This document shows positions 1 through 64,000 of a DNA stretch of 64,000 nucleotides, one piece after another. The translations under genes were made by a program, and so were the position numbers. The stretch is taken from the NCBI GenBank assembly GCA_002840095.1, contig PGZL01000002.1, forward strand, positions 155,872-219,871, written 5' to 3'. Positions within the stretch are counted from its first letter, which is position 1. Each line of letters opens with the position of its first letter. Source of the stretch: Gammaproteobacteria bacterium HGW-Gammaproteobacteria-1. Its GTDB lineage: Bacteria; Pseudomonadota; Gammaproteobacteria; Thiohalomonadales; Thiohalomonadaceae. The notes below the pieces were generated by a model. The model had not been told where the DNA came from, made no database searches, and worked only from the letters and a program-made list of their open reading frames with translations.

Positions 1-1958
1 AAGTGGCGCTGAAATGTCCTGATATATTGAATGGCTTCATCCCACATTCCATGGGTTGTGGATAGAACGATGGCGTCATACAGACCGGTGGCGGCCATCT
101 CTGAATCAGGTACAACGTCGGTGACGCGAACATAGTGTCTGACCGCGGAGGCGATATCGTTTTGTTTCTGTGCGGCGACGCCCTGATTGTAGATTGCAGT
201 GGCCAGATTGTTGCGGATCTGCCGTGCCGAAGCATCTTTCTTCTGGTACTGACCGATCACAGACGTATAGGCCACTTCCGCGGCACTGTAGTCTTCCTGA
301 CGGAAATAGGCGTGAGCCTTGATTATATGGATATCATAGGTGGCAGCTGTGTAGGGCAGGTCACCGGACTGCTCAATCAGGCTGATGGTTTGCGCGTAGT
401 TACCGGCCAAGTAGGATTCCTGAGCGGCGTGCTTAACGATCTGCACGGCATGTTCGTCGTGCGGGTACAGGCGTGTGTACAGGATGGAATATCGCACGAG
501 CTTGTCGAGCAGGCCCCTTTTTTCGGCGTCAGCCTTGGTGTCGCGGTGCAGTCGCGTCGCGAGCAGGATTGAGGCGTAGGCTGCGTCCTTGTTGAGAATG
601 ATATCGGCGTCATAGGCCGCCATCTCGTAATGCTGCAGGGCCTGAGCGTATTGCTTGTTGTGGTTCAGAAGCTCCGCGTACAGGTAGTAAATATTGTCTT
701 TACGGGCGTACGCCTTGTAATCCTGCAAATAGCGCTCGTACCAGACGCGCGCCTGAGCGAAACTTTCCGACTTCCCGGATTTGTTGAACTCACGATGATA
801 ATGTGCAGCGGCAAGAACGATATAGTCCCTGAGTGCGGCCGATACCTTTGTATAGAGTTGCTGGTTGCTATTGCCCTTGGTCCAATAGCTATGCTGTGAA
901 TTATAGTGGGTGTAAACGTCCTCCAGGCTGTTGATGGCCATGGCCGTGAAACCACTGTCCTTCCATATATCGACGATGCGGAGCTTGGCTTCCGGTACGT
1001 GCGCCGAGGTAGGGTGGTCGTGGGCGAAGGCCTCGAAGATGCCGGCGGCGTCCGAGTAGCGTTGCTGCTTGCGGAATACCTCGCTGACATGCGCATAGGT
1101 CTCAAAGATATAGGCGAAGCCCGGCTTGCCGGCAAAGTAATCACTGAGCGCTGCAGAACCACCCATATAGGAAAACGACAGGCCGAGAGCCCGGAAATAT
1201 TCGTCGAACTGGTTTTTTGCCGAGTCTCCCAACGTGTCATAGGGTTTGAATCCGCTTTCGTCAACAACCTCCACAAAGTCGTCTACAGCCTGATGGTAGT
1301 ATTCCTGCTTGAAGCGGGCCCAGCCGCGCTTGTAGCGCGCATTCTGCCTGAAGACCAGGTTGTCACGGGAAACGAGCACCTCAGTGTATATATCCTCCGC
1401 CGTACTGTACTCGCCGCGGCTGAAGGCAGCCTCGGCAAGGCGAAATTGGCTCTCGACATAATAGTCCGATTTGGGGTGTTTACTGACCAGCATTCTCAGT
1501 GTGTCGAGCGACTTGTCATACTCGCCCCTTTGATCGTAGGCGCGCGCCAGTTGATAGAGTGACCTGTCATTATTATTGGCATTTGGATAGTCGCGCAGAG
1601 ATGTTTCAAGAAGCTCTATGCTCCGATCTAGCGCGGCGTTGTGCAGGCTATCTTCCAGCGCCAGGGTGCCTTCGCTGTGCTCGCCGTTGTTGCGGGAGAG
1701 CCGGTCGATGAGTTGGAACTCGAGCTGTGCCAAGCGCTGCAGGGCGTCCACACGCGAAATGTCCTGCTTGGAGGCATGCTTCAGATATTCGGCATAGGCC
1801 TCGCGGATGGCGGCCTCATTACTGGCACGGTCAACGGTTTGAGTGATGGCGGATTTTCCTCCGACAACATCAATGTCCCGGAGGGTGTGTTGCCGCGTCG
1901 GAGTAGTGCCGCATGCTAGCAATGCTAGGGGCAATATGCTGGCGAGTACATATCTCAT
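1..1958 (-). CDS. TPR-repeat lipoprotein, 3' end cut off by the window edge
   Basis: A minus-strand frame opens with ATG at 1956-1958 and stays open to base 1 (about 652 codons visible, no stop). The N-terminus is MRYVLASILPLALLAC, a lipoprotein signal with lipobox LLAC and Cys at residue 16, so an outer-membrane-anchored periplasmic protein is expected. The rest is helical with Ala/Tyr/Leu-rich TPR-like repeats, for example YQLARAYDQRGEYDKSLDTL. The start overlaps the stop of the preceding TPR gene in an ATGA arrangement, so the two are probably translationally coupled. It is the distal gene visible in the leftward T6SS arm. Large TPR proteins are not core T6SS parts; with the ExbB/ExbD/AgmX-like genes at the other end of the locus, it recalls the TPR components (GltD/GltE type) of Agl/Glt complexes. 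That link is inference. Confidence 0.85.
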   Translation of the reverse strand, partial: MRYVLASILPLALLACGTTPTRQHTLRDIDVVGGKSAITQTVDRASNEAAIREAYAEYLKHASKQDISRVDALQRLAQLEFQLIDRLSRNNGEHSEGTLALEDSLHNAALDRSIELLETSLRDYPNANNNDRSLYQLARAYDQRGEYDKSLDTLRMLVSKHPKSDYYVESQFRLAEAAFSRGEYSTAEDIYTEVLVSRDNLVFRQNARYKRGWARFKQEYYHQAVDDFVEVVDESGFKPYDTLGDSAKNQFDEYFRALGLSFSYMGGSAALSDYFAGKPGFAYIFETYAHVSEVFRKQQRYSDAAGIFEAFAHDHPTSAHVPEAKLRIVDIWKDSGFTAMAINSLEDVYTHYNSQHSYWTKGNSNQQLYTKVSAALRDYIVLAAAHYHREFNKSGKSESFAQARVWYERYLQDYKAYARKDNIYYLYAELLNHNKQYAQALQHYEMAAYDADIILNKDAAYASILLATRLHRDTKADAEKRGLLDKLVRYSILYTRLYPHDEHAVQIVKHAAQESYLAGNYAQTISLIEQSGDLPYTAATYDIHIIKAHAYFRQEDYSAAEVAYTSVIGQYQKKDASARQIRNNLATAIYNQGVAAQKQNDIASAVRHYVRVTDVVPDSEMAATGLYDAIVLSTTHGMWDEAIQYIRTFQRH

Positions 1959-3382
1959 TGCGATTCACCCAGACGGCCGGCATCTGTGTCATGCATGCGG
2001 GCCAGACCAAACCGGGCCTGGTTCATATAACTGGTCATGTAATTCGTTCGGCGCCTGAGCGCCTCGCGTACGGCTTCGCCCAACAGCTTGCGGTAGGCGT
2101 CCTGTAAAGCGGAAAAGTCATTCTTAAGTGCCGGTTCCTTAACAGTCTCCATGTATGCCTGGTATGACCACAACAGGCGCAGATTGTCGAAGAAGGACAC
2201 TGGAAGCAATCCGTCCAAATCTAGAAGCTCGCTGCCGACGACGATGGTGTGGTCGTCTGCATTGTAGGTAATGAGCCGTGCTATATCCGCTTCGGACACG
2301 CTCAGACTGTCAAGTCGATGTCTGCGCTGATCATAGTAAGCAATGGCGTCGTTATAGCCTGCGGTTGCCGTGGCAAATTGCCGCAGCTTTTCGTAAAAAT
2401 ACGCCGTCAGGAGGTGCGCCTCATCGACAGGAAGCTCCAGTAGAGAGCTGTCCTTGAGGATGCGCACTGCATTGAGGGCGCCGATATAGTCATCTTGATT
2501 TGCCGCGCAAAGCGCGATGCCTAGCAAGGCGCGATTGGTGTAAAGGCCTTCACGGCTGACCTCACGAAAAGATTCTCGCGCATTGCGGTAATACTGCTGT
2601 TGCAGGAAGGAATAGCCGAGCATGGAATACAGTCGGTCACTTTGGCTATCGCGTGCCGCCAACGGCGCTCGCCGCAGCAGGTTGTTGACGATTTCGTGAG
2701 CATCAGACCACCAACCCTGGCGGATATTCGCGATGGCCAAGTTGATCTGCGCGGCTTCGAAGTAGGGCGATGATACGGGCATCTTTGAGTAGATATCAAT
2801 CGCCTGCCTTTGCCTCTGCAGTTTTTGCGCGGCGATCCCCTGCATCAGCAGGGCGTGGTTCAATTTGTCCGGTGGCAAGTCACGTTCGATAGCGGCCAGC
2901 ATGTCGCTCGCTTCTTGCCAATGGCCACGGTTGAAAAGTTGCCGCGCGAGGGCGAACTCCATGTTGGAGACGACCGAGCGGTCGCTGTCCTGTCTGGCCA
3001 GTGCCAAAAGCCGCGAGGCCGTCTTCCGTTCATTCGAGTCAAGCAAGGTGGTTACGACGCGGATGGCGACTCCACTGTTGATATTTCGTTCGATCAGCGA
3101 GAGGTTGTTGAAGATCAACAATACAGCCTGCTGCGAACTGTCCTGTCCCAGACTCCGCTGGAGCTCGCTCGCGAAGACATCGACACTGGTGAAGCGTGCG
3201 ATGCCTTCGCGTTTCACCTTGGCAGAGTAAAAACGTGAGGTAAAGTCCTGCAAGGTCCTGTCCAGCTGCTCCGACTGCGCGGCGAATAGATCCGCGCCGG
3301 CAGCCTGTGCCAGCGGGAGCGCGGCGAGTAGTGCCAGCAAGGTTAGAGACTTGGACAAGTTTCCGAGGAAGCTACGGGACAT
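1955..3382 (-). CDS. Periplasmic TPR protein of the T6SS locus
   Basis: 475 aa starting MSRSFLGNLSKSLTLLALLA with a cleavable-type signal peptide (cleavage likely after AQA near residue 27). The mature part is an almost continuous helical-repeat solenoid with TPR-like helices (for example FNRGHWQEASDMLAAIERDL and LGYSFLQQQYYRNARESFRE). No catalytic motif is seen. It lies 12 bp downstream of clpV and overlaps the next TPR lipoprotein by 4 bp, so it is in the same transcript. A scaffold or partner-binding role in the periplasm is likely. In size and type it resembles AglT/GltE-like TPR proteins that accompany ExbB/ExbD-type motors, but the similarity is judged by eye only. Confidence 0.85.
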   Translation of the reverse strand: MSRSFLGNLSKSLTLLALLAALPLAQAAGADLFAAQSEQLDRTLQDFTSRFYSAKVKREGIARFTSVDVFASELQRSLGQDSSQQAVLLIFNNLSLIERNINSGVAIRVVTTLLDSNERKTASRLLALARQDSDRSVVSNMEFALARQLFNRGHWQEASDMLAAIERDLPPDKLNHALLMQGIAAQKLQRQRQAIDIYSKMPVSSPYFEAAQINLAIANIRQGWWSDAHEIVNNLLRRAPLAARDSQSDRLYSMLGYSFLQQQYYRNARESFREVSREGLYTNRALLGIALCAANQDDYIGALNAVRILKDSSLLELPVDEAHLLTAYFYEKLRQFATATAGYNDAIAYYDQRRHRLDSLSVSEADIARLITYNADDHTIVVGSELLDLDGLLPVSFFDNLRLLWSYQAYMETVKEPALKNDFSALQDAYRKLLGEAVREALRRRTNYMTSYMNQARFGLARMHDTDAGRLGESQ

Positions 3383-3394
3383 GCGTAGGCGACC

Positions 3395-6088
3395 TCAATG
3401 GTTGACGGCATACTTGAACTCGCCATCCTCCGTCACGCCGATATGAATGCCACTGATGTCTTTGTTATCCGCCATGCGGCTCAGGCACTCGCTGGCGAGT
3501 CTTGGCAGCAGGGTGCGGGATAGGATGTTCTCAATATTGCGGGCTCCGGTATCGACTTCCTGACAGCGTGCAACGATATGGAACAAAACGTCTTCGTCAA
3601 AGCTGAAGGTGGAGTTGTAATGCTCGCGCACGCGTCGCGCGATACGTTGCATGTTAAGCCGGCATATATTCAGCAGGTTATCATCGTTTAGCGGATAATA
3701 GGGGATAATCGTGGTGCGTCCGAGAAAGGCTGGTTTGAAATGGTTGAGCAGCTGCGGGCGAAAGTTATCGAGCAGGACGTCGACATCCGGAAGCTCTTCA
3801 CTGGCGGCGCACATGGCGCGGATATGTTCTTCGCCGGCATTGGATGTCATGATGATAATGGTATTGCGAAAATCGATGTCGCGACCTTCCCCATCCTTGA
3901 TGGTGCCCTTGTCGAAGAGGTTATAGAATACGTCCTGAACGCCAGGATGGGCTTTCTCCATCTCGTCGAGCAGAAGAACGCTGTACGGCTTGCGTCGCAC
4001 GGCTTCGGTCAAAACGCCGCCTTCTCCATAGCCTACGTAGCCGGGCGGGGACCCTAACAACATCGATACCTTGTGTTCTTCCTTGAACTCCGACATGTTG
4101 ATGGTGGTGATATTCTGTTCGCCTCCGTACAACACGTCGGCCAGGGCGAGCGCCGTTTCGGTTTTGCCGACGCCGCTGGGACCGACCATGAAGAATACGC
4201 CAATGGGTTTGCGTGGATCGGTGAGACCGGCGCGAGAGGTACGGATACTTTCGGCGATGGCATGCAGTGCATGGGACTGGCCTATTACGCGTCGGGCCAG
4301 GGCGTCCTGCAGATTGAGGATCGAGGCGATCTCATCCGAGAGCATCTTGCCAACGGGAATGCCGGTCCAATTGGATACGACCTCGGCGATAGCCTGGCTG
4401 TCGACATCGACCTGAATCATAGGGTTTTCACCCTGGATGTCGTCCAGTTCCTGCATGAGCTTGTGAAGCCTGGTCCTGATTTCGCCCAGTACCTCATCGG
4501 CGAGAGGCTCGGGCAGGCCTTTCTTATTGCGCGCCTCTTGCGGCAGGTTGCGGCTGTGAAAGTCATCCTCGATTTGTTGTTGCAGTGCGTGGATTTCCGA
4601 GACTTTTTGCCGTTCCTTGTCCCATTGCGACTCCTGCACGGCCAGCCGTTCTTGGAGCGTTTCAAGCTGCGATCTCAGTTCTTCGATGCGTGTATCGCAC
4701 TTGCCGAGTGTGGCGTTTTCGCGCTCAAGTAACAGACTATTGGTTTCGCACTGCTGGATGGCGCGACGGGTGTCTTCAATAGCTGCAGGGGTAGTGCTCT
4801 GGCTAAGCGCGACACGCGCGCAGGCGGTGTCCAGCAAGCTGACGGATTTGTCCGGCAATTGGCGCGAAGTAATGTAACGGCTGGAGAGGCGTACAGAATC
4901 AACGATGGCCTCATCAAGTATGCGTACACCATGATGATTCTGCAGCATGCCGGAGATTGCGCGCATCATATCGATGGCTTTGTCTTCGCTCGGCTCTTCA
5001 ATCTTCACGACCTGGAAACGTCGGGTCAGCGCAGGATCACGTTCGAAGTACTTCTTGTATTCGGCCCATGTGGTGGCGGCGATGGTGCGCAGCTCGCCGC
5101 GGGCAAGGGCCGGCTTCAGCAGGTTGGCTGCGTCGCCCTGGCCTTCCTTGCCGCCGGCGCCGATCATGGTGTGCGCCTCGTCGATAAACATGATGATTGG
5201 GTGCGGCGAGGCCTTGACTTCGGCGATGACCGACTTGAGGCGGTTTTCAAACTCGCCCTTGACGCTGGCGCCGGCCTGCAACAGGCCAAGGTCGAGGCTT
5301 CGTACGCAAACGCCCTTGAGCGGCTCAGGTACGTCGCCCGTGGCGATGCGTAGGGCAAAGCCTTCGACGACAGCGGTCTTGCCTACACCGGCTTCACCGG
5401 TGAGGATGGGGTTGTTTTGCCGACGGCGGGTGAGGATGTCGATAATCTGGCGGATCTCCTCGTCACGTCCTAGCACCGGGTCAATTTTTCCCTGTTTGGC
5501 GTCTTCGGTTAGATTGACCGTGTACTTGTCCAACGCGGGGGTTTTGCTTGGCTTGCCGGCGGTTGCCGCACGCGTATCACCGTCGGCCTCGCCTTGTCGG
5601 GTGTTGGCGGACTCCGCCGTCGTACCGACAATGGCGCGCGCTACTTCGCGCATGGATTCCGGCGGGATCTTCCTAAACTCTGCAGAGGTGCCTTCCATGC
5701 TGCGTCGCAGGCCGTCATCAAGCACGATGGCGGTGAGGATATGCGCGGAGGTGGCAAGGGGATGCATATACTCGACCGAGGCGAGCATCCAGGCATTCTT
5801 GGCGACATCGACGACGGTAGGTGACAGGGCCGGGGCGCGTGTGTTGCCCGCCTTAATTCTATCGAGCTCGCGATTTAAGTCCTGGGTCAGACGACCGATG
5901 TCGATCTCGAATTTCTCGAGCGCTGCGAGAATGTCGCTGTCATTTGCCTCGAGCAGCTTTAGCAGCCAGTGCTCCACTTCGACATTATAATGCGTGCGCG
6001 CCAAGCACAGACCGGCGGCGCCTTCAAGAGCATTGCGGTTGAGGTCGTTAAGTTTTCCAACCAGCGATTTCAGATCGATTGTTACCAT
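3395..6088 (-). CDS. clpV: ClpV (TssH), T6SS sheath-disassembly AAA+ ATPase
   Basis: A ClpB-type double AAA+ ATPase of 897 aa. ClpV extracts and recycles the contracted TssB/TssC sheath in the cytoplasm. Seen in the sequence: Clp-N repeats in the first 150 residues, first Walker A GEAGVGKTA (K237) with Walker B IIMFIDEAH, a coiled-coil middle domain around residues 440-530, second Walker A GPSGVGKTE (K642) with Walker B VLLLDEMEKAH, and a C-terminal D2-small domain. Length fits the ClpV family. The frame is open upstream to 6193, but the ATG at 6088 (MVTIDLKSLVGKL) follows a good Shine-Dalgarno (AAGGTAAGGA) and matches the usual ClpV N-terminus, so it was chosen. It lies 64 bp after the small lipoprotein gene and 12 bp before the TPR gene. 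Confidence 0.97.
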   Translation of the reverse strand: MVTIDLKSLVGKLNDLNRNALEGAAGLCLARTHYNVEVEHWLLKLLEANDSDILAALEKFEIDIGRLTQDLNRELDRIKAGNTRAPALSPTVVDVAKNAWMLASVEYMHPLATSAHILTAIVLDDGLRRSMEGTSAEFRKIPPESMREVARAIVGTTAESANTRQGEADGDTRAATAGKPSKTPALDKYTVNLTEDAKQGKIDPVLGRDEEIRQIIDILTRRRQNNPILTGEAGVGKTAVVEGFALRIATGDVPEPLKGVCVRSLDLGLLQAGASVKGEFENRLKSVIAEVKASPHPIIMFIDEAHTMIGAGGKEGQGDAANLLKPALARGELRTIAATTWAEYKKYFERDPALTRRFQVVKIEEPSEDKAIDMMRAISGMLQNHHGVRILDEAIVDSVRLSSRYITSRQLPDKSVSLLDTACARVALSQSTTPAAIEDTRRAIQQCETNSLLLERENATLGKCDTRIEELRSQLETLQERLAVQESQWDKERQKVSEIHALQQQIEDDFHSRNLPQEARNKKGLPEPLADEVLGEIRTRLHKLMQELDDIQGENPMIQVDVDSQAIAEVVSNWTGIPVGKMLSDEIASILNLQDALARRVIGQSHALHAIAESIRTSRAGLTDPRKPIGVFFMVGPSGVGKTETALALADVLYGGEQNITTINMSEFKEEHKVSMLLGSPPGYVGYGEGGVLTEAVRRKPYSVLLLDEMEKAHPGVQDVFYNLFDKGTIKDGEGRDIDFRNTIIIMTSNAGEEHIRAMCAASEELPDVDVLLDNFRPQLLNHFKPAFLGRTTIIPYYPLNDDNLLNICRLNMQRIARRVREHYNSTFSFDEDVLFHIVARCQEVDTGARNIENILSRTLLPRLASECLSRMADNKDISGIHIGVTEDGEFKYAVNH

Positions 6089-6152
6089 GTTGTCCTTACC
6101 TTTTTTGGTCCCGTTTGCGTTGCAGTGCCCGCTTATGTGGTGGTGTGACGCT

Positions 6153-6614
6153 TCAACATATCCCTTGTACTTTGTCGCAACAGTTCTTCCCACAGATCTT
6201 CACAAATCTGTGGCTATTGTTTGAAAATTCCCCGATCCCGCCGGCGCGAATAACCCAATCGTAAGGTGCGTCATTGATGATCGCAGTGCCGGACGAGTAA
6301 CAGGGCAAGATGTCGTAACGATTTTCCGGGGAAGTATCCTTGACATAGTTTGCATGCACGAAAAACTTCCTTACCTGCTGCTCGCTGAGCAGAAATCCTT
6401 TGCATACTCCGGTGGTATAAGCATGTTCCGGCTCATTGCCGCCGGCAGCCGTGACTTGAATGTCAGATATGGTGAAGCCGTCATCGGATATCGATACGAC
6501 ATGGGCACTGCAGCCGCAAAGTAAGACGAGTGCCAATAATCCTGCTGTCACGTCAGGCAGTACGACGCCCGGCGATACCACGTCATTCTCATATCGTATG
6601 TTGCTGCTGTTCAT
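6153..6614 (-). CDS. Small Cys-rich lipoprotein in the T6SS operon, unknown function
   Basis: About 153 aa if translated from ATG 6614, which lies 10 bp after the tssG stop; the frame is open further upstream, inside tssG. A hydrophobic stretch ends in LLALVLLCGC, a plausible lipobox (L-C-G-C, Cys about residue 39), so a periplasmic lipoprotein is likely, although the leader is long and acidic for a signal peptide and the true start may be later. The mature domain has conserved-looking pieces such as GVCKGFLLSEQQVRKFF, DILPCYSSGTAII and YDWVIRAGGIG, and ends with a Cys-rich tail (KICGKNCCDKVQGIC). I do not recognise a characterised family. It is not TssJ-like; tssJ is elsewhere in the locus. 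Position between tssG and clpV suggests a T6SS-linked accessory role. Confidence 0.7.
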   Translation of the reverse strand: MNSSNIRYENDVVSPGVVLPDVTAGLLALVLLCGCSAHVVSISDDGFTISDIQVTAAGGNEPEHAYTTGVCKGFLLSEQQVRKFFVHANYVKDTSPENRYDILPCYSSGTAIINDAPYDWVIRAGGIGEFSNNSHRFVKICGKNCCDKVQGIC

Positions 6615-6624
6615 GCTGTCGGTC

Positions 6625-7737
6625 TCAACGTAGCCGGCGCGCCGATACAGGTATGTCCACCGTTGCATCGGTGCCTTTGTACTTTCCGGTGCGAGTGGAA
6701 AGCCAGGTATTCCAGCCCATGATCGTTGGACTGTCTTTGCTGAAGCGGATGCGCTCGGGAATGTCGGTGCGCTTGATGCGCATCACATAGTCATAGTCGT
6801 ATTCAAAATTGATATACAGCCTGACGATCTCATCGAGTGCTTTGAGCGTGGCAGTGCCCGGTGCAAAATTCGGGAGCTGTTCCTGAGACAGAGGCCCTAG
6901 AATAATGCGGACCTTGCCTTGCGCGAACCATCCCTTACGGCCGAGCATAAGGGACTTGCCAAGTTGGTTGTTTTGTCCGCGTGGGGCGGCAATGCCGGGC
7001 AGGCGTGTACGTACGTCGTCAATCAATTCCTGCCACTGCCCCATGAATTCCCGTATCTCGACGGGAATGCCAAAGTGGTGGCCTATGATCTGCTTCAGGC
7101 CGACGGCACTTCTGACTTTGCTGCTGAATAGTCCGGCGTAATACAGTAACGACTCGTCCCTGGTATGCAAGCGATGTTGCAGACCATGCGATCCTAGCCC
7201 AATCATGGACAACAGAACCTGGGTATGATTGTCGCCGTCCGAACCCGGGGGTGGATTTAGTTGTTTGCGCTCATACTCCACCGGCAGGTTGTATTTGGTC
7301 GATGCCTGGTAAAACAGCGAGATTGTCCGGTGATTGAATAGATCGAGGAAATCCAGCAGGGATTTGTCCTTGTGTTTCAGGCGCTGCTGTATCAATTCGG
7401 AGTAGTGATAGGGCAATACGCCACTGCTGCCCGCCAGGCCAAGAAAATTGACAGACATGCGCCACTGATTGGGCGCGCTGGTATTGTCCTTGACCCCTAC
7501 ATTGTCGATTTCAGCCGACGGAAATCCCAGCGACGGCCGACCATGAAAACGCACCACCTCATTGGCGGGAGGCGTGAATCGGGCAACTGGACTCCTGGCG
7601 AAGGCGCGCGACGATGGATGGACGAACGCCGCCGCACGCTCCAGCAAGCGCACCGCCTGCATGAAGCTGAAATCGAATGGCCGCTGCACCAATTGCGTGA
7701 TTACAGGAGTATCTTTTCGCCGGCTCGTGGGGGACAT
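6625..7737 (-). CDS. tssG: TssG, T6SS baseplate component
   Basis: 370 aa, ImpH/VasB family, part of the TssEFGK baseplate wedge. Diagnostic features are the N-terminal pattern PFDFSFMQAVRLLER, the motif RFHGRPSLGFPSAEI, and FLGLAGSSGVLPYHYSELI. The frame extends upstream to a TTG at 7803, but ATG 7737 (MSPTSRRKDTPVI) gives the usual short lead before the family core and was chosen; it overlaps the end of tssF by 37 bp. The order tssE-tssF-tssG matches other T6SS loci, and the overlap suggests coupled translation to keep baseplate stoichiometry. Confidence 0.94.
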   Translation of the reverse strand: MSPTSRRKDTPVITQLVQRPFDFSFMQAVRLLERAAAFVHPSSRAFARSPVARFTPPANEVVRFHGRPSLGFPSAEIDNVGVKDNTSAPNQWRMSVNFLGLAGSSGVLPYHYSELIQQRLKHKDKSLLDFLDLFNHRTISLFYQASTKYNLPVEYERKQLNPPPGSDGDNHTQVLLSMIGLGSHGLQHRLHTRDESLLYYAGLFSSKVRSAVGLKQIIGHHFGIPVEIREFMGQWQELIDDVRTRLPGIAAPRGQNNQLGKSLMLGRKGWFAQGKVRIILGPLSQEQLPNFAPGTATLKALDEIVRLYINFEYDYDYVMRIKRTDIPERIRFSKDSPTIMGWNTWLSTRTGKYKGTDATVDIPVSARRLR

Positions 7738-9536
7738 CGCTTGAGGTAGCCTTCCTTGCTGCTCACGCGGATCAGCACCCGCGTGAAGCTGTTTATCGAA
7801 CAATACAAAGCGAAAAAATGCTCCAGCACGCTGGCGAACAGGTACACGCTACTGCCGGCGAGTTGGCGATCGTTAATCTCGATATCGATTTCCATGCCGC
7901 GACACATCGTCGTGTGACCATCAATGTTCAGTGGCGCACTTATCGGATGAGTCTTGATTTGCACAATAGAATCGATGATGGCACGGGTCACCGATGATTC
8001 TCTGAAATCATACAGGCGTAACATTTCTTTCAGCGCCTGGGTCGCATCATCGCGCCCGGTAAGCGAAAGAAAATTCAGGTTTAGATGCGAAATCAGGCGC
8101 CAGCGGGCGTTGTTACGTAGCGGTGGACGCACGACCGAAGTAGGCTTGGTAATAAAACGTATCTTCGCGCAGGGTGGCGCGCCGTTGACGCATTGCAGCT
8201 TTGGCTGGTCCGCCGTAAATGGGAGTTTGGACGGCTGGTCCCGGTTGCTGCACATGGTGTTTATATTCAGAGTGCGTCCTTCCGGCAGGTTCGGATTGAA
8301 ATCAAGATCGACCAAGCTCAGGTACACATCGGTACCTTCGTCTCGCTCGTAGATTCCGAGTTTTGCGGTGCGGCGCGAGGCGAACCAGAAGGAATGGGTG
8401 AGTGTGTTCTGGCTCTCGTGATTCAGGCCGAACATCGGAAAGTATTCCTCTGTCTCGCCCGTTGGCGTGGAGCTGCTTACCTGGTCGATCGAATACACCT
8501 CATAACCGGTAGGGCGGCGCGCTTCCGGGATTACCTGATATTCATGTTTGGTGTGATCGACGCGGATAGGGTCCGCTTTATGCGGAAACAGGTTGACTGC
8601 CGGCGTGCAATTCAGAACGAAGGTTTGACCGGAAATGCTGTGCTCCATTTCGACGTCGGCGCTGCCAAGGTAAAAATACAGATGGAGCATCGAACCGGCA
8701 TCGTCAGGAATGAATTTATCCAGTCCTTCGATATCGATGAACATGAATTTTTCAGGAAAAATAAAGTATTCAGTCAGCAATCGATAGCCGACGAAGGAGG
8801 CCGGCGGATAGGGCAACAGGCCTTCGTCTTGGGCGAAACCGACCGGCTTTACGGCATCGGCGCCCAAGACGATGGGCTGTGTATCGTCGTCAGAGCGTGC
8901 CAGTACGACACTCAGGCAATCATTGAGCAGCATCTGATACAAGGGGTTGATGTACTGAGCCTGACCTTTCAGATAGAAACGCAGCTTGCCAGGCTTGAGT
9001 TCCGCGAAACTCATCTGTTTGGTAAAGGTAGCCAGCGACAATTTGAGCACGCTCTGCGCGCCGCGCACCCGCGCGGAGCCGGGCGTGGAAAATGGCAGGC
9101 CCAGCAGTGCCGCACTCTGAACCTCGATCGGGTGCATTTGCGTGGGGTAGACGGTCGAGAACAAGCAGCTCTCGCCCTGGTACTGCTCGGTTTCCAGCAG
9201 CGTACGGGCGGGGATGTTGAAGGCCGCATCCAGCTGCTCGCGGTCCGGTGTGAAGTTGACAATCGACATGGACGGGACCGGACGCAGGTAATGCGGAAAG
9301 ATCACGTTGAGCATGGCGTCGCTCAGTTCCGGAAAGTCGTCGTCCAACTTGTGCTGGATGCGCGCATTGAGGTAGGCAAAGCTTTCGATCAAACGCGAGA
9401 CATGAGGGTCCTCGATGATGTCGTCATTGATGCCGAGACGACCTGCGATTTTTGGATGCTCACGGGCAAACTCCGCGCCCATGTTCCGGATAAAGGCAAG
9501 TTCCTTCTCGTAATACCCTAACAGTTCATCACCCAT
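7701..9536 (-). CDS. tssF: TssF, T6SS baseplate component
   Basis: 611 aa, ImpG/VasA family, a core baseplate subunit that binds TssG and TssK. The N-terminus MGDELLGYYEKELAFIRNMG and the following EFAREHPKIAGRLGI are the family signature; DPHVSRLIESFAYLNARI and the FPHYLRPVPSMSI stretch follow, and length is typical (about 590-630). The start ATG 9536 overlaps the tssE stop by 8 bp; the 3' end overlaps tssG by 37 bp. It belongs to the leftward T6SS transcript. Confidence 0.97.
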   Translation of the reverse strand: MGDELLGYYEKELAFIRNMGAEFAREHPKIAGRLGINDDIIEDPHVSRLIESFAYLNARIQHKLDDDFPELSDAMLNVIFPHYLRPVPSMSIVNFTPDREQLDAAFNIPARTLLETEQYQGESCLFSTVYPTQMHPIEVQSAALLGLPFSTPGSARVRGAQSVLKLSLATFTKQMSFAELKPGKLRFYLKGQAQYINPLYQMLLNDCLSVVLARSDDDTQPIVLGADAVKPVGFAQDEGLLPYPPASFVGYRLLTEYFIFPEKFMFIDIEGLDKFIPDDAGSMLHLYFYLGSADVEMEHSISGQTFVLNCTPAVNLFPHKADPIRVDHTKHEYQVIPEARRPTGYEVYSIDQVSSSTPTGETEEYFPMFGLNHESQNTLTHSFWFASRRTAKLGIYERDEGTDVYLSLVDLDFNPNLPEGRTLNINTMCSNRDQPSKLPFTADQPKLQCVNGAPPCAKIRFITKPTSVVRPPLRNNARWRLISHLNLNFLSLTGRDDATQALKEMLRLYDFRESSVTRAIIDSIVQIKTHPISAPLNIDGHTTMCRGMEIDIEINDRQLAGSSVYLFASVLEHFFALYCSINSFTRVLIRVSSKEGYLKRCPPRAGEKILL

Positions 9537-10026
9537 GTGAAATTTCCTTTACGCTGACAGTGCGGGTGACGGATTCGAGTATGGAATCGAATACTACGGT
9601 CTCTGGCAATGGATCGGCATAAATCTCCGCATCGATGCGAAAGCGCAGAGTGCGATCCGTGCTGTCTTTGTTGTCGACGTAGGATACCCGCACGGACTTG
9701 AAGCGCGGCTCGAAGTCCGAGAGTGTCGTTTCCAGTCGGGTGGTAAATTCGTCGCGCCGTTTTTTATCGATGATATTCACCGTAGCCAAATCCGGCAGGC
9801 CGTAATTGAGCAGTGATTTTTCCAGCTCGGCGTATTCCTCTGGCGGTGCGATAATGTGATAACGCGTATTGAGCAGTGTCTCCAGGTCACGACGTACGCT
9901 GTCGCGCATTTGTCTGAGCAATTGATGATGTCCCTGGTCTATTTCAGACTGGCTGTGCGGCTCGTTGTCGATCAAGCGATCCAGCAAGGATGGCCGCAGT
10001 TTCTTCTTTTTGTCTACGCGCGCCAT
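9529..10026 (-). CDS. tssE: TssE, gp25-like T6SS baseplate protein
   Basis: 165 aa, phage T4 gp25/GPW lysozyme-like family without lysozyme activity. It nucleates sheath assembly at the baseplate. The N-terminus PSLLDRLIDNEP and the sequence RRDLETLLNTRY are typical, as is the C-terminal immunity-like fold with SLLNYGLPDL and an RFRIDAEIYADP strand. Start ATG 10026, 4 bp after the stop of the second tssC-like gene; the stop overlaps tssF by 8 bp. Confidence 0.94.
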   Translation of the reverse strand: MARVDKKKKLRPSLLDRLIDNEPHSQSEIDQGHHQLLRQMRDSVRRDLETLLNTRYHIIAPPEEYAELEKSLLNYGLPDLATVNIIDKKRRDEFTTRLETTLSDFEPRFKSVRVSYVDNKDSTDRTLRFRIDAEIYADPLPETVVFDSILESVTRTVSVKEISHG

Positions 10027-10030
10027 ATGC

Positions 10031-11572
10031 CTATCCTATCGATGCCAGTTCGGTGACCATTTCCAGCTCTGAGACCATATGGTCGAGTTGATAGTGCGGT
10101 TTTAGGTGAATGACGCAGGCATACTCGCCGGGGCGCATCGGCAGCTCCTTGACCCGAACGTTCGCCTCGCGCAGCGGGTAGCGAGCCTGGTCGTCCCAAG
10201 CCATATCCTCGCGGCCTGTAGTGTAGCTATCCAACCACTCGCGCAGATAGTTTTCGCACTCGGACGCGCTGAGAAAAGATCCGACCTTGTCGCGGATCAT
10301 GATCTTTATGTAATGGGCAATGCGCGAACCGCATAAGATATGTTGCAGCATGGCGGACAGGCGTGCGTTGATACGGGCATCGCTTGAGCCGAACTCGCGA
10401 GGCTGCTGGATGGACTGGTTATTGTAGAAGGCGGCGTAGGGCGTGTTATAGCACTGGCACAGCGGAATGAAGCCCAGATCGCTGAGATTCTTTTCCATGT
10501 TGTCGGTGATGATTACCTCGGTCACCGGTTTGACGGCGATCCCGTCAGTATCGGTGGCGAATTCATCCGCCGGTAGCGTGGTGACAAGGCCGCCGGCGAG
10601 ATAATTGCGTGGTACGCCACGAATGTGTCCGAACCAACCGACATTGGCAAACTCGCGGATCAATATCCCGCCGAAGGCATAGCAAGCGTTACCCCATAAA
10701 TAGTTTGCGTGCCCTTTGCCGCCCACCTGTTCTTGAAAGTAAATACCCTTGTAGCTTCCGGGACGATTCAGATAGGGGCGGCGCATCAGCACGCGCGGCA
10801 GGGTCAGGCCGATAAACCGGGCGTCGGGCTTGCTGCGCAAAGCGCGCCAACGGGTGTATTCGGCCTGCACGAAGACATTGTCCAGATTGATGGGCTGGCC
10901 AAGGCCGGCGAAGTCATCCAAGCCGAAGAATTCACTGGCGGCGGCGGCAATGAAGGGGGAAAAGGATGCGGCGGCGATTTGCGCCAAGCCTTCGAGCGTG
11001 GCGATATCATCGTGCGGGTGCAGTGCGGAAACTTGGTGACTAATCTGGTAATCGCCGATCAGAACGCCATAAGGCTCGCCACCAGGCATGCCATATTCTT
11101 CATTGTATATCTTGTTAAACAACTGGCTCTGATCGAATTCGATGGCGCGGCCGATGTCCTTGACAACTTCCGCCCACGTGATGTCGAGCACTTTTATCTT
11201 GATGTTATGCGTGCCGTCGGCTTGTTCCACCAGATACGACAGGCCGCGCCAGGAGGCTTCCAGGCGCTGGTACGCCGGGTGGTGAATAATGCTATTGAGC
11301 TGCTCGCTAATCAACGCGTCAATGTCAGCAATCGTTCTGTCGATAGCATTAACGATGCCTTGCGATGTTTGTTTCGAGTGGTTTGGTATGAATTCCTTGA
11401 CCCAGTAGCGCAGCGCCTTCTCGCTATCAGTTTCGGCGAGAAACTGCGCAAGACTGATGATATAGGGCTCATGTGACACCAGATCCGCAAGTGTGACGGA
11501 GCGCGCCTTGGCAGCAAGGGAGAAGGGTAGCGACTGTGCGTACGATTCAGACACGGCGTTTCGGGTCAACAA
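10031..11572 (-). CDS. tssC: Second TssC-like T6SS sheath large-subunit protein
   Basis: 513 aa in the TssC/VipB/EvpB family. Family landmarks are RLEASWRGLSYLVEQ, FDQSQLFNKIYNEEYGMPGG, PYGVLIGDYQI, and a C-terminal stretch with PLREANVRVKELPMRPG. It is a clear paralogue of the adjacent tssC at 11658-13145. Duplicated sheath large subunits occur in some loci (ImpC/ImpD type); the second copy may form a sheath cap, a baseplate-proximal ring or an alternative sheath, but the sequence alone does not decide. The start is unsure: a TTG at 11572 is used here, a GTG at 11554 is equally possible, and neither has a strong Shine-Dalgarno. A terminator-like hairpin lies just upstream, between it and tssC. 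Confidence 0.93.
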   Translation of the reverse strand: MLTRNAVSESYAQSLPFSLAAKARSVTLADLVSHEPYIISLAQFLAETDSEKALRYWVKEFIPNHSKQTSQGIVNAIDRTIADIDALISEQLNSIIHHPAYQRLEASWRGLSYLVEQADGTHNIKIKVLDITWAEVVKDIGRAIEFDQSQLFNKIYNEEYGMPGGEPYGVLIGDYQISHQVSALHPHDDIATLEGLAQIAAASFSPFIAAAASEFFGLDDFAGLGQPINLDNVFVQAEYTRWRALRSKPDARFIGLTLPRVLMRRPYLNRPGSYKGIYFQEQVGGKGHANYLWGNACYAFGGILIREFANVGWFGHIRGVPRNYLAGGLVTTLPADEFATDTDGIAVKPVTEVIITDNMEKNLSDLGFIPLCQCYNTPYAAFYNNQSIQQPREFGSSDARINARLSAMLQHILCGSRIAHYIKIMIRDKVGSFLSASECENYLREWLDSYTTGREDMAWDDQARYPLREANVRVKELPMRPGEYACVIHLKPHYQLDHMVSELEMVTELASIG

Positions 11573-11615
11573 CTATATAGGCCAATGACCGGCGGGATGA
11601 GTAACCAGCCATTTA

Positions 11616-11654
11616 AAACCCGCCCCGGCACCGCGGAGGCGCCGGGGCGCGGGT
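11616..11654 (-). terminator. Terminator-like hairpin between the two tssC genes
   Basis: Arms at 11616-11629 and 11641-11654 form a GC-rich stem with a two-base bulge around an 11-nt loop; read on the minus strand the stem is followed by TTTTAAAT. It sits just after the tssC stop and before the second tssC-like gene, both transcribed leftward, so it may cause partial termination or protect the 3' end of tssB-tssC mRNA. Confidence 0.6.
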
Positions 11655-11657
11655 ACA

Positions 11658-13145
11658 TCAGCCGGCCTTTGGAATGTTGGCGACGAGACGCAACGAAGCG
11701 GTCAGTTCTTCCATTTGCAACCAGGGGCGTAGCCAGGCGATAGCACTGTACACGCCGGGTTGCCCCGGAACTTCCTTGACCTGAATGGCGGCCTCGGCGA
11801 GGGGATAGCGGGCTTTCATATCAGCGCTGGCGCCAGGGCTGCTGTTGACGTAATTCGAGATCCAGCGATTGAGCCACTCCTCGGCATCCGACGCTTCCAT
11901 GAAGGATCCCACCTTGTCGCGTGCCATGACCTTGAGGAAGTGGGCGATGCGCGAGGTAGCCATGAGGTAAGGCAGACGGGCGGAGATTTCCGAATTCGCG
12001 GTAGCATTCGGATCATCGAACTTCTTGGGCTTTTGGGTGGTCTGTGCGCCGAAGAACACGGCGTAGTCAGTATTCTTGTAGTGGCACAGCGGCAGGAAGC
12101 CGAGCTTGCTCAGTTCGGCCTCCCGACGATCGGTGATGCCGATTTCAGTCGGGCATTTCTGGTCCATGTCGCCGTCATCGCTGGCGAATACATGGCTGGG
12201 AAGGCCCTCGACCTTGCCACCACCTTCGGCGCCGCGGATGCTGGTACACCAACCGTATTCGGCAAAGGCGCGGGTCAGTACCGCACCCATCGCATATGAG
12301 GCGTTCATCCAACAGTAATCATCGTGGCTGCGTTCCAGTTGGCGGCCATAGCTGTCGATATTGCCCTCTTCGAAGTTGAAGGCCTCAATCGGTTTGGTTT
12401 CGGCACCATAGGGCAGGCGGGCCAATACGCGCGGCATGGTCAGCACCACAAAGCGGGAGTCTTCGCTGTCACGGAAGCTGCGCCACTTGATGTATTCCGC
12501 CGATTCGAAGATTTTTTCCAGATCGCGCGGCTTCGACAGCTCGGTAAAGCTCTCGAATCCAAACATCTGCGGGGCAGACGCCGTAATGAAGGGGCAGAAG
12601 CCTGCTGCCGCAATGTTTGACATATTGCTGAGCAGATCGACGTCATCGGGATGGGCGGAGAACTCATAGTCACCGATGATGGCACTGAAGGGCTCGCCGC
12701 CCGCGATGCCGAATTCGCTCTCGTAGATTTTCTTGAAAGTCTGGCTTTGATCGAATTCCACCGCCTTTTCCAGGTCGCGAGTCAGCTCTTTCTTGCTGAT
12801 ATTCAGCATGCGGATTTTCAGCTGCGAACTCGTCTCCGAGTTGGAAATGAGGTGATGCAGGCCGCGCCACGAACCTTCCAGCTGCTGGAACTTTTCATTG
12901 CGCATGATTGCTGACAATTGGGAGCTCAGGGCACGATCGATGGCGGCGATCGCCGAATTTATCGTGACAGTGAGATTCTTGTCCCAGCTGACCGTGCCCT
13001 TCATCGCCTCCTGGGTCAGGGCCTTGAGCAATTCCTCGGTTTCATCACGCGGGGTTTGCTTGGTTGCGCCAATGGCCTGTTCGAGGAAACTGACTTCCTC
13101 GACGACGGCCTCTTGTGCTTCAGCCTGTAATTCCTTGCTCATCAT
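11658..13145 (-). CDS. tssC: TssC, T6SS contractile sheath large subunit
   Basis: 495 aa, VipB/ImpC/EvpB family. With TssB it builds the contractile sheath around the Hcp tube. Family signatures: [51 protein letters not shown], and the C-terminal [19 protein letters not shown] plus [17 protein letters not shown]. Length is normal for TssC. The tandem ATG start overlaps the tssB stop (ATGA at 13142-13145), the usual coupled arrangement that balances the two sheath subunits. Confidence 0.97.
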
Positions 13146-13666
13146 TTGTCACCCTTCTCGTTACCACTCTCTTCCAAGCCAAGCTCTTTGGATATGGCGG
13201 CCATGGCTTCCTTGTTGTTGAGAATGTTTTCGAGGATCGCTTCGAGCTTGTCTGAACGATCGGCCTTGGTTAGTAGATCACGCAGTTTGTTGCGGGTTTC
13301 CATCAGCTTCTTCAGTGGCTCGATCTTGTCCACGATCTTATGCGGTTCGAAGTCGTCCATGCTTTTGAAATCCAGATTGACGGCCATTTCGGTGCCGTTG
13401 CCATCCAGGGTGTTCTCGACCTTCATATTGAGCTGCGGTGCGACGTTGCCCATGACTTCATTGAAGTTATCCCGGTCAATCTGGGAAAACTTGCGGTCTT
13501 TGAGCGCTTTTTTGGTATCAACGTTGTCGCCGGAGTAATCACCCATGACACCCATGACAAAAGGAATTTCCTTTTTGCTGAGCGCGCCACTGGTTTCGAC
13601 GTCGTATGTGATGTGTACCCGGGGCTTCCGAACCCGTTTCAGCTTGTCATGAATGCTTTCTGCCAT
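13142..13666 (-). CDS. tssB: TssB, T6SS contractile sheath small subunit
   Basis: 174 aa, VipA/ImpB family. Landmarks are the N-terminal [36 protein letters not shown], and the helical C-terminus ([19 protein letters not shown]) that ends in the helix recognised by ClpV in related systems. A Shine-Dalgarno (GAGGAA) lies 7 nt upstream of ATG 13666. It is separated from tssA by 186 bp, which may hold an internal promoter, and overlaps tssC by 4 bp. Confidence 0.97.
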
Positions 13667-13852
13667 AACCAGTTCCTCATGGTTGAACTTTCAAAAGTAT
13701 TGCACCACGCCTTGTCGCTCAAGTCAGGTCCAATGTGTATATAACCTATCGCCACCACCGTCTTGCGGCTTTCTTCGGGTGAGTTGACGTCAACCCGCTC
13801 GGTCTTATTGAACAATCAACCGATCGCCCTTGGATCACCTTATTCGACGGTA
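13667..13852 (-). promoter_or_regulatory. tssA-tssB spacer with a 12-bp perfect palindrome
   Basis: This 186-bp gap within the leftward arm contains GTTGACGTCAAC at 13783-13794, a perfect palindrome. Reading leftward, a weak sigma70-like pair TTGAGC-17 nt-TACTTT occurs nearer tssB. Either an internal promoter or a regulator site is plausible; neither is proven. Confidence 0.35.
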
Positions 13853-14953
13853 TTAATCATCACTGACCTTTACCCCCGTCAGCGAGCTGAATGTATTGCG
13901 AGAACCCGAGTCCGGTATCAATTCATGAATCAGATCCCCCAGCGGCATGTTGCCCCACCGGACGGCCTTCTCGATGACATAGGAAATCGGCGAGTGGGGT
14001 TCCGTCTGGCGGAAAAATTCGGAGATCTGCGCCAGCTGTCGGAAGGCATCGTCACGTGACCGGACCGGGCCCACGTTCGGTGTACCGGGGGCGGCTGGGC
14101 CGGCGTCGTCCGTATGAGCCGTATCATCGGCTGGCTGTTCTGTGGCCTGCGGCAACTTGAGCTTCGCAATATGTGTTATCGCGCCCAGGATGTCGCTCAG
14201 TGTGCCGATTATATTGCTGGCCGGGGGGGAGTCGTGGATGCCACAGCGTTCGTCGAGCAGTTGACTGATTCGCTTGTATTCTTCCAGCGCATCACGCACG
14301 TCGTCGCGCAGGTCGACATAGAAGGACTGTTCGGATTGGTCGACTGCCGTCTGGATGTCATCGACACTGAAGCCATTTTTGGCGATGAGATCGGCGCGGC
14401 CCTGTTCATCGGTGACGCGCTGAGCGTCCAGGGCCTGTTTGTATTGCCAGTAGGTGTAGGGGCCGTGTGCGCCTTGGGTAATGGGGACGCTGCGCATCGG
14501 AGCAATGAGTACGCCTTCGGCGCCTTCCCCGTTGAGCCCGGTCAAGGCTGCGACGCGGGTAGCGATTCCGTCTTCGTCCGGCAGTGGATAGAGGTCGTCC
14601 CAATATTGCTCAATCATCTGGCGGATAAGGGAAAAGCCATCGCGCAGCCCCTGAAAACCCGCGCGGCGGACCAGCGCCTCGGTGTACCAGCTGGCGATCT
14701 CCAGGTCCTTGGCCTGGCCTTTCAGAATATCCGGAGCCAGTTGCAGCACCGTGCGCCAGTGTTCGTCAGCCTGGGTGCTGTCATTGTCGAAGATGTTGCT
14801 GCGTTCGGCAGCGCGTGCACCCTTGCGGGCATCACGAATGCGGGAATATTCGGAGGTTACTGAGACATTCAGCCTGATATCGCTCCCAACAGCACTCTCG
14901 GCCGAAACAGGCTCAAGCATACTATTGATATCGATATACTGTGGTGACGCCAT
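13853..14953 (-). CDS. tssA: TssA, T6SS assembly protein
   Basis: 366 aa, ImpA_N-domain family; TssA proteins bind the baseplate and the growing sheath end. The N-terminal domain is seen at EIASWYTEALVRRAGFQGLR and the DGFSLIRQMIEQYWDDLYPL stretch, which is the family hallmark. The C-terminal end FRQTEPHSPISYVIEKAVRW with GNMPLGDLI is typical of short TssA proteins. The frame is open to 15061, but ATG 14953 (MASPQYIDINSML) follows a GAGGG element and begins directly at the family's N-terminal region, so it was chosen. It is the first gene of the leftward arm. Confidence 0.94.
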   Translation of the reverse strand: MASPQYIDINSMLEPVSAESAVGSDIRLNVSVTSEYSRIRDARKGARAAERSNIFDNDSTQADEHWRTVLQLAPDILKGQAKDLEIASWYTEALVRRAGFQGLRDGFSLIRQMIEQYWDDLYPLPDEDGIATRVAALTGLNGEGAEGVLIAPMRSVPITQGAHGPYTYWQYKQALDAQRVTDEQGRADLIAKNGFSVDDIQTAVDQSEQSFYVDLRDDVRDALEEYKRISQLLDERCGIHDSPPASNIIGTLSDILGAITHIAKLKLPQATEQPADDTAHTDDAGPAAPGTPNVGPVRSRDDAFRQLAQISEFFRQTEPHSPISYVIEKAVRWGNMPLGDLIHELIPDSGSRNTFSSLTGVKVSDD

Positions 14954-15279
14954 GTCCAAGTTCCCTCTGAGTTTTACGGGCCTGAGACCCGCATGCAAAT
15001 CCTGTGCAGACGCTTTGATATGAATTACGCGATACCTTCCCGGCGCCCATAGCCTGTACAACGACCACCCTTACTGGTATATCGGCGGCGCTGTTTCACT
15101 GCTGTGTCGCATGATACTTAGGGCATCAGGGTGTTGTCCAAAAAATGTACTTCACCCGGCTGTCCGTGGAGGCATTGTTAAGTTGCAACGGAGTTAGTTT
15201 ACATGTTTATATACCACGCGCAAAATAATAGGGGAAATAGTTCAGAGATGTAAACACGTTATTCTTTCGTGATAATTGG

Positions 15280-15294
15280 CCACTATTTTAGTGG
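15280..15294. promoter_or_regulatory. 15-bp inverted repeat, possible operator
   Basis: CCACTA-TTT-TAGTGG is a perfect 6-bp inverted repeat with a 3-nt spacer, in the middle of the divergent T6SS promoter region. It is followed by an AT-rich GATAAAAT. A transcription-factor site is possible; the factor is unknown. Confidence 0.35.
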
Positions 15295-15324
15295 GATAAA
15301 ATTCAGCGAATACGAGGCTGAGTG

Positions 15325-15341
15325 TAACGCAGGTTGCGTTA
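15325..15341. promoter_or_regulatory. 17-bp inverted repeat upstream of tagH, possible operator
   Basis: TAACGCA-GGT-TGCGTTA is a perfect 7-bp inverted repeat with a 3-nt centre, about 50 bp before the tagH start and immediately before a TATTAT -10-like element. Geometry fits a dimeric helix-turn-helix regulator. Confidence 0.45.
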
Positions 15342-15388
15342 AGTAGTTATTATGATTACGGTGTCACACCGGCAGTCATGGAGACGGA

Positions 15389-16909
15389 ATGGGTTCAGGG
15401 AGCGAATGCGTGTCAATCGAAATTTCCATAGTCAGATCTCCCAAGCACGTTCAGCATACGAAGACGTCGCATTGCTTTGCGACGCAGGGCGGTTCACTGG
15501 GCCGTGGGCCGGACAATGCCTGGGTGCTGGAAGACCCTGAGCGCTTTATCTCCACCCGGCATTCCCAGATAGTGTATGAAAACGGTCGGTATTATCTGGC
15601 CGACCTGAGCACCAATGGCACCTTTTATAATGGTGCAGCCGAGCCTATCGGTAACGGCAACCGGGTTCCCCTTAAAGACGGCGACCGCTTCAGTCTAAGC
15701 GACTACGAATTCGAGGTGCGTGAGCGGGCAGACGGTAGCGCGGCCGGAATGCCGGAGGATGATCCCTTTGCGCTCAATGGCTTCGCGGGGCATTCCTCGA
15801 TGGATGACGCCGATTTGAGCGGATTCGCCAGCAGCTACGTTGGCAGTGACCCCTTCGCCAACCCTGTGGCCGCCCCCCTGCCCGCGCTCGGGTCGCTGAT
15901 TGAGCCGGACTACGCAGAAACCGACCCCCTTGCTGTGCTGGACCGGGTCGGGCAGCCGTCTCAGGCCAACCCGTTTCTCGAACCCTTTGCTCCAAGCCAG
16001 CCGGACAACGCCGATCCCATGCAACAGGCGATGGCCTGGCCGAGCGCCATTCCGGAAGACTGGGACAATGAGCTTGGCGGGCACGAGCCGCCGGTAGCGC
16101 CTGTCAGTGCTCCGCCAGCCCAGGCCCCGTTCAATGCGGCCGACTCCAATACCCTCGAGATGTTGCGCATGGCGGAGGAAAAGTGCGAGGCGCTGGAGAC
16201 GGAAAACCGGGCATTGCTCGCCGAGATTACGCAGCTGCGGCAAAAGCTCAAGAACGTCGGGCAGACCACGGCGCCCAAAGCCGTGGAACGCAGGGTACAC
16301 GAGACTGACGAATCCCTGATCGAAGTGATGGGACTGGGGGGCTGGGACCTGTCCGAGGCCAAGCGGCTGGAGGTCAGCAACATCGCAGGACAGATCGTGC
16401 GCGAGACACTTATCGGGCTGATGCAGGCCCTGAGTTTTCGTAAGAAGATCAAGGAAGAGTTCCGCATCAATGTGACAACGATACAACCTGTCGAGAATAA
16501 CCCGTTGAAGTTTTCCGCCAACCTCGAGGACGCCCTGGAGAACATGTTTGTGCGCGAGAACAAAGCCTACATGCGGCCACTCGATGCGGTCCGCGAGGGA
16601 TTTCAGGGGATTTCCGAACATCAGGTGGCCGTGCTGTCCGGCATCCAGGCCGCCTTTCGAGGCATGATCGAGCGCTTTGACCCTGATTCTTTGGAAAAAC
16701 GCTTCGAGAAATACCGCAAGGCCGGGGTCATCAAGGTTGGACAGAAAAGTAAGAACTGGGATTCATACCGGGAGTTTCACCAGGATCTGGTGAACAACCT
16801 GGACAATTCCTTTCAGCATTTATTTGGCTACGACTTCATGCAGGCCTACGAGGATCAGTTGCAGCGTCTGGTGATGTCGCGTCGTGCCAAGGCCAAGGCG
16901 AAATCCTGA
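15389..16909 (+). CDS. tagH: TagH/Fha, FHA-domain T6SS regulator
   Basis: 506 aa. The N-terminal FHA domain (about residues 12-110) has the phospho-threonine-binding residues: GSLGRGPDN, STRHSQIVYENGRYYL and LADLSTNGTFYNG. A long Pro/Ala-rich linker with a short coiled coil (MAEEKCEALETENRALL) leads to the ImpI/VasC C-terminal domain (LGGWDLSEAKRLEVSNIAGQ onward), which is typical of T6SS TagH. Such proteins bind phosphorylated T6SS partners and promote assembly. ATG 15389 has GGAG 5 nt upstream; a GTG at 15410 with AGGGAG 7 nt upstream starts closer to the domain and is equally plausible. First gene of the rightward arm, together with the kinase and phosphatase genes downstream. Confidence 0.93.
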   Translation: MGSGSECVSIEISIVRSPKHVQHTKTSHCFATQGGSLGRGPDNAWVLEDPERFISTRHSQIVYENGRYYLADLSTNGTFYNGAAEPIGNGNRVPLKDGDRFSLSDYEFEVRERADGSAAGMPEDDPFALNGFAGHSSMDDADLSGFASSYVGSDPFANPVAAPLPALGSLIEPDYAETDPLAVLDRVGQPSQANPFLEPFAPSQPDNADPMQQAMAWPSAIPEDWDNELGGHEPPVAPVSAPPAQAPFNAADSNTLEMLRMAEEKCEALETENRALLAEITQLRQKLKNVGQTTAPKAVERRVHETDESLIEVMGLGGWDLSEAKRLEVSNIAGQIVRETLIGLMQALSFRKKIKEEFRINVTTIQPVENNPLKFSANLEDALENMFVRENKAYMRPLDAVREGFQGISEHQVAVLSGIQAAFRGMIERFDPDSLEKRFEKYRKAGVIKVGQKSKNWDSYREFHQDLVNNLDNSFQHLFGYDFMQAYEDQLQRLVMSRRAKAKAKS

Positions 16910-16925
16910 ATAACACGGGTGTGAA

Positions 16926-17420
16926 ATGAGAATGGAATATATAGCCAAGCTGTGCATCGCGGGCATGTTGGCCGTGTCGTTAACCGCCTGTAGCACGATC
17001 AATACCAAGGTCGGCGGCGTGTTCGGGATGGATACCGATCTCAAGCTGACCTTCGAGGCCGATACCGGCATCAATCCGGATGACAACAAGAAGCCGGCGC
17101 CCTTGTTCGTGCGCCTGTATGAACTCAAGTCCGACAAGCAGTTCCGCAATGCCAACTTCATCGACCTGTATGAACGAGACAAGGAGGTTCTTGGCGCGGA
17201 CATGATCGCCAAGCAGAACCTCAAGCACATCGCACCGGGAGAGACGAGACAGGATGAATATGTGCTCGATACGCAAACGCGATTTGTCGGGCTGTTTGCC
17301 GAGTTCTCGCAGTATAAGGATGCCTCGTTCAAGGTGATTATACCGGTGGCGCCGACTAACGTGGTTGCCTCGTCAGCGGTCGTTTCAGTGTCGGGCAACC
17401 GGATCAGTGTGACGCACTGA
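16926..17420 (+). CDS. tssJ: TssJ, T6SS outer-membrane lipoprotein
   Basis: 164 aa, SciN/TssJ family. The signal peptide ends in lipobox LTAC with Cys at residue 22. The mature beta-sandwich domain includes LFVRLYELKSDKQFRNANF and FIDLYERDKEVLG, which are TssJ signatures (the loop that contacts TssM). TssJ-TssL-TssM form the membrane complex; TssJ sits in the outer membrane facing the periplasm. It lies 16 bp after tagH and before tssK. Confidence 0.95.
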   Translation: MRMEYIAKLCIAGMLAVSLTACSTINTKVGGVFGMDTDLKLTFEADTGINPDDNKKPAPLFVRLYELKSDKQFRNANFIDLYERDKEVLGADMIAKQNLKHIAPGETRQDEYVLDTQTRFVGLFAEFSQYKDASFKVIIPVAPTNVVASSAVVSVSGNRISVTH

Positions 17421-17453
17421 GGGCTTGCGCACGCAGGCATTCTGGTGAGGGAC

Positions 17454-17470
17454 GCCGGCCAAATGCCGGC
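17454..17470 (+). other. Short hairpin between tssJ and tssK
   Basis: GCCGGC-CAAAT-GCCGGC forms a 6-bp stem with a 5-nt loop and no T-run, so it is not a standard terminator. It may stabilise or process the message between the two genes. Confidence 0.3.
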
Positions 17471-17495
17471 AGAAAAGTAAACGGAATACAGCATT

Positions 17496-18830
17496 ATGTC
17501 ATTTGACAATAAAGTGGTGTGGTCGGAGGGGATGTTTCTCAATCCCCAGCATTTTCAGCAACAAGAACGCTATATCGAGCACTACATCAACAGTAAGTGC
17601 AGTGCTTACGGCGCCTATGGCTGGGGTGTGCATGAGCTGTCTGTAGATCAGGAACTGCTCAAGCTGGGCAAGATATCGCTGCTCAGTGCACGGGGCGTTT
17701 TCCCGGACGGCACGCCGTTCAATTTCCCGGCACCCGATGACCCACCCCCTGTGCTGGAGGTCCCCGTCAACACACACGAGAAGATCGTGTATCTGGCGAT
17801 ACCAGTCAGACGGCCCGGTGCCGTCGATGTGCTCACCGGTGATGATGCGCAGGGGATGGCCCGCTACTTCTCTTCCAAGGTCGAGCTGCGTGATGTGACG
17901 CTCGACGGCGGCGACTCGATCTCCGTTGACATTGGGAAATTGCGTATGCGGCTGTTGCTCGAGTCGGATGATCAGAGCGGCTATGCCTGCGTCGGGATTC
18001 TGCGAATTGCCGAGGCGCGTGAAGACAAGAATGTCCTGCTCGATGAACAGTATATTCCGACCTGCCTGGATGCCAGCGCGTCGCCTCGTCTGAGCGGCTT
18101 TCTCTCGGAGCTGGTCGGCTTGCTGCATCACCGGGGCGAATCCATAGCCGGTCGCCTGGCGGATACCGGACGCGGCGGCACCGCTGAAATCGCCGATTAT
18201 ATGCTGCTGCAGTTGGTTAATCGCCTGGAGCCCATGGCGAAGTATCTGTCGCGTATGCAGGGGCTGCATCCGGTAGACCTCTTTTCCGAGTCGGTGCAAA
18301 TGGTTGGCGAGCTTTCGACGTTCACCGCAAAAAACAAACGTCCGCCGGAATTCCCTGCCTATCTGCACGATGATTTACAGGCGACGTTCACTCCGGTGAT
18401 TGCCGCGTTGCGCCAGAGCCTGACCATGGTCTACGAACAGACCGCCATCGGCCTGTCTTTGGTGGAAAAGAAATACGGCATACGCGTGGCGCAGATTCCG
18501 GACCGCAGTCTGTTGTCCACGGCGAGCTTTGTGCTCGCGGTACGCGCGGATGTGCCGGAGAACTCCATCCGCTCACACCTGCCGGTACAAATGAAGATCG
18601 GACCGGTCGAGCGGATTCGCCAGTTGGTCAACGCCGCCATGCCGGGTATCCCGATCAAGTCCTTGCCTGTGGCACCAAGGCAGATTCCCTATCATTCCGG
18701 ATTTGTCTATTTCGAGCTTGAGCGTAATACGCCTTTCTGGAAAGAGTTGCAGAACTCCGGCGGCTTTGCCGTGCATGTCGGTGGTGACTTCCCCGGACTG
18801 GAGCTCGAGTTCTGGGCCATTCGTCAGTAG
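17496..18830 (+). CDS. tssK: TssK, T6SS baseplate-membrane complex adaptor
   Basis: 444 aa, VasE/ImpJ family. The N-terminus VVWSEGMFLNPQHFQQQERY is the family hallmark; YLSRMQGLHPVDLFSES and the C-terminal domain (FELERNTPFWKELQNSGGFA) complete it. TssK trimers join the TssEFG baseplate to the TssL/TssM membrane complex on the cytoplasmic side. Length is normal. Followed by tssL after 17 bp. Confidence 0.97.
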   Translation: MSFDNKVVWSEGMFLNPQHFQQQERYIEHYINSKCSAYGAYGWGVHELSVDQELLKLGKISLLSARGVFPDGTPFNFPAPDDPPPVLEVPVNTHEKIVYLAIPVRRPGAVDVLTGDDAQGMARYFSSKVELRDVTLDGGDSISVDIGKLRMRLLLESDDQSGYACVGILRIAEAREDKNVLLDEQYIPTCLDASASPRLSGFLSELVGLLHHRGESIAGRLADTGRGGTAEIADYMLLQLVNRLEPMAKYLSRMQGLHPVDLFSESVQMVGELSTFTAKNKRPPEFPAYLHDDLQATFTPVIAALRQSLTMVYEQTAIGLSLVEKKYGIRVAQIPDRSLLSTASFVLAVRADVPENSIRSHLPVQMKIGPVERIRQLVNAAMPGIPIKSLPVAPRQIPYHSGFVYFELERNTPFWKELQNSGGFAVHVGGDFPGLELEFWAIRQ

Positions 18831-18847
18831 GCTCACTGGAGAAGTGC

Positions 18848-19783
18848 ATGTCAACAGATGACTCGGATAAAACCGTATTTCGCCAGTCCGGCGCCGCATC
18901 CGGCGCGCAGGGCGACCGAACCGTGATCAGACCCTCGCCAGGGCGCCGCGGGGCGGCGCAACCGCAGCAGCGGCAGGCTGATGCTGCGCAACACGCGCGA
19001 AACGACTATGCCAAGCCGGCGGGTCACACGCCGCAGCGAAGTTTCGAGGATACCCATAACGGGCAGTTCAGTACGTTGTGTGGACTGAATCCGCTGGTGA
19101 ATGCCGCCTCGATGTTGCTGGCGGTGTTCCATAATGCGCGGCGGTCTATGGCGCACCCAAATGTCGGTGGACTGCATCAACAACTGGTCAGCGCCATCCG
19201 CGCCTTTGAGACAAGCGCGAAAGAAAAAAATATCCGCCCGGAAGTCGTGCTGGCGGCGCGTTATGTGCTTTGCACGGCACTCGATGAGGCGGTACTCAAC
19301 ACCCCGTGGGGTGCGGAGAGTGCCTGGACGCAACGCAGCCTGCTGAGTCTGTTCCACAACGAAACAAACGGCGGTGAAAAATTCTTCATGCTGGTCGACC
19401 GCATGCGTGAGAGACCCGCCGAAAATATCGACATTATCGAGCTTATGTACGTTCTTCTAAGTCTCGGATACGAAGGCAAGTATCGGGTCATCAGCCGCGG
19501 CCGGGATATGCTGGAAAATATTCGCGACGAGCTGTACCGGATCATCCGCACCCATCGGGGCGACTACGAACGCGAACTGTCGGCGAACTGGCGTGGCTTG
19601 GGGAATGTCAGGAATTCGCTCGCCAACTACATTCCGATGTGGGTCGTCGCCAGCGTGGTCTGCGGCGTGCTCGTGCTGGGCTATTCGGGGGTTCGGTACT
19701 GGCTGCATCAGTCGGCCGGGTATACGGTAGCGCAACTTGAAGCGATCATCAGTGCGGACCCCGACAAGACCCAGGGTCAATAA
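18848..19783 (+). CDS. tssL: TssL (DotU/IcmH-like) with Thr-motif N-terminus
   Basis: 311 aa inner-membrane component. The cytoplasmic DotU domain (about residues 75-240) shows NPLVNAASMLLAVFHNAR, AARYVLCTALDEAVLNTPWG and FFMLVDRMRERPAENIDIIE; one C-terminal TM segment (IPMWVVASVVCGVLVLGYSG) follows. There is no OmpA/peptidoglycan-binding domain. The disordered N-terminus has two matching Thr sites, DKTVFR (T9, nt 18866-18883) and DRTVIR (T25, nt 18914-18931). These resemble sites in the kinase N-terminus and the Thr of Agrobacterium TssL that PpkA phosphorylates and Fha binds; that role here is inferred. Confidence 0.95.
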   Translation: MSTDDSDKTVFRQSGAASGAQGDRTVIRPSPGRRGAAQPQQRQADAAQHARNDYAKPAGHTPQRSFEDTHNGQFSTLCGLNPLVNAASMLLAVFHNARRSMAHPNVGGLHQQLVSAIRAFETSAKEKNIRPEVVLAARYVLCTALDEAVLNTPWGAESAWTQRSLLSLFHNETNGGEKFFMLVDRMRERPAENIDIIELMYVLLSLGYEGKYRVISRGRDMLENIRDELYRIIRTHRGDYERELSANWRGLGNVRNSLANYIPMWVVASVVCGVLVLGYSGVRYWLHQSAGYTVAQLEAIISADPDKTQGQ

Positions 19784-19813
19784 GCGGGTGCACAGGACAC
19801 GTTTGGGCAAGAT

Positions 19814-22800
19814 ATGAGCAAGATAGCCGGTTTCTTCAAAAACAAAATAGTAATTTCGCTGATCGGACTGATAATCCTGTCACTGCTGATATGGTTTGTG
19901 GGGCCGTATATCAAATTCGGCAGCGACAATTACGCGCCGCTGGGTGGCGAGGTGGCGCGCCTTATCGCCATCATGGTGATTGTGATGATGTGGGGGCTCA
20001 ATAACCTGCGCATCACGCTCATGGACAAGAAGCACAATGCCGAACTTGTGGCCGACCTGCAGGAAAACCACACCAGCGCCAACCGGCTGATCAACGAGCA
20101 GCAGTCGGAAGAGATTCATGTCTTGAACGAGCGGTTTTCGCAGGCTTTGGCGACCCTCCGGAAGCTCAAGTTCAACGGGCGCGGGTCACGCAAAGCGCTG
20201 TATGAATTGCCGTGGTACATCATCATCGGGCCACCGGGATCGGGCAAGACAACTGCGCTGATCAACTCCAGCCTCGAGTTTCCGCTGGCTGACAAGTTCG
20301 GCAAGGAGGCCCTGCACGGAGTAGGCGGTACGCGCAACTGTGACTGGTGGTTTACCAACGAAGCGGTACTGATTGATACGGCGGGTCGTTATACGACGCA
20401 GGACAGTCACAAGGTTATCGATAGCGGCGCTTGGGACGGATTCCTTTCGCTGTTAAAGCGGAACCGACGTCGTCGTCCGATCAACGGCGTCATCGTTGCT
20501 ATCAGTCTGCAGGAATTGCTGTTGCAGACCGAGGATGAGCGTGCCGCGCATGCGCGCACCATCCGCACGCGAATCGACGAGCTGATGAACAAGCTGGAGA
20601 TCCGTTTCCCCATCTATCTCATGTTCACCAAGAGCGATTTGGTGTCAGGCTTCAGTGAATTCTTCGAGGACATGGGCAAGGAGGAGCGTGAGCAGGTCTG
20701 GGGCGTTTCCCTGCCCAATGCGCCGGAGGCCTCGCAGAGTCCTGACCTGGATTATCTGCACGATGCCTATCAGGGGCTCGTCAAGCGGCTGTATGAACGG
20801 GTCATCACCCGTATTCATCAGGAGCGTGACCCTAACCGCCGAGCGGCCATCCAGGCCTTCCCGCAGCAAATGGAGAACCTGAAGAACATCGCCCTGCAGT
20901 TTGTGCAACAGACGTTCGTCAAGAATCGTTACCAGTTCCAGCCCTATCTGCGCGGGGTGTATTTCACCAGCGGCACGCAGGACGGTACGCCGATAGACCG
21001 CCTCATGTCCTCGGTGGCGGTGAATTTCGGTTTCGATCGCCAGGCGATATCCGGCGGCATCGGCATGGGCAAGAGTTTCTTTCTCGGCGGGCTGTTTCGC
21101 GAGGTGATATTTCCAGAGTCCGAGTTGGTGGGTTCAAATCGACGTTATGAGTCTTTTATCCGCTGGTCGCAACGTATCGGCTATGTGGGCATGGCGTCGC
21201 TCGTCGTTATCTTGCTGACTGCATGGGCGGGCAGTTTCACCCGGCACAAAATGTATATGGGCGAGGTCGAGGCCCAGGTCGCCGATTTCAATGTGGAGCG
21301 TGTGCGCGTCAATGCCTGGAGTAATGACCTGCGCCAGGTGTTGCCGAGCCTGAACGCGCTGGCCCGGGCCAGTATCGTGTATGACAAGGAGGCGCATCCC
21401 TGGCTGTCGGGCCTGGGCATGTACGATGGGACGGTCGATCAGATGGCGGACCGGGCTTACGAGTCGCAACTGGTGACGATGTTTCTGCCGCGCCTGCTCG
21501 ATTACATGGCGGGTACCATCAAACACGCCAGCAATGAGCGCGATCTATACGATGATTTTCGTACCTATATGATGTTTGCGCATGTCGAGCACATCGATAA
21601 GGCCCATGTCATGGATTGGTTCAAGGGGCGCCTGGACGAGGACTTGTATGGTCAGGCGACACAGCGGGGCGAGTTAATGGCACATCTGGATGCCTTGTTG
21701 CGGATTGAACTCGAACCGTCCAAGCTCGATCAGTCCCTGGTCAATACTGTGCGCAGTCGCCTGTTGCAGGTTCCTGTCTCACAACGTGTCTACAGCCGGA
21801 TCCGCAGCAATCCGAAATATTCGCAACGCATCAATCTGCTCAATGAGTTCGGCGAGTCTGTGCGCGGCACCTATGTCGTCAATGATTCCGTGCAACAGAA
21901 CCTGTCGATGCCGGTGCTGTTCACGAAACAGGCGCATGAGAGCATAAATTTGTCCCCCGAGGCGGAAATTATTGCCGACCTGACGCGTGAAAAGTGGGTG
22001 CTGTCCGATGGCGAGGATGCCCGCGTGGATTTTGTCCAGGACGACCTGGATACGGTTGCGCGCCAGGTTCAGGAGCATTATGACGCCGATTACGCGGCGC
22101 ATTGGGTGAGGATGTACAGCGCGCTGGAGGTCAAGCCCTTCGAAAGCCTGCGCCAGGCCAATGATACCCTGCAGGCATTCACTGACCCGGTGTATTCGCC
22201 ACTGCTGTCGATCTTGCAGGTGGGCGTGGCCAATACCGTGCTGACCAACCAGATGGTGTCGGATCTTGCGGATGACAACAAGGATGGTAAGAAGGGAAGA
22301 GTGCTGGCTTTTGCCGCTACGCAGGTCGACCTGACCGTGGTGGACAAGCAATTCAGGGAGGTGAACCAGTTATTGCGCGAGCGCAAGGATCATCCGCCCG
22401 AGGTGCAGAATGTCATTCAAAAGGTGCGCCAGCTACAGGAGTTCGTCAACGAGATATTGATCGCCCCGGACCCCGGTAAAAAGGCCTTTGAGGTGGCACG
22501 CGCGCGCTATCAAAGCGGTGCCGGCAACGCGATTACTTCAATTGCCGGCTACGCAAATGGCCTGCCGGAGCCGCTCAATCGCTGGTTGCGGACACTTTCC
22601 ACAGAAACGTGGAAGGTGGTGCTGGGGGCCGCACACGGATATGTCAATGCCGAATGGAAGAATCAGGTATATGAACCCTACGTGCGCGGACTTAACAACC
22701 GCTATCCGTTGCAGCGCGATGCCAGTGCCGATGTCGGCCTGCGCGACTTCACCGAGTTCTTCAAGCCGGGCGGTATCATCGACAAGTTTGCCGCGGAGTA

Positions 22801-23377
22801 TGTCCGCCCCTTCGTCGATACGCGCAGCGGCTGGAGCAATCGCGGTATTGACAATTACAGCCTCGGGCTGTCGTCTGCGACGCTGGCGCAGATCCGCAAG
22901 GCGCAGGTTATAAAAGAGGTATTTTTCAGCGAAAGCCCGGAGTTTCCCAGCTTGACCTTTCAGTTGCGTCCTTACGATATGAAAAAGTCGGACGCGCGCT
23001 TTACCCTGGAAGTTAGCGACAAACGCATAACCTATAGTCATGGGCCCAAGTTCTGGAGCACTTTGCAATGGGCCGGAAATGACACGCAAAATCGCGTGCG
23101 TGTCATCTTTGAAGACATTCAGGATCAGCAGCACTCGCTTACGTATGAAGGTCCATGGGCCTGGTTCCGCTTGCAGGATGCCGCAAAGATCAGCAGTACC
23201 ACCGCACCTAACGTGTACTTGGCGACTTATTCCGCAAATGACGGGAACCATAGTTATAGTGCCGCCGCAGCCGTGAATCCGCAGCACAACGTGCGTTATG
23301 AGATCAAGGCGCGCAGCGTGAACAATCCGTTTAACAAGGATCTTCTGGGCAGTTTCAGGTGTCCCGAGCGAATTTAG
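19814..23377 (+). CDS. tssM: TssM (IcmF-like) T6SS membrane complex protein
   Basis: 1187 aa, IcmF/VasK family. Two N-terminal TM segments (about residues 12-32 and 47-63), a cytoplasmic NTPase-like domain with Walker A GPPGSGKT (K145) and DTAGRY, then a third TM near residues 455-475 (YVGMASLVVILLTAWAG) and a long periplasmic part ending in the IcmF C-terminal beta domain that binds TssJ. Length is at the usual size for TssM. It lies 30 bp after tssL and ends 8 bp before the tagF start. The Walker A is intact, unlike in some TssM proteins. Confidence 0.97.
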   Translation: MSKIAGFFKNKIVISLIGLIILSLLIWFVGPYIKFGSDNYAPLGGEVARLIAIMVIVMMWGLNNLRITLMDKKHNAELVADLQENHTSANRLINEQQSEEIHVLNERFSQALATLRKLKFNGRGSRKALYELPWYIIIGPPGSGKTTALINSSLEFPLADKFGKEALHGVGGTRNCDWWFTNEAVLIDTAGRYTTQDSHKVIDSGAWDGFLSLLKRNRRRRPINGVIVAISLQELLLQTEDERAAHARTIRTRIDELMNKLEIRFPIYLMFTKSDLVSGFSEFFEDMGKEEREQVWGVSLPNAPEASQSPDLDYLHDAYQGLVKRLYERVITRIHQERDPNRRAAIQAFPQQMENLKNIALQFVQQTFVKNRYQFQPYLRGVYFTSGTQDGTPIDRLMSSVAVNFGFDRQAISGGIGMGKSFFLGGLFREVIFPESELVGSNRRYESFIRWSQRIGYVGMASLVVILLTAWAGSFTRHKMYMGEVEAQVADFNVERVRVNAWSNDLRQVLPSLNALARASIVYDKEAHPWLSGLGMYDGTVDQMADRAYESQLVTMFLPRLLDYMAGTIKHASNERDLYDDFRTYMMFAHVEHIDKAHVMDWFKGRLDEDLYGQATQRGELMAHLDALLRIELEPSKLDQSLVNTVRSRLLQVPVSQRVYSRIRSNPKYSQRINLLNEFGESVRGTYVVNDSVQQNLSMPVLFTKQAHESINLSPEAEIIADLTREKWVLSDGEDARVDFVQDDLDTVARQVQEHYDADYAAHWVRMYSALEVKPFESLRQANDTLQAFTDPVYSPLLSILQVGVANTVLTNQMVSDLADDNKDGKKGRVLAFAATQVDLTVVDKQFREVNQLLRERKDHPPEVQNVIQKVRQLQEFVNEILIAPDPGKKAFEVARARYQSGAGNAITSIAGYANGLPEPLNRWLRTLSTETWKVVLGAAHGYVNAEWKNQVYEPYVRGLNNRYPLQRDASADVGLRDFTEFFKPGGIIDKFAAEYVRPFVDTRSGWSNRGIDNYSLGLSSATLAQIRKAQVIKEVFFSESPEFPSLTFQLRPYDMKKSDARFTLEVSDKRITYSHGPKFWSTLQWAGNDTQNRVRVIFEDIQDQQHSLTYEGPWAWFRLQDAAKISSTTAPNVYLATYSANDGNHSYSAAAAVNPQHNVRYEIKARSVNNPFNKDLLGSFRCPERI

Positions 23378-23385
23378 GAGGGGGC

Positions 23386-24126
23386 ATGAGTAGTCCAGGA
23401 TTGTATGGAAAGCTGCCTGCTCACGGTGATTTTGTGCAGCGCAATCTGCCTGGCGCATTTGTGCAGGAGTGGGATCAATGGTTGCAGCATCTGGTGGCGG
23501 GGGCCAGGGAAAAGATCGGCGAGCAGTGGCTCGACATCTACCTGACCAGCCCAATCTGGCGTTTCGTGCTGTCACACGGTGTGATTGACGCCAATCACTG
23601 GGCCGGGATCGTGTTGCCCAGTGTGGATTTAGTTGGGCGCTATTTCCCGTTCAGCATTGTCATGCAGGTTGGGCAACAGCATCATCCGGCTGGATTTCTC
23701 GCCGAGCAGTCTGCCTGGTTTTCCGCCATCGAGGAGTTGGCTTTGCGCGCCCTTGAAGGCGAGTTGTCGCTTGATGAGCTGGTCGATGCGCTGGAGCAAT
23801 CAGGTACGGTTCTGGATAGCGCCTATCAGCCGGCGAACGATGTCTCCGGTTGCAGTGATATCCAGCTGGACATGGAGTTTGAGGAACAGTCGGTCATGTC
23901 CGCCTATCCGGCAATGCTTGACGCGCTGCTCGCCGGACAACTCAACAGCTACAGCGTCTGGTCGACGGATGGTTCCGAGCGCGTCGCGCCCTGCGTGTTC
24001 AGTGTGGCGGGCTTGCCGTCAACGAGCAAGTTGCCGGCGCTGCTGGATGGCCAGTGGCAGTACTGGGGATGGCGGCAACCCTATGTGCTGGTAGCTCCGG
24101 ATAAAAACATGGGCGTTGCGGTATGA
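23386..24126 (+). CDS. tagF: TagF, T6SS post-translational repressor-type protein
   Basis: 246 aa, TagF/ImpM (DUF2094) family. N-terminal LYGKLPAHGDFVQRNLP and SPIWRFVLSHGVIDANHWAG are the family signature. In Pseudomonas TagF holds the T6SS inactive independently of or together with Thr phosphorylation by acting on Fha. The frame is open upstream into tssM, but ATG 23386 follows a very strong Shine-Dalgarno (AGGAGGGGGC), so it was chosen. The stop overlaps the pppA start (ATGA). Confidence 0.93.
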   Translation: MSSPGLYGKLPAHGDFVQRNLPGAFVQEWDQWLQHLVAGAREKIGEQWLDIYLTSPIWRFVLSHGVIDANHWAGIVLPSVDLVGRYFPFSIVMQVGQQHHPAGFLAEQSAWFSAIEELALRALEGELSLDELVDALEQSGTVLDSAYQPANDVSGCSDIQLDMEFEEQSVMSAYPAMLDALLAGQLNSYSVWSTDGSERVAPCVFSVAGLPSTSKLPALLDGQWQYWGWRQPYVLVAPDKNMGVAV

Positions 24127-24923
24127 CTGATATTACCGTCAGAAGGCCGGTTACCTGGACCTCTTGCGCGGCGACAGACGTGGGTACCGTGCGTTCAGTC
24201 AATGAGGATGCCGTTCTTGACAAGCCTGAGCTTGGCCTGTGGGCGGTGGCCGATGGCATGGGCGGCCACGAGGCGGGTGATGTCGCCAGTCAGATGATAG
24301 TCGAGGCTCTGGGCGAGCTGAACAGGCCGCAGGTGTTGAGTGATTTCATCAACCAGATCGAAAACCGGATCATCGACGTCAACGCGCGCCTGTTGGAGTA
24401 CTCGGAGATCATGCTCGATGGCCGGGTGAGCGGAAGTACGTTCGTGTCGTTGGTGATCTACGGTCATGCCGGGGCCTGCCTGTGGATGGGCGATTCGCGA
24501 CTGTATCGGTATCGCGGAAACAGGCTGCGGCAAATATCGCGCGACCACAGCCAGGTTTCCGAGTTGCTGCAGGCCGGTGCCATTACGGAAGAGGAGGCGC
24601 GGAATCACCCTGAATCCAATGTGATTACCCGCGCCGTAGGTACCAACGAAGTCCCCTATCTGGACATGGACGTGTTCGACGTCCAGCTCGGCGACGTGTT
24701 GTTGTTGTGCAGTGACGGACTGTACAACGCCCTTGACGAGAGCAGCATAGCAGCGTGCCTCGATAATGCGGATCCGAAGCAAATAGTTGCCCGGTTAATC
24801 GATGCCGCCCTGGCGCATGGAGCGGCCGATAACGTGTCTGTCATTGCCGTCAAGGGGATGCGGAACGGGATGCCCGTCGCAGCAGCATCCGAACAAGCAG
24901 AGCAAGTACACGGCGATGAATGA
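24123..24923 (+). CDS. pppA: PppA, PP2C-type Ser/Thr phosphatase of the T6SS
   Basis: 266 aa PPM/PP2C phosphatase. Metal-binding motifs are visible: SVNEDAVL, VADGMGGHEAGD, LWMGDSRLYRYR and LLLCSDGLYN, then AADNVSVIAV. In T6SS loci PppA reverses the phosphorylation made by PpkA on the FHA protein or its partners and so resets the system. It overlaps tagF by 4 bp and the kinase gene by 8 bp, a common phosphatase-kinase pair. Confidence 0.96.
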   Translation: MTDITVRRPVTWTSCAATDVGTVRSVNEDAVLDKPELGLWAVADGMGGHEAGDVASQMIVEALGELNRPQVLSDFINQIENRIIDVNARLLEYSEIMLDGRVSGSTFVSLVIYGHAGACLWMGDSRLYRYRGNRLRQISRDHSQVSELLQAGAITEEEARNHPESNVITRAVGTNEVPYLDMDVFDVQLGDVLLLCSDGLYNALDESSIAACLDNADPKQIVARLIDAALAHGAADNVSVIAVKGMRNGMPVAAASEQAEQVHGDE

Positions 24924-27702
24924 CAAGTCAAAAGCCGATAGCAGCGTGCCGGCGGCACCGGGAACGCCGCAGGACAATCCGGTGGGCGCGCCCGGTGACC
25001 GCACTGTTTTCCGGTCTACTTCTTCCGTGCAGGGCAGCGTTCAGGGACCGGGCAATGCTGTGACGCAGGATAGTCCGGTCGACGCCACGCGCATAGCGCA
25101 GCCGGGATCGCCGCAGCGGAAATCCGCCGAATCAGGCAGTGATCATACAGTCTCACGTCCCGCTGCACCTGCGCAAAGCACCGGCCAGGCTCGGGGCAAT
25201 CCTGTTGCGCAGGAACAGCCCGCTGATGCCACGCGTATCAAGTCGGCAGGCGTGGCCGCGCGCACCCCAGGGCAGGTTCCGCGCCAACCGTCCGCCGGCA
25301 CAGATGCCACGCGCATGCGGCAGGCGCCACCTGCCGCACAGGGCAGCCCCAACCAGACCAGGGTGCGCGAGCAGGCGAGGCCGGCCAGTGTCGGTCGCGA
25401 ACAGCAAGTGGGGGCAGTACAGGAGGACACGGTTCTCAAGGGCCGTTTTGTGCTGGAGAAAGTCATCGGCGTGGGCGGAATGGGAGTCGTATACAAGGCT
25501 ACCGACAAGCTGAAGGTCGAGGCACATGATCGCGAGCCACACGTGGCTATCAAGGTTTTGAGCGACGAGTTCAAATCGCATCCTGAGTCGTTCATTGCCT
25601 TGCAGCGCGAATCCCGCAAGACGCAGCGGCTCGCCCACCCCAACGTCGTGAAGGTATACGATTTTGACCGGGACGGTGACACCGTCTTCATGACCATGGA
25701 ATACATGGAAGGGCGGCCGCTGGATCAAATAATCAAGCAATACAGCAGTACCGGCCTGCCCCGTGACGATGTCTGGAACATTCTCAACGGCCTTTGCTCC
25801 GCATTGATATATGCGCACGCAGAGAAAATCGTGCATTCGGATTTCAAACCCGGAAATATCTTTATCACGGATGCCGGCCACGCCAAGATTTTTGACTTTG
25901 GTATTGCGCGTGCGGTAGCCAGTGTCGATCGACAGACCGGAAAGCATCAGGATCGTACCGTGTTCGATGCAGGGAGCCTCGGCGCCCTCACGCCGGCATA
26001 CGCCAGCCTGGAGATGCTGTTGGGCAAGGAGCCGGATATCCGCGACGATCTCTTTGCGCTTGGGTGTATTGCCTACGAGATGCTGACCGGCGAGCACCCC
26101 TATAAGCGCATGCCGGCCGATGAAGCATTCAAGAGCCGGATGAAGCCCGCAAAAATATCCGGCATTAAAGCACGGCAATGGAAGGCGATTGAAAAATCCC
26201 TGGCGTTCCGGCGCGAGGACCGTCTCGCCTCGGTCGAGGAATTTTATCAGTTAATTCAACCCAAACGCCGCTCACTCGCTTTGTGGTTTGTATTGGCCGT
26301 ACTGGCCACGGCAAGCTCAACTGTCTATTTCGTGCTGGACAATGCCCGCCCGCCGCCACCGGCAGCCGAAATTCAACTGGATGAAATCGAATTCAAGATT
26401 CGTTATGACCTGTTCAGGGAAAAGATAGAAAAGCTGGTGGCCGACTCGCGTTTTTCACCGGACTGGGAAAGCAGCTTGAGGGATGAGGTGAACGGCTTGC
26501 GGACCTTGCTGGGAGAGCGGCAGGATACGTGGCTCGTCACGATGCGGGAGGCTATTTATAGCCTGTATCAGAAAAAATTCCTGGAACTCCTGCAGGCGAA
26601 GAGTTTTTCCCGTGCCGGCGAAATTCTGAATAATGCCGCGCACTATACGGACGATCCTAAATGGATAGGCGAACAGAAACAGCAACTTGCGGAGCTGGAA
26701 CGACAGGAAGCGGAACGGCAGAGTGCGGCGCGGGCGGAGCGTCAGCGTGTAACTGAGGTTCGTGACGCGCAGATCAAAGTCGAGGAACGCCGTAATGACC
26801 TGTTCGACCTGGCGCTGCGCAACGTTAATCAGCAGTTGCAGTGTCAGGGGCAACTCAATATGCGCGGTTTCGGAGTTGCCGTTGACAAGTTGCGTGCCAC
26901 CGATGCGCAGCGCTACGCAAAATTGGAAAGTAATATCATCGTCAAGCTTTCCGAGTGTATCTCCCGTGTCGGAAAGAGCCAGCCGGAACGGGCGCTGGAG
27001 GCGAAAAACTATGCCTTGCGTATTTTCAACAATAATCGGTTTATCGCCGCGATTAACATCACGCCGCGTGATGTCTGCGACCGATCGATTGCCGGACTTG
27101 GCGCGCGGGGTGATCGGGCGGTGTGCCAGGATAAATTGGCGGATGGCGGCTCCGGACCCACGTTGGTCGTGATCCCCGGGGGCAAGGGGATTTCGGACTT
27201 TGCCATCGGAAAATACGAGGTTTCGGTGCGCGAGTTCAATCACTACTGCAGAGTGTCGGGCGCCTGCGGTCCGGTTGCCGGACAGGATGAGTCGTTGCCG
27301 ATCGTCAATGTCACGCTCAGTCAGGCTAATGGCTATATCCGATGGCTGAGTAGTACGACACAGCAGAAGTATCGTCTGCCTTCCCGTGTCGAATGGATGT
27401 ACGCCGCCAATGCCACCAGCCAGTCACACGACCCGAATCGCAACTGTCAGCTGAACAGTCGCGGCATCGAGAAGGGCGGAGCACTGGTGCGAATGAATAC
27501 CGGCATGCAGAACAGCTGGGGTCTGGTCAACTACCTGGGTAATGCCCGGGAGTGGGTCTATGACCAAAGCCGTAGCCTGCTCGCAGTTGGCGGTTCGTTT
27601 GATGACCCTATGGAGCGGTGCGACGTAGCTGCCATGTCAGCGCACACTGGTCAGGCAGACAAGCGTACCGGTTTTCGCGTGGTGCGAGAGTTGGTCAGGT
27701 AA
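24916..27702 (+). CDS. ppkA: PpkA-type Ser/Thr kinase with C-terminal SUMF1/FGE-like domain
   Basis: 928 aa from ATG 24916, overlapping pppA by 8 bp. Order: disordered N-terminus (1-175); kinase domain (about 178-445) with glycine loop GVGGMGVVYK, VAIKVL (K213), catalytic loop HSDFKPGN (D309) and DFG (D327); one TM at about 453-474; a coiled-coil part; and a SUMF1/FGE-like domain (about 747-928) with GNAREWVYD, AVGGSFDDP and KRTGFRVVREL. The FGE part would lie in the periplasm and looks non-catalytic because only one Cys is in the usual active-site stretch. In Pseudomonas an FGE-like protein, TagR, acts upstream of PpkA in the periplasm; here the two seem fused. The N-terminus has at least seven Thr motifs (T30, T58, T78, T106, T132, T148, T172), with an eighth, T348, in the activation segment. 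Confidence 0.93.
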   Translation: MNDKSKADSSVPAAPGTPQDNPVGAPGDRTVFRSTSSVQGSVQGPGNAVTQDSPVDATRIAQPGSPQRKSAESGSDHTVSRPAAPAQSTGQARGNPVAQEQPADATRIKSAGVAARTPGQVPRQPSAGTDATRMRQAPPAAQGSPNQTRVREQARPASVGREQQVGAVQEDTVLKGRFVLEKVIGVGGMGVVYKATDKLKVEAHDREPHVAIKVLSDEFKSHPESFIALQRESRKTQRLAHPNVVKVYDFDRDGDTVFMTMEYMEGRPLDQIIKQYSSTGLPRDDVWNILNGLCSALIYAHAEKIVHSDFKPGNIFITDAGHAKIFDFGIARAVASVDRQTGKHQDRTVFDAGSLGALTPAYASLEMLLGKEPDIRDDLFALGCIAYEMLTGEHPYKRMPADEAFKSRMKPAKISGIKARQWKAIEKSLAFRREDRLASVEEFYQLIQPKRRSLALWFVLAVLATASSTVYFVLDNARPPPPAAEIQLDEIEFKIRYDLFREKIEKLVADSRFSPDWESSLRDEVNGLRTLLGERQDTWLVTMREAIYSLYQKKFLELLQAKSFSRAGEILNNAAHYTDDPKWIGEQKQQLAELERQEAERQSAARAERQRVTEVRDAQIKVEERRNDLFDLALRNVNQQLQCQGQLNMRGFGVAVDKLRATDAQRYAKLESNIIVKLSECISRVGKSQPERALEAKNYALRIFNNNRFIAAINITPRDVCDRSIAGLGARGDRAVCQDKLADGGSGPTLVVIPGGKGISDFAIGKYEVSVREFNHYCRVSGACGPVAGQDESLPIVNVTLSQANGYIRWLSSTTQQKYRLPSRVEWMYAANATSQSHDPNRNCQLNSRGIEKGGALVRMNTGMQNSWGLVNYLGNAREWVYDQSRSLLAVGGSFDDPMERCDVAAMSAHTGQADKRTGFRVVRELVR

Positions 27703-27707
27703 TTGCG

Positions 27708-27923
27708 ATGCCGATCGAGAAATATTCGGGACTGCTGCGGGCATTGAACGAGGACTATTACTGCGGACACCTCGCGTTTGAGGAGTACCGAAAATTGCGT
27801 GGTGATATTCTGGGGGAAGTCGAAAGCGAGACGAATATGACGCCAGGGACGCAAGCCGGCCATGAGAGCAATGTGCTGGCGCGGGTGCTGGCGTATTTCA
27901 AGTCGACAGAAGAAAGCGAGTAA
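27708..27923 (+). CDS. Small 71-aa protein between ppkA and exbB
   Basis: 71 aa from ATG 27708, 5 bp after ppkA. The central part (LLRALNEDYYCGHLAFEEY then RKLRGDILGEVE) resembles the short SHOCT-like pattern of a Leu-rich helix, a Gly and an Ex(Y/F)xxxR helix, but no family is claimed. It has no signal or TM. Reading the long frame upstream from 27618 would overlap ppkA, so the later ATG is preferred. It is probably co-transcribed with the kinase and with exbB 58 bp downstream. Confidence 0.7.
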   Translation: MPIEKYSGLLRALNEDYYCGHLAFEEYRKLRGDILGEVESETNMTPGTQAGHESNVLARVLAYFKSTEESE

Positions 27924-27981
27924 TAAACACACCATCTATTTGCCATTGAATAAACAACCTGCATTTAGCGAGAGACTAGCC

Positions 27982-28599
27982 ATGAAACTTGTTGAACTGT
28001 TTCAGTCCGGTGGACTGTTTATGTATCCGATATTGATCGTGTTCGCTGCCGGTGCGGCGATTGCACTGGAGCGGCTTTTCTATTTGAGTCGTACTACTGG
28101 TGCGACCAATCGGCTGTGGTCGCAACTGGTGCCCATGCTCAAGGCGCGTGACTTCATGCGCGCACTGCAGTTGGTTGAAAATACCAAGTCGCCATTGTCA
28201 TCCATCCTGAGCTATGGTTTTGCGCGACATAGCGCCAACAAGCGCCGGGAAATAGTGGAGGCGGCGATGGAGGAGGGTATGTTGGATGCCATGCCTCACC
28301 TGGTGCAGCGCACACACTATCTTTCCACGTTCGCCAATATTGCGACGCTGCTGGGTCTGCTTGGGACCATTGTCGGTTTGATCCAGGCGTTTACCGCAGT
28401 CGCAAATGCTGATCCTGCCGAGAAAGCCGAGTTGTTGTCCGCGAGTATCTCGGTGGCCATGAACACCACAGCCTTCGGGCTGATGACCGCTATTCCCCTG
28501 TTGCTTGTGCATTCCTATCTTGTTACCAAGACCTCGCGTCTGGTCGATAGTCTGGAAAAGGCCGCGGTCAAATCACTGAACATGATGATTAACGACTAG
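27982..28599 (+). CDS. ExbB/TolQ/MotA-family proton channel subunit
   Basis: 205 aa, three TM segments. TM1 is near residues 10-30 (LFMYPILIVFAAGAAIALE), TM2 near 115-140 (LSTFANIATLLGLLGTIVGL) and TM3 near 160-185 (NTTAFGLMTAIPLLLVHS); the LLGLLGTIVG and NTTAFGL pieces are family hallmarks. Such proteins form the stator pentamer that couples proton flow to work by a partner. ATG 27982 follows GAGAG; an upstream in-frame extension was rejected because it has no family match. It sits directly after the T6SS kinase region and before two exbD genes, so an Agl/TolQ-like role linked to the T6SS is possible; iron uptake is less likely, as no receptor gene is near. Confidence 0.93.
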   Translation: MKLVELFQSGGLFMYPILIVFAAGAAIALERLFYLSRTTGATNRLWSQLVPMLKARDFMRALQLVENTKSPLSSILSYGFARHSANKRREIVEAAMEEGMLDAMPHLVQRTHYLSTFANIATLLGLLGTIVGLIQAFTAVANADPAEKAELLSASISVAMNTTAFGLMTAIPLLLVHSYLVTKTSRLVDSLEKAAVKSLNMMIND

Positions 28600-28613
28600 G
28601 CGGCCCCGATACG

Positions 28614-29156
28614 ATGCATAACCACAGCAAGGAATATCTCAAAGAGGCCGAGGAGCTGAATATCACGGCCTTTATGAACCTGATGGTGATCCTGGTCCCG
28701 TTCCTGCTGATTACGGCGGTATTTTCACGCATGACGGTGCTGGAGCTGAACCTGCCCGGCCTGGATGACAAGCAGCAGGTGAATGATGACGTTAAGCTGT
28801 CGCTCGAGCTGGTTTTGCGCGAACAGAGTTTTGATATCCAGGATGCCAATCTGGGACTGATAAAGCGGTTCGAGCGGACCGCCGGCGTGACGAGCTGGCG
28901 CGGATTCAGTGATGTACTGGTGGAAATAAAACGCCGTTTCCCGGATGAGCGCGGCATAACCATTCTGGTGGAGCCGGCGGTGGAGTACAAAACACTGATT
29001 CAGGCCATGGATCGTGTGCGTAGTGCCGAGGTCGTGGATGGACTGAGTGTTGAGACCGTCGAATTGTTTCCCGATATATCACTGGGCGATGCCGGCTTGT
29101 CCGCACAGATTGACGGCGGCACAGAGTCATCGGCAGCTACAGGTGGAACGCCATGA
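28614..29156 (+). CDS. ExbD/TolR-like protein lacking the membrane aspartate
   Basis: 180 aa with one TM (LMVILVPFLLITAVF, about residues 22-40) and a periplasmic ExbD-type domain. The family places an Asp (proton-binding) after the first turn of the TM, as in the neighbour at 29153-29665 (SLMDIFTILVF). Here the corresponding stretch is ITAFMNLMVILV with Asn at residue 22. The codon is AAC at 28677-28679. It lies 14 bp after the exbB gene and overlaps the second exbD by 4 bp. A second, structural ExbD in a heteromeric stator, as in Agl systems with two TolR-like subunits, is the likely meaning. Confidence 0.88.
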   Translation: MHNHSKEYLKEAEELNITAFMNLMVILVPFLLITAVFSRMTVLELNLPGLDDKQQVNDDVKLSLELVLREQSFDIQDANLGLIKRFERTAGVTSWRGFSDVLVEIKRRFPDERGITILVEPAVEYKTLIQAMDRVRSAEVVDGLSVETVELFPDISLGDAGLSAQIDGGTESSAATGGTP

Positions 29157-29665
29157 TCAAGCAGGGCAAAAAGCTTACCGGTCGCAAGCAACGCATGCAG
29201 CACTTTAAGGAGCTGCACGGAAGCTCCGGCCTGAATGTCGTTTCATTAATGGATATCTTTACGATTCTGGTGTTCTTTCTGCTGGTCAATACCAGCGCTC
29301 AGCAGCTGCCAAGCAGCAAGGACATGAAACTGCCGACCACGGTGGCGACCAAAGTGCCCGAGGAGACGCTCGTGATTGCGGTCACCCGGGACAGTGTGCT
29401 CGTCGGCGGGCGCAGGGTGGCGGGCGTGTCTGAGGTGTTGGCTTCTTCCGAGCCGATCATCGGACAGCTCCTCGATGAACTCAAATTCCAGTCTGGCCGA
29501 AGCTTGGGTGACGGCAAGGAAGCGCAGCAGGCGCGTGCAGTCACGATCATGAGTGACGAAACGATCCCCTATGCGCTTATGAACAAGGTCCTCACAACCT
29601 GTCGGCAGGCGCGTTATACAAATATTGCCTTTGCGGCCTATCAGCAGGCCAAAGGTAAGGGCTAG
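29153..29665 (+). CDS. ExbD/TolR-like protein with the conserved membrane aspartate
   Basis: 170 aa with the ExbD hallmark SLMDIFTILVFFLLVNTSAQ (Asp at residue 34 in the TM helix), then a periplasmic domain. The Asp is the expected proton carrier. Start overlaps the previous gene by ATGA, so the two ExbD paralogues are made in linked amounts. It ends 4 bp before the AgmX/TonB-like gene. Confidence 0.92.
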   Translation: MIKQGKKLTGRKQRMQHFKELHGSSGLNVVSLMDIFTILVFFLLVNTSAQQLPSSKDMKLPTTVATKVPEETLVIAVTRDSVLVGGRRVAGVSEVLASSEPIIGQLLDELKFQSGRSLGDGKEAQQARAVTIMSDETIPYALMNKVLTTCRQARYTNIAFAAYQQAKGKG

Positions 29666-29669
29666 CCTG

Positions 29670-30626
29670 ATGCACGTGCCTACCTACGAGCAGGTTGCGT
29701 TTGCGTGGCGCCCAGACGCCAGGGACGAGCGTAGATTCCGTGTATTTCTGGCGTTGGTCATAACGGCTTTCCTGTTCGCCGGGATTGTTCTGTCGAGCAT
29801 CCCGTTGCCGAAGAAAGAGCGGGCCGCGCGTGTAGAGGTGCCGGAACGAGTTGCCAAATTCATCACCGAACGGCCGAAGCCAAAGGTGGTGGAGGCGCCG
29901 AAGCCGGAGCCGAAAGCACCGCCGCCCCGTCCAGAGCCCAAGTTTGAGCGCAAGCCCCAGGAAGAACGCAAACCACTGACTAACATAGAAGTTAAGGCGC
30001 GGCAGAAAGCCGAGGACAGCGGCTTGCTGGCGTTGAGCAGAGATCTGTCGGACCTGATTGATACGGTCAGCGTGCAATCCATGACCAACGGCCGCCTTAG
30101 TAAGTCGGGCGACAGCCAGAGCGTGGCGGCGGTGAACACCGATATCCTGACATCACGCGGTGCGCAGGGAAGCGGTGGTGTAAAGCAGGATGTCCGTGAT
30201 GGTGACGTTGGCCGCAGCCAACTCGACGAGGGGCAAAGGCAGGTTGCGCGGCAACTGCTGGCCAGCAAAGGTCAAATCGGTACCGCCGGCAGTGAATTCG
30301 GTGCCTCGGGTAGGCAAGGCATGGAACGTGGCGACAACCTGCGTTCGGAGGCAGACGTGGCCTATGTCATGGACAAGCACAAGAGTATTCTGCATTCCAT
30401 CTACCGGCGTGCGCGTCGTTCCAATCCGGGCTTGCAGGGCAAGATCGTACTGGAAATTACCATCCTGCCGTCCGGGCAGGTCTCTGATGTGCGTGTGAAG
30501 TCCAGTGAACTCAATGACAAATCCCTGGAAGTGAGCCTGGTGGCGCGCATCAGGCAGTTTGATTTTGGCAGTCGCCCGGTCGAGCCGCTGACCATTGTCG
30601 TGCCCGTTGAGTTTTTACCCTCTTGA
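29670..30626 (+). CDS. TonB-like/AgmX-PglI C-terminal-domain envelope protein
   Basis: 318 aa from ATG 29670. Cytoplasmic lead, one TM (VFLALVITAFLFAGIVLSS, about residues 24-42), a periplasmic Pro/Lys/Glu-rich rod (KPKVVEAPKPEPKAPPPRPE), and a C-terminal domain (about 230-318) with HSIYRRARRSNPGLQGKIVL then TILPSGQVSDVRVKSS. This last pattern matches the AgmX/PglI C-terminal domain more than the classical TonB domain. AgmX/GltG/GltJ-type proteins transmit work from AglRQS motors in Myxococcus. The neighbour exbB-exbD-exbD order supports such a module. The frame is open upstream to 29625 but inside exbD, so the later start is used. Confidence 0.85.
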   Translation: MHVPTYEQVAFAWRPDARDERRFRVFLALVITAFLFAGIVLSSIPLPKKERAARVEVPERVAKFITERPKPKVVEAPKPEPKAPPPRPEPKFERKPQEERKPLTNIEVKARQKAEDSGLLALSRDLSDLIDTVSVQSMTNGRLSKSGDSQSVAAVNTDILTSRGAQGSGGVKQDVRDGDVGRSQLDEGQRQVARQLLASKGQIGTAGSEFGASGRQGMERGDNLRSEADVAYVMDKHKSILHSIYRRARRSNPGLQGKIVLEITILPSGQVSDVRVKSSELNDKSLEVSLVARIRQFDFGSRPVEPLTIVVPVEFLPS

Positions 30627-30665
30627 GAATGCGGTCACATTGCCGCCACACAGGAGAGCGAAATC

Positions 30666-30731
30666 ATGGCGAAGCATGCTTGGGGATTGCCAGCGTCACA
30701 GCTTGTTCCACTGAGCTACGCCGTGCGGTAG
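30666..30731 (+). CDS. Possible 21-aa peptide after the T6SS locus
   Basis: ATG 30666 is preceded by AGGAGAGCG, a strong Shine-Dalgarno with usual spacing, and 21 codons follow to TAG. The peptide is MAKHAWGLPASQLVPLSYAV plus one Arg. No family is known. It is followed by GCCATC-CCG-GATGGC, a small hairpin. It might be a relic of a gene or a leader peptide; the stretch 30627-30914 holds no other gene. Confidence 0.3.
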   Translation: MAKHAWGLPASQLVPLSYAVR

Positions 30732-30914
30732 GCCATCCCGGATGGCGCCGGTTGTGATGACAGTGACCAGTGCCCAGTCAAGGGCACGTCGCAAACCGTG
30801 CCGCAGAACGTGTTGCCGAAGCTGAAGGCCCCCGGCAGGGGGATTTTGCTACGCTATCCCCTTTCTGTGAATAGAGCACCGATGCGGCGCCTTGCATTGG
30901 TCTGGGGCTGACAA

Positions 30915-32771
30915 ATGACCGAAGAACAGTTTGCGGTTCTGGTGGACAGGCTGGAGCAGTCGGCACGGCGCCGGCCGGCATTGTACCGGCTGCGGGTATT
31001 GCTGCTGGCGATGTTCGGTAATGCCTACATGGCGTTCATATTGCTGCTGCTTCTGGCGCTGTTTCTTGCCTCTCTTGTTTCCGTTGTTTTCCTCAAGGCG
31101 CTGGCCCTGAAGCTCATTATCCCCGTCGGTATTTTTCTCTGGGTGGTGATGAAATCGCTGTGGGTAAAGCTGCCGCCGCCGCAGGGTATTCGTCTCAAGC
31201 GCAAGGATGCTCCAGAGCTGTTTCGTCTGATTGACACCCTGCGCAAGAGGGCTCGGGCACCACACTTTCACCGCGTGTTGATCACGGATGATTTCAATGC
31301 CGCCGTGGCACAGCGGCCGCAACTGGGTGTCTTCGGCTGGTATCGCAACTACCTGCTGATCGGTCTGCCCCTGATGAAGATGCTCTCCGTCGGCCAGTTC
31401 GCCGCCGTCCTGGCCCACGAATTCGGCCATCTGGCCAAGGGGCACGGTCGTCTCTCCAGCTGGCTCTACCGCCAGCGTCTGCGCTGGAGTCAGTTGATGG
31501 GGCTGTTCGGGGAGGAGGGGTACAAGGGCAGTTTTCTGTTCACGCCGTTTCTGAACTGGTTCGCGCCCTATTTCAACGCCTATTCCTTCCCGTTGGCGCG
31601 GGCCAATGAATATGAGGCCGACGCCGCCTCGGTGCGCGCCACCAGCAAGGTCGTCGCGGCCGAGGCCCTGACCGCGGCCTACGTAGTCGGCAACTATCTG
31701 AACGAGCAGTTCTGGCCGCAAATCTACCGTCAGGCCGACGAGATACCGCAACCGTCCTTTGCGCCCTACAATGAAATGCACGGCCATCTTGCCGGCGCGG
31801 TTCCCCTCGACACCATCAAGCAGTGGGTCGAGCGGGCCATGCAGCAGCCGACCGGCCTGAGCGATACCCATCCGAGCCTCAAGGATCGGCTGACGGCCTT
31901 CGGCGAAGCGCCTCGCTATGCGCCCCCGGAGCCGGGAAAATCCGCCGAACATCTGCTGGGCCCATCGCTGGAACCGATTACGGCGCAGTTCGATCGTGAC
32001 TGGACCGCGGCCACGGAGGCGGGTTGGAGACAGCGCTACGAAGAGGTGAAAGAGGGACGGGAATCCCTGGCGCAGTTGGAGCAGAAACTCGCCGCCGGCG
32101 AAGAGGCCAGCCTGCAGGAGGCCTACGATCGCGCCATGCTGACCGAACGCTACGGGGCGGGCGCCGACGCCGCCTTGCCTCTGTTCGAGGCGCTGCAACA
32201 GCGCGCCCCGGACGACGCCGTGGTTTCCTACGCCCTCGGCGTGCGCTGGCTGGGCCGGGATGACGAGCGTGGTGCGGCGTTGGTGCAGTTCGCCATGGAG
32301 CAGGATGCCGACGCCATCGTTCCCGGTGCGGAGGCGCTGCGGGACTACCATTGGCGCAGCGGCCGTGAGGAGGAGGCGCAACGCTGGCATACCCAAATGG
32401 TGGAGCGCGCCGAGAGCGATAGGCTTGCCGCCCAGGAGCGCTCCCAGATCCTGCTCAAGGACAAGTATGAGCGCCACGGCCTGGGTGAAGAGGAGCTGGC
32501 TGCATTGCAGGCACAACTCAAGACGGTTCCCGGCCTGCGCAAAGTGTATTTCGTCCGCAAGCGGGTTCAGCACTACCCGGAGCGTGCGTTCTATGTACTC
32601 GGCTTTACCGTCGGCTTCACCTTGCGCGTCAAGCGCCGGCGTGCCGAAGTCCAGCGGCACATCCTCAATGAAATCGAGTTCCCCGGCGAGACCATGGTGC
32701 TTTCCGTTGAGGGTGGCAACTATCGCTTTGGCCGCAAATTTCGCTGGATGCGCGGTTCCCGCATTCTGTAA
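30915..32771 (+). CDS. M48-family metallopeptidase, membrane anchored
   Basis: 618 aa. N-terminal TM hairpin (AFILLLLLALFLASLVSVVF and LIIPVGIFLWVVMKSLWV), then an M48 peptidase domain with HEFGH zinc motif (H168-H172) and downstream NEYEADA holding the third ligand Glu. The C-terminal part after residue 400 is helical and charged and may pack as a substrate-interaction region. It resembles HtpX/Ste24-like integral peptidases that act on membrane or membrane-near proteins. GC content rises here relative to the T6SS locus, marking its right boundary. Confidence 0.9.
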   Translation: MTEEQFAVLVDRLEQSARRRPALYRLRVLLLAMFGNAYMAFILLLLLALFLASLVSVVFLKALALKLIIPVGIFLWVVMKSLWVKLPPPQGIRLKRKDAPELFRLIDTLRKRARAPHFHRVLITDDFNAAVAQRPQLGVFGWYRNYLLIGLPLMKMLSVGQFAAVLAHEFGHLAKGHGRLSSWLYRQRLRWSQLMGLFGEEGYKGSFLFTPFLNWFAPYFNAYSFPLARANEYEADAASVRATSKVVAAEALTAAYVVGNYLNEQFWPQIYRQADEIPQPSFAPYNEMHGHLAGAVPLDTIKQWVERAMQQPTGLSDTHPSLKDRLTAFGEAPRYAPPEPGKSAEHLLGPSLEPITAQFDRDWTAATEAGWRQRYEEVKEGRESLAQLEQKLAAGEEASLQEAYDRAMLTERYGAGADAALPLFEALQQRAPDDAVVSYALGVRWLGRDDERGAALVQFAMEQDADAIVPGAEALRDYHWRSGREEEAQRWHTQMVERAESDRLAAQERSQILLKDKYERHGLGEEELAALQAQLKTVPGLRKVYFVRKRVQHYPERAFYVLGFTVGFTLRVKRRRAEVQRHILNEIEFPGETMVLSVEGGNYRFGRKFRWMRGSRIL

Positions 32772-32985
32772 GAACGCGCATATCGGACCTGTCTGAAATG
32801 AACCTGCCGGAGTCGTCCTGATGATGGGGAGCAAGGCGTCACGCATTCTCTCGCCACCGCGCGATGATGCGTAAGGACTGGCTTCGGCTTGGTTTGGGTC
32901 TGGGCTGATTCGCGGCCTTTGTTTTTTGGCCGCGCCTCACGGCGCCGACAACCCTGCCATTGAAAGGCATATGTGAGACTTTGTC

Positions 32986-33249
32986 ATGGAAATGAAACTG
33001 ATCAATTCCGGCAAGCTGCGCGCCATTGGTTATGATCCACGGGACCGGTTGTTGCAGGTGCAGCTCGAGGACGGTACTACGCTGCAATACACTGGGGTAG
33101 GCGAGGAAGTCTGGCGGCGGCTCAGTACATCGGGCGTGGCCTGGAGCTATTACCGGGACAATATCGAGGAAGAATTTGCTGCAAAGCGCGTTTCGGGTGC
33201 GCCCGCCGCGGACACCAATGCGCTCGCCGCACTGTTCAAAAAGGACTGA
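32986..33249 (+). CDS. KTSC-domain protein
   Basis: 87 aa. The KTSC domain fills most of the protein: INSGKLRAIGYDPRDRLLQV, GTTLQYTGVGEEVWRRL and SGVAWSYYRDNIEEEF. Function of KTSC proteins is unclear; they are small cytoplasmic proteins. It is monocistronic by spacing, with 214 bp of gene-free sequence before it. Confidence 0.85.
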   Translation: MEMKLINSGKLRAIGYDPRDRLLQVQLEDGTTLQYTGVGEEVWRRLSTSGVAWSYYRDNIEEEFAAKRVSGAPAADTNALAALFKKD

Positions 33250-33404
33250 ACAGGTGTCCCTGATTGGCGTCCACTGTATATTCGGCAGTTTATAGGGCGG
33301 GCCGTGCCCGCCGTGACACGGCGCCCTTGGGGCGCCCTATGTTTGGCCACCTTCATTTAGGGCCAGGGGAAAAGCGCCTGACCCGACCCACGGAGAAAAG
33401 TCCC

Positions 33405-33638
33405 ATGTGCATGGCCATCTATGCGGCGTTGTTCGGCCTGTTCGTTTATTACAGCCATTCGCTCATCGAGCAGTACGCGCTGGCGACCTCAACGGGCGGC
33501 GGCGAGGTGATGGTGGTGGCGGTAGGCTGGGAGCTGGTGCCGCTGCTGTGGCCGGTGCTCGTTGCCGCCATGCTGGTGGCCAGCGCAGCGACGGTTTGGG
33601 TGATGCGCCGGCGCAGCTGTTGCGCCGGCGCGAAGTGA
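33405..33638 (+). CDS. Small two-TM membrane protein, unknown function
   Basis: 77 aa from ATG 33405, with GGAG 9-12 nt upstream. Two hydrophobic segments are visible: MAIYAALFGLFVYYSHSLI and LVPLLWPVLVAAMLVASAAT, then a basic Cys-containing tail (MRRRSCCAGAK). The same frame opens at 33264, but the added part is low-complexity and has no Shine-Dalgarno, so the later ATG is chosen. No family recognised. Confidence 0.6.
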   Translation: MCMAIYAALFGLFVYYSHSLIEQYALATSTGGGEVMVVAVGWELVPLLWPVLVAAMLVASAATVWVMRRRSCCAGAK

Positions 33639-33702
33639 GTCCGCGGTTCGTCGTTCGGGCGGGATTGCGTCCCTGGCGAGGCGAACGCGATGCGCGTTCG
33701 CG

Positions 33703-34377
33703 TTAATGCTTGACCGGCTTGCGCGTCGCCGGTTTGCGCGGTTTTGCGGCCGGCTTGGCCGTCGGTTCCGACGGTTTTGCGGATTTTGCGGCGCGCTTGG
33801 CCGGTGGTGCGGGCTCTGCGGGTTGCGCCGGTTTTTCCGTGACACCGCCTGCAGCCGCGGGTGCGTCGCCCGCCCCAGTGTTGGCCCGGCGCGCCTCGAT
33901 CCACTGGCTGACGGCCTGCTTGACGTTGCCCAGTTCCAGCTCCGCCGCACCGGCAGCGGTGGCGAGCCAGCGGCGGCCTTTCTCCACCAGACCGGCCTCG
34001 GCGGCCAGGCGGGCGTTGATCTCCTGTTCAGCGGCGCGCCAGTCTTCCTCGTTTGAGCCGCCTTGGAAACCACGGCGCTCGGCATGGTAGTAGGCCGCTT
34101 CGCGGATCATCGCCTCGCGCTGGGCGGGGGATACGTGCTGGCCGGCCATCGCCGCCAGCGCCGAGCGGGTGAGTCCCTTGACCTTGACGCTGCCCTCACG
34201 CACCTCCACCATGAAACGGTTGAGATGGGGGCGTGTGTTTTCGCCGAAGCGCTCCATGGCGAATTCGCTGAACTCGCCCACGCTGCGGCCGGCGGCGAGC
34301 ATATGCTCCATGGCCGCGGTGAAGTAGCGCTTGGCGGTGTCGTAGGGGGTCGGTTCGCTGTGTTTCAGTTCGGTCAT
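33703..34377 (-). CDS. DUF2934-type protein with basic Pro/Lys/Ala tail
   Basis: 224 aa. An N-terminal helical part (YDTAKRYFTAAMEHMLAAGR, phasin-like in character) is followed by a DUF2934-like motif (IREAAYYHAERRGFQGGS then EEDWRAAEQEINARLA). The C-terminus is about 55 residues of Pro/Ala/Lys-rich low complexity, ending KPRKPATRKPVKH, likely disordered and nucleic-acid-binding or surface-adhering. The helical part and amphipathic nature suggest a granule or nucleoid-linked protein; this is a guess. Divergent from the hydrolase gene. Confidence 0.75.
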   Translation of the reverse strand: MTELKHSEPTPYDTAKRYFTAAMEHMLAAGRSVGEFSEFAMERFGENTRPHLNRFMVEVREGSVKVKGLTRSALAAMAGQHVSPAQREAMIREAAYYHAERRGFQGGSNEEDWRAAEQEINARLAAEAGLVEKGRRWLATAAGAAELELGNVKQAVSQWIEARRANTGAGDAPAAAGGVTEKPAQPAEPAPPAKRAAKSAKPSEPTAKPAAKPRKPATRKPVKH

Positions 34378-34496
34378 GGCAGGTTCCTTCTGGTTCCGGT
34401 TCTTCGATATCGCAAAGCGTAGCAGGCGCCTGCCGCAGTGCCACGGGGCCGGGCCGGTAGGCGCCGATCCACTGCCCGGAGCAGGTACCGAGTCCG

Positions 34497-35390
34497 ATGT
34501 TCATGTCATTGTTGAGCTATCTGGCAGTCGCCGGCGCGGTGGTGCTTGCGGCGGCCGGCTTTCACTACCTGGTGCATCGTGGGCTGGCGCCGCGGCGCCT
34601 GGTCGGGACAGGCACGCCCGCCGTTCTCGGCCTGGTCTATCGTGAAGTGCGCATCGCGACGGCGAACGGGCTGCGGCTCCATGGCTGGTTTGTGCCGGGG
34701 ACGGGGGCGCCGCCGGTCCCGGCGGTGGTGTTGCTGCATGGCTGGGGCGGCAGTGCGGAGACGCTGCTGCCGCTGGCGCCTTCGCTGTCGCAGGCGGGGT
34801 TTGCGGTATTGCTGTTCGACGCGCGCTGCCATGGGCGCAGCGACGAAGACAGCTTTGCCTCGATGCCGCGCTTTGCCGAGGACCTGGAGCATGCCCTCGA
34901 CTGGTTGCGTCAGCAGGCGGAGGTCGATCCGCGCCGTATCGCCGTGGTCGGCCACTCGGTGGGCGGCGCGGCGGCGCTGCTGGCCGCGTCCCGGCGCGCG
35001 GATGTGGCGGCGGTGGTCAGTATCGCGGCGTTTTCCCATCCGCGCGACATGATGCGCCGGCTGCTGGCATCGCAGCACATCCCGTATTGGCCGCTGGGCT
35101 GGTACATCCTGCGTTACGTGCAGCACGTCATCGGCCATCGCTTCGACGCTATCGCGCCGCTCACGACCATCCGCCAAATCCGTTGCCCGACGTTGCTGGT
35201 TCATGGCGCCGACGACAGGACCGTGCCGGTCGCCGAGGCCCACACCATCTATGCGGCGCGCGGCGCGGCGCCGGTACAGCTGAAGATCATCCCCGGCAGC
35301 CATGACGATTACGGCGATGTCGCCCGGGAGGCGCCGCTGCTGGCGGCCTTTCTGCGCGACAGCTTCGCGTCGCGGCAGGGCGATATTTAA
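34497..35390 (+). CDS. Alpha/beta-hydrolase, membrane-anchored
   Basis: 297 aa. N-terminal hydrophobic anchor (LLSYLAVAGAVVLAAAGFHY), then the hydrolase fold: oxyanion region VVLLHGWGGSAE, nucleophile elbow GHSVGG (S154), acid loop LLVHGADDRTVPV and the final His in PGSHDDYG. Related to BAAT/YfhR-like serine hydrolases. Substrate unknown. Start ATG 34497 with a second in-frame ATG at 34503. Confidence 0.88.
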   Translation: MFMSLLSYLAVAGAVVLAAAGFHYLVHRGLAPRRLVGTGTPAVLGLVYREVRIATANGLRLHGWFVPGTGAPPVPAVVLLHGWGGSAETLLPLAPSLSQAGFAVLLFDARCHGRSDEDSFASMPRFAEDLEHALDWLRQQAEVDPRRIAVVGHSVGGAAALLAASRRADVAAVVSIAAFSHPRDMMRRLLASQHIPYWPLGWYILRYVQHVIGHRFDAIAPLTTIRQIRCPTLLVHGADDRTVPVAEAHTIYAARGAAPVQLKIIPGSHDDYGDVAREAPLLAAFLRDSFASRQGDI

Positions 35391-35455
35391 CTTCACTGGT
35401 AACCACTCGCCTGTCCAGACTTTAGATGCAAGCCGATTCATCCTAACGGCAATGG

Positions 35456-35601
35456 AGTCCGCAAATGAACGCGAATGGACGCAAATTTAAAGACCCCACT
35501 ACCTTTCTTGCGGATTTCTTTGCGCGCTTGGCGTCTTGGCGAGATTCATTGATGTGTTCAGGTTCACTTTAATTGCGTCCATTCGCGTTCATTTGTGGAC
35601 T
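35456..35601. repeat. Inverted repeat, 32 nt and 31 nt arms
   Basis: Arm 35456-35487 reads as the near-perfect reverse complement of 35571-35601 (core CGCAAATGAACGCGAATGG against CCATTCGCGTTCATTTGTGG), separated by 83 bp. The element lies in a 403-bp gene-free stretch after the hydrolase gene. The core CGCGAATGGACGC is a common interspersed type in proteobacteria. Confidence 0.75.
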
Positions 35602-35636
35602 GATAAGGTTTTCAGGGTCGAGTAGTTACCTTCACT

Positions 35637-35704
35637 GTGGGTCGGGCTTCAGCCCGACAAGATCGCCAGCCCGGCCGTCGTCGTCGGGCTGAAGCCCGAC
35701 CCAC
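35637..35704. repeat. Perfect 22-bp inverted repeat, REP-like
   Basis: Arm 35637-35658 is the exact reverse complement of arm 35683-35704, with a 24-nt loop; each arm itself holds the near-palindrome TCGGGCTTCAGCCCGA. This is a REP/BIME-type palindrome between the previous repeat and the Tim44-like gene. Confidence 0.85.
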
Positions 35705-35793
35705 GATGACGTTGGTTGTCATCCCGGCTGTCATCATGCGGCCAGCGTGAACTGCTAGAATGCCTGCCTTTTCCCAACACCACCGGAGCATTC

Positions 35794-36639
35794 ATGCGTC
35801 GTCTTGTCGCCGTCTTCCCCCTGCTTTTTGCCGCTGTCCTGCTGTTGACCCTGCCACCTGCCACCGAGGCCAAGCGGCTTGGATTCGGCGGCAACATGGG
35901 CAAACAGTACAGCGCGCCCCAGCGCAGCGCACCGGCGCCGGCGGCGACGCCGCGGCAGAGTGCCGCCGCTCAGACCGCTGCGGCGGCACCGCGCCAGAGT
36001 GGCGCCAGCCGCTGGCTGGGTCCCCTGGCCGGGCTGGTGGCCGGCGGTCTGATCGCCTCCATGCTGTTCGGTGACGGCTTCGAGGGCTTGCAACTCCTGG
36101 ATTTCCTGCTGATCGCCGCGCTGGTGTTCGGGGCCATGACGCTGTTCCGCGCCATGCGCCCGCACGCCGTGGCGCAGCCGGCCGGTGGCCCTGCGTTTGC
36201 CGGCGGATTCGGCGACGGCAATGTCGCACCAGCCTATACGCCGGCAGGCAGCGGCGCCGGCGCTGTCCCGGCCTGGTTCAACGGCGAGGGCTTCCTCAAG
36301 GGCGCGCGCGTGCACTTCATCCGGCTGCAGGCGGCCTGGGACAAGGGCGACATGAAGGACATCGCCACCTACACCACCCCCGAGCTGTTCGCCGAATTGC
36401 AGGCCGAACGCCTGGCCCGCGGCAGCGAAACCCACTACACCGATGTGGGTTACCTCGACGCCGAGCTGGTCGGGGTGCAGCGCGATGGCGATCAGGCGGT
36501 GGCCACCATCCGCTTCTTCGGCGGCATCAAGGAGGAGCGGGACGGTGAGCCTCAGGAATTCGCCGAGTTGTGGCACGTGGTGCATGCCTGGGACCGCCCG
36601 GAGGGCGACTGGTATGTGGCGGGTATCCAGCAGGTCTGA
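35794..36639 (+). CDS. Tim44-like domain secreted/membrane protein
   Basis: 281 aa from ATG 35794 (GGAG upstream). Signal peptide/TM at residues 1-25 (LVAVFPLLFAAVLLLTLPPA), an Ala/Gln/Pro-rich linker, a TM hairpin (WLGPLAGLVAGGLIASMLFG and FLLIAALVFGAMTLFRAM), then a Tim44-like domain (GARVHFIRLQAAWDKGDMKD, TPELFAELQAERLAR, GDWYVAGIQQV). Bacterial members are of unknown function; some are tied to envelope or translocation. The upstream in-frame part from 35716 is not needed. Confidence 0.88.
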   Translation: MRRLVAVFPLLFAAVLLLTLPPATEAKRLGFGGNMGKQYSAPQRSAPAPAATPRQSAAAQTAAAAPRQSGASRWLGPLAGLVAGGLIASMLFGDGFEGLQLLDFLLIAALVFGAMTLFRAMRPHAVAQPAGGPAFAGGFGDGNVAPAYTPAGSGAGAVPAWFNGEGFLKGARVHFIRLQAAWDKGDMKDIATYTTPELFAELQAERLARGSETHYTDVGYLDAELVGVQRDGDQAVATIRFFGGIKEERDGEPQEFAELWHVVHAWDRPEGDWYVAGIQQV

Positions 36640-36854
36640 TGCGGCGCCGCGAATAATTGCGGTAAGCCGCGGCGAGCCGGGCGCAGGCCGGCCGGCTTGT
36701 AGGGGGATATAGCCTCGCGTATTGTAGGTCCGTTTCTCACAACGTGCGGGAAAGGATTCGGTTTACGCATAAGCGGGTGGCAGTGTGGGCATGGGGTATG
36801 CCTGCACCCGCGGCAACATAACCTGTTCTTTCAGCTCGATGCATCGAGGGCGGT

Positions 36855-37958
36855 ATGCTTAGCGCACAGTTCTGGCAGGGGGTTCGGTCTGCGTTTCTGG
36901 ATTGCGTGGGTTCGCGCGATCACAGCCACGACTTCAATCACTACCGCAGCGAATTGCTCATCGTGCGTGTGCGCCTGTTCGCGGCGCTGTTCGGCCTGGC
37001 CTCGCCGGTGTGGATCCCCATCGACCGCTGGCTGCTCCCGGACGAAATCCTCGGGTCGATGATGGCGCTGCGGGCGGTGGCGGGACTCGCGCTGCTGATA
37101 CTGGCGCTGCTGCCGGCACGGCCGACGCTGGCCGCGGCGCGGGTGCGCGTGGCCGCACTGCTGCTGATTACCCTGGCGTTTTATCTGGCGGTGGAGGGGC
37201 TGGCCGGCGCGACGTTCACGACGCCCTCGCTCATCGGCTATACCGCGTTGCCCCTGCTGCTGGTGGCCATCCTGGCCCTGTTGCCGCTGACCCTGCTCGA
37301 GAGCGCGGCATTGCAACTCCTGGTCGGCGCGGTGGTGATCGGCGTCCATGCCTGGTTCGGCCACTTGGGTGACCGCGGTGTGCTCGGCCTGCTGTGGGTG
37401 CTGTTGCTGTTCATCGGTTTTGCGTTGCTGGCGCAGGGCTTTCAGCTGCACCTGCTGCTGCTGATCCATCGCCAGGCCACGCGCGACAGCCTGACCGGCC
37501 TGTTCAACCGTGGTGCCCTGCTGCGTCATGCCACGCACGTACTGGATGAAGGCCGTGGGCGCGGCACGCCCTATGCAGTGCTGATGATCGATCTGGATCG
37601 CTTCAAGCTGATCAACGACACCTACGGCCATCTCGCCGGCGACAACGTGCTGCGCGCGGTGGCGACGGTTATGGCGCGGCAGTTGTCGGCAGAGTGCCTG
37701 CCGGGGCGCTTCGGCGGCGAGGAGTTCCTGCTGCTGATGGGCAACACACGCCTGCCGCAGGCACTGGCGCAGGGGGAACGGCTGCGCAGCGCCATCGCCG
37801 AACTGGTGGTGGAAACCGGCAGCGGCCCGCTCACGGTCACCACCAGCATCGGTGTCGCCGAAGGGCTGCCGGGCGAGGCGCTGGAGCAGGTCATCCGCCG
37901 GGCCGATCAGGCGCTCTACACCGCCAAGGAAAAAGGACGCAACCTGGTGGTCTCTTGA
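36855..37958 (+). CDS. GGDEF diguanylate cyclase with N-terminal membrane part
   Basis: 367 aa. The first 200 residues hold about six TM segments (for example ALRAVAGLALLILALLPARP and LLGLLWVLLLFIGFALLAQG). A GGDEF domain follows with DSLTGLFNRGALL, LMIDLDRFKLINDTYGHLAG and GRFGGEEF (GGEEF at residues 287-291), so c-di-GMP synthesis is likely. The inhibitory RxxD site five residues before GGEEF is absent (SAEC there), so feedback inhibition may be missing. No sensor domain other than the membrane part is seen. Confidence 0.92.
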   Translation: MLSAQFWQGVRSAFLDCVGSRDHSHDFNHYRSELLIVRVRLFAALFGLASPVWIPIDRWLLPDEILGSMMALRAVAGLALLILALLPARPTLAAARVRVAALLLITLAFYLAVEGLAGATFTTPSLIGYTALPLLLVAILALLPLTLLESAALQLLVGAVVIGVHAWFGHLGDRGVLGLLWVLLLFIGFALLAQGFQLHLLLLIHRQATRDSLTGLFNRGALLRHATHVLDEGRGRGTPYAVLMIDLDRFKLINDTYGHLAGDNVLRAVATVMARQLSAECLPGRFGGEEFLLLMGNTRLPQALAQGERLRSAIAELVVETGSGPLTVTTSIGVAEGLPGEALEQVIRRADQALYTAKEKGRNLVVS

Positions 37959-38050
37959 CCCGATCTGGGGGGCGTTGCTGGTCCACCATGCCGCTGCGGA
38001 TGCAGTTGGAGAATGCTGTTTCAGGATTTCATCAACCAAGGAGGTGTTTC

Positions 38051-38560
38051 ATGTCCGAGTTCAATCCCTATCAGGCCCCCAACTCCGATGTGGCGGCGGT
38101 CAACGACCCGACGCCGGCGCTGGCGGGACGCGGCCAGCGGCTGGCGGCCGCCATGATCGACGGTATTATTTCGCTGGCGCTGGTGCTGCCGGTGATGTTC
38201 CTGATGGGTACCTTCGACTATACCCAGCGGGGCGAACAGCCGCCGTTCATGCTGACGCTGAACGCAACCATTTTCGGCTTCCTGGTGTTCATGGCGCTGC
38301 ATTTCGTTCTGCTCAAAAAATACGGCCAGACCATCGGCAAGTGGATGCTCAAGATCCGCATCGCCGATCTGAACGGCGACAAGCCGGACCTGAAAACCAT
38401 CCTGCTCAAGCGCTACCTGCCGATCAGCGTGGTAGGACTGATCCCGGTCGCCGGACAGTTTCTGCCCATGGTGGACATACTGTTCATCTTCCGCAAGGAT
38501 CGTCGCTGCGTGCACGACCTCATCGCCGGTACCCAGGTGCTGCGGGTGAGCGCGAAGTAG
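38051..38560 (+). CDS. RDD-family integral membrane protein
   Basis: 169 aa. AAGGAGGTG lies 7 nt before ATG 38051. N-terminal NPYQAPNSDVA motif, then RDD-type TM1 (RLAAAMIDGIISLALVLPVM), TM2 (FGFLVFMALHFVLLKKYGQT) and the TIGKWMLKIRIADLNG signature, ending with DRRCVHDLIAGTQVL. RDD proteins are of varied or unknown transport function. Confidence 0.9.
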   Translation: MSEFNPYQAPNSDVAAVNDPTPALAGRGQRLAAAMIDGIISLALVLPVMFLMGTFDYTQRGEQPPFMLTLNATIFGFLVFMALHFVLLKKYGQTIGKWMLKIRIADLNGDKPDLKTILLKRYLPISVVGLIPVAGQFLPMVDILFIFRKDRRCVHDLIAGTQVLRVSAK

Positions 38561-38578
38561 CAGTGGATGCGAACGATG

Positions 38579-38684
38579 GGTTGCGCTGGGCTCTACCCAT
38601 CCACGATGTGGCCCGGGAAAAATAACTCCCGTGCAGATGGGTAGAGCGACGTGCATGGATGCGCGGGAGCGGTGCAGCGCAACC
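38579..38684. repeat. Nested inverted repeat (REP/hairpin element)
   Basis: Outer arms GGTTGCGCTG (38579-38588) and CAGCGCAACC (38675-38684) enclose inner arms GCTCTACCCATC (38590-38601) and GATGGGTAGAGC (38636-38647), both perfect. It lies between the convergent RDD and CorC-like genes, so it could serve as a bidirectional terminator or be a mobile palindrome. Confidence 0.75.
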
Positions 38685-38699
38685 TATCAGCGCCGTGGA

Positions 38700-40010
38700 T
38701 CACTCCTCTGCAACGGGGGAATCAACCTGCCGCGTGGCCAGCACCTGGTCGACGCGGTTGCGATCCACGTCCACCACCTCGAAATCCCAGCCTGACCAGG
38801 AGAAACGCTCGGCCTTGCGCGGAATGCGGCCGAGGGAGGCGAGCACGAAGCCGCCGACGGTGTGGAAATTTCCCAGCTCCTCGTGCAGCACGCTGCCGAT
38901 CTCCAGCTTGTCCTTCATTTCATCAATGGCCAGCAGACCGTCGAGCAGCCAGGAACCGTCGGCGCGGCGTACGGCGAGCGCGTCTTCCGGGTTGTCCGCC
39001 AACGGCATCATGTCGCCGACCAGGGAGAGCATCAGATCGTCGACCGTGACGATGCCCTCGGTATGGCCGAATTCGCTGACTATCAGGGCGATGGTGGTTT
39101 TCTGCTGGCGGAAGGTGCGCAACAGTTCGAACAGGGTCAGTGTGGCCGGTACATAAAGCGGCTGTGCCAGCGGGATTTCGGCGAAGTCGATGTTGCCGGC
39201 GATGGCTGCCTGCAGGATGTCGTGGCTTTCGGCAATACCGATGACCTGCTGCAGATCGCCCTTGCACACCGGCAGCTGCGAGTGCGGCGCGTCGCGCAGT
39301 ACGCGCAGGTTGTCCTCGCGCGGCGCGGTGAGATTGAGCCAGGCCACGTCGGCGATGGGCGTCATGATGGCGGCGAGATGGCGGTCGTCCAGGCGCAGCA
39401 CGTTGCCCACCAGCTGGCTTTCCTCCGGGGCGATGGTGCCGGAGCGCTCCCCTTCGTCGATGTAGGCGAGAATATCCTCGACGCTGGTTACGGCGGGCGC
39501 CGAGCGGATCGGCAACAGCGCCAGCACCCGGTCGGCAGACCAGGACAGAAAGTGGATGGCGGGGGAGAGCAGGCGGATGAATATCGACATGGACGGCGCG
39601 CAGAAGGCGGCGACGCGCTCGGGGTGGGCGATGGCGATGCGCTTGGGCACGATCTCGCCCAGCACGATCGACACCGCGGTGACGATGATGATGGTGACGG
39701 TGAAGGCGATGCCGGTGCTCCAGCCGGACAGGAAGGGAATGCCGGCGGCGATGGCCTTTTCGATGGATGCCGAGAGCGCCGACTCGCCGTAGATACCCAT
39801 GAGCAGGGCGGCGGCGGTGATGCCGGTCTGGGTGGCGGCCAGCAGGCGGCTGGGGTGATCCTTGATGGCGATGGCGGCGCTGGCGCGCGTGTCGCCTTCC
39901 TCCGCCATTTGCGTCAGCCGGGAACGGCGCGACGAGGCCAGGGCCATTTCGGCCAAGGCAAAAAAACCGGACAGCACGATAAGAAAGGCGAGGGTCCAAA
40001 GGGCGCTCAT
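38700..40010 (-). CDS. HlyC/CorC (CNNM)-family membrane protein with CBS domains
   Basis: 436 aa. N-terminal DUF21/CNNM part with three to four TM segments (WTLAFLIVLSGFFALAEMAL, GIAFTVTIIIVTAVSIVLGE), the SGFFALAEMAL signature and the EIVPKRIA motif. A CBS pair follows (about residues 205-330), then a CorC_HlyC C-terminal domain (RADGSWLLDGLLAIDEMKDK, LGRIPRKAERFSWSGWDFEV). Family members act in Mg/Co or polyamine efflux or resistance; substrate here is not decidable. Divergent from the ycgN-like gene. Confidence 0.92.
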   Translation of the reverse strand: MSALWTLAFLIVLSGFFALAEMALASSRRSRLTQMAEEGDTRASAAIAIKDHPSRLLAATQTGITAAALLMGIYGESALSASIEKAIAAGIPFLSGWSTGIAFTVTIIIVTAVSIVLGEIVPKRIAIAHPERVAAFCAPSMSIFIRLLSPAIHFLSWSADRVLALLPIRSAPAVTSVEDILAYIDEGERSGTIAPEESQLVGNVLRLDDRHLAAIMTPIADVAWLNLTAPREDNLRVLRDAPHSQLPVCKGDLQQVIGIAESHDILQAAIAGNIDFAEIPLAQPLYVPATLTLFELLRTFRQQKTTIALIVSEFGHTEGIVTVDDLMLSLVGDMMPLADNPEDALAVRRADGSWLLDGLLAIDEMKDKLEIGSVLHEELGNFHTVGGFVLASLGRIPRKAERFSWSGWDFEVVDVDRNRVDQVLATRQVDSPVAEE

Positions 40011-40154
40011 GGCGGCACCTCCGTCAGTTGCATGCGCCTATTCTAGCAAGGGCGGCCCGGCGGAATGCAGGCGGGCGCAGCTTTCTTTGTGTGGCGTTGC
40101 CGATCTTCCTGCGTGTTTCCTGACCCGTTCCGGCAGACAAGGTAGAATGACGGC

Positions 40155-40595
40155 ATGAATTCACCTCCCTTCTGGCAACGCCCTCTCCAACAGCTCACCG
40201 TCGAGGAGTGGGAGCAATTGTGCGACGGCTGTGGCCGCTGCTGTCTGCACAAGCTGGAAGATGAGGATGACGGCGCGGTGTATTACACCCGCATCGCCTG
40301 TTCCCGCCTCGACATCGAGAGCTGTCGCTGCACCGCCTATGCGGAACGGGCGCGGGTGGAGCCGGAGTGCTCAGTCATCACGCCGGACAACCTGGCGGCG
40401 CTGGATTACCTGCCGGGCACCTGTGCCTACCGGTTGCGCCGCGCGGGACGACCTCTGCCGCCGTGGCACCCGCTGCGCAGCGGTGACCCCGACAGCGTGC
40501 ATGCCGCCGGAATATCGGTGCGCGCCTATGCGCTGCCCCTGGCGGCCGTGCCGGACCCGGACGATCTGGAAGACTTCATCATCGACACGCCGTAA
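40155..40595 (+). CDS. ycgN: YcgN/UPF0260-family Cys-cluster protein
   Basis: 146 aa. N-terminal EEWEQLCDGCGRCCLHKLED is the family hallmark; further Cys at CSRLDIESCRCTAY and PGTCAYRL fit a metal or Fe-S binding cluster as in YkgJ-like proteins. YcgN is conserved in gammaproteobacteria but its function is not known. Followed after 5 bp by a small Cys-rich gene. Confidence 0.9.
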   Translation: MNSPPFWQRPLQQLTVEEWEQLCDGCGRCCLHKLEDEDDGAVYYTRIACSRLDIESCRCTAYAERARVEPECSVITPDNLAALDYLPGTCAYRLRRAGRPLPPWHPLRSGDPDSVHAAGISVRAYALPLAAVPDPDDLEDFIIDTP

Positions 40596-40600
40596 CCGCG

Positions 40601-40801
40601 ATGCCCCGGCACGAACACAAGCAATGCCCCCGCTGCGGGGCGGAGTTCGAATGCAAAAGCGGGACGGTGCTGCTGTGCCAGTGCCAGGCGGTGGTCCTGA
40701 CGTCGATGCAGCTGGAATACATTGCTGCGCGCTATGACGACTGCCTCTGCCGGGCTTGCCTGGAGGCCCTGCAGGCCGAGGTGGAGCAGGGGCGTCAGTA
40801 G
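40601..40801 (+). CDS. Small cysteine-rich CWC-type protein
   Basis: 66 aa. CPRCGAEFECKSGTVLLCQC and DDCLCRACLEAL match the Cys-rich CWC family pattern (paired CxxC and CxC, probable zinc). No signal or TM. It lies 5 bp after the YcgN-like gene and is converging with the YkgJ-like gene. Confidence 0.85.
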   Translation: MPRHEHKQCPRCGAEFECKSGTVLLCQCQAVVLTSMQLEYIAARYDDCLCRACLEALQAEVEQGRQ

Positions 40802-40811
40802 CGCGGGCGCC

Positions 40812-41204
40812 CTAGCCTAGCGGCACGTAGGCGCAATATCCCGGCCGCGGGCCGATGCGAGGATGGTTGCGACAGGTGTCGGGGCGGCGTTGGTAGATGG
40901 TACAGCGGCGCGTCGCGGCATCGAGATAGACGCAGTCGCCATTGGCCCGGCGCGCCAGGGTGAACAGTTCGTTGCGGAAATTGAAGTGTTCGATGATGCC
41001 GGCCTTTTCCAGCCGCCTGGCAATGGGCTTGAGCGGTTCTTCCGCCTCGAAGGCGTCCACCACCCCCATGCGCACCAGATCGCTCATGCGTGCCTCCGCC
41101 GGCAGCGTGCAGCAGCTGGCGCGGCAGTCGCTGCACAGGCCGTTGCGGTATTTGTGCCAGGTATCGAGGCGCTCGATGTCGGCGCCGGTGCGGGCTTTGC
41201 TCAT
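40812..41204 (-). CDS. YkgJ-family Cys-cluster protein
   Basis: 130 aa. GLCSDCRASCCTLPAEA near the N-terminus and CVYLDAATRRCTIYQRRPDT, CRNHP toward the C-terminus are the CxxCxxxCC and CxxY...RCxIYxxRPxxCR arrangement of the family, with a probable metal centre. Function unknown. Third Cys-cluster gene in a row; divergent from rlhA. Confidence 0.88.
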   Translation of the reverse strand: MSKARTGADIERLDTWHKYRNGLCSDCRASCCTLPAEARMSDLVRMGVVDAFEAEEPLKPIARRLEKAGIIEHFNFRNELFTLARRANGDCVYLDAATRRCTIYQRRPDTCRNHPRIGPRPGYCAYVPLG

Positions 41205-41351
41205 GCGGTCTAATGCCGGAGAAAAAGAGGGGCATTATAGCGGCTGGAGAGGCGCGCCGGGACATGGGGCGGCGCTTGTCTTATACTCCACTTCGCACTT
41301 GGCGTACCGTGCCACACCTAGCCCGTACCTCATCCTTTCTTCACATCCGAA

Positions 41352-43226
41352 ATGAATCCAGCGCGTCTCCGTCTCGAATTGCTCGCCCCGGCCAAGAACG
41401 CCGAGTTCGGCATGGAGGCGATCAATCATGGCGCCGACGCGGTCTACATCGGCGGCCCGGCCTTCGGTGCGCGCGCCGCGGCGGGCAACACCATTGCCGA
41501 CATCGAGCAGCTGGCCGCCCACGCCCATCGATATTCGGCCCAGGTATTCGTCGCGCTCAACACCATTCTGAAGGATGAAGAACTGGACGAGGCGCGCAGA
41601 GTCGCCTGGCAGGTATACGAGGCCGGCGCCGACGCGCTGATCATCCAGGACATGGGACTGCTGGAGCTGGACCTGCCGCCCATCGCCCTGCATGCCAGCA
41701 CCCAGGCCGATAACCGTACCCCCGCCAAGGCACGCTTTCTGGAGCAGGTGGGCTTCTCCCGCGTGGTGCTGGCCCGTGAGCTGTCGCTCAGGCAGATAGC
41801 CGAGATCGCCGCGGCCACCACCGCGGAGCTGGAATTCTTCGTGCACGGCGCGCTGTGCGTCAGTTACAGCGGCCAGTGCTACGTCAGCCATGCCCAGACC
41901 GGGCGCAGCGCCAACCGCGGTGAATGCTCGCAGATGTGCCGCCTGCCGTTTTCCGTCGCCGACAGCACAGGCGAGATCGTGGTGCGCGACCGCCATGTGC
42001 TGTCGCCCAAGGACAACAACCAGAGCGCCAACCTGCGCGCCCTGGCCGAGGCCGGCATCAGTTCGTTCAAGATCGAGGGGCGGCTGAAGGATCTGTCCTA
42101 CGTCAAGAACATCACCGCCCACTACCGCACCCTGCTGGACGAGATCATCGACGAGGTGCCGCACTACCATGCTGCCTCCGCCGGGCGCTGCACCTTCTTC
42201 TTCCAGCCGCAGCCGGAGAAGAGCTTCAACCGCGGTTTCACCGACTACTTCACGCAGGAGCGGCACCAGGATCTGCTGGCGGCGGACAGCCCCAAGTTCG
42301 CCGGCGAACCCATTGGCACGGCAACACGCGTCGGCCCGGACTGGTTCGAGGTGGAGACCGAGGCGGAGCTACATAACGGCGACGGCCTGACCTGGTACGA
42401 CGCCGAACACGAGCTGGTGGGCGCGCGCATCAACCGCGTCGACGGTCGCCGCCTGTTCCCGGCGGAAAAGGACCGGCTGCCCGCCGTGGGGGCCACCCTG
42501 TACCGCAACCGCGACCAGGAGTTCGAGCGTCAGCTGGAGAAAAAATCCGCCGAGCGCCGCATCCGCGTGCAGATGGTGTTTGCGGAGACCGTGCAGGGTT
42601 TCGCCCTGAGCCTTACCGACGAGGAGGGGATCAGCGCCACGGCTGAACTGACCCAGGCCCATGAGCCGGCGCAGAACGCGGCCCGCGCCGAGGCTACCCT
42701 GCGCGAACAACTGGGCAAGCTGGGCAACACGCTGTTCGTGGCCGGGGACATTACGCTGCAACTGTCAGCACCCTGGTTTGTCCCCGTCGGCGCGCTGAAC
42801 GCCCTGCGCCGCGAGACAGTGGAAAAACTGGAGGCGGCACGTCGCGCGGCCTATCGCCGCCCCGAACGTGCCGCCGCAGTGACGCCGCCGCTGGCCTATC
42901 CGCAGGCCGAGCTGAGCTATCTGGGCAATGTCTACAATCAGCGTGCCCGCGATTTCTACACCCGTCACGGCGTGCGCCTCATCGAGGAGGCCTACGAGGC
43001 CAACCGGGAGCGCGGCGAGGTGTCGCTGATGATCACCAAGCACTGCGTGCGCTACAGTTTCAATCTCTGTCCCAAGCAGGTGAAGGGCATCAAGCCCGAT
43101 CCCATGACACTGATCAGCGCCGGCGAGAACCTGCGCCTGGAGTTCGACTGCAAGCGTTGCGAGATGCATGTGATGGGGTGGCTGAAGCCGCAGAAGGTGG
43201 TGTTGGGGAGTTTGAAGCGGGGATAG
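41352..43226 (+). CDS. rlhA: RlhA-like U32-family 23S rRNA hydroxylation protein
   Basis: 624 aa, peptidase-U32 family, long form. Sequence follows E. coli RlhA (YdcP) closely by recall: HGADAVYIGGPAFGAR, VFVALNTILKDEEL, EFFVHGALCVSYSGQCYVSH, AQTGRSANRGECSQMCRLP, FKIEGRLKDLSYVKNITAHY, and the C-terminal SLMITKHCVRYSFNLCPKQ with CKRCEMHVMG. RlhA makes 5-hydroxycytidine at position 2501 of 23S rRNA; it uses Cys residues that may hold Fe-S. Length is near the E. coli protein (653). Confidence 0.93.
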   Translation: MNPARLRLELLAPAKNAEFGMEAINHGADAVYIGGPAFGARAAAGNTIADIEQLAAHAHRYSAQVFVALNTILKDEELDEARRVAWQVYEAGADALIIQDMGLLELDLPPIALHASTQADNRTPAKARFLEQVGFSRVVLARELSLRQIAEIAAATTAELEFFVHGALCVSYSGQCYVSHAQTGRSANRGECSQMCRLPFSVADSTGEIVVRDRHVLSPKDNNQSANLRALAEAGISSFKIEGRLKDLSYVKNITAHYRTLLDEIIDEVPHYHAASAGRCTFFFQPQPEKSFNRGFTDYFTQERHQDLLAADSPKFAGEPIGTATRVGPDWFEVETEAELHNGDGLTWYDAEHELVGARINRVDGRRLFPAEKDRLPAVGATLYRNRDQEFERQLEKKSAERRIRVQMVFAETVQGFALSLTDEEGISATAELTQAHEPAQNAARAEATLREQLGKLGNTLFVAGDITLQLSAPWFVPVGALNALRRETVEKLEAARRAAYRRPERAAAVTPPLAYPQAELSYLGNVYNQRARDFYTRHGVRLIEEAYEANRERGEVSLMITKHCVRYSFNLCPKQVKGIKPDPMTLISAGENLRLEFDCKRCEMHVMGWLKPQKVVLGSLKRG

Positions 43227-44022
43227 CGCGCAGCGCTGTTTGACTTTGTTGTTGTGGTGCGCTGTCGCGCGGATTGATTTTGATGCGGGGAGCCGCCCCG
43301 CGCGCGGGTTACTTTTCTTTGCACGGCCAAAGAAAAGTAACCAAAGAAAGGCGGCCCGACTCCCGCGCCCTTCGGGTACCCTGCGCTTCTCGCCCGAATC
43401 GGCGCTCGCCTACGCGCCGTCCTGGCGCGAAGGCGAGGCCCCGCCATCCCTGGCGGGTCCCCTTCGGGCTTAATCCGATTCGGGCTGCGATGCTCGGCGC
43501 GGCAGACGGGGGGTAAACCCAAAAACCAAAATCAAAACCCAAAACAAAAGATGTGTGCGCTGCGCGCACACCGTGCAGCGCGATGCCGACAGGCGAGCCG
43601 GTATCAAATCCCCTATGGCTCGCCGAGTAGCACAGCTCAAAACGGACAGGCCCGTCAGGGGGCGCGCCATGGATGGCGCGTCTTTCGCCGTCAGGACAAG
43701 GACGTCCTGTCGGCGAAACCCCGTTTTGAGCGAGCAACGCAGGGAACCCGCAGGGCGAGACATCGGGGCGGCCTTTCTTTTCGTTAGTTTTCTTTGGCCG
43801 AACAAAGAAAAGTAACACGTCGTACGGGGGCGGAACCCCGACCCAATAAAACCGCGCGCCAGCGCAACGAACCCATAGTAGGGGGACGGAATCCCCTGCC
43901 TAAATCAGCGCACGCAGCGCACAAACCCAATCTTTCCAACCCATCCCAATAAGCCCCACTGGTGAGCCCACCCCCACAATGCGCTATCCTCCCCCCAACA
44001 CCGGCAACCACGAGGACGCCCC
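43227..44022. other. Gene-poor 796-bp stretch with inverted repeats
   Basis: No ORF here has a family motif, a Shine-Dalgarno or sensible codon use. The open frames are compositional and share tails encoded by the repeated palindrome. The content is repeats (see 43307-43816), GC-rich spacer and, near the 3' end, the promoter area of the small secreted protein gene. Confidence 0.6.
43307..43816. repeat. Two facing palindrome elements bounding about 510 bp
   Basis: Element A has perfect arms GGTTACTTTTCTTTG (43307-43321) and its complement at 43328-43342 around a 6-nt loop. Element B (arms 43783-43796 and 43803-43816, one mismatch) is the same element in the opposite orientation: both are followed, reading outward-in, by AAAGAAAGGC-type sequence and a GC-rich GCGGCC stretch. 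The enclosed segment has no gene. Dispersed palindrome pair of mobile or recombination type. Confidence 0.75.
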
Positions 44023-44382
44023 ATGATCCGCCTGTTGACCCTGATGGCCCTGGCCCTGCTGGCCAGCAGCGCCGCCGCCGAGGATTACCTGCACGACAAG
44101 GCCGAGGTGGAGGCCCTGCTCAGCGGCGCCACGCTGAACGGCATCTACCTGCGTACCCAGTCGGCCTATACCCTGGAGTTCCGTGCCGACGGTACCCTGG
44201 CGGACAAGGGCGGCGCGGCGGCGCGCTGGTGGGTGAGCGACAGCGGGCAGTATTGCCGCGAGTGGCTCAGCGGTAAGTTGGCCGGCAACAAGGCGTGCAT
44301 GGAACTGATGCGCGACGGCAACCGTATCGCCATCTATTCCGGCGGCAAAAAAGTGGCCGAAGGCGAACTGTCGCGGCCATAA
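44023..44382 (+). CDS. Small secreted protein, unknown function
   Basis: 119 aa. Signal peptide (LLTLMALALLASSAAAEDYL; cleavage likely after AAA). The mature part has a small beta-domain feel: ATLNGIYLRTQSAYTLEFRA, ARWWVSDSGQYCREWLSG and ACMELMRDGNRIAIYSGGKK, with two Cys that may pair. It recalls DUF995-like or heme-utilisation-type small domains, but no family is assigned. 8 bp before the NlpC/P60 gene, so likely one operon. Confidence 0.75.
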   Translation: MIRLLTLMALALLASSAAAEDYLHDKAEVEALLSGATLNGIYLRTQSAYTLEFRADGTLADKGGAAARWWVSDSGQYCREWLSGKLAGNKACMELMRDGNRIAIYSGGKKVAEGELSRP

Positions 44383-44390
44383 TCGGCATC

Positions 44391-44876
44391 ATGCAATTGC
44401 CTAACGCTTCCAGGACCATGATGGGCGCCATGCTGGGCGCGGCGCTGCTCGCGCTGGTGGGCTGCGGTTCGCTGGAACCCATCGACCGGCCGCCGGCACG
44501 GTCCGCTCCGGCGGCGGCGACACCGCGGGTGGTGGCGGTGGCGCAACAGATGGTGGGCAAGCCCTATCGTTACGGCGGCAATACCCCGCGCGGCTTCGAT
44601 TGCAGCGGCCTGGTGCATTACTCCTATACCCAGGCCGGGCGCACGGTGCCGCGCAGCACGGGGGCGCAGTATTCCGGCAGCCGGACGGTGCCCTATGCGC
44701 AAAGGGCGCCGGGCGACCTGTTGTTCTTCCACATCGACGGCAAGCCGTCCCATGTCGGCATCTACCTGGGCAACGGCCGCTTCGTTCACGCCCCCTCCAG
44801 CGGCAAGAAAGTGGAATACGCCTCGCTGTCCAACGACTACTGGAGCAAGCGTCTGGTCAAGGTCGGGCGTTTCTGA
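44391..44876 (+). CDS. NlpC/P60-family lipoprotein peptidase
   Basis: 161 aa from ATG 44391. Lipobox LVGC (Cys25), then an NlpC/P60 domain with catalytic Cys in FDCSGL (C71), His in PSHVGIYLG (H121) and the GRFVHAP strand. Cell-wall peptide hydrolase of the MepS (Spr)/NlpC type, anchored to the outer membrane. Spacing suggests an operon with the preceding secreted protein. Confidence 0.92.
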   Translation: MQLPNASRTMMGAMLGAALLALVGCGSLEPIDRPPARSAPAAATPRVVAVAQQMVGKPYRYGGNTPRGFDCSGLVHYSYTQAGRTVPRSTGAQYSGSRTVPYAQRAPGDLLFFHIDGKPSHVGIYLGNGRFVHAPSSGKKVEYASLSNDYWSKRLVKVGRF

Positions 44877-44890
44877 CCTATAGATTTTCC

Positions 44891-44964
44891 GTAGGAGCGG
44901 AGCGTATCCGCGATAGCTGTCCGAACCTGGGCACGCGCAGATCGCGAATACGATTCGCTCCTAC
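44891..44964. repeat. Imperfect 24-bp inverted repeat
   Basis: Arm 44891-44914 pairs with arm 44941-44964 at 21 of 24 positions around a 26-nt centre; each begins or ends with GTAGGAGCG/CGCTCCTAC. REP-type element common near genes in gammaproteobacteria; it lies downstream of the NlpC/P60 gene and may act as a terminator. Confidence 0.75.
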
Positions 44965-45047
44965 ATCCTGGGGTTGACTCGGTTCTTGGCTTAGCCCCCC
45001 CGTGGTACAATCCTGCCCTTGCCTGAGCTTACCCACGGCCGATCCCG

Positions 45048-48000
45048 ATGAGCAGCGATACCCCCGCCCGCATACGCGAAATCCCCTATAACTACACCTC
45101 CTTTTCCGACCGCGAGATCATCATCCGCTTCCTCGGCGCGGAGATGTGGGAGGTCCTGAACCGGCTGCGCGCCGAGCGCGTCACCGGCCGTTCCGCCCGC
45201 ATGCTGTTCGAGGTGCTGGGCGACATGTGGGTCATCACCCGCAACCCCTTCATCCAGGACGATCTGATCGAGAACAGCAAGCGCTGGGACTCCCTGGCCC
45301 ACGCCCTGCATCACCGCCTGGATCAGATCGTCGCCCGCGCCGGCGGCAACGAACTGGCCCTGCAACTGGCCGATGCCGCCCGTGCCGCGGTGCGCGAATT
45401 CGAAAGCTGGCTGTCCAACCAGGCCGAGCGCCGCCGCCAGGTGCAGCGCCGCCTGGCCCGCGTCACGCGCAAGGACAACATCCAGTTCGACGGCCTGGCC
45501 CGCGTGTCCCATGTCACCGACGCCTCCGACTGGCGCGTGGAATATCCCTTCGTGGTGGTCACGCCCGACACCGAGCGTGAAGTGGCGGGGGTGGTGAAGG
45601 CCTGCATCGAACTGGGCCTGACGGTGATCCCGCGCGGCGGCGGCACCGGCTATACCGGCGGCGCCGTGCCGCTCCATGCCGACTCGGCGGTGATCAACAC
45701 CGAGAAGCTGCTGCGCATGGACGAGGTGGAGCTGAGTGAACTGCCCGGGGTGGACGGCAAGGTGCCCACCCTGTTCGTCGAGGCCGGCGTGGTGACGCGC
45801 CGCGTGGCGGAGCGCGCCGAGGCGGCGGGCTATGTGTTCGCCGTGGACCCCACCTCGCAGGACGCCTCCTGCATCGGCGGCAATATCGCCATGAACGCCG
45901 GCGGCAAGAAGGCGGTGCTGTGGGGCACCACCCTGGACAACCTGGCCTGGTGGCGCATGGTCACTCCCGACGCCGACTGGATCGAGGTGGAGCGCCTCAA
46001 CCACAACCTGGGCAAGATCCACGAACAGGAGTATGCCGAGTTCCGCGTGTCCCGCTTCGAGCCGGACGGCAGGACGCCGGTGGGCGAGGCGCAGGTGCTG
46101 CGCATCCCCGGCAGCGAGCTGCGCAAGAGCGGCCTGGGCAAGGACGTCACCAACAAGTTCCTCGGTGGCCTGCCCGGCGTGCAGAAGGAGGGCTGCGACG
46201 GCCTCATCACCTCGTCGCGTTTCGTGGTGCACCGCATGCCGGCGCACCTCCGCACCGTGTGCCTGGAGTTTTTCGGCGCCGACCTGCGCAAGGCCGTGCC
46301 CGCCATCGTCGAGACCAAGGATTACCTGGACGGCCTGCCCGGCGTGGTGCTGGCCGGCCTGGAACACCTGGACGAGCGCTACGTGCGCGCGGTGAAGTAT
46401 TCCACCAAGGCGCCGCGCAAGGAGCTGCCCAAGATGGTGCTGCTGGCGGACATCGCCGGCGACGACGAGAACGCCGTGGCCGAGGCCGCCTCCATGGTGG
46501 TGCGCATGGCCAATGTGCGCGAGGCCGAGGGCTTCATCGCGGTGAGCCCGGAGGCGCGCCACCGTTTCTGGCACGACCGAGCCCGCACCGCCGCCATCGC
46601 CGCCCACACCAATGCCTTCAAGATCAACGAGGACGTGGTGATCCCGCTGGAGAAACTGGGCGAGTACAGCGAGGGTATCGAGCGCATCAACATCGAGCAG
46701 TCGACCCAGAACAAGCTGCGCATGATCGACGCCGTGCTGGAGTATCTGGCCGGTGATCTGCCGGAGCTGGAGCAGGCCGCCGACTACGAGGCCAGCGCCG
46801 AGAACGACGCCATCGTCGACGGCAAGAAGCAGGCCGCGCGCGAACTGCTGCTGGCGGTGCAGGGGCGCTGGCAGGCGATCCTGGCCCAGCCCGACGCGCC
46901 GGCCGCCAGCCACCCGGCCCTGGTGGGCAGCGAACTGCTGCCCAAGGTGCAGGAGGGTGACACTCTGTTCAACCTGATGCAGCGGCGCGAGCTGCGCATC
47001 TCCTACCGCCGCGAGGTGGAGCGGCCGCTGAAGGAGATCTTCTCCGGCCGCGACATGGCCGCGGTGCGCGAGCGCCTCGACGCCATCCACGGACGCATCC
47101 GCGCCAGCCGCCTGTTCGTCGCCACCCACATGCACGCCGGCGACGGCAACGTGCACACCAACATCCCGGTGCACTCCAACGACTACGCCATGTTGCAGGA
47201 GGCGGAGCGGGTGGTGGAGCGCATCATGGCCCTGGCCGAATCCCTGGGCGGCGTCATTTCCGGCGAGCACGGCATCGGCATCACCAAGTTCCAGTTCCTG
47301 CACGACGACACGGTGGCGGCCTTCGCCGGCTACAAGCAGGCGGTGGACCCGGAGGGGCGCTTCAACCGCGGCAAGCTGCTGGCCGGTTCCGGCCTGGCCA
47401 ACGCCTACACCCCGTCCTTGCGCCTGTTGCAGCAGGAGGCCCTGATCCTGGAGGCGAGCGAGCTGGACCAGCTCAACACCATGGTCAAGGACTGCCTGCG
47501 CTGCGGCAAGTGCAAGCCGGTGTGCAACACCCACGTGCCGCGCGCCAACCTGCTGTATTCGCCGCGCAACAAGATCCTCGGCACCGGTCTGATCATCGAG
47601 GCCTTCCTCTACGAGGAGCAGACCCGGCGCGGCATCTCGGTGCGCCACTTCGACGAAATGAACGACGTGGCCGACCACTGCACCGTGTGCCACAAATGCG
47701 CCAATCCCTGTCCGGTCAACATCGACTTCGGCGACGTGTCGATCCTGATGCGCAACATCCTGCGCGCCCGCGGCCAGAAGCGGCGCAGCGTCGGCACCGC
47801 CCTGTCCATGGCCTTTCTCAACGTCACCGACCCGCGCACCATCAAGCTGATGCGCACCGCGCTGATCCAGTGGGGCTATGCCGGCCAGCGTCTCGGCTAC
47901 CGCCTGTTCAAGCGCTTCGGCCTGCTCGGCCGCGGCCGTCCGCAGGGCACCACCGGGCCGATGACGGTGCGCGCCCAGGTGGTCAACTTCGTCAAGAAAC

Positions 48001-48896
48001 CCATGCCGGCCGGCATACCGGCCCAGCCCATGCGCGCCCTGCTTGGGGTGGAGGACGCCAAGACCGTGCCCATCCTGCGCGACCCGGCGCGGACGGGCGA
48101 GGACGCCGAGGCGGTGTTTTATTTCCCCGGCTGCGGTTCCGAACGCCTGTTTTCGGAAGTGGGCATGGCGACCCTGGCCATGCTCTATCACAGCGGCGCC
48201 CAGGTGGTGCTGCCGCCGGGCTATCTGTGCTGCGGCTACCCCCAGACCTCGGCCGGCGACGAGGCGCGTGGCAAGCGCATCTCCACCGACAACCAGGTGC
48301 TGTTCCACCGCGTGGCCAATACCCTCAATTACATGGACATCAAGACGGTCATCGTCTCCTGCGGCACCTGCATGGACCAGCTGCTGGGCTACCGCTTCAG
48401 CGACATCTTCCCCGGCTGCCGCCTGCTCGACATCCACGAGTACCTGATGGAGAAGGGCGTAAAGCTGGAAGGTGTCCCGGGGCAGAAGTTCCTCTACCAC
48501 GACCCCTGCCACACGCCGATGAAGCGCCACAACCCGGTGAAGGTGGCCTCTACCCTGCTGGGACAGGACGTGCTGCTGTCCGATCGCTGCTGCGGCGAGG
48601 CGGGCACCTTTGCCATCAGCCGGCCGGACATCGCCAGCCAGGTGCGCTTCCGCAAGGAAGAGGAACTGCACAAGGGCATCCGCCAGCTCACCGGGCAGGA
48701 GCGCAGCGGCGGCGAGGTCAAGATCCTCACCTCCTGCCCCGCCTGCCAGCAGGGGCTGTCGCGCTACCGCGACGACACCGGGGCCGAGGCGGGTTACATC
48801 GTGGTGGAACTGGTGCGCCGGCTGCACGGCGAGGACTGGCAGCGCGGTTTCATCGATCAGGTGCAGCGCGGCGGCATCGAACGGGTGCTGCTGTAG
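45048..48896 (+). CDS. Large FAD/4Fe-4S/CCG oxidoreductase (GlcD-GlcF-like fusion)
   Basis: 1282 aa. An N-terminal DUF3683-like part ([20 protein letters not shown]) precedes an FAD_binding_4 domain ([40 protein letters not shown]), an FAD-oxidase C-terminal domain ([31 protein letters not shown]), two 4Fe-4S motifs ([11 protein letters not shown] about residue 815, [12 protein letters not shown] about 880), and two CCG domains (PGCGSERLF...[17 protein letters not shown]...DRCCGEAG). This is the D-lactate/glycolate dehydrogenase layout with GlcD- and GlcF-like parts in one chain. Substrate is probably a 2-hydroxyacid; electrons would go to quinone or an Fe-S carrier. The next gene is HbpS/GlcG-like, which fits the glc context. 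Confidence 0.92.
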
Positions 48897-48952
48897 GGTG
48901 CGCACTGCGCACCGTGCCTTGATTACCCGGCGGCAACGGTGCGCGCACCCTA
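48894..48952. repeat. Inverted repeat of the TAGGGTGCGCA type
   Basis: TAGGGTGCGCACTGCGCACC at the gene end and the inverted GGTGCGCGCACCCTA at 48938-48952 form a hairpin just after the oxidoreductase stop. The type is frequent in intergenic gammaproteobacterial DNA; a terminator role is possible. Confidence 0.65.
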
Positions 48953-48992
48953 CGTGCGGGGGGCTGCGGGGAAAGGAACACAGCACCGCTCA

Positions 48993-49024
48993 CTTGTATC
49001 TTGTATCTTGTAACTTGTATCTGC
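48993..49024. repeat. CTTGTATCTTGTATC tandem repeat
   Basis: Four near-tandem copies of CTTGTATC (one diverged to CTTGTAAC) just before the HbpS-like gene. The same heptamer family occurs at 55226-55258 and 55897-55985. Confidence 0.7.
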
Positions 49025-49042
49025 CTTTAACAGGAGGAGACC

Positions 49043-49558
49043 ATGAACAAGAACAAGCTGTTCGGCATCACCCTGGCGGGCGCCCTGGCCCTGGGCGCCG
49101 CCGCCCCTGCGTCGGCCGAGGACGCCGCGCCCATCGTCAACATCAAGCGCCTGTCCATGGAGATGGCGCTCAAGCTGGCCCAGGCCACCATCGCTCAGTG
49201 CCGCAAGGAAGGCGTGCAGATCGCCGTCACCGTAATGGACCGCGGCGGCCACCCTCAGGTGGTGCTGCGCGACGTGCTGGCACCGGACCTCACCCTGCTC
49301 ATCAGCAGGCAAAAAGCCTATACCGCCCTTTCATTCAACAGTGCCACCTCGGCCATGGAGAACCGCTTTACGGCACCGTTCTCGGTGGGTAAGGTGGAAG
49401 GGCTGGTGTTCAGCGCCGGCGGCCTGCCCATTACCGCGGGCGGCATGATCCTCGGCGGCGTCGGCGTCAGCGGTGCGCCCAGCGGCGAGCAGGACGAGCG
49501 TTGTGCCCGCACCGGCCTGGAGAGCATTACCGCCGACCTGGAAATGGGCGCCTTCTAG
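49043..49558 (+). CDS. HbpS/GlcG-family secreted protein
   Basis: 171 aa. Signal peptide (LFGITLAGALALGAAAPASA) then an HbpS/GlcG domain (MALKLAQATIAQCRKEGVQI; VTVMDRGGHPQVVLRDVLAP; GGLPITAGGMILGGVGVSGA; PSGEQDERCARTGL). GlcG-like proteins bind cofactor-like molecules such as haem or cobalamin; the function is not certain. GAGGAGACC precedes the ATG. In E. coli glcG lies next to glcDEF, as here next to the GlcD/F-like gene, though this copy is exported. Confidence 0.9.
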   Translation: MNKNKLFGITLAGALALGAAAPASAEDAAPIVNIKRLSMEMALKLAQATIAQCRKEGVQIAVTVMDRGGHPQVVLRDVLAPDLTLLISRQKAYTALSFNSATSAMENRFTAPFSVGKVEGLVFSAGGLPITAGGMILGGVGVSGAPSGEQDERCARTGLESITADLEMGAF

Positions 49559-49620
49559 TGCCGCGCTGCAGCCGCGAGCAATGGCGATGACAAGGTCCAA
49601 GCAAATATAAAGGAGCAGCC

Positions 49621-49824
49621 ATGTACCTCAAGCACGTGCCCAGTGGCGATCTGGTGGAGGTCCTCGATATGAAGTCTCTCGTCGACCCCTATCGCAACAA
49701 GCTGGCGGGCCGGTTCCACGCCGGCGAGGAGATGCAGGATCCGGCCAACTTCGCCAAGTCGGATTTGATGTTCCCCTCCGGCGAGGCACTGCCCCGCTGC
49801 TGGGTCGATCCCAACTACCGCTGA
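49621..49824 (+). CDS. Small 67-aa hypothetical protein
   Basis: 67 aa with an excellent Shine-Dalgarno (AAAGGAGC) before ATG 49621. Sequence begins MYLKHVPSGDLVEVLDMKSL and continues with DPYRNKLAGRFHAGEEMQDP; no TM, no signal. I do not know its family or role. 62 bp after the HbpS-like gene and probably co-transcribed. Confidence 0.75.
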   Translation: MYLKHVPSGDLVEVLDMKSLVDPYRNKLAGRFHAGEEMQDPANFAKSDLMFPSGEALPRCWVDPNYR

Positions 49825-49941
49825 TCCAGCGGCTCACCATGTTCCCCTCGGGGGCCGGCGTCGCCGGGCCCCCTTGCTTCCGCTCTCCTATATAAAGCGG
49901 TCGCCGGACCCGCCACGCTGCCCTGCGTCCGCTCCTGGCGA

Positions 49942-49976
49942 TACCAAAAAAAACGGCCACCCGAGGGTGGCCGTTT
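49942..49976 (-). terminator. Rho-independent terminator of the adk-H1 gene
   Basis: A perfect 12-bp stem (arms 49951-49962 and 49965-49976) with a GA centre. Read on the minus strand it is followed by a run of eight to nine T, directly downstream of the adk-H1 stop at 50001. The opposite side has TTTCTTT, so termination of the rightward hypothetical gene is also possible. Confidence 0.88.
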
Positions 49977-50000
49977 CTTTAGTACCGACTGCCAGAAGGC

Positions 50001-50555
50001 TTATTTCTTCTTGGCGGCCTTCTTCTTGGCAGCTGCCTTCTTCTTCGGGGCAGCCTTCTTGGCTACGGCCTTCTTCTTCGGGGCAGCCTTCTTCTTGGCT
50101 ACGGCCTTCTTCTTCGGCGCGGCCTTCTTCTTGGCTACGGCCTTCTTCTTCGGGGCAGCCTTCTTCTTGGCTACGGCCTTTTTCTTCGGGGCAGCCTTCT
50201 TTTTGGCTACGGCCTTCTTCTTGGCTACAGCCTTCTTCTTCGGTGCGGCCTTCTTCTTGGCTACAGCCTTTTTGACGGCCTTCTTCTTGGCGGCGACCTT
50301 CTTCTTCGGCGCGGCCTTCTTCTTGGCTACAGCCTTCTTGACGGCCTTTTTCTTGGCGGCGACCTTCTTTTTCGGAGCAGCCTTCTTCTTGGCTACTGCC
50401 TTCTTAGCAGCAGCTTTCTTCTTCGGCGCGGCCTTCTTGGCAGCAGCCTTTTTCTTGGGGGCGGCCTTTTTTGCAGCTTTTTTGCGGGCCGCGGGTTTCT
50501 TGGTGGCGGCCTCGGCGGGTGCCGGTTTGTTGGCCTCGTTCTGTTCAGCTTCCAT
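50001..50555 (-). other. Possible internal gene: H1-like protein in the adk frame
   Basis: Same reading frame as adk, 184 aa from ATG 50555 (MEAEQNEANKPAPAEAATKK). AAGGGGGA lies 7 nt before that ATG, and the residues after it start a natural N-terminus for an AlgP/H1-like protein. Whether the adk ORF runs through it as a fusion, or whether both products are made, cannot be settled from sequence. Confidence 0.5.
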
Positions 50556-51224
50556 GGTTTTTTCCCCCTTGTGCTTGGTTGAGGTTTTCAAGGTTCCGTT
50601 AATCGCATCGAAGATCTCGTCGATCTCACCGATACCGTTGATTGTATGGAGTTTCCCTTGCCGACGGAAGTACTCAATGAGCGGAGCCGTCTGCGCTTCG
50701 TAAACACGCAGGCGGTTACCGATGGTTTCCTCATTGTCGTCGGCGCGGTGGCGCAGGTTGCCGCCGCACTTGTCGCAGCGATCCTCCAGACGGGGTGGCG
50801 TGGTATAGATGTTGTACATCTGGCCGCAGGACTCGCAGGTGCGGCGGCCGGTCAGACGCTGCAGCAGGATGTCGAAGTCGACATCGATGAGCAGGGCGGA
50901 CTCGATGGGCATCCCCAGCTTGGCCAGCATGCCGTCCAAGGCTTCGGCCTGGGGGATGTTGCGCGGGAAGCCGTCGAGGATGAACCCCCGCTTGGCGTCC
51001 GGCTGCGACAGGCGCTCCTCGATGATGCCGAGGACGATGTCGTCGGACACCAGCTGGCCAGCCTCCATCGCCGCCTTGGCCCGCTGGCCGAGGGGGGAGT
51101 TGGCGGCCACGGCGGCACGCAACAGATCACCGGTGGAAATTTGCGGAACGTGGTATTTGTCGACCAGCAGTTTGGCTTGTGTACCCTTGCCCGATCCGGG
51201 CGCCCCCAACAATACGATTCTCAT
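50001..51224 (-). CDS. adk: Adenylate kinase fused to a histone H1-like Lys/Ala-rich tail
   Basis: 407 aa. Residues 1-217 are a full adenylate kinase: P-loop GAPGSGKGT (K13), ISTGDLLRAAV, LDGFPRNIPQAEAL, zinc LID with CESCGQMYN and CDKCGG, and the RLRVYEAQTAPLIEYF stretch. Residues about 230-407 are AlgP/H1-like low complexity built from units such as KKKAAPKKKAVAKK, typically DNA-binding. The two are joined in frame through KTSTKHKGEKTMEAEQNEAN. A start ATG inside the gene (50555) has its own GGGGGA Shine-Dalgarno 7 nt upstream, so a separate H1-like protein may also be made. Terminator follows at 49942-49976. Confidence 0.9.
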   Translation of the reverse strand: MRIVLLGAPGSGKGTQAKLLVDKYHVPQISTGDLLRAAVAANSPLGQRAKAAMEAGQLVSDDIVLGIIEERLSQPDAKRGFILDGFPRNIPQAEALDGMLAKLGMPIESALLIDVDFDILLQRLTGRRTCESCGQMYNIYTTPPRLEDRCDKCGGNLRHRADDNEETIGNRLRVYEAQTAPLIEYFRRQGKLHTINGIGEIDEIFDAINGTLKTSTKHKGEKTMEAEQNEANKPAPAEAATKKPAARKKAAKKAAPKKKAAAKKAAPKKKAAAKKAVAKKKAAPKKKVAAKKKAVKKAVAKKKAAPKKKVAAKKKAVKKAVAKKKAAPKKKAVAKKKAVAKKKAAPKKKAVAKKKAAPKKKAVAKKKAAPKKKAVAKKKAAPKKKAVAKKAAPKKKAAAKKKAAKKK

Positions 51225-51323
51225 GTATCCCTCTCCGTCAGGTGACTTAAACGGCTGTTACGCGCGATTATTAAGTTTTTTCCATAGCCACATATACAAA
51301 ATGCATTACCTTTACAAGTAGCA

Positions 51324-51342
51324 TGCGATTAAGCTAATCGCA
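51324..51342. promoter_or_regulatory. 19-bp perfect inverted repeat in the adk/51415 divergent region
   Basis: TGCGATTA-AGC-TAATCGCA is a perfect 8-bp inverted repeat, followed on the plus strand by GTTTTAT. It lies between the divergent adk-H1 and 51415 genes, where a terminator has no natural client, so an operator or promoter-linked site is the better reading. Confidence 0.45.
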
Positions 51343-51414
51343 GTTTTATACTCAAGTCAATGTATCCGGGTGAAATTGATACAAAAAATGCGCAACCGCG
51401 GCCGTTGGTGATCG

Positions 51415-51765
51415 ATGAATTCCATTCCTGATTTTACCGAGTCCGAATTGTGGACCGTCCATGACACACTCCGGGAGCGTTACGGGCGCGAGATCGAGAT
51501 CGAACAGGGCGACGTCGAGTTGCGTCTCGACCCCCATTCCAGCACCCTTACCCCCTGTCCGGTTCTGTTCTGGCGCGAGGACGGCGCCAACTTCGTAATT
51601 TCCAAGGTGGGGGACCGGCGCTACCGCGCCCAGTTCTTCTACCGGGTACACCAGCAATTCGGCACCGGCATAGACGAGTTCGACAATCTGGCCGAGTGCA
51701 CGGTCACCCTGCTGCAGGTGCAGGCGGACCACGAGGCGAAGCAAACGGCAAAACAAGACCGCTAA
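51415..51765 (+). CDS. Conserved-looking hypothetical protein upstream of pfp
   Basis: 116 aa, soluble, no signal. IPDFTESELWTVHDTLRERY and the DGANFVISKVGDRRYRAQFF stretch suggest a folded small domain with acidic helices. I do not recognise a family. It is 31 bp upstream of pfp on the same strand, so it may be co-transcribed with the pyrophosphate genes. Confidence 0.8.
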   Translation: MNSIPDFTESELWTVHDTLRERYGREIEIEQGDVELRLDPHSSTLTPCPVLFWREDGANFVISKVGDRRYRAQFFYRVHQQFGTGIDEFDNLAECTVTLLQVQADHEAKQTAKQDR

Positions 51766-51796
51766 TTTCACTATCGAACGGGAGCAACCAAGCACC

Positions 51797-53068
51797 ATGG
51801 CAAAGAAAAAGAATGCCTTCTATGCCCAGTCCGGCGGCGTGACCGCCGTCATCAATGCCTCTGCCTGCGGCGTCATCGAGACCGCCCGCAAGCACAAGGA
51901 CAAGATCGGCAAGGTCTACGCCGGCCGCAACGGCATCATCGGCGCCCTGACCGAAGACCTCATCGACACCTCCAAGGAATCGGCCAAGGCCATCGCCGCC
52001 CTGCGCCACACCCCGTCCGGCGCCTTCGGCTCCTGCCGCTTCAAGCTGAAGAGCCTGGAGGCCAACAAGGCCGAGTACGAGCGCCTGATCGAGGTGTTCA
52101 AGGCCCACAACATCGGTTACTTCTTCTATAACGGCGGCGGCGACTCGGCCGACACCTGCTACAAGGTGTCCCAGCTGTCCGAGAGCATGGGCTATCCGGT
52201 CCAGGCCATCCACGTGCCCAAGACCGTGGACAACGACCTGCCCATCACCGACAACTGCCCCGGCTTCGGCTCGGTGGCCAAGTACATCGCCGTCTCCACC
52301 CTGGAGGCGACCTATGATGTGCGCTCCATGTGCGCCACCTCCACCAAGGTGTTCGTGCTGGAGGTGATGGGCCGCCACGCCGGCTGGATCGCCGCCGCCG
52401 GCGCCATGGCCTCCACCAAGGACCAGGAACTGCCCATCGTCGTGCTGTTCCCCGAGGTGGAGTTCGACCAGAAGAAGTTCCTGGCCAAGGTCGACGCCAT
52501 GGTGAAGAAGTTCGGCTACTGCACCGTGGTGGTGTCCGAGGGCTGTCACTGGCCCGACGGCAAGTTCCTGGCCGAGCAGGGCACCCGCGACGCCTTCGGC
52601 CACGCCCAGCTGGGCGGTGCCGCGCCGGTGGTCGCCAACATGGTCAAGGAGGCCCTGGGCCACAAGTTCCACTGGGGCGTGGCCGACTACCTGCAGCGCG
52701 CCGCCCGCCACATCGCCTCCAAGAGCGACGTGGACCAGGCCTATGCCATGGGCAAGGCGGCGGTGGAGTTCGCCCTCAAGGGTCACAACTCGGTCATGCC
52801 GACCATCGACCGGGTCTCCAGCGCTCCTTATAAGTGGAAGGTGGGCATGGCCCCGCTGTCCAAGGTGGCCAACGTCGAGAAGATGATGCCCAAGAACTTC
52901 ATCACCAAGGACGGCTTCGGCATTACCGAGAAGTGCCGCGAGTACCTGGCGCCGCTGATGAAGGGCGAGGACTACCCGCCGTACAAGAACGGGTTGCCGC
53001 AGTACGTGACGCTGAAGAACGTCGCGGTGGCGAAAAAGCTGAAAACAACTTACGAGTTGAAGAAGTAA
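51797..53068 (+). CDS. pfp: PPi-dependent 6-phosphofructokinase
   Basis: 423 aa, PFK family. The nucleotide site reads FYNGGGDSADTCYK; an Asp at this place after GGG, with the PKTVDNDLP motif, points to PPi rather than ATP as phosphoryl donor. Other sites: YAQSGGVTAVINASACGVIE, VMGRHAGWIAAAGAM. The enzyme makes fructose-1,6-bisphosphate reversibly and conserves PPi energy. A strong hairpin (53073-53100) separates it from hppA, which shares PPi as substrate. In Methylococcus-type methanotrophs pfp and hpp genes are linked in the same way. Confidence 0.95.
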   Translation: MAKKKNAFYAQSGGVTAVINASACGVIETARKHKDKIGKVYAGRNGIIGALTEDLIDTSKESAKAIAALRHTPSGAFGSCRFKLKSLEANKAEYERLIEVFKAHNIGYFFYNGGGDSADTCYKVSQLSESMGYPVQAIHVPKTVDNDLPITDNCPGFGSVAKYIAVSTLEATYDVRSMCATSTKVFVLEVMGRHAGWIAAAGAMASTKDQELPIVVLFPEVEFDQKKFLAKVDAMVKKFGYCTVVVSEGCHWPDGKFLAEQGTRDAFGHAQLGGAAPVVANMVKEALGHKFHWGVADYLQRAARHIASKSDVDQAYAMGKAAVEFALKGHNSVMPTIDRVSSAPYKWKVGMAPLSKVANVEKMMPKNFITKDGFGITEKCREYLAPLMKGEDYPPYKNGLPQYVTLKNVAVAKKLKTTYELKK

Positions 53069-53072
53069 TGAG

Positions 53073-53100
53073 ACAAAGGGGAGCGTTAGCTCCCCTTTGT
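53073..53100 (+). terminator. Perfect 12-bp hairpin after pfp
   Basis: Arms 53073-53084 and 53089-53100 (ACAAAGGGGAGC / GCTCCCCTTTGT) with a GTTA loop, then GCTTTA, right after the pfp stop. The T-run is short, so partial termination is likely and hppA may be read through. Confidence 0.7.
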
Positions 53101-53173
53101 GCTTTATGGGGCGTAATTGCGATTAATCAGTTTCCGGTAAAGAAGAAATTCACCAATACAGGAGGAAGCGAGT

Positions 53174-55207
53174 ATGAGTAGTGGATTGTGGTTTGCATTG
53201 GCCTGTGCCGTGGCGGCACTGGTATATGGTGCCGTATCCATCAGCTGGATACTGGGCAAGCCCACCGGCAATGACCGCATGCGGGAAATCGCCGCGGCCG
53301 TGCAGGAAGGCGCCCAGGCCTATCTGAATCGGCAGTACACCACCATCAGCATCGTCGGTGTGGTTCTGTTCGTGGTCATCTTCGCCGCCCTCGGCTGGCA
53401 GACCGCGGTCGGCTTCGCCCTCGGTGCCGTGCTGTCCGGCGTCACCGGCTACATCGGCATGAACGTGTCGGTGCGCGCCAACGTCCGTACCGCGCAGGCG
53501 GCCAGCGAAGGCCTCAATGCCGCCCTCAACGTCGCCTTCAAGGGCGGCGCCATCACCGGCCTGCTGGTGGTCGGTCTGGGCCTGCTCGGCGTGGCCGGCT
53601 ACTTCGCCGTCCTCACCGGCATGGGCGCCAGCGCCACCGAAGCGACCCATGCCCTGGTGGGCCTGGCCTTCGGCAGCTCGCTGATCTCCATCTTCGCCCG
53701 TCTCGGCGGCGGCATCTTCACCAAGGGCGCCGACGTCGGTGCCGACCTGGTGGGCAAGGTCGAGGCCGGTATCCCCGAGGACGACCCGCGCAACCCGGCG
53801 GTCATCGCCGACAACGTGGGCGACAACGTGGGCGACTGCGCCGGCATGGCCGCCGACCTGTTCGAGACCTATGCCGTGACCATCATCGCCACCATGGTGC
53901 TGGGCGGCCTGATGATCACCGGTTCCCCCGAGGCGGTGATCTATCCGCTGGTGCTGGGCGGCGTTTCCATCATTGCCTCCATCGTCGGCACCTTCTTCGT
54001 CAAGGCGCGCGAAGGCGGCAAGATCATGAACGCCCTGTATCGCGGCCTGATCGTCTCCGGCGTGCTGGCGGTGATCGCCTTCTACCCGGTGACCACCTAC
54101 ATCCTGGGCGAGGGCGTGCAGATCGGTGACAAGATGGTTTCGTCCATGAACCTGTACCTGGCCTCGCTGATCGGCCTGGCGCTGACCGCGGCCATGGTGT
54201 GGATCACCGAGTACTACACCGCCACCGAGTTCAGCCCGGTGCGTCACATCGCCCAGGCTTCCACCACCGGCCACGGCACCAACGTGATCGCCGGCCTCGG
54301 CGTGTCGATGAAGTCCACGGCCGCTCCGGTGCTGGCCGTGTGTCTGGCCATCTGGGCGGCCTACACCCTGGGCGGCCTGTACGGCATCGCCATCGCCGCC
54401 ACCTCGATGCTGTCCATGGCGGGCATCATCGTGGCTCTGGACGCCTACGGCCCGATCACCGACAACGCCGGCGGCATCGCCGAAATGGCCGGTCTGGACG
54501 AGAAGGTCCGCAACATCACCGACCCGCTGGATGCGGTGGGCAACACCACCAAGGCCGTGACCAAGGGCTATGCCATCGGTTCCGCCGGTCTGGCTGCGCT
54601 GGTGCTGTTCGCCGACTACACCCACGCGCTTTCCGGTGCCGGCAGCGAAATCCTGAGCTTCGACCTGTCCAACCACATGGTCATCATCGGCCTGTTCATC
54701 GGCGGCATGGTGCCTTACCTGTTCGCTGCCATGGGCATGGAGGCGGTGGGTCGCGCGGCCGGTTCGGTGGTGGTGGAAGTGCGCCGCCAGTTCAAGGACA
54801 TCCCCGGCATCATGGAAGGCACGGCCAAGCCGGAGTACGGCACCTGCGTCGACATGCTGACCAAGGCCGCCATCAAGGAGATGATCATCCCGTCGTTGCT
54901 GCCGGTCGCCGTGCCGGTGATCGTCGGCCTGACTCTCGGCGCGCAGGCGCTGGGCGGCGTGCTGGTGGGTACCATCGTCACCGGCATCTTCGTGGCCATC
55001 TCCATGACCACCGGCGGCGGCGCCTGGGATAACGCCAAGAAGTACATCGAGGAAGGCAACTTCGGCGGCAAGGGTTCCGAGGCTCACAAGGCCGCGGTTA
55101 CCGGCGACACCGTGGGTGATCCCTACAAGGACACCGCCGGCCCGGCGGTGAACCCGCTGATCAAGATCATCAACATCGTGGCACTGCTGATCGTGCCCCT
55201 GCTGTAA
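53174..55207 (+). CDS. hppA: Membrane-bound H+-pumping pyrophosphatase, K+-independent type
   Basis: 677 aa, about 16 TM segments. Active-site motif [20 protein letters not shown] followed by [20 protein letters not shown] is complete. Lys in [10 protein letters not shown], where K+-dependent enzymes have Ala, indicates the K+-independent class. A GGAGGAAG Shine-Dalgarno precedes ATG 53174. It pumps protons using PPi made by biosynthesis, or runs in reverse. Flanked by pfp and a soluble ppa gene. Confidence 0.96.
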
Positions 55208-55225
55208 GAGAAAAGAGCAAGGATT

Positions 55226-55258
55226 CAAGATACAAGGGGAAAACCACCCCTTGTATCT
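55226..55258 (+). terminator. Hairpin after hppA built from AAGATACAAG repeats
   Basis: Perfect 13-bp stem AAGATACAAGGGG/CCCCTTGTATCTT with a 7-nt loop, then TTTTCCC. It is part of the AAGATACAAG repeat family seen at 48993-49024 and 55897-55985 and probably ends the hppA message. Confidence 0.7.
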
Positions 55259-55284
55259 TTTCCCTTGAATCTTTTATCTGCTTA

Positions 55285-55318
55285 TAAGGCCGGTATATAA
55301 TGCCGGCCTTTTCTTTTT
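55285..55318 (+). terminator. Terminator-like hairpin with embedded TATAAT before ppa
   Basis: AAGGCCGG (55285-55292) pairs with CCGGCCTT (55302-55309) around a 9-nt loop and is followed by TTTCTTTTT. The loop contains TATAAT (55295-55300), an exact -10 hexamer, in good position for ppa at 55344; the matching -35 is weak. It may end hppA transcription, start ppa transcription, or do both. Confidence 0.6.
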
Positions 55319-55343
55319 GGCATTCCGCAAGAGGCTTTCCCCC

Positions 55344-55892
55344 ATGAATCTGGACCGCGTCAACTCCGGCAAGGACCTTCCCAACGACATCAACGTCATC
55401 ATCGAGATTCCGGCCCATTCCGATCCGGTGAAGTACGAGGTGGACAAGGAGACCGGCGCCATGTTCGTGGACCGCTTCATGAACACCGCCATGCACTATC
55501 CCTGCAACTACGGCTACGTGCCGCACACCCTGTCCAACGACGGCGACCCGGTGGACGTGCTGGTGGTGACCCCGGTGCCGCTGATCCCCGGTTCGGTGAT
55601 TCGCTGCCGTCCGGTGGGCGTGCTGAAGATGACCGACGAGTCGGGCGACGACGCCAAGATACTGGCGGTGCCCATCGACAAGCTGTGCCGCATCTTCCGC
55701 CAGGTGCAGGACATCGGCGACGTGTCGCCGGCCCTGCTGGAGCAGATCGCCCACTTCTTCGAGCACTACAAGGATCTGGACGAGGGCAAATGGGTGCGCG
55801 TGCAGGGCTGGGCAGGCGTGGCCGAGGCCAAGGCCGAGATCATGGCCAGCGTGCAGATGTACAAGGACGCGCCGGTCAAGCCGAATTTCTGA
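55344..55892 (+). CDS. ppa: Soluble inorganic pyrophosphatase, family I
   Basis: 182 aa from ATG 55344. Active-site residues: [40 protein letters not shown] with the Asp cluster VDVLVVTP, and KTD-equivalent [13 protein letters not shown]. The in-frame upstream part (to 55317) lacks family match. It hydrolyses PPi in the cytoplasm and so competes with hppA and pfp for PPi. Confidence 0.95.
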
Positions 55893-55896
55893 TCAG

Positions 55897-55985
55897 GCAG
55901 ATACAAGAGGAAAGTTACAAGATACAAGAAACGGCGCGCGCAGCGCTCATTCCCTTGCATCTTTCATCTTGTATCTTTTCTCTGC
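55897..55985. repeat. AAGATACAAG repeat, third copy, bidirectional hairpin
   Basis: GCAGATACAAGAGG near 55898 and CTTGTATCTTTTCTCTGC ending at 55985 face each other between the convergent ppa and pilZ genes. The last codons of the pilZ gene (RKDTR, stop) are encoded inside this repeat, which suggests the element inserted at the gene end. Confidence 0.65.
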
Positions 55986-56578
55986 TCCTTCTGTTGTCTC
56001 AGTCGCGCCGACTGCAACTCCAGGGTGTGCCGTACCAGGGCGTCGCGGGCGATTTCCGCGAGGTGGGTGAACTCGACGCCGATGCGGTAGGGCAGCGCGG
56101 CGCCGCTGCGGCCGCTCAGGCAGTGAATAACCCTTCCCAGGCTGTTGACCACGGTATTGCCGGGAAACAGCATCAGGCGCAGTTCCAGTTTGCAGTCCCG
56201 TTCCAGCGCCTCGCCGCTTAAAAAGGCGATGCCGTTGCCGCTCAGGTTGACGTGGGTGTTGGGACCGCTGATGTTGCCGAGCTGACTGCCTAGCAGGGCC
56301 CGGGTGAGCAGCTCCAGCTTGCGATCGATGATGGCCAGGTACTGGCCGATGTCCGGGTCGCGCTTGCGGATCTGCGACAGGATATTGCTCGACTGGGTGG
56401 TCAGACTGTGCAGCTGCAGTGCCAGGCCGGCGCTGTCCTGGCGGGCGCCGGGCGGCTGAGTGAGGCGCTGCTGGTAGTCCTCCTCGTCGAGCCGGCGGTA
56501 CTCCAGATAGATGTCGTCATCGATGCGGAAAAACTTGCGGCGCTCCGGCTGCGGGGCGCCCGGGGTCGCTGGGCTCAT
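55964..56578 (-). CDS. PilZ-domain protein
   Basis: 204 aa. RRKFFRIDDDIYLEYRRL at the N-terminus gives the PilZ Arg motif; HVNLSGNGIAFLSGE supplies the NxSxxG loop. c-di-GMP binding is likely. A helical insertion of about 70 residues separates the two motifs. Start overlaps the motB stop (ATGA), so it is co-translated with motB and may regulate the motor. The 3' end runs through a repeat element. Confidence 0.9.
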   Translation of the reverse strand: MSPATPGAPQPERRKFFRIDDDIYLEYRRLDEEDYQQRLTQPPGARQDSAGLALQLHSLTTQSSNILSQIRKRDPDIGQYLAIIDRKLELLTRALLGSQLGNISGPNTHVNLSGNGIAFLSGEALERDCKLELRLMLFPGNTVVNSLGRVIHCLSGRSGAALPYRIGVEFTHLAEIARDALVRHTLELQSARLRQQKEQRKDTR

Positions 56579-57333
56579 GGCGATACTCCTGTCACATCCC
56601 GGTCCTTGATACGAATTTCCACGCGGCGGTTGCGGGCGCGGCTGGCCTCGCTGTCATTGGGCAGCAGCGGCCGGGTATCGCCGAAGCCTTCGGCGATGAG
56701 CCGCGTGCCTTCCACGGTGTGCAGCTCCAGCAGGCGGTGCACCACCGAGACGGCGCGGGCCGTGGACAGATCCCAGTTGGAGCGAAAGCGCGGCGTGCTG
56801 ATGGGCCGGTCGTCGGTGTGGCCGGCGACGATGACCGTGCCCCGGGTGGTGGCGATCAGGTTGCCGATGCGGTCGATGACCTGATGGAAGTCAGGCAGCA
56901 GGATGTCGCTGCCCGATTCGAAGGCCGCCTCGTGGCGGAAGCTGATCAGCAGTTCGCCTTCGCTGTTGCGGCCGACCTCCAGGCGTTCCTGGCGGATGTC
57001 TTCCTGCAACTTCAGGCGGAATTGCTGCAGGTTCACGTCTTCGGCCGGCTCCTCCGCGTCCTCCGGCGCCGCCGGCGGCGCCATGGCCGGGAGGTCGACC
57101 ATCCCCTGCGGTTTGCCTTCCATCAGCACTTCATGCCCCGGCGACTCGCTGCGCTGTTCCAGCCATTGGATGCCGAAGGCGCGCTCCAGCGAGCCGGCGA
57201 TCTGCTTGTAACGCTGGGCGTCGACTTGCGAGACCGACAGCAGCAGCACGAAAAAGGTGGTGAGCAGGGCCATCAGATCGGCGAAGGTGACCATCCAGGA
57301 GGGGGCTCCGCCGCGGTTCTGTTTGTCCGCCAT
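56575..57333 (-). CDS. motB: MotB/PomB-like flagellar stator protein
   Basis: 252 aa. N-terminal TM with the proton/sodium-binding Asp (TFADLMALLTTFFVLLLSV, D19), plug/linker with Glu/Pro-rich stretch, then an OmpA-like peptidoglycan-binding domain (VIVAGHTDDRPISTPRFRSN; IAEGFGDTRPL; ARNRRVEIRI). With the MotA-like gene 14 bp upstream it forms a stator; no other flagellar genes are in the window. Confidence 0.93.
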   Translation of the reverse strand: MADKQNRGGAPSWMVTFADLMALLTTFFVLLLSVSQVDAQRYKQIAGSLERAFGIQWLEQRSESPGHEVLMEGKPQGMVDLPAMAPPAAPEDAEEPAEDVNLQQFRLKLQEDIRQERLEVGRNSEGELLISFRHEAAFESGSDILLPDFHQVIDRIGNLIATTRGTVIVAGHTDDRPISTPRFRSNWDLSTARAVSVVHRLLELHTVEGTRLIAEGFGDTRPLLPNDSEASRARNRRVEIRIKDRDVTGVSP

Positions 57334-57347
57334 GCCGACTGGGGCGG

Positions 57348-58154
57348 CTAGCCGCCGCCTTCCTCCGGTTCACTGCGGGCCTTGTCGGCCTCCAGCAGGG
57401 CGTTGAGCCGCTCCCGTTCGTGGCGCGGAATGTAGGCTTCCAGCACCTCGTCCATCAGGCGCGGGTTCTGCCCCTGCTGGATGCAGCTCATGGTTTCGAT
57501 GATGAGCAGCTTGTTCACCCGCTCCTGCATGCCGCGCAGCTCCAGCTTGTCGGCGATGGGCAGCGCCACCAGGTTGGCGATGAGGGCACCGTACAGCGTG
57601 GTGAGCAGGGCGACCGCCATGGCCGGGCCGATGCTGGAGGGTTCCTGCAGGTTGGCCAGCATCTGCACCAGGCCGACCAGGGTGCCGATCATGCCGAAGG
57701 CCGGTGCCGATTCGCCGATGGCGCGGAAGATGCGCTGGCCCACCTCGTGCCGTTCCATGGACTGTTCCATGTCCTCGTGCAGCGCCTTGCGCACGAACTC
57801 GGGTGACAGGCCGTCCACCGCCAGTTGGATGCCCTTGGCCAGGAAGTCGTTGGACACCGGGTGGCCGTCCAGGGCCAGCACGCCGTTCTTGCGCACCACG
57901 GCGGACAGCTCATTGGCCTGGCGGATGAGGTCGACGGGCTTTTCCAGTTCGTCGCGAAAGGCCTTGAACGCCACCCGCAAGGCGCTTAGGCAATGGCTGA
58001 GGGGAAACTTGATCAAGGTGGCGGCGGAGGCGCCGCCGATGACTATCATCAAGCCGGGCAGGTTGATGAAGATGGTCAGATCGGAGCCGGTCATGATGGC
58101 GGCAAAGATGATGGCGATGCCGCCGATGAGTCCCAACAGGGTTGCTATGTCCAC
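57348..58154 (-). CDS. motA: MotA/PomA-like flagellar stator protein
   Basis: 268 aa, four TM segments (TLLGLIGGIAIIFAAIMTGS; FINLPGLMIVIGGASAATLI; IGESAPAFGMIGTLVGLVQM; PAMAVALLTTLYGALIANLV) and the cytoplasmic charged loop (RKALHEDMEQSMERHEVGQR). The DLTIFINLPGLMIVIGG segment is of PomA type. Forms a stator with the following motB-like gene. Confidence 0.94.
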   Translation of the reverse strand: MDIATLLGLIGGIAIIFAAIMTGSDLTIFINLPGLMIVIGGASAATLIKFPLSHCLSALRVAFKAFRDELEKPVDLIRQANELSAVVRKNGVLALDGHPVSNDFLAKGIQLAVDGLSPEFVRKALHEDMEQSMERHEVGQRIFRAIGESAPAFGMIGTLVGLVQMLANLQEPSSIGPAMAVALLTTLYGALIANLVALPIADKLELRGMQERVNKLLIIETMSCIQQGQNPRLMDEVLEAYIPRHERERLNALLEADKARSEPEEGGG

Positions 58155-58226
58155 GCCTGATCCCTTGTCGCCGCTATGTCACCGAGTGTAGCGCCAAACT
58201 CACCGCTAACGCACATCAACCCCTTG

Positions 58227-58292
58227 CCGCAGAGGCGCGGAGACGCAGAGAACATTGAGGAAAAAATTCTCTGCGTCTCCGCGCCTCTGCGG
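58227..58292. repeat. Perfect 26-bp inverted repeat, CGCAGAGG family copy 1
   Basis: Arm 58227-58252 is the exact complement of arm 58267-58292 with a 14-nt loop. Unit CGCAGAGGCGCGGAGACGCA is shared with 59013-59080 and 60771-60856. It lies between rpiA and motA, both leftward, so it could end the rpiA message. Confidence 0.9.
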
Positions 58293-58302
58293 TAAAGGAG
58301 GT

Positions 58303-58956
58303 TTACAGCGTTTCGACGCCGTTCGGCGTGCCGACCAGCACCACGTCGGCCGGGCGCAGGGCGAACAGGCCGTTGGTGACCACGCCGACGATGTTGTTGA
58401 GGCGGGCTTCCAGCTCGGTGGGCTCCTGGATGGCCAGGCCGTGCACGTCGAGGATCACGTTGCCGTTGTCGGTGACGAAGCCGTCGCGGTACACCGGGTT
58501 GCCGCCCAGCTTGACCAGCTCGCGGGCAACGTAGCTGCGCGCCATGGGGATGACCTCCACCGGCAGGGGGAACTTGCCCAGCACGTCCACGATCTTGGTT
58601 TCGTCGATGATGCAGACGAATTTCCCGCTGGCCGCGGCCACGATCTTCTCCCGCGTCAGGGCGCCGCCCCCGCCTTTGACCAGGTGCATGCGGCGGTTGG
58701 TCTCGTCGGCGCCGTCCACGTAGACGGAGATTTCGCTGACCTCGTTCAGGTCCAGCACCGGGATGCCGTGCTTCTTCAGGCGCTCGGCGCTGGCCACCGA
58801 GCTGGCCACGGTGCCCGCGACCTTGTGTTTGATCTCCGCCAGGAAGTCGATGAAGTGGTTGGCGGTGGAACCGGTGCCGATGCCGATGATGGTGTCCGGC
58901 ACCACATGCTCCAGGGCGGCCTTGGCGACCGCCTTCTTCATTTCGTCTTGCGTCAT
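58303..58956 (-). CDS. rpiA: Ribose-5-phosphate isomerase A
   Basis: 217 aa. [17 protein letters not shown] gives the phosphate-binding loop; [20 protein letters not shown] and [12 protein letters not shown] are the active-site motifs; [20 protein letters not shown] follows. Interconverts ribose-5-phosphate and ribulose-5-phosphate in the pentose phosphate pathway. Divergent from ilvA. Confidence 0.97.
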
Positions 58957-59012
58957 TGTGCTCTCCGAGATATTTGCTTGTGCTTATTCATCCGCCGCAA
59001 AAACCGCAAAAC

Positions 59013-59080
59013 CCTTGTCACAGAGGCGCGGAGACGCAGAGAAATGGACACCTGATCCACCTCTGCGACTCCGCGTCTGG
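59013..59080. repeat. CGCAGAGG-family repeat, copy 2 (imperfect)
   Basis: CACAGAGGCGCGGAGACGCA at 59020-59039 with a partly matching inverted arm near 59059-59078 (CCTCTGCGACTCCGCGTCTG). The arms are less complete than in copy 1. Located upstream of rpiA. Confidence 0.75.
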
Positions 59081-59105
59081 GAAATACGTTCCGGACATTT
59101 CCAAC

Positions 59106-59125
59106 CGACTACATCCATGTAGTCG
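59106..59125. promoter_or_regulatory. 20-bp palindrome in the rpiA/ilvA divergent region
   Basis: CGACTACAT-CC-ATGTAGTCG, a perfect 9-bp inverted repeat with a 2-nt centre, between the divergent rpiA and ilvA genes. A regulator site for either gene is possible; hairpin alternatives cannot be excluded. Confidence 0.4.
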
Positions 59126-59232
59126 TCTGCGGCAGGTGTTGGCCGTTGACGGGCGGAATTTATTGATGGCCCCCGATTATACGCCAAGCGCGTCCGCTGA
59201 CACCGTGGCCTGATAACTGGTATCGTAGCCGG

Positions 59233-60750
59233 ATGCTTGAACATTACGCCAAAAAGATACTGCAGGCCCGGGTTTACGACGTTGCCCGCGAAACCCCGCT
59301 GGCGGCCGCCCCCGGCCTGTCGCGCCGCCTGGGCAACAAGGTGCTGCTCAAGCGCGAGGATTTGCAGCCGGTTTTCTCGTTCAAGCTGCGCGGTGCCTAC
59401 AACAAGATTGCCCTGTTGTCCGACGAGGCGCGGGCCCGCGGCGTCATCGCCGCCTCCGCCGGCAACCATGCCCAGGGCGTGGCCCTGGCGGCGCAGAAGC
59501 TGGGACTGGATGCGCTGATCGTCATGCCGCGCACTACGCCCGAGATCAAGGTGCAGGCTGTGCGCCGGCGCGGCGCCCGTATCGAGCTGCACGGCAACGC
59601 CTACGACGACGCCTATACCCATGCCCGCCGCCTGGCGGACGAACAGGGCCGCACCTTCATCCATCCCTATGACGACGAGGACGTGATCGCCGGCCAGGGC
59701 ACCGTGGCCATGGAAATCCTGCGCCAGTATTCCGCCGATGACCTGCATGCGGTGTTCGTGCCGGTGGGCGGCGGCGGTCTCATCGCCGGGGTGGCGGCGT
59801 ATATCAAATACCTGCGGCCGGAAATCAAGGTGATCGGCGTCGAGCCCGACGATGCGGCCAGCATGCACGACGCGCTCAAGGCGGATGCGCGGGTGGTGCT
59901 GGACCAGGTGGGGATCTTCGTCGACGGCGTGGCCGTGCGGCAGGTGGGCGAGGAGCCGTTCCGCATCGCGCGGCAGTGGGTGGACGAAGTCGTGCTGGTG
60001 TCCACCGACGAGGTGTGCGCGGCCATCAAGGATATCTTCGAGGACACCCGCGCCATCGTCGAACCGGCCGGTGCCCTGGCGGTGGCCGGGATGAAGCGCT
60101 ATCTGCAGCGCGAGAGCGTGCGCGACCGGACCCTGGTGGCCATCAATTCCGGCGCCAACATGAATTTCGACCGGCTGCGCCACGTGGCCGAACGCGCGGA
60201 GCTGGGCGAGCAGCGCGAGGCGCTGTTCGCGGTGACCATCCCCGAACGGCCGGGCAGCTTCCGCCGTTTCTGTGAGCTGCTGGGCCAGCGCGCCATTACC
60301 GAGTTCAACTACCGCTACGCCGATGCCGCCGAGGCGCACATCTTCGTCGGCGTGGAGATGCGCGACGGCGCCCGCGACAAGGAGGAGCTGGTGGCCTTGC
60401 TGCGCGACCAGGGTTATCCGCTGCTCGACATGACCGACAACGAAATCGCCAAGCTGCACGTGCGCTACATGGTCGGCGGCCACACCGGCGGACTGCCCGA
60501 CGAGCGCCTGCTGCGTTTCGAGTTCCCCGAGCGCCCCGGCGCCCTGCTGCGCTTTCTCGATCACATGGGGCAGCACTGGAACATCAGCCTGTTTCACTAC
60601 CGCAACCACGGCGCCGACTATGGCCGCATCCTCTGCGGCATCCAGGTGCCGGCGCAGGACGAGGCCAAGTTCCAGGGCTTCCTCGCCCAGATCGGCTATC
60701 CGTACTGGGAAGAGAGCGACAACCCGGCGTACGCCTTGTTCTTGCGCTAG
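59233..60750 (+). CDS. ilvA: Biosynthetic threonine ammonia-lyase
   Basis: 505 aa. PLP-binding Lys in VFSFKLRGAYNK (K51), SAGNHAQGVALAAQKLG, and PVGGGGLIAGVAAYIK for the phosphate site. Two C-terminal ACT-like domains (IPERPGSFRRFCELLG; FPERPGALLRFLDHMG) give the 505-residue length of the Ile-regulated enzyme. First committed step of isoleucine synthesis. Confidence 0.97.
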   Translation: MLEHYAKKILQARVYDVARETPLAAAPGLSRRLGNKVLLKREDLQPVFSFKLRGAYNKIALLSDEARARGVIAASAGNHAQGVALAAQKLGLDALIVMPRTTPEIKVQAVRRRGARIELHGNAYDDAYTHARRLADEQGRTFIHPYDDEDVIAGQGTVAMEILRQYSADDLHAVFVPVGGGGLIAGVAAYIKYLRPEIKVIGVEPDDAASMHDALKADARVVLDQVGIFVDGVAVRQVGEEPFRIARQWVDEVVLVSTDEVCAAIKDIFEDTRAIVEPAGALAVAGMKRYLQRESVRDRTLVAINSGANMNFDRLRHVAERAELGEQREALFAVTIPERPGSFRRFCELLGQRAITEFNYRYADAAEAHIFVGVEMRDGARDKEELVALLRDQGYPLLDMTDNEIAKLHVRYMVGGHTGGLPDERLLRFEFPERPGALLRFLDHMGQHWNISLFHYRNHGADYGRILCGIQVPAQDEAKFQGFLAQIGYPYWEESDNPAYALFLR

Positions 60751-60770
60751 GCGCAATTAACTTCCACATC

Positions 60771-60856
60771 CTTGTCGCAGAGCCGCGGAGGCGCAGAGTA
60801 AACACTGCAAGTCTGCTCGCGTCCGATCCTCTGTGTCTCCGCGTCTCTGCGGCAGA
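60771..60856. repeat. CGCAGAGG-family repeat, copy 3 with extended loop
   Basis: CTTGTCGCAGAGCCGCGGAG near 60771 and the facing CTGTGTCTCCGCGTCTCTGC near 60831-60850, with a longer loop than copy 1 and several mismatches. Lies between the convergent ilvA and EVE genes, followed on the plus strand by GGGTTTTTC. Confidence 0.8.
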
Positions 60857-60886
60857 TGGGTTTTTCTAACCTGCGTTGGCTTGTGA

Positions 60887-61345
60887 TCATTCCAACGCCA
60901 GAATCGCTTCCCACTCCGCCGGGCTGACCGGCATCACCGACAGGCGGTTGCCGCGGCGCACCAGGGCCATGTCGGCCAGTTCCGGCCGCTGCTTCAGTTC
61001 TTCCAGGGTGATGTTGCGCTTCAGCTTGCGCACCAGGCGCACGTCCACCATGTACCAGCGCGGGTTGGCGGGGTCGCTCTTGGGGTCGTAGTACTTGCTC
61101 TCGGGATCCCAGGCGGTATGGTCGGGATAGCCGGCGCGGGCGATTTCGGCGATGCCGACGATGCCCGGTTCCTTGCAGTTGGAGTGATAGAAGAACACCC
61201 GATCCCCCTCCTGCATCTGGTCGCGCAGCATGTTGCGGGCCTGGTAGTTGCGCACCCCGTCCCAGTGCTCGGTCCGGCCGGGGCGGGCGGCGAGGTGGTC
61301 GATCCCGAAGACATCGGGCTCGGATTTCATCAGCCAGTAATTCAT
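60887..61345 (-). CDS. EVE-domain protein (THY28-like)
   Basis: 152 aa from ATG 61345. Starts MNYWLMKSEPDVFGIDHLA and has DGVRNYQARNMLRDQMQEGD, RVFFYHSNCKEPGIVGIAEI and the PRWYMVDVRLVRKLKRNITL run of the EVE family, which is a modified-nucleotide-binding fold related to PUA. Its role in bacteria is not settled. The frame extends to 61447, but the family starts at the chosen ATG. Confidence 0.92.
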   Translation of the reverse strand: MNYWLMKSEPDVFGIDHLAARPGRTEHWDGVRNYQARNMLRDQMQEGDRVFFYHSNCKEPGIVGIAEIARAGYPDHTAWDPESKYYDPKSDPANPRWYMVDVRLVRKLKRNITLEELKQRPELADMALVRRGNRLSVMPVSPAEWEAILALE

Positions 61346-61524
61346 GTTTTGTATCCTTGGCGCCGGGAAACGGGCGATATAGTAGCGAAAGGTGGAAAAA
61401 GAAAGGCGAAAGTGACGATTTTGTGACCCAGCCCCCTTGTATGACAAATAACCATGCGTTATATAGGTCCATCGCAGCGATGCGAAAACCGCTGCGGCGG
61501 TCGTAAGTGGTAATGGAGGTCAGG

Positions 61525-61662
61525 ATGAGACGACGCAAACCCGATATGCTCGTGGTGCTTGCTGCCCTGATAGTGATGGGGGTCCTCTTTACCGGCATAA
61601 CGCAGGCGATGATGCGCGATTCGCAGGCGCCAACCGTGGTCGAGGCCAACAAGAACAAATAA
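61525..61662 (+). CDS. 45-aa single-TM membrane peptide
   Basis: ATG 61525 with a near-perfect GGAGGTCAGG Shine-Dalgarno; 45 codons end at TAA 61660-61662. Sequence: basic start (MRRRKPDM), one TM (LVVLAALIVMGVLFTGITQA), then a polar tail (MMRDSQAPTVVEANKNK). An intrinsic terminator follows at 61684-61710, which supports a real transcription unit. Family unknown. Too short to be found by a usual 60-codon ORF filter. Confidence 0.75.
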   Translation: MRRRKPDMLVVLAALIVMGVLFTGITQAMMRDSQAPTVVEANKNK

Positions 61663-61683
61663 TCCGCGAGTAGCCAGAAAAAG

Positions 61684-61710
61684 AAAACCCGCCGCCCGGC
61701 GGGTTTTTTT
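61684..61710 (+). terminator. Rho-independent terminator after the 45-aa gene
   Basis: AAAACCCGCCG-CC-CGGCGGGTTTT with a run of seven T, 22 bp after the small gene's stop and just before the convergent fau stop. Strong stem and T-run; the opposite side has an A-run, so it may serve fau too. Confidence 0.9.
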
Positions 61711-61733
61711 ATGGGCGTGGCTCAGGCCGACGC

Positions 61734-62387
61734 CTATTTCCCGAAACGGTGCAGGGCCTGGTCGGTGGCCACGCCGTGCAGCGGGACGTCCCAGGGGGCG
61801 TGGGGCAGCCGGTCCTGCCGCTGGAATTCGTAGGCGATGCCCATGAGTTCGGGTTTGTGCCAGCAATCGCGCCGCAGCAGGTAGGCGAGGGTGCGATCAT
61901 AGAAACCGCCGCCCATGCCGAGGCGGTTGCCGATGCCGTCGAAGGCCACCAGCGGCGTCAGCATCAGGTCGATGCTCCAGGCCGGGCGCAGTTCATGGCC
62001 GCGGCCCAGGGGTTCGGGAATGCGGAAGCGGTTCGGGGCCAGTGCGGTATCAGGCAGGAAGCGGGCAAACCAGAGACGGTTGTGAAACGTGGGGCTGAGT
62101 ACCGGCAGGTAGCAGTGCTTGCCCATGGCCCAGGCGCGCTCGATGAGCGGCATCAGGTCCATCTCGCCGTCGTTGGCGAGGTAAAAGGCGATGTGCCGGC
62201 TGCGCAGGAACAGCGTGGAGTTGCCCAGTTGCCGCGCCAGGGCGCGGGCGGCCTGGCGGGCCTCTGCGCGCGACAGTGCCCGGCGCCGGCGGCGCATCTG
62301 GCGGCGGATGTCGTCGCGGGATGTAGGGGGAACGGACGGGGTGGGGGCAAGGCTGGGAGAGAAGGTATCGGGCGTTGTTGTGACCAT
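61734..62387 (-). CDS. fau: 5-formyltetrahydrofolate cyclo-ligase family protein
   Basis: 217 aa. RRQMRRRRRALSRAEARQAA at the N-terminus, then GEMDLMPLIERAWAMGKHCY, LMLTPLVAFDGIGNRLGMGG and GGFYDRTLAYL are the family signature (ATP site GMGGGFYD). Converts 5-formyl-THF to 5,10-methenyl-THF. It follows the 6S RNA gene, as in E. coli ssrS-ygfA, and is likely transcribed with it. Confidence 0.94.
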   Translation of the reverse strand: MVTTTPDTFSPSLAPTPSVPPTSRDDIRRQMRRRRRALSRAEARQAARALARQLGNSTLFLRSRHIAFYLANDGEMDLMPLIERAWAMGKHCYLPVLSPTFHNRLWFARFLPDTALAPNRFRIPEPLGRGHELRPAWSIDLMLTPLVAFDGIGNRLGMGGGFYDRTLAYLLRRDCWHKPELMGIAYEFQRQDRLPHAPWDVPLHGVATDQALHRFGK

Positions 62388-62418
62388 CTCACGCGCTCAT
62401 GTCTTGCGGCGGACAATA

Positions 62419-62612
62419 AAGAGGGTGCCCTCCGCCTGGGCCGTCGTCGCTGTTGCTCCTTGAACCCATTGGCTCAAGTGGGGAGGCCGGTCGATGCATC
62501 AGGCTTTCCGCAGCACGGACATGCACACAACACCGTCGCAGCAACCCCGGGGGTGTGATTATCGGCTCAAGAAATCCCCAGCGACTAACGAACCCTGCAG
62601 GGGGCACCCATA
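62419..62612 (-). ncRNA. ssrS: 6S RNA
   Basis: Reading leftward, the region carries the pieces of 6S RNA: TTGAGCCGATAATCACACC near the 5' half and CTTGAGCCAATGGGTTCAAG with GGAGCAACAGC near the 3' half, matching by recall the E. coli TGAGCCGATATTTCATACC and CTTGAACCAAGGGTTCAAGG motifs. The ends can pair (GGGTGCCC near 62609 with GGGCACCC near 62423), closing the long hairpin, and TCTTTATTG follows. It sits between zapA and fau, the typical gammaproteobacterial place. 6S RNA binds sigma70 RNA polymerase in stationary phase. Ends are approximate. Confidence 0.93.
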
Positions 62613-62648
62613 TCTGACTCGTGGATGCTGCAGGAAAATTTTTCGGGA

Positions 62649-62969
62649 CTACAGCTTGAGCTGGCGGTCTTCGCTCTCCAGGGCGCTTTCGATGCGCTCC
62701 TGCAGGCGGCGCAGACGCCGTCCCGTGTCACCAGTATAGCCGCTTCCCTGTTGCCTTTGCTGCAGCAGCTCGTGAGTAATATTCAGCGCTGCGAGCACGG
62801 CGATGCGCTCGCTGCCGATGACCTTGCCGCTGCTGCGGATATCGCGCATCTTGTCGTTGAGGACGCGTGCCGATTCGATCAGCCCGTCGCGTTCCTCCGC
62901 CGGACAGGCGATGGTGTATTCCTTGTCCAGGATACGCACCGGTACCTGGAGTATGTCCTTGGTGGCCAT
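62649..62969 (-). CDS. zapA: ZapA, FtsZ-ring associated protein
   Basis: 106 aa. VPVRILDKEYTIACPAEERD, the LIESARVLNDKMRDIRSSGK stretch and GSERIAVLAALNITHELLQQ are the ZapA core, followed by a coiled coil (RRLRRLQERIESALESEDR). It cross-links FtsZ filaments. One base after the zapB-like gene and upstream of ssrS, as in related bacteria. Confidence 0.95.
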   Translation of the reverse strand: MATKDILQVPVRILDKEYTIACPAEERDGLIESARVLNDKMRDIRSSGKVIGSERIAVLAALNITHELLQQRQQGSGYTGDTGRRLRRLQERIESALESEDRQLKL

Positions 62970-62970
62970 C

Positions 62971-63180
62971 TCAGCCCTGCTCCATCGCCTTGATGCGGTG
63001 AATCATCGCCTCTACCCGCGTGCGCGCCAACTCGGTTTTTTCCAGCAGCCTGGCGCGCTCGCTCAGCAGCGACGATTGCTGCTCCCGCAGGGACAGGTTT
63101 TCGTCGCGCAGCCGGTCCACGGCACGGATGAGTTCATCCACGCGGCGTTCCAGCAGGCTGATGTCCAGTTCGTCCTTCAT
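62971..63180 (-). CDS. ZapB-like coiled-coil protein (TIGR02449 type)
   Basis: 69 aa, almost entirely coiled coil (LLERRVDELIRAVDRLRDEN, LREQQSSLLSERARLLEKTE). The genes next to zapA of this size are annotated as cell-division-associated small coiled-coil proteins. Direct FtsZ-ring association is inferred from context. Confidence 0.85.
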   Translation of the reverse strand: MKDELDISLLERRVDELIRAVDRLRDENLSLREQQSSLLSERARLLEKTELARTRVEAMIHRIKAMEQG

Positions 63181-63353
63181 GGTCGACAGGCGGTGTTGGG
63201 TCCGTGAGTTTGGGCGCGGCCGGCGGCCGCAAAAGCGAATCCACTATAGAGCGGCGACCCTGAGCGGTCAATCTTGCACAGTATGCGGGGTGTTGCCGCT
63301 ACGGTGTCGGTGCTACGATCTTCGGCACTGCCCGTACTTCCCCCGGAGAGATC

Positions 63354-63929
63354 ATGAGTGAAAACCCCAATGACGCCATCGCCCTCGTGGACGCTGCCCT
63401 GCGCCGCCTCGGGGTCGAGATGGGCGTCACCGAATGTCACGGCATGCTCGCCGGCCTGCTGGTTGCCGGCAAGAGCCTGACGCGCGAGCAGTGGCTGGGC
63501 CATGTGGCGCCCGATCTGGCGGCAGGCGATGTCCTGGCCCAGGAGGCGGGCGACACGCTGGAAGGCCTGCGTCAGGCCGTGGTGGCCCAGCTCAATGATC
63601 CGATGCTGGACTTCCAGCCCCTGCTGCCTGCGGACGACGAGCCGCTGGCGCAGCGGGTGGAGGCGCTGGGGGAATGGTGCCAGGGCTTTCTGCTCGGCAT
63701 GAGTCTCGGCGGCCTGAAGGATGTGGCCAAGTTGCCCGGTGACAGCGGTGAAGCCTTGCGCGATCTGGTGCAGCTGTCCCGTGCCGGAAGTTACGACGTG
63801 GGGGACGATGAGGAGGACGAAACCGCCTACTCGGAGTTGCTGGAATATGTGCGCACGGCGGTGTTGCTGGTGAATGAGGAGCTGAATCCCACCCGCGCCG
63901 CACCCCAGATGGAACCGACCCTGCACTGA
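63354..63929 (+). CDS. ygfB: YgfB/UPF0149-family protein
   Basis: 191 aa. VTECHGMLAGLLVAGKSL, GEWCQGFLLGMSLGG and DDEEDETAYSELLEYVRTAV are the family marks. Unknown in most species; in Pseudomonas it affects regulation of a cell-wall amidase and pepP is next. Order ygfB-pepP is conserved. One base before pepP. Confidence 0.92.
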   Translation: MSENPNDAIALVDAALRRLGVEMGVTECHGMLAGLLVAGKSLTREQWLGHVAPDLAAGDVLAQEAGDTLEGLRQAVVAQLNDPMLDFQPLLPADDEPLAQRVEALGEWCQGFLLGMSLGGLKDVAKLPGDSGEALRDLVQLSRAGSYDVGDDEEDETAYSELLEYVRTAVLLVNEELNPTRAAPQMEPTLH

Positions 63930-63930
63930 C

Positions 63931-64000
63931 ATGAACCGGACCGAATTTGCCAAACGACGCAAACGCCTGATGCAGGCCATGGGCACGGACGCCATCGCCA
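63931..64000 (+). CDS. pepP: Xaa-Pro aminopeptidase PepP, 5' end only
   Basis: 23 codons in window: MNRTEFAKRRKRLMQAMGTD. This matches the start of PepP (MxxxEFxxRRxxLMxxMxxxS). The gene follows ygfB as in E. coli and continues beyond the window. Confidence 0.8.
   Translation, partial: MNRTEFAKRRKRLMQAMGTDAIA

Follow-up and report, generated by a model that had tools for sequence, protein, structure and literature searches.

The PpkA-type Ser/Thr kinase encoded in a type VI secretion (T6SS) gene cluster of Gammaproteobacteria bacterium HGW-Gammaproteobacteria-1 carries, in its N-terminal tail, an array of threonine motifs that is conserved among orthologues and has a consensus in common with the activation loop of the kinase and the N-terminus of TssL. 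The retention of the motif while the remaining tail changes suggests that the tail is a phosphorylation-controlled docking strip for the FHA-domain protein encoded nearby.

Gene cluster and kinase architecture

The window, that is, the whole 64,000-nucleotide stretch analyzed, contains a type VI secretion cluster in which Pfam names Fha, TssL, TagF, a PP2C phosphatase and a Ser/Thr kinase (Table 1). The identities of Fha (TIGR03354) and TssL are also given by NCBIfam, and the other Tss gene names are our reading of the cluster layout and of conserved orthologues. The Ser/Thr kinase, PP2C and FHA protein of a PpkA-PppA-Fha pathway are all encoded within the cluster; the kinase probably switches on the secretion system, and the PP2C would be expected to remove phosphate from the kinase and TssL sites.

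By Pfam and AF2, the kinase comprises the N-terminal tail, a Hanks-type catalytic domain, a predicted transmembrane helix (the AF2 helix at residues 454-476) and an FGE-sulfatase domain at its C-terminal end (residues 760-923), and the catalytic residues K213, D309, N314 and D327 are invariant in a 17-sequence alignment. FGE-sulfatase is the domain class for which Pseudomonas aeruginosa TagR is known, and the kinase might be a fusion of PpkA with a sensor resembling TagR.

Immediately downstream of the kinase (window positions 27862-30626) is an ExbB-ExbD-ExbD-TonB-like gene set, which adjoins the kinase gene in most orthologous loci as well; this adjacency suggests that the set is functionally tied to the T6SS or the kinase. 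At loci L015, L016, L024 and L020, the array kinase and ExbBD genes lie apart from the core T6SS genes, a TssL gene being present at another place in each genome. In loci L009, L010 and L011, extra genes with an FHA domain follow downstream of the TonB-like one, at about 15.6-21.4 kb.

Table 1 Genes and threonine sites in the window (window coordinates).
Feature	Position	Strand	Basis
Fha/TagH, N-terminal FHA domain and T6SS_FHA_C	15389..16909	+	PF00498 E=6e-16, PF20232 E=7e-56
TssL (DotU family), low-complexity N-terminus with two motifs	18848..19783	+	PF09850 E=1e-68
TssL T9, DKTVFR	18866..18883	+	translation; DKTVF in close orthologues retaining the N-terminus
TssL T25, DRTVIR, followed by PSPGRR	18914..18931	+	translation
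PP2C phosphatase, PppA-like	24123..24923	+	PF13672 E=7e-13
PpkA-type Ser/Thr kinase, ATG at 24916, 928 aa	24916..27702	+	PF00069 at 179-417, PF03781 at 760-923
Kinase N-tail, predicted disordered, residues 1-169	24916..25422	+	AF2 pLDDT about 34-41 throughout
Kinase T30, DRTVFR	24997..25014	+	translation; identical in closest orthologue L026
Kinase T58, DATRIA	25081..25098	+	translation; alignment column invariant for T
Kinase T78, DHTVSR, weak site	25141..25158	+	translation; not conserved in alignment
Kinase T106, DATRIK	25225..25242	+	translation, alignment
Kinase T132, DATRMR	25303..25320	+	translation; alignment column invariant for T
Kinase T148, NQTRVR	25351..25368	+	translation; alignment, D in many orthologues
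Kinase T172, EDTVLK, probably no site	25423..25440	+	start of kinase fold; Thr not conserved
Activation-loop T348, DRTVFD	25951..25968	+	consensus common to tail and TssL

Threonine sites in TssL and the kinase

The initial annotation listed motifs at T9 and T25 of TssL and at T30 to T172 and T348 of the kinase, and translation places all of them at those residues. For residues 1-169 of the tail that bears most of them, AF2 pLDDT is about 37, as would be expected of a disordered segment. The expectation that the threonines are conserved in orthologues held, the alignment columns of T58, T132 and T348 being invariant, except for T78 and T172. These two were rejected as members of the array: the +2 residue of T78 is not hydrophobic, and T172 falls where the kinase fold begins, in a stretch in which the orthologues align to an ILKxRF consensus and AF2 order sets in. 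The refined site consensus reads D-x-T-[R/V/Q]-[I/F/V/M/L]-[R/K].

Within the activation loop, T348 and F350 are both invariant in the 17-sequence alignment, and most orthologues read D[KRQ]TVFDAG. The TssL proteins of close orthologues have DKTVF, usually followed by a second site ahead of RPxPG, and most TssL orthologues have a counterpart of T25 of the form D/E-x-T-[VI]-hydrophobic-R-P-x-PG.

Enrichment and retention of the tail motif

Our material comprised 20 orthologous loci and further genomes of the class, from which a set of 23 T6SS-clade kinase tails was drawn. D-x-T-[VRQ]-hydrophobic occurs 77 times in 22 of these 23 tails, counts that are not independent events because the tails are homologous, versus an average of 0.7 copies (maximum 4) when the tails are shuffled and none when they are reversed. 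The Ser-centred version of the motif is absent from all 23 tails, in which Thr and Ser are roughly equally frequent. The window tail alone has four copies, with 0.017 expected from composition shuffles (p<=2e-4). In an unbiased tally of residues around tail threonines, Asp at -2 and Arg at +1 are each enriched 4.0-fold, Ile or Phe at +2 5- to 6.6-fold and Lys or Arg at +3 2-fold, with Val also favoured at +1; around Ser, the same tally shows none of this enrichment. As the motif was defined post hoc, after inspection of these sequences, the safeguards are the controls with Ser and with reversed tails and the unbiased tally of Thr contexts, which outweigh the p-values.

Tail length ranges from 58 to 348 residues across orthologues, copies per tail from about 1 to 10 and motif spacing from 6 to 64 residues, so that copy number and spacing vary while the motif stays. 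Because pairwise aligners seek the motif and bias such comparisons in its favour, only the near-ungapped trio L015/L016/L024 offers a clean comparison; there the motif core is identical at 11/12, 11/12 and 7/8 positions versus 0.62-0.76 for the linkers, a small margin. The longest tail, of 348 residues, belongs to the L010 kinase (ORF L010:9302-12625); its roughly ten motifs lie in DPTVMRGQPQNP-type units that are almost identical to one another, which looks like a recent repeat expansion.

Selection on the repeated motif, which the initial annotation had thought likely, is strongly supported by these comparisons of sequences: the motif is kept despite the drift of the tail, Ser is excluded, and one consensus is found in TssL, activation loop and tail.

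A consensus common to tail, activation loop and TssL

Given that one consensus is followed by the tail, by the loop that activates the kinase (D-[KRQ]-T-V-F) and, in close orthologues, by the TssL N-terminus (DKTVF), the kinase probably phosphorylates all three. The sites may nevertheless be non-equivalent, since Arg prevails over Val at +1 in the tail (57 versus 21), whereas TssL and the activation loop have Val or Ile.

We searched the host genome for pairs of motifs 9-29 residues apart, run as DNA patterns, which returned TssL once, the kinase twice and five other matches, none of which encodes two strict motifs in one frame. Closely spaced strict pairs are thus confined in this genome to TssL and the array kinase, and no comparable array is seen at the further FHA and kinase loci of the genome that were inspected. 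A D-x-T site on Fha itself was considered and ruled out for this clade, as the Fha orthologues have no consistent site of this type, which leaves TssL and the kinase as the candidate Fha ligands.

The pThr-binding residues R39, S55, H58 and N76 of Fha are kept in at least 90% of orthologues, and the R39-S55 spacing matches that of R30-S46 in Agrobacterium tumefaciens (PMC3953482). The ELM classes of FHA ligand are pTxx[ILV] and pTxx[DE] (PMC8786283). Most tail sites lack such a hydrophobic or acidic +3 residue, having mostly Arg, Lys or Ala there (Arg or Lys in 49/99), and with this basic +3, conservation of the flanks may be due to recognition by the kinase alone.

Distribution among kinases and TssL proteins

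Sister kinases, with about 42-55% identity in the catalytic domain and mostly outside T6SS clusters, have weaker arrays with fewer motifs than the T6SS-clade tails: 28 tails contain 27 D-x-T matches versus 1.15 after shuffling, and no Ser version. Several have genes for a PP2C and an FHA protein as neighbours. By Pfam, two of these FHA neighbours are nucleotide cyclase-FHA fusions (L050:5696-6619 and L097:10874-11779), which lie beside PP2C and outside T6SS clusters; the L050 kinase tail has eight motifs.

Across 59 loci of the class, the N-terminal TssL motif is present at 31/35 loci with Fha, PP2C or kinase nearby and at 0/24 loci without, an association partly due to N-terminus length; among N-termini of at least 40 residues, the figures are 31/32 versus 0/13. 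On the TssL tree, the motif and the phosphorylation genes each change three times and form one supported independent pair; the association therefore follows T6SS lineages and was set aside as independent evidence. The kinases of more distant T6SSs lack the array though their TssL has the site, so that the array looks like a trait of the kinase lineage rather than of the T6SS and is dispensable for the pathway in general.

Comparison with known systems

Multi-Thr docking tails on kinases are already known. The SQ/TQ cluster domains of Rad53/Chk2 place several FHA-read phospho-Thr sites on a kinase tail; these kinases differ from the array kinase in being eukaryotic, in their TQ consensus and in having the FHA domain inside the kinase.

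A direct precedent is PknG, in which several autophosphorylated threonines of a disordered N-tail anchor the FHA partners GarA and OdhI (PMC8546545). A docking array on the kinase itself, with which the initial annotation was not familiar, is thus not unprecedented. The kinase described here has a comparable N-tail, predicted to be disordered, with several candidate Thr sites. It lacks the PknG architecture of a TPR domain and optional rubredoxin-like domain, having a predicted transmembrane helix and FGE-sulfatase domain instead, and actinobacterial PknG is of another kinase family and process. The N-terminal sequence of PknG is, moreover, described as poorly conserved (PMC8546545), whereas here a single consensus is repeated and is common to the T6SS protein TssL. 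The array kinase is therefore not a PknG, and it may work in a PknG-like way.

In A. tumefaciens, an N-terminal TssL threonine is phosphorylated in a PpkA-dependent manner and bound by Fha, and its sequence, DLPpTVVEI (pT14), resembles D-x-T-V-hydrophobic (PMC3953482), with Asp at -3 where the sites here have it at -2. The binding of Fha to pT14 TssL bears out the precedent that the initial annotation had invoked, at a weak affinity (Kd 0.5-1.6 mM) (PMC3953482). That system has one TssL site, with none reported on the kinase tail, and T14 was said not to be conserved outside Agrobacterium/Rhizobium (PMC3953482), whereas such a motif is found here in many gammaproteobacterial TssL proteins.

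P. aeruginosa, Serratia marcescens and Acidovorax citrulli follow the same PpkA, PppA, Fha and TagF logic, but there Fha itself is phosphorylated, at T362 or T640 (PMC5995506, PMC12607579), and we found no comparable site in the Fha of this clade. In A. citrulli, the kinase domain is said to lie at the N-terminus (PMC12607579), whereas in the array kinase an N-tail precedes that domain; PpkA of A. citrulli forms condensates into which Fha and TssL are drawn (PMC12607579).

A proposed docking model and its alternatives

In the mechanism that we infer, the kinase would autophosphorylate the D-x-T-[R/V/Q]-hydrophobic-basic repeats of its disordered N-tail as well as T348 of the activation loop, which has the consensus of the tail, and would phosphorylate T9 and T25 in the TssL N-terminus. 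The resulting phosphothreonines of tail and TssL would be bound by the FHA domain of the co-encoded Fha and so recruit it, and the tail, as a multivalent docking strip, would make Fha accumulate at the kinase and TssL; this accumulation would start type VI assembly, and PP2C would reverse the phosphorylation. We regard the complete scheme, from phosphorylation of tail, T348 and TssL through Fha docking, multivalency and type VI start to PP2C reversal, as having somewhat better than an even chance of being right. Reading of the kinase array by the FHA domain of Fha is plausible, given the FHA gene in the cluster, the conserved pThr-binding residues and the precedents set by TssL of Agrobacterium and by PknG.

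The chief alternative is that the kinase regulates itself and that no FHA domain reads the tail. The tail would then be an autophosphorylation cluster that tunes the kinase as a pseudo-substrate, a charge switch or by condensate formation, and its flanks would be the substrate consensus of the kinase. The identity of the tail and activation-loop consensus, the basic +3 residue unlike ELM FHA motifs and the ability of A. citrulli PpkA alone to form condensates (PMC12607579) all fit this reading, which we nevertheless consider fairly unlikely, because the exclusion of Ser suits a strict pThr reader, TssL, which in Agrobacterium offers its pThr to an FHA domain (PMC3953482), has the motif too, and FHA proteins adjoin sister kinases with such tails. 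The tail motif could also be an unphosphorylated linear motif that binds another T6SS part, as the conservation of Asp, Arg and hydrophobic flanks besides Thr would allow; this we hold to be distinctly improbable, since Thr is the most constant position and is not substituted by Ser, the same motif stands in the activation loop, where one expects a phosphoacceptor, and the cluster encodes kinase, PP2C and FHA protein together. That the motifs arose by chance, or by recent duplication of repeats within sequence of biased composition, as the sharing of most codons among the DATRI, DATRI and DATRM copies and the near-identical units of the L010 tail might hint, is scarcely credible in light of the shuffled, reversed and Ser controls over 23 tails and the survival of the motif where the linkers between tails have only about 24% identity.

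Significance

The literature searched, outside which most subscription journals lie, contained neither a repeated array with a shared consensus on a kinase of a T6SS nor the TssL site in T6SSs across the gammaproteobacteria, and a search by motif letters returned nothing relevant. In the same literature, TssL phosphorylation is reported only for Agrobacterium and Vibrio alginolyticus; the motif names likely TssL phosphosites across many T6SSs. The array is a sequence-level candidate for a T6SS phosphorylation switch that would concentrate Fha at the membrane complex. More generally, and tentatively, at rather less than an even chance, the fast-evolving D-x-T N-tail of membrane Ser/Thr kinases with an FGE-sulfatase domain may be a multivalent scaffold, switched by phosphorylation, for the particular FHA protein encoded alongside, be it T6SS Fha or a cyclase-FHA fusion, with one consensus serving activation loop, tail and the client TssL. 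The findings suggest that FHA-docking tails on kinases are a device that Gram-negative bacteria can deploy in more than one setting.
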